DNA of 8,421 nucleotides from assembly GCA_003818675.1 (NCBI GenBank), contig RPPD01000070.1:1-8421 (forward strand), written 5' to 3'. Both the position numbers and the translations under genes were made by a program. A model generated the notes under the pieces. It ran no database searches. It saw only the letters and a program-made list of their open reading frames with translations, and was not told the DNA's origin. Of the stretch, positions 1 to 8,421 are shown piece by piece. Numbering within the stretch: position 1 is the first letter of the stretch; each line of letters opens with the position of its first letter. The DNA comes from Spirochaetaceae bacterium. GTDB taxonomy: Bacteria > Spirochaetota > Spirochaetia > SZUA-6 > RPPD01.

Positions 1-376
1 CCCTGCGGCCAGCTATCGTGGGGATAATCCCCTGATTTGTCATGTATCCGGTGGTAAAACACAGACAGCTGTCTGTGTGCAGGAATTCCGCAAGCGAATC
101 CTCCAGCTCATGGTGAATCACCAGAGTTCCATTAAGATATCTTGATCCAGAGCAGGTTGTGCCGTATTTTTCAATAGCGTCAACAGCCGCTTTTTTCACC
201 TCTGGATGCACGGAAAGCCCAAGATAATTGTTGCTCCCTGCCATGATCAATTCCTTGCCGGCTATCCGCACTATAGGGCCATCATTCTCCTCAACCTCCC
301 GGAAATACGGGTAATAACCCTGCGCGCGGGCCTCATCAGCACGTGATAATTTTCTGCATTTATCAAAAATATCCAA
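1..376 (-). CDS. PLP-dependent alpha-oxoamine synthase family protein (KBL/AONS/SPT-like), N-terminal part
   Basis: About 125 codons read leftwards without a stop and run off the left edge. The family joins an amino acid to an acyl-CoA or acyl-ACP with loss of CO2 (glycine C-acetyltransferase, 8-amino-7-oxononanoate synthase, serine palmitoyltransferase). Seen: NNYLGLSVHPEV (residues 49-60), the family's entry motif; GTTCSGSRYLNGTLVIHHELE region (72-92), matching the glycine-rich G-S-R-x-x-N-G-T...H-x-x-L-E motif; and CFTTGYMTNQG (106-116), where the family places the PLP-stacking segment. The catalytic lysine lies outside the window, so the substrate cannot be told. The start is a TTG at 376-374, seven bases after GGAGG, in good agreement with the family's N-terminus. 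It is transcribed away from the hypothetical/kinase pair. Family assignment is firm; the exact reaction is not. Confidence 0.9.
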   Translation of the reverse strand, partial: MDIFDKCRKLSRADEARAQGYYPYFREVEENDGPIVRIAGKELIMAGSNNYLGLSVHPEVKKAAVDAIEKYGTTCSGSRYLNGTLVIHHELEDSLAEFLHTDSCLCFTTGYMTNQGIIPTIAGRR

Positions 377-383
377 TTTAATA

Positions 384-388
384 CCTCC
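384..388 (-). promoter_or_regulatory. Ribosome binding site deciding a TTG start
   Basis: GGAGG on the minus strand, seven bases before the TTG at 376-374. There is no in-frame ATG or GTG nearby, so this site fixes the start of the oxoamine synthase-like gene. Confidence 0.75.
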
Positions 389-450
389 AAGGGTTTTTTT
401 CCTCAATAATCCGGATCCAATCCGCCCAATTGATCCAACGTTATGCGAAG

Positions 451-479
451 ATTGTATTCACCAGCGTCCGCCTCGTCAA
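451..479 (-). promoter_or_regulatory. Sigma-70-type promoter for the oxoamine synthase-like gene
   Basis: On the minus strand, TTGACG (479-474) and TACAAT (456-451) are separated by exactly 17 bases. Each hexamer differs from the consensus at one position. Transcription would begin near 444, giving a leader of about 70 nt before the TTG start at 376. No operator palindrome was recognised around it. Confidence 0.65.
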
Positions 480-507
480 GGTCTTTAAAAAAACAGGTTG
501 TTTCCCC

Positions 508-538
508 TTGAAAAGAGTCTGTTTTGGATTAGTATTAG
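508..538 (+). promoter_or_regulatory. Candidate promoter for the hypothetical protein and kinase genes
   Basis: TTGAAA (508-513) and TATTAG (533-538) are 19 bases apart, a wide spacing and a weak -10 box. It lies divergently about 30 bp from the minus-strand promoter. If used, RNA would start near 545, which fits a translation start at 576 rather than at the upstream TTG at 498. Tentative. Confidence 0.3.
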
Positions 539-575
539 ATATACCATTGGCTCTATTCCTTTTGGGAGTGTAAAA

Positions 576-1151
576 TTGATAAGGGAAAAAGCGCTCGACT
601 TGTTTCAGGCGTATTCCGAAAACAAGATCCCCCGTGATGCAGGAACAATAATCAGGGGCTTCTATGAACCTGAAATCCACTACCACACATTTGAAATCAC
701 GCAGTATGCAAATATCAGGGCCTTGCTTCTTGGAGATGACGGAATCACATTCAAGTCAAACGCATACAGGTTTTATGTGATCATTGAACCTGCGTCATAT
801 GCAGAAAGAGACATACCCCCTGCCTTACGGCATCTGAAGAAAATCGTACCTCATAACTTGCTCGATATGGAAAGAAATGTATCCTCCTCCGGCATCACAG
901 TCTATCACCACCGCGAGCCTGCAAGACTCTATGGTTTTTTCTCCATTTCAAATCCCGCAGGCTCGGATTTTGCATTGATTTTCCCCATGGCCCCTGATGT
1001 CTTTTCGGTAATGAACCGTTTCCTGGGCCTGACATTAACCGATGAATGCGGACTCCCCAAAGATGAGGCATTTCATCTTGCCAACGAATCTGTAGATTCC
1101 ATAAAAATAAACTGCGGGGTTAAAAATGAGCGACCTGATTTTGGCGATTGA
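576..1151 (+). CDS. Uncharacterised 191-residue protein
   Basis: I do not recognise this protein. The frame is open from further upstream (TTG at 498), but I choose the TTG at 576: it has GGGAG seven bases before it (564-568), and the 26 residues upstream would overlap a candidate promoter and have no Shine-Dalgarno. The product begins MIREKALDLFQAYSENK and is a mixed alpha/beta soluble-looking chain with no signal peptide or membrane segment. It is rich in His and aromatic residues in two places (EIHYHTFEITQY; ITVYHHREPARLYGFF). Its last 26 bases overlap the next gene, an FGGY kinase, so the two are probably co-transcribed and translationally coupled. A job linked to the kinase is only an inference. 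Confidence that it is a real gene is good because codon use and length look genuine. Confidence 0.7.
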   Translation: MIREKALDLFQAYSENKIPRDAGTIIRGFYEPEIHYHTFEITQYANIRALLLGDDGITFKSNAYRFYVIIEPASYAERDIPPALRHLKKIVPHNLLDMERNVSSSGITVYHHREPARLYGFFSISNPAGSDFALIFPMAPDVFSVMNRFLGLTLTDECGLPKDEAFHLANESVDSIKINCGVKNERPDFGD

Positions 1152-2691
1152 CGTTGGAACCCAGAGCATCCGCTCGATTCTTTTCAATCTCAGGGGTGAA
1201 ATCAAGGCAAGGGAGCGTGTGGCAATCGATGCCCATTACAGTGTCAAACCAGGCTGGGCAGAGCAGAGACCTGAATACTATTATGAAAAACTCTGCGAGT
1301 CCACGAAAAAACTTTTTGCGCCATTTGCTTCAGGCCAGGATGGAATCCTTTCTGCAATCAAGGGCTGCTCAATCACAACACAACGCTGCACACTTGTAAA
1401 CGTTGACAAGACTGGCAATCCCTTAAGGCCCGCGATTGTCTGGCCTGACCAGCGCAGAACAAAAAAGATACAGCCCCTGCGCGGGATAATGGGGGCGGCC
1501 ATAAAGCTCATCGGTCTGCTTCCTACTGTGCAATCCGCCCAGAGAGAATCAGAGATCAACTGGCTTAACCAACACCAGCCACAAATAATGGAACAGACAC
1601 ACAAATATCTGTTTCTCTCCGGCTACCTTCTTTATAAACTTACAGGCCGCTTTGCAGATTCCTACGCGGCTCAAGTGGGTTATGTTCCATTTGATTATCA
1701 GCATTTTGACTGGTGCAAACCCGGTACATGGCAATGGGACGCCTTTCCAATTGACATGGGAAAACTTCCGGAGCTCATCCCGCCTGCTGCAGTCGCTGGT
1801 TCCATCAGTAAAAAGGTGAGCGAGGAAACAGGAATTCCTGCGGGCATTCCTGTCGTGACATCAGGTTCTGACAAAACATGTGAATTCCTGGGTGCAGGCT
1901 GCCTGTCTCTCCACCAGGCGGGAATATCACTTGGCACAACAGCCACAATCGGCATCTATCACAAAAAATACTTCGAGACAATTCCATTCATCCCGCCCTA
2001 GTCTGCGGCAGTGCCCGGTATGTACAATACCGAATTCCAGATCTACCGCGGATTCTGGCTGGTATCATGGTTTAAAAGCGAGTTCGGTGAACGCGAGGTC
2101 AAGCGCGCAATGGAAGAAAACCGCGAACCTGAAGAGCTTTTGGAGAAACTCCTTGAGGAAACCCCTCCGGGAGCACTCGGACTCATGCTTCAGCCAACAT
2201 GGTCTCCCGGTGTCAAGATTCCTGGCCCGGAAGCAAAGGGTACCATAATGGGTTTTGGCGACGCACACACCCGTGCGCATTTATATCGTGCAATTATTGA
2301 GGGCCTTTGCTACGGGCTTAAAAGCGGAGGTGAGCGTATACAGAAAAAAAGCCACGTTCCATTTTCTGAAATCCGCGTCTCAGGAGGCGGAGCGCAGAGT
2401 GAACATACACTTCAAATTACTGCGGACATTTTCAACCTGCCCGTAAAGAAGCCTCATATACATGACACGTCCTCGCTTGGCGCCGCAATAGACTGTGCTG
2501 TGGGGCTTGGCCTGTTTTCCGGATTCACGGAAGCTGTGTGTGAAATGACACGTATTGAAAGAGAATATCTGCCCGATCCATCTCATGTAGCGCTTTATGA
2601 AACACTGTACAGTGATGTGTATGAGCACATTTATGAGAAACTCAAGCCCTATTACCAGCGCATCCGCGAAATCACTGGTTATCCGGATTGA
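1126..2691 (+). pseudogene. FGGY-family carbohydrate kinase interrupted by an in-frame TAG
   Basis: Together the two halves make a 521-codon reading frame, the normal size for FGGY sugar kinases, which phosphorylate a sugar or polyol with ATP in the cytoplasm. Seen in the first half: the phosphate-binding N-terminus LAIDVGTQSIRSILF (6-20), the PGWAEQRPE motif (42-50), the sugar-contacting WPDQRR (106-111), and GSDKTCEFLGAG (247-258) with the likely catalytic base Asp249. Seen in the second half: IYRGFW, the adenosine motif VSGGGAQSEHTLQ and SSLGAAI. The only lesion is a TAG at codon 292; the frame then continues unchanged. A GTG at 2011 could restart translation but has no Shine-Dalgarno, and neither half alone would be a kinase. 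The substrate cannot be named. The start ATG at 1126 overlaps the preceding gene by 26 bp and has only a weak GGGG upstream. It is either a recent pseudogene, a suppressed stop, or a base-call error. Confidence 0.85.
1999..2001 (+). other. In-frame amber codon splitting the FGGY kinase
   Basis: The frame reads ...PFIPP-TAG-SAAVPGMYNTE.... Related kinases, from memory, carry an aromatic residue such as Tyr between the Pro-Pro and the small residues here, so TAG most likely arose from TAT or TAC by one base change. No insertion or deletion is involved. Confidence 0.85.
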
Positions 2692-2697
2692 AAAAAA

Positions 2698-2724
2698 CCC
2701 GGCCACTTTTTTTAAATGGCCGGG
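2698..2724 (-). terminator. Intrinsic terminator between convergent genes
   Basis: CCCGGCCA (2698-2705) pairs perfectly with TGGCCGGG (2717-2724) around an 11-base loop. On the minus strand the stem is followed directly by seven T residues (2697-2691), the classic layout, so it ends the PPDK-like transcript about 30 bases past its stop. On the plus strand it follows the kinase stop by six bases, but the downstream tail (CGATAATTTTAT) is less T-rich, so termination there should be weaker. The run of T overlaps the last base of the kinase TGA. Confidence 0.85.
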
Positions 2725-2754
2725 CGATAATTTTATATTAAGAAAATGCGAGAC

Positions 2755-5391
2755 TTATTCCTCGCCGAGGTTGATCCTGGCCACCGCGAGCTTTGCAATG
2801 GGGACCGAGTAGCTGGAACAGCTGACATAGTCAAGACCTGCCTGCATGCAGAACTTGATGTTCTCAGGCACAGCACCGTGCTCTCCGCAGAGTCCCTTCT
2901 TGAGATTGGGCCTGGTCATGGTGCCTCTGCGTACAGCAATTGTGATAAGCTCCTTCACATATTTGTCCAGGTACTTGAAGGGATTGCCCTCCAGCAGGTC
3001 AAACTGTGTATAATCCGGCATGAAGGAGTTGAAATCATCCCTGGACAATCCGATTGTCGTCTGGGTGAGGTCATTTGTCCCAAAGGAGAAAAACTCGGCA
3101 TACTTGGCGATGTCACCGGCACCCAATGCCGCCACGGGCAGTTCAATCATGGTACCGATCCTGTAAGGCACAGCCCTGACCTCGAGCTTTTCGCGAACTT
3201 CCTTCTCTATGTCTATCAGTCCCTTTACAGATGCACCCTCGATCTTCTTTCCATAAACTATCATTTTGAGTTCTGTGTCATTCATGACAATCGGAATCAT
3301 GATCTCGGGCATCACCTTGACGCCCTCCTTGCGAAGTGCATAGACCGCCTCGAAGATTGCGCGCATCTGCATCTCGTAGATTTCAGGATATGATATGGCG
3401 ATGCGGCATCCGCGGTGACCCAGCATTGGATTGAACTCATTGAGCGTGGTGCACCTCGCCTGCACCTCTGCTTCCGATATTTTCATCTTGCCCGGCTGCT
3501 TGCGCAAATACGCGATGAATTTTTTCATCTCTTCAGTATTGTGGGGCAGGAATTCATGCAAGGGCGCGTCAAGAAGCCTGATTGTGACTTCAAAGCCTTC
3601 CATTATCTTGAAAAGCTTGTAGAAGTCTGCACGCTGCATGGGCTTGAGTTTGTTCAGCGCCTCGCGCCGTTCCTCGACACTGTCCGATATCACCATTTCC
3701 CTGAAGACATTGATGCGCTTTTCGTCAAAGAACATGTGTTCTGTTCTGCAGAGTCCGATCCCGTGCGCGCCGAAGGTCCTGGCAAGTGTCGTGTCCTTTG
3801 GGGTGTCGGCGTTTGCCCTGACCTCAAAGTCCTTCATGAACTCGCTCACAATGTCATTAAATTCAAGCAGGCCGGATGATTCAGGATCCGGTTCAATAAG
3901 ACCGGCCTTCCCGAGATAGATGGAAGGGTCGCCGTAATAGGGTACATTCAGTGTTAGAAAATCTCCCTTTTTGATCACGACATTCCCGATGACAGCCTGG
4001 TCGTCACGAATCTTCATCTTTGTATTTACAAGCGATACTTTTCCGTACTGGCGCGCGACAACCGATGCGTGGGCCGAATATCCTCCCTCGTTTGAAAGAA
4101 CTCCGGTGGCGACCTCAATAGCCTTAACATCCTCGGCGAATGTCGCCGGCAGACAGAGTATGAACCTTGTGTCCTCGCCTGACTGCTGCGCCTTTTTATA
4201 TGCGTCAAGCAGTTCCTCAGTGTCAAAATAAATCTGGCCAATAGCTGCACCGGGTGCACCGCCTATTCCTCCCGGCAGGGTTTTCAGTGTTTTGACGGAA
4301 TTGATGTCTATGATGGGGTGCAGTATTTCACCGAGCTGGTTGGGCTTTATCTGCCTTACAGCGTAATCCTTCTGGATTACCTTTCTCTTCAAAAGGTCAA
4401 GCAACAGCTGTATATCCGCCTGCGTGGACTTGTTCATCACGCCGCGCTGGTCGATCAGCCACATTCTCTTGTTTTCAATGGTAAACCTGATGGAGCGAAT
4501 CTCCTTGTAGTGGTCCTCAATATTCTGCGCCACTTTTTTCAGCTGGTCATGGTAATTCTTGGCAATCTTGTTGATGTCCATGCCCGCGGCTCCCAGGTCG
4601 TCGAAACGCTCCTGGAAATATTCGCCCGTCAGGTTCTTTGCACCAGTTACAATGTCCCTGGTGAAAAACATTCCGGAGGCCGAATCCTTGCCATAGTTTC
4701 CGTAAACCATGGGCTGGATAATGAGCGCAGTATCGTCATCGTCCATTTCATCAAGATCCAGCATCAGGCTGATTCTTTTAAGCGCTATTTCAAGCTGGTC
4801 ATAGGGATCTGCAAAGAAGTTCTTTGGAAGAAGTCCCTGATATTTCTGGATTGTTTTTTTCCTGTCCGCGACCTTGGCATTGTCGTCCTTAAGTTCATCT
4901 CCAAGCACCTTGATGGCGTCCTTGATGGCCTTCAGGTCTTTTTCCCTGTTCTGGAGTTCTGCTATCCTCGCCTCGATCTCAAGGCATCCCTTCATCATGA
5001 ATTCCATTTCATGGTAGCCGAAGTTTTCTCCGACATAGCTGTTGAATGCCGCCAGATTGTTTTCGCACAATCCAAAATTGTGCATGGTCGGATAATGCAC
5101 AATGACGAGGTTGGGGCTGATTACTATTTTAACCAGCATGGGATTTGCGGGATCGCCGTATTTTTTCCCAACTATTCTTTCAATTCTGGCAAGCGCGGTC
5201 TTCAGGTGATCCTTCAGTTTCTCATCTTTTAGATGCGCGGCAACTTCGGAATCAATGATGAAACCCGGCAGAATGGGAAGGTCAATGGAACCAAGTTCCA
5301 TGGCTCTTCGGCCGCGTATGCCGATGCTTTCAAGAATGTCAGGATCCGAAATGGAGTCGTGCGAGCTGAAAAAATGGATGTTCTTTTTCAT
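2755..5391 (-). CDS. Pyruvate phosphate dikinase-like protein with a diverged ATP-grasp domain
   Basis: At 878 residues this matches PPDK length; PPDK interconverts pyruvate, ATP and Pi with PEP, AMP and PPi. The phospho-His domain holds GGYSAHASVVARQYG (436-450) with His441, though family T-S before the His is S-A. The PEP/pyruvate barrel is well preserved: CRTEH (Arg549), VTIRLLD (Arg605), LGHRGCRIAISYPEIYEMQ (658-676), GTMIE (Glu750), FGTNDLTQ (Asn773, Asp774) and LCGEHG (Cys835). The N-terminal ATP-grasp part is clearly homologous (MVYGNYG, FFTRD, GEY) but lacks several residues needed for ATP chemistry, and residues ~137-185 look coiled-coil. It therefore may not act as an ordinary dikinase. 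It lies 27 bp after the 343-residue gene, with AGGGA before its ATG, and ends at a strong terminator. I leave the symbol blank because activity is doubtful; the treponemal counterpart is called ppdK. Confidence 0.88.
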   Translation of the reverse strand: MKKNIHFFSSHDSISDPDILESIGIRGRRAMELGSIDLPILPGFIIDSEVAAHLKDEKLKDHLKTALARIERIVGKKYGDPANPMLVKIVISPNLVIVHYPTMHNFGLCENNLAAFNSYVGENFGYHEMEFMMKGCLEIEARIAELQNREKDLKAIKDAIKVLGDELKDDNAKVADRKKTIQKYQGLLPKNFFADPYDQLEIALKRISLMLDLDEMDDDDTALIIQPMVYGNYGKDSASGMFFTRDIVTGAKNLTGEYFQERFDDLGAAGMDINKIAKNYHDQLKKVAQNIEDHYKEIRSIRFTIENKRMWLIDQRGVMNKSTQADIQLLLDLLKRKVIQKDYAVRQIKPNQLGEILHPIIDINSVKTLKTLPGGIGGAPGAAIGQIYFDTEELLDAYKKAQQSGEDTRFILCLPATFAEDVKAIEVATGVLSNEGGYSAHASVVARQYGKVSLVNTKMKIRDDQAVIGNVVIKKGDFLTLNVPYYGDPSIYLGKAGLIEPDPESSGLLEFNDIVSEFMKDFEVRANADTPKDTTLARTFGAHGIGLCRTEHMFFDEKRINVFREMVISDSVEERREALNKLKPMQRADFYKLFKIMEGFEVTIRLLDAPLHEFLPHNTEEMKKFIAYLRKQPGKMKISEAEVQARCTTLNEFNPMLGHRGCRIAISYPEIYEMQMRAIFEAVYALRKEGVKVMPEIMIPIVMNDTELKMIVYGKKIEGASVKGLIDIEKEVREKLEVRAVPYRIGTMIELPVAALGAGDIAKYAEFFSFGTNDLTQTTIGLSRDDFNSFMPDYTQFDLLEGNPFKYLDKYVKELITIAVRRGTMTRPNLKKGLCGEHGAVPENIKFCMQAGLDYVSCSSYSVPIAKLAVARINLGEE

Positions 5392-5418
5392 ACCAGTTCC
5401 CTGTCCTTTTTGTGCCGT

Positions 5419-6450
5419 CTAAAAAAGATTGAGTATGTGATTAACCGGAAATTTCAGGAATGACTCAAACAAATGGCTTGCTCCCTGTTTCAGATACCGC
5501 TGGAGCTTCGCGACATCCTTGATGTCTGAGCCCGCGACCGCTATGAGGATAGCGCATCCGTGCTTGACCTTTCCCCACTTGAAGAGGGTGTTGATGTCAT
5601 GGATCCTCTCGCCCTCGTAGAATATGTAAACCTCAAGTCCGGGATATTTCGTGGTGTAGCTTTCTATGATTTTTTTCCATGCCTCCACGTTTCCGTTGTG
5701 GAAAAGTTCGTTGGTCACTGGAATTGAATAAAACGGGGTCATGCGCGAGCTACCGCCAGTCGCTGCCGGTGCCCCTTGAGCCTTTGACTTTATTGCCGCT
5801 GGTGCAGCTTTCCCTGCAGCGGCCTTTTTCCCTTTTCCCCTCGCGGGAGCGGCTTTTTCCCTGCGCGGCTTTTGGACCACGGCAACCTTCTTGGCAACCC
5901 TTACTTCCTTCACTGTGAGTGATCCTCTGACCAGCGAAGGGGATGCCTTTGGCTTTTCCAGATCAAGCAGGCCAAGACATCTCCCCAGGGCAAGCTCTTT
6001 GATCTCGCCGGAGACGGTTCCCTTTGCCGCACCGACATATACATTTACAAGCTCGTTTTTCTTCATGTTCTGCACGGCCTTGAGACTTTCAAGCCGTTTT
6101 GGATTAATAATGGTAATGCCCAGTTCCGGGTGGAAATACACGAAAACGACATCAACTGCCTTCCATTTTGAAATTTCCCCGGCGATAGTCTCAAACTCGG
6201 TGATGTTCACAGAGAGATTTGTTGATTTGACTGAATAATGGTACTTGTCCACAAGGATTGAACTTAAGATGGGGCTGATTTGCCCGCCTTCAAGCCTTCC
6301 TTCTGCCATCAGGTTGTTAAGGACATCCGCCAGGTTATAGTTTCCCTCAAGCGAATCAACGATTTCAGTCACGGTTTTTGCATGATTGACGACTTTATTG
6401 AAGGTCTCTCGACGGTTTAGGACCTCGACCTCGTGTAATAAGTTTGTCAT
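5419..6450 (-). CDS. Uncharacterised cfpA-linked protein with a basic Lys/Ala/Pro-rich linker
   Basis: A 343-residue protein of unknown function, in the position of T. pallidum TP0747 between cfpA and ppdK (gene order recalled, not searched). Three parts are visible. Residues 1-165 look folded, with helices (HEVEVLNRRETFNKVVNHAK) and a beta-like stretch (VDVVFVYFHPELGITIINP). Residues ~182-236 form a low-complexity basic linker (KKVAVVQKPRREKAAPARGK, then GKKAAAGKAAPAA) like histone H1-type tails. Residues 237-343 look folded again (LEVYIFYEGERIHDINTLF, HGCAILIAVAGSDI), ending in a hydrophobic C-terminus FPVNHILNLF. There is no signal peptide. The ATG at 6450 has AGGGAG four bases upstream (6460-6455). 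It begins about 80 bases after the cfpA stop, behind a hairpin, and no separate promoter was seen, so it is probably transcribed by read-through from cfpA. It ends in TAG. Confidence 0.85.
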   Translation of the reverse strand: MTNLLHEVEVLNRRETFNKVVNHAKTVTEIVDSLEGNYNLADVLNNLMAEGRLEGGQISPILSSILVDKYHYSVKSTNLSVNITEFETIAGEISKWKAVDVVFVYFHPELGITIINPKRLESLKAVQNMKKNELVNVYVGAAKGTVSGEIKELALGRCLGLLDLEKPKASPSLVRGSLTVKEVRVAKKVAVVQKPRREKAAPARGKGKKAAAGKAAPAAIKSKAQGAPAATGGSSRMTPFYSIPVTNELFHNGNVEAWKKIIESYTTKYPGLEVYIFYEGERIHDINTLFKWGKVKHGCAILIAVAGSDIKDVAKLQRYLKQGASHLFESFLKFPVNHILNLF

Positions 6451-6454
6451 GTGA

Positions 6455-6460
6455 CTCCCT
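6455..6460 (-). promoter_or_regulatory. Ribosome binding site of the 343-residue gene
   Basis: AGGGAG on the minus strand, four bases before the ATG at 6450, within a purine-rich GAGAGAGGGAG run. It lies only about 25 bases after the hairpin that follows cfpA, leaving little room for an independent promoter. Confidence 0.6.
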
Positions 6461-6484
6461 CTCTCTGGTTTGTAAGAAAATTTG

Positions 6485-6513
6485 AAAAGGTGACCCTTTT
6501 GGGGTCACCTTTT
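6485..6513 (-). terminator. Intrinsic terminator or attenuator after cfpA
   Basis: AAAAGGTGACCC (6485-6496) and GGGTCACCTTTT (6502-6513) form a perfect 12-bp stem with a 5-base loop. On the minus strand it starts 17 bases after the cfpA stop, and its 3' arm ends in TTTT, followed by CAAATTTTC. The T-tract is short and broken, and the next gene has no visible promoter of its own, so incomplete termination that lowers downstream expression relative to cfpA is likely. Confidence 0.8.
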
Positions 6514-6530
6514 AATTTTGGATGCAGGAT

Positions 6531-8420
6531 TTAGATTTCTCTCAATCCGCCGCCACGGGTCTTGCGACCCCGACCGCGTTTTGAAGAATCAACAACGCCC
6601 CGTCCTCTTCCAGTTGCGCGGGCAGGCCGTCCTCTTTTGGGAGCACTCGACCGTACAGGATGTGCTGCTGAGAGCATGTCCAGATACTCGGTCTCCTGCT
6701 TTCCGGTTTCAGCACCTTCAGCACCCTCTTCAACCGGCTGTGCCGCAAAAGACTGTGCAATGTCTTCGCGTACCGTAGACCGGCGTCTTGAGAATGAAGC
6801 AAATGCAGCGTCCTGGAATCCCTTGGACACGCCATGGAGGAATTCATTCAGCACGTTTGCCATGCCGTCAAGAGTTGCCTTCTTTCTCTTGATTGACGTG
6901 ATGTCGATATCAAGGAGAAGTCCGGGCTGGATATGATAGGGATTAATAATGTAGTCAAAAGACATGAAATCCGCTTCAAGCTTTGCAAGACGATCTTCCA
7001 TGACGCGCCGCTTGATCGGATAGCGATAGCTGTAAATGCTCTGCATTTTTTCCTTCATGAGAATGATCCGTCTCTTTATCTTGTCTTTTTCAGCAAGATA
7101 AGTCCGGTTCATGGTCTCAATCATGGTTTCCTGGGGCCTGATAAAGGAAATTTCGTCCCAGTGCTTTTCCATGACCTCATACAATGGCTCGCCACTGACC
7201 GCTTTGATCTTGCGGCGAATCTTGTTCTTCTGGCGTTTTGCAAGGTCCTTGAAATCAACAATTCCCTTGAGGAATTTGCTGTCCTCGTACACCATGTCAA
7301 GAACGTCCCAGAGGTGCTGGATTTCAATCTCGAAGGATTTCAGCTGCTGGTCATATGCAATACGCTCGTTGTCAAGCTGTGCCTGATCATAATACTTCAA
7401 CTTAATGGCATATCTCTCGTCAGGCAATGCTTTTGCATTTGTGTCTTCATATTCTTTGATCCGCAGTTCACGGGCGTTCTTCAAGTTTTCAATAAACTGA
7501 TAACCCATTTTTGAGGTGTCAAGAATTGAAGTGATTGAGTTGACTGCCGTGTTGTAACCGCGGTTTCTGATATTTTCAATATCAATCAGTTTCTTCAGGT
7601 TTTCACGGATGTTCAACGCATCGTACTCGGAAGGATCGATTTCAGCGCGAAGTCCTTCGATCTTTTCAATAAGCGACTTTGCGAAGAAAGTATACCGTTT
7701 TGACTTCGGATCATCTTTGTCATCGGAGGTATAGTTGGCGACTCTTCTCATCTTTTCAAAGAGGATCTCGGAGTCGTTCATTTCCTCACGGCCTTCATCA
7801 ATGATCTGGTCCTTCAGTTTCTCAATCTCTTTGTCAAGGATATCCATGATGCCCTTGGAGATGAGATCCTTGATGATGTATTCAACAGTGACCTGATAAT
7901 GGAAGATCGGGCTGATCAGTTCAGAATCAAGAATGTTGACGGACAGTTTCACGTCAGAAACGTTCTTTGGCTTGAAGAGATTGTCCTTAAAGGAACACTT
8001 CACAACGGAGTAGGCGTTTTCGCCACGAATAAAGGCGCCAACGTCTGTCTTCTGGCGAAGCAGTGAGTTCGTGAGATTTTCAAGGTCGTTGACACCTCTC
8101 TGCACATGCCCCTGCAAATGACCGTACATATTGACGATAGATTTCTCTATTTCGCCAGTATTGAACTTGTCCATGCCGCCAATCTGATCCAAGAGGGCTG
8201 CAATTTCTTTCGGCGTATAACGGGCGAGCGTTTTCAGCTCTTCCTTGTCGATGAAGTTGCGGACCTTCTTCACCATTTCATCTTCAGAGGTTACCACAAA
8301 CCTGTTGAACATGTTCTGGTAGTTCTGGTTGAAATAATTATATAGCTTCTCCTTTAAACCGCCCATTACGTCCAGGCGCTCAAGAACATCTCTTGGAAGC
8401 TTCGATGTGATGTGGTTCAT
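6531..8420 (-). CDS. cfpA: Cytoplasmic filament protein A (CfpA)
   Basis: CfpA builds the ribbon of cytoplasmic filaments that runs along treponemal cells beneath the inner membrane, near the flagella; loss in T. denticola is reported to disturb cell division and chromosome layout. The 629-residue product begins [20 protein letters not shown] and is mostly charged, helical sequence with coiled-coil character (for example 184-227, 250-285, 305-405 and 430-485), without signal peptide or membrane segments, as expected of an intermediate-filament-like subunit. After about residue 550 it turns acidic and Ala/Gly-rich ([10 protein letters not shown]), then strongly basic (587-629) with [14 protein letters not shown] and KRGRGRK. 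The ATG at 8420 lies one base from the window edge, so its Shine-Dalgarno and promoter cannot be seen and a slightly longer N-terminus is possible. The T. pallidum protein is somewhat longer, about 680 residues as I recall. Identification is by recognition, not search. Confidence 0.85.
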
Positions 8421-8421
8421 C

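Follow-up and report, generated by a model that had tools for sequence, protein, structure and literature searches.

A spirochete pyruvate phosphate dikinase paralogue with altered ATP-grasp residues and a close genomic link to the filament gene cfpA

The window analysed here, a stretch of 8,421 nucleotides from a Spirochaetaceae contig, carries on its minus strand a row of three genes, with cfpA first, followed by orf343 and then by ppdkL, the name used here for a gene whose product resembles pyruvate phosphate dikinase (PPDK). The features considered below are:

2755..5391, minus strand: ppdkL, PPDK-like protein of 878 amino acids (frame, profile, alignment and structure comparison), with an ATP-grasp domain at residues ~1-340, a phospho-His domain at ~370-490 and a PEP/pyruvate barrel at ~515-875
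4300..5391, minus strand: ATP-grasp (nucleotide-binding) domain of ppdkL, with catalytic residues substituted according to the alignments (R26, K88, V90, S92, loop 97-102, F131, R299, S300, R302)
4069..4071, minus strand: codon of His441, equivalent to C. symbiosum His455; this phospho-histidine is conserved in 123/123 members of the family alignment (position by arithmetic from 5391)
2755..3849, minus strand: ppdkL barrel that binds PEP/pyruvate, containing Cys835 and the residues of the PEP site (alignment, profile and structure comparison)
5419..6450, minus strand: orf343, 343 amino acids, with two predicted HPr-like folds (~72-166 and ~238-330) and a Lys/Ala-rich linker between them (predicted structure)
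5674..5706, minus strand: invariant orf343 motif L249-F-H-N-G-N-V-E-A-W-K259, where helix A of the second HPr-like fold begins (alignment; position by arithmetic from 6450)
6531..8420, minus strand: cfpA, encoding the cytoplasmic filament protein (1064.3 bits against NF040882, whose cut-off is 500); as the match covers profile positions 46-604, the 5' end of the gene may lie beyond the window

Elsewhere in the window, a gene for an FGGY-type carbohydrate kinase (1126-2691, plus strand) has an in-frame TAG at 1999-2001, between FGGY_N and FGGY_C, which adjoin in relatives (L001, L002, L018 and others). A nonsense mutation and a sequencing error are both conceivable origins of this TAG, the codon with which orf343 also terminates.

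The frame of ppdkL is uninterrupted over 878 codons (2755-5391, minus strand), as an earlier note on this DNA had stated, and the stretch 4300-5391 comprises its first 364 codons. The full-length structural match of the protein is PPDK. It scores 689.7 bits against the NCBIfam PPDK model (TIGR01828), below the cut-off of 843.45, with relatives at 608-692 bits where the match spans nearly the full length, and 101 bits against PTS Enzyme I (TIGR01417), below the cut-off of 341.7. At some loci (L197, L198, L199, L217, L218 and L219), the ppdkL open frame measures ~965-971 amino acids, ~90 residues beyond the window copy, and the phylum-search alignment starts only at residue 144-172.

We aligned ppdkL to the solved PPDK of Clostridium symbiosum (1dik), whose residue numbering is followed below, and prepared two MAFFT alignments, one of 87 ppdkL members (window included) with 53 canonical spirochete PPDKs, and one adding 36 more distant members to a total of 123, which correspond to 121 clusters at 97% identity, two pairs being >97% identical. 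The first set omits duplicate loci (L108-L110, L144, L151, L152), frameshifted ones (L147, L153) and part-length canonical ones (L106, L107); the canonical set covers 53 of 55 loci, among them L105, which is without its N-terminus, and the distant set draws on 40 further loci, of which 36 were used and four yielded orf343 without ppdkL.

Both the 1dik and the MAFFT alignments reproduce four substitutions that the earlier note had read by eye, with Lys22, Arg92, Asp321 and Glu323 standing as Arg26, Val90, Ser300 and Arg302 in the window; alignment to the solved enzyme restores none of them, and all four residues are replaced in 123/123 members. Lys22 is always Arg, Arg92 is Val in 120 members and Ile in 3, no member has Asp at 321 (Gln 53, Ser 26, Glu, a mild change, 17, and others), and none has Glu at 323 (Arg 93, Lys 24, other 6). 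Further changes had escaped that list: Ser90 to Lys, Gly94 to Ser and Gln320 to Arg occur throughout (each 123/123), position 135 has exchanged Arg for Phe (103), Tyr (14) or another residue (6), and Glu279, Met271 in the window, is still Glu in only three. The proposed replacement of the MPGMMDT loop by HYPTMHN (99-105) was right as to the loss of the loop, Gly101 and Met103 being found in 0/123 members and PGMMD replaced in all, and two to three residues off in its pairing, which in the 1dik alignment is with I97-V98-gap-H99-Y100-P101-T102. The change of Gln335 to Asp314 is seen in the 1dik alignment and in the first MAFFT alignment, where Arg337 is kept as Arg316 (70/87); the second opens a one-residue gap, pairing Gln335 with Gln315 and losing Arg337 instead. 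Whichever alignment is taken, one of the two residues appears lost in most members, and neither should be counted singly.

The canonical spirochete PPDKs retain the canonical residues in 51-53 of 53 sequences, and Lys22, Arg92, Asp321 and Glu323 in 52-53 of them, apart from exceptions in the loop (Glu for Asp104 in nine, Leu for Met in one). Because the same changes recur in 87 and again in 36 ppdkL members while the canonical copies keep their residues, the substitutions are not due to chance; as judged from the alignments, carboxylates have disappeared from the former metal-and-ATP site of ppdkL, where fixed positive charges are now found. The PEP half presents the opposite picture: the phospho-histidine His455 and the six PEP-site residues Arg561, Arg617, Glu745, Asn768, Asp769 and Cys831 are kept in 123/123 members, corresponding in the first MAFFT alignment to His441, Arg549, Arg605, Glu750, Asn773, Asp774 and Cys835 of the window protein, all of which the earlier note had also recognised. 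Averaged over pairs, members of ppdkL share 54% identity in the N-domain, 68% in the His domain and 69% in the barrel, and canonical PPDKs 68%, 61% and 62%, so that in ppdkL the PEP half is the more constrained one.

Between the two groups, 31 sites are fixed (≥95%) to differing residues, and in rooted trees ppdkL forms one clade, with a stem of 1.60 in the N-half and 0.80 in the C-half; as node supports after rerooting are low (0.69 and 0.145) and there is one outgroup, we claim no date for the duplication. A second conserved His, His104, located at the old ATP site, was considered as an intramolecular phosphate acceptor and rejected, as 13 of the 36 distant members have Phe or Arg there.

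A second, canonical ppdK, which the earlier note had suggested seeking, was found above the cut-off in 25 of 30 relatives' genomes bearing ppdkL, in fragmentary or partial form in two (G018, G010) and not at all in three (G002, G014, G026). Together with the changes recurring in 123 members, this marks ppdkL, on comparative grounds, as an old and conserved PPDK paralogue with a remodelled ATP-grasp site and not as a decaying gene. We rejected a decaying pseudogene given the open frames of the 87 and 36 aligned copies and the invariance of many of the substituted residues themselves; counter-cases are G043 and G045, with one frameshift each, G324, with one internal stop, and G348, with the C-terminal part only. 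In the two frameshifted Treponema-family cases (L153 in G043, L147 in G045), the split ppdkL lies at the cfpA locus and both cfpA and orf343 match end to end. At L105 (G022) and L106 (G018), it is the canonical PPDK match that falls into two pieces in different open frames, ppdkL there being one open frame.

The cytoskeletal setting perceived in the earlier note is borne out by both locus rows and genome surveys, which tie ppdkL tightly to cfpA. Across 91 ppdkL locus rows (window included; L144, L151 and L152 repeat L076, L060 and L055), we found orf343 upstream and co-oriented with ppdkL 90 times and cfpA 80 times, with a contig end truncating a few of these copies; in the 11 rows without cfpA the contig ends ≤1.4 kb upstream, and in the single row without orf343 it ends 21 bases upstream. 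Within the Treponema-containing family of G028, 27 of 134 genomes carry cfpA, and ppdkL sits at the cfpA locus in the same number: 26 of these genomes have ppdkL and the 27th (G043) has the frameshifted form, while no ppdkL was found in the other 107 at E 1e-100. In a sample of 296 Spirochaetota genomes, ppdkL was detected in 106 (E 1e-200); all three genes occur in 102 and none in 183, with cfpA lacking ppdkL in seven and ppdkL lacking cfpA in three (Fisher P ~1e-66 for co-occurrence, with kinship ignored; many of the genomes are MAGs, which makes absences soft). The starts of cfpA and ppdkL are ≤4.5 kb apart in 71 of the 103 genomes with both, 8-10.6 kb apart in 15 and 158 kb apart in one, and lie on separate contigs in 16. 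A contig end is involved in some of the latter, but G215 has ppdkL and orf343 deep within two contigs (111 and 146 kb) and cfpA on yet another; joint retention therefore extends to genomes in which the genes are not neighbours. By their co-occurrence and mostly fixed order in these genomes, cfpA, orf343 and ppdkL thus form a module.

Treponema CfpA is TP0748 in T. pallidum and TDE0842 in T. denticola, and in the latter gene order and annotation make TDE0842-44 the counterparts of the three window genes. In the available part of one study, the 16 major proteins identified in the T. denticola envelope fraction include TDE0844, as 'pyruvate phosphate dikinase', and the CfpA TDE0842 (PMC3931704); in that of another, TDE0842-44 are repressed in the presence of other oral species (PMC3914990). 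The open-access passages available to us gave no link between ppdkL or orf343 and filament function, and the open-access search returned no paper for TP0747 nor for the combination of cytoplasmic filament with phosphocarrier and Treponema.

The product of orf343 is predicted to hold two HPr-like folds: in the predicted structure residues 72-166 adopt the HPr fold, and residues 238-330, folded as part of the whole chain, appear to follow the HPr-like β-α-β-β-α-β-α order. His251, within the invariant motif and close to where HPr has His15, is present in 91/91 copies (56 of the 84 listed and 35 distant ones, omitting L207, which spans two frames); the second fold has Gly at the place of HPr Arg17 and the first has no His, these pairings being by secondary structure only. 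The window protein has no family match in Pfam, NCBIfam or PDB sequence searches, PF00381 is not among the best 25 of 42 families in a Pfam scan of 56 members, and a PDB profile search with the orf343 alignment gave no HPr match. Against 30 spirochete HPr sequences hhalign did no better than controls, three of 24 ppdkL control windows scoring higher, and the two halves of orf343 gave a negative result against each other. We therefore dropped a sequence-based proof and, as the profiles are negative, draw the HPr likeness from the predicted fold and the motif alone. Among the matches listed, 120 orf343 relatives (P0121-P0240) carry the precomputed Pfam accession PF27497; a newer Pfam release may describe the family.

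In one surveyed genome (G041), ppdkL at 810740-813367 spans the TP0746 positions 810772 and 811414 given in the accessible part of a published report (PMC10013896), and we accordingly take the genome to be that of T. pallidum, strain Nichols or one nearly identical to it. There, ppdkL (TP0746) is the only copy, with no canonical PPDK match and no pyruvate kinase match in the profile search; it has the same changed sites, and the middle protein has LFHNGN. A GTP-type PEP carboxykinase (PEPCK_GTP) and an oxaloacetate decarboxylase beta subunit (OAD_beta) are present and would make a bypass from PEP through oxaloacetate to pyruvate possible; G014, G026 and G087, which may be incomplete genomes, have the same pair and no pyruvate kinase, and G087 has neither a ppdkL nor a canonical PPDK match at 1e-100. 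In the portions available of the respective papers, TP0746 is said most likely to make ATP from PEP, AMP and diphosphate (PMC10013896), its transcript level is read as reporting pyruvate metabolism (PMC8525777), and a strain difference in it is listed under the label ATP binding (PMC3373638); the open-access passages available make no mention of a missing ATP site.

Taken together, the best explanation, to which we assign a probability of roughly 0.45, is that ppdkL no longer makes or uses ATP and instead takes phosphate from PEP on His441 and passes it to orf343, thereby setting the state of the CfpA filament. The alignments document the loss of the canonical ATP-site residues, the retention of the PEP site and the invariance of the His251 motif; from these we infer the phosphorylation of His441, the transfer to orf343 and the action on the filament. 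As the conserved residues suggest, PEP would bind the barrel and phosphorylate His441, and pyruvate would leave; the swivelling His domain would then meet an N-domain stripped of its ATP and Mg residues, where any new ligand is hypothetical. The phosphate would most likely pass to orf343, with His251 of the second HPr-like fold as the best candidate, as it does from Enzyme I to HPr, and orf343, by being phosphorylated or not, would set filament assembly or attachment according to the PEP/pyruvate ratio. The earlier note had proposed that the protein passes PEP-derived phosphate to something other than AMP/PPi, for example a protein partner, or senses PEP/pyruvate; this interpretation is partly supported, and orf343, encoded between ppdkL and cfpA, is a candidate for the suggested acceptor.

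The kept PEP site and His441 (123/123) would suit a PEP/pyruvate sensor without an acceptor, in which phosphorylation of His441 reshapes the swivelling domain, orf343 or CfpA reads the change and the HPr-like domains only dock. The missing Arg17 equivalent beside His251 agrees with this, and the new fixed basic residues (R26, K88, R299 and mostly R/K at 302) in place of Mg-binding carboxylates could hold an anionic effector; however, the invariance of the His251 motif in 91/91 copies is more than docking obviously needs, and a phospho-enzyme without an acceptor would depend entirely on hydrolysis or back-reaction for its turnover, so that we regard a pure sensor as unlikely, if worth keeping in view. 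A structural scaffold, with ppdkL a pseudoenzyme and filament-associated subunit whose PEP site is kept only for folding or dimerisation, would account for the strong co-occurrence with cfpA and for the joint presence of TDE0844 and CfpA in the envelope fraction, as far as that source was available (PMC3931704), but it fits poorly with the invariance of His455, Cys831 and the other tested PEP-site residues and with a PEP half more conserved than in canonical PPDKs, and seems improbable. Ordinary PPDK activity from an atypical nucleotide site, as published work assumes for TP0746, is to our minds a long shot: it has to contend with the replacement of Lys22, Arg92, Asp321, Glu323 and the PGMMD loop in every member, with the canonical PPDK kept in 25/30 relatives' genomes, with the possible bypass in G041 and the same gene set in G014 and G026, and with a gene that follows cfpA.

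Under phosphotransfer to orf343, an enzyme annotated as glycolytic would probably act as a metabolic input to a filament of the cytoskeleton, CfpA gains two candidate partners, and ppdkL may power or control the filament and not run glycolysis. A wider claim, that this is a PEP-driven His phosphorelay dedicated to a bacterial cytoskeleton, that the filament follows the PEP/pyruvate ratio and that T. pallidum is without a working PPDK and obtains pyruvate by another route, we put forward tentatively, as rather less probable than its contrary. The result challenges the roles given to TP0746 in the accessible text of those papers, that is, ATP formation from PEP (PMC10013896) and the reporting of pyruvate metabolism (PMC8525777). 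A PEP-barrel variant of TP0746 is described, in the part of the source available, at 1% in rabbit-grown cells, as against 77% and 83% in a pair of cultures grown in vitro (PMC10013896); if TP0746 is filament-linked, this shift may reflect selection on something besides glycolysis.

With PPDKs (TIGR01828; C. symbiosum 1dik, maize 1vbg), ppdkL shares the full-length three-domain architecture, the fold, the phospho-histidine and the PEP-site residues, but its nucleotide and metal residues and PGMMD loop are replaced throughout and it stays below the curated cut-off. Enzyme I of the PTS (TIGR01417; 2hwg) includes a helical HPr-docking domain in its layout, which ppdkL, with its PPDK-type N-domain, does not have. 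The HPr, Crh and NPr proteins (PDB 1poh, 9s8k, 1zvv) resemble orf343 in the predicted β-α-β-β-α-β-α order, present twice, and in an invariant His that stands, in the second fold, where helix A begins, whereas orf343 joins two folds and a linker in one chain, has an N-terminal helical part, lacks Arg17/Pro18 and has no significant sequence similarity found to them. In the case of Treponema CfpA, it is cfpA itself that heads the gene row of the window. The closest working analogy is the step from Enzyme I to HPr, although ppdkL is by descent a PPDK and below the Enzyme I cut-off.
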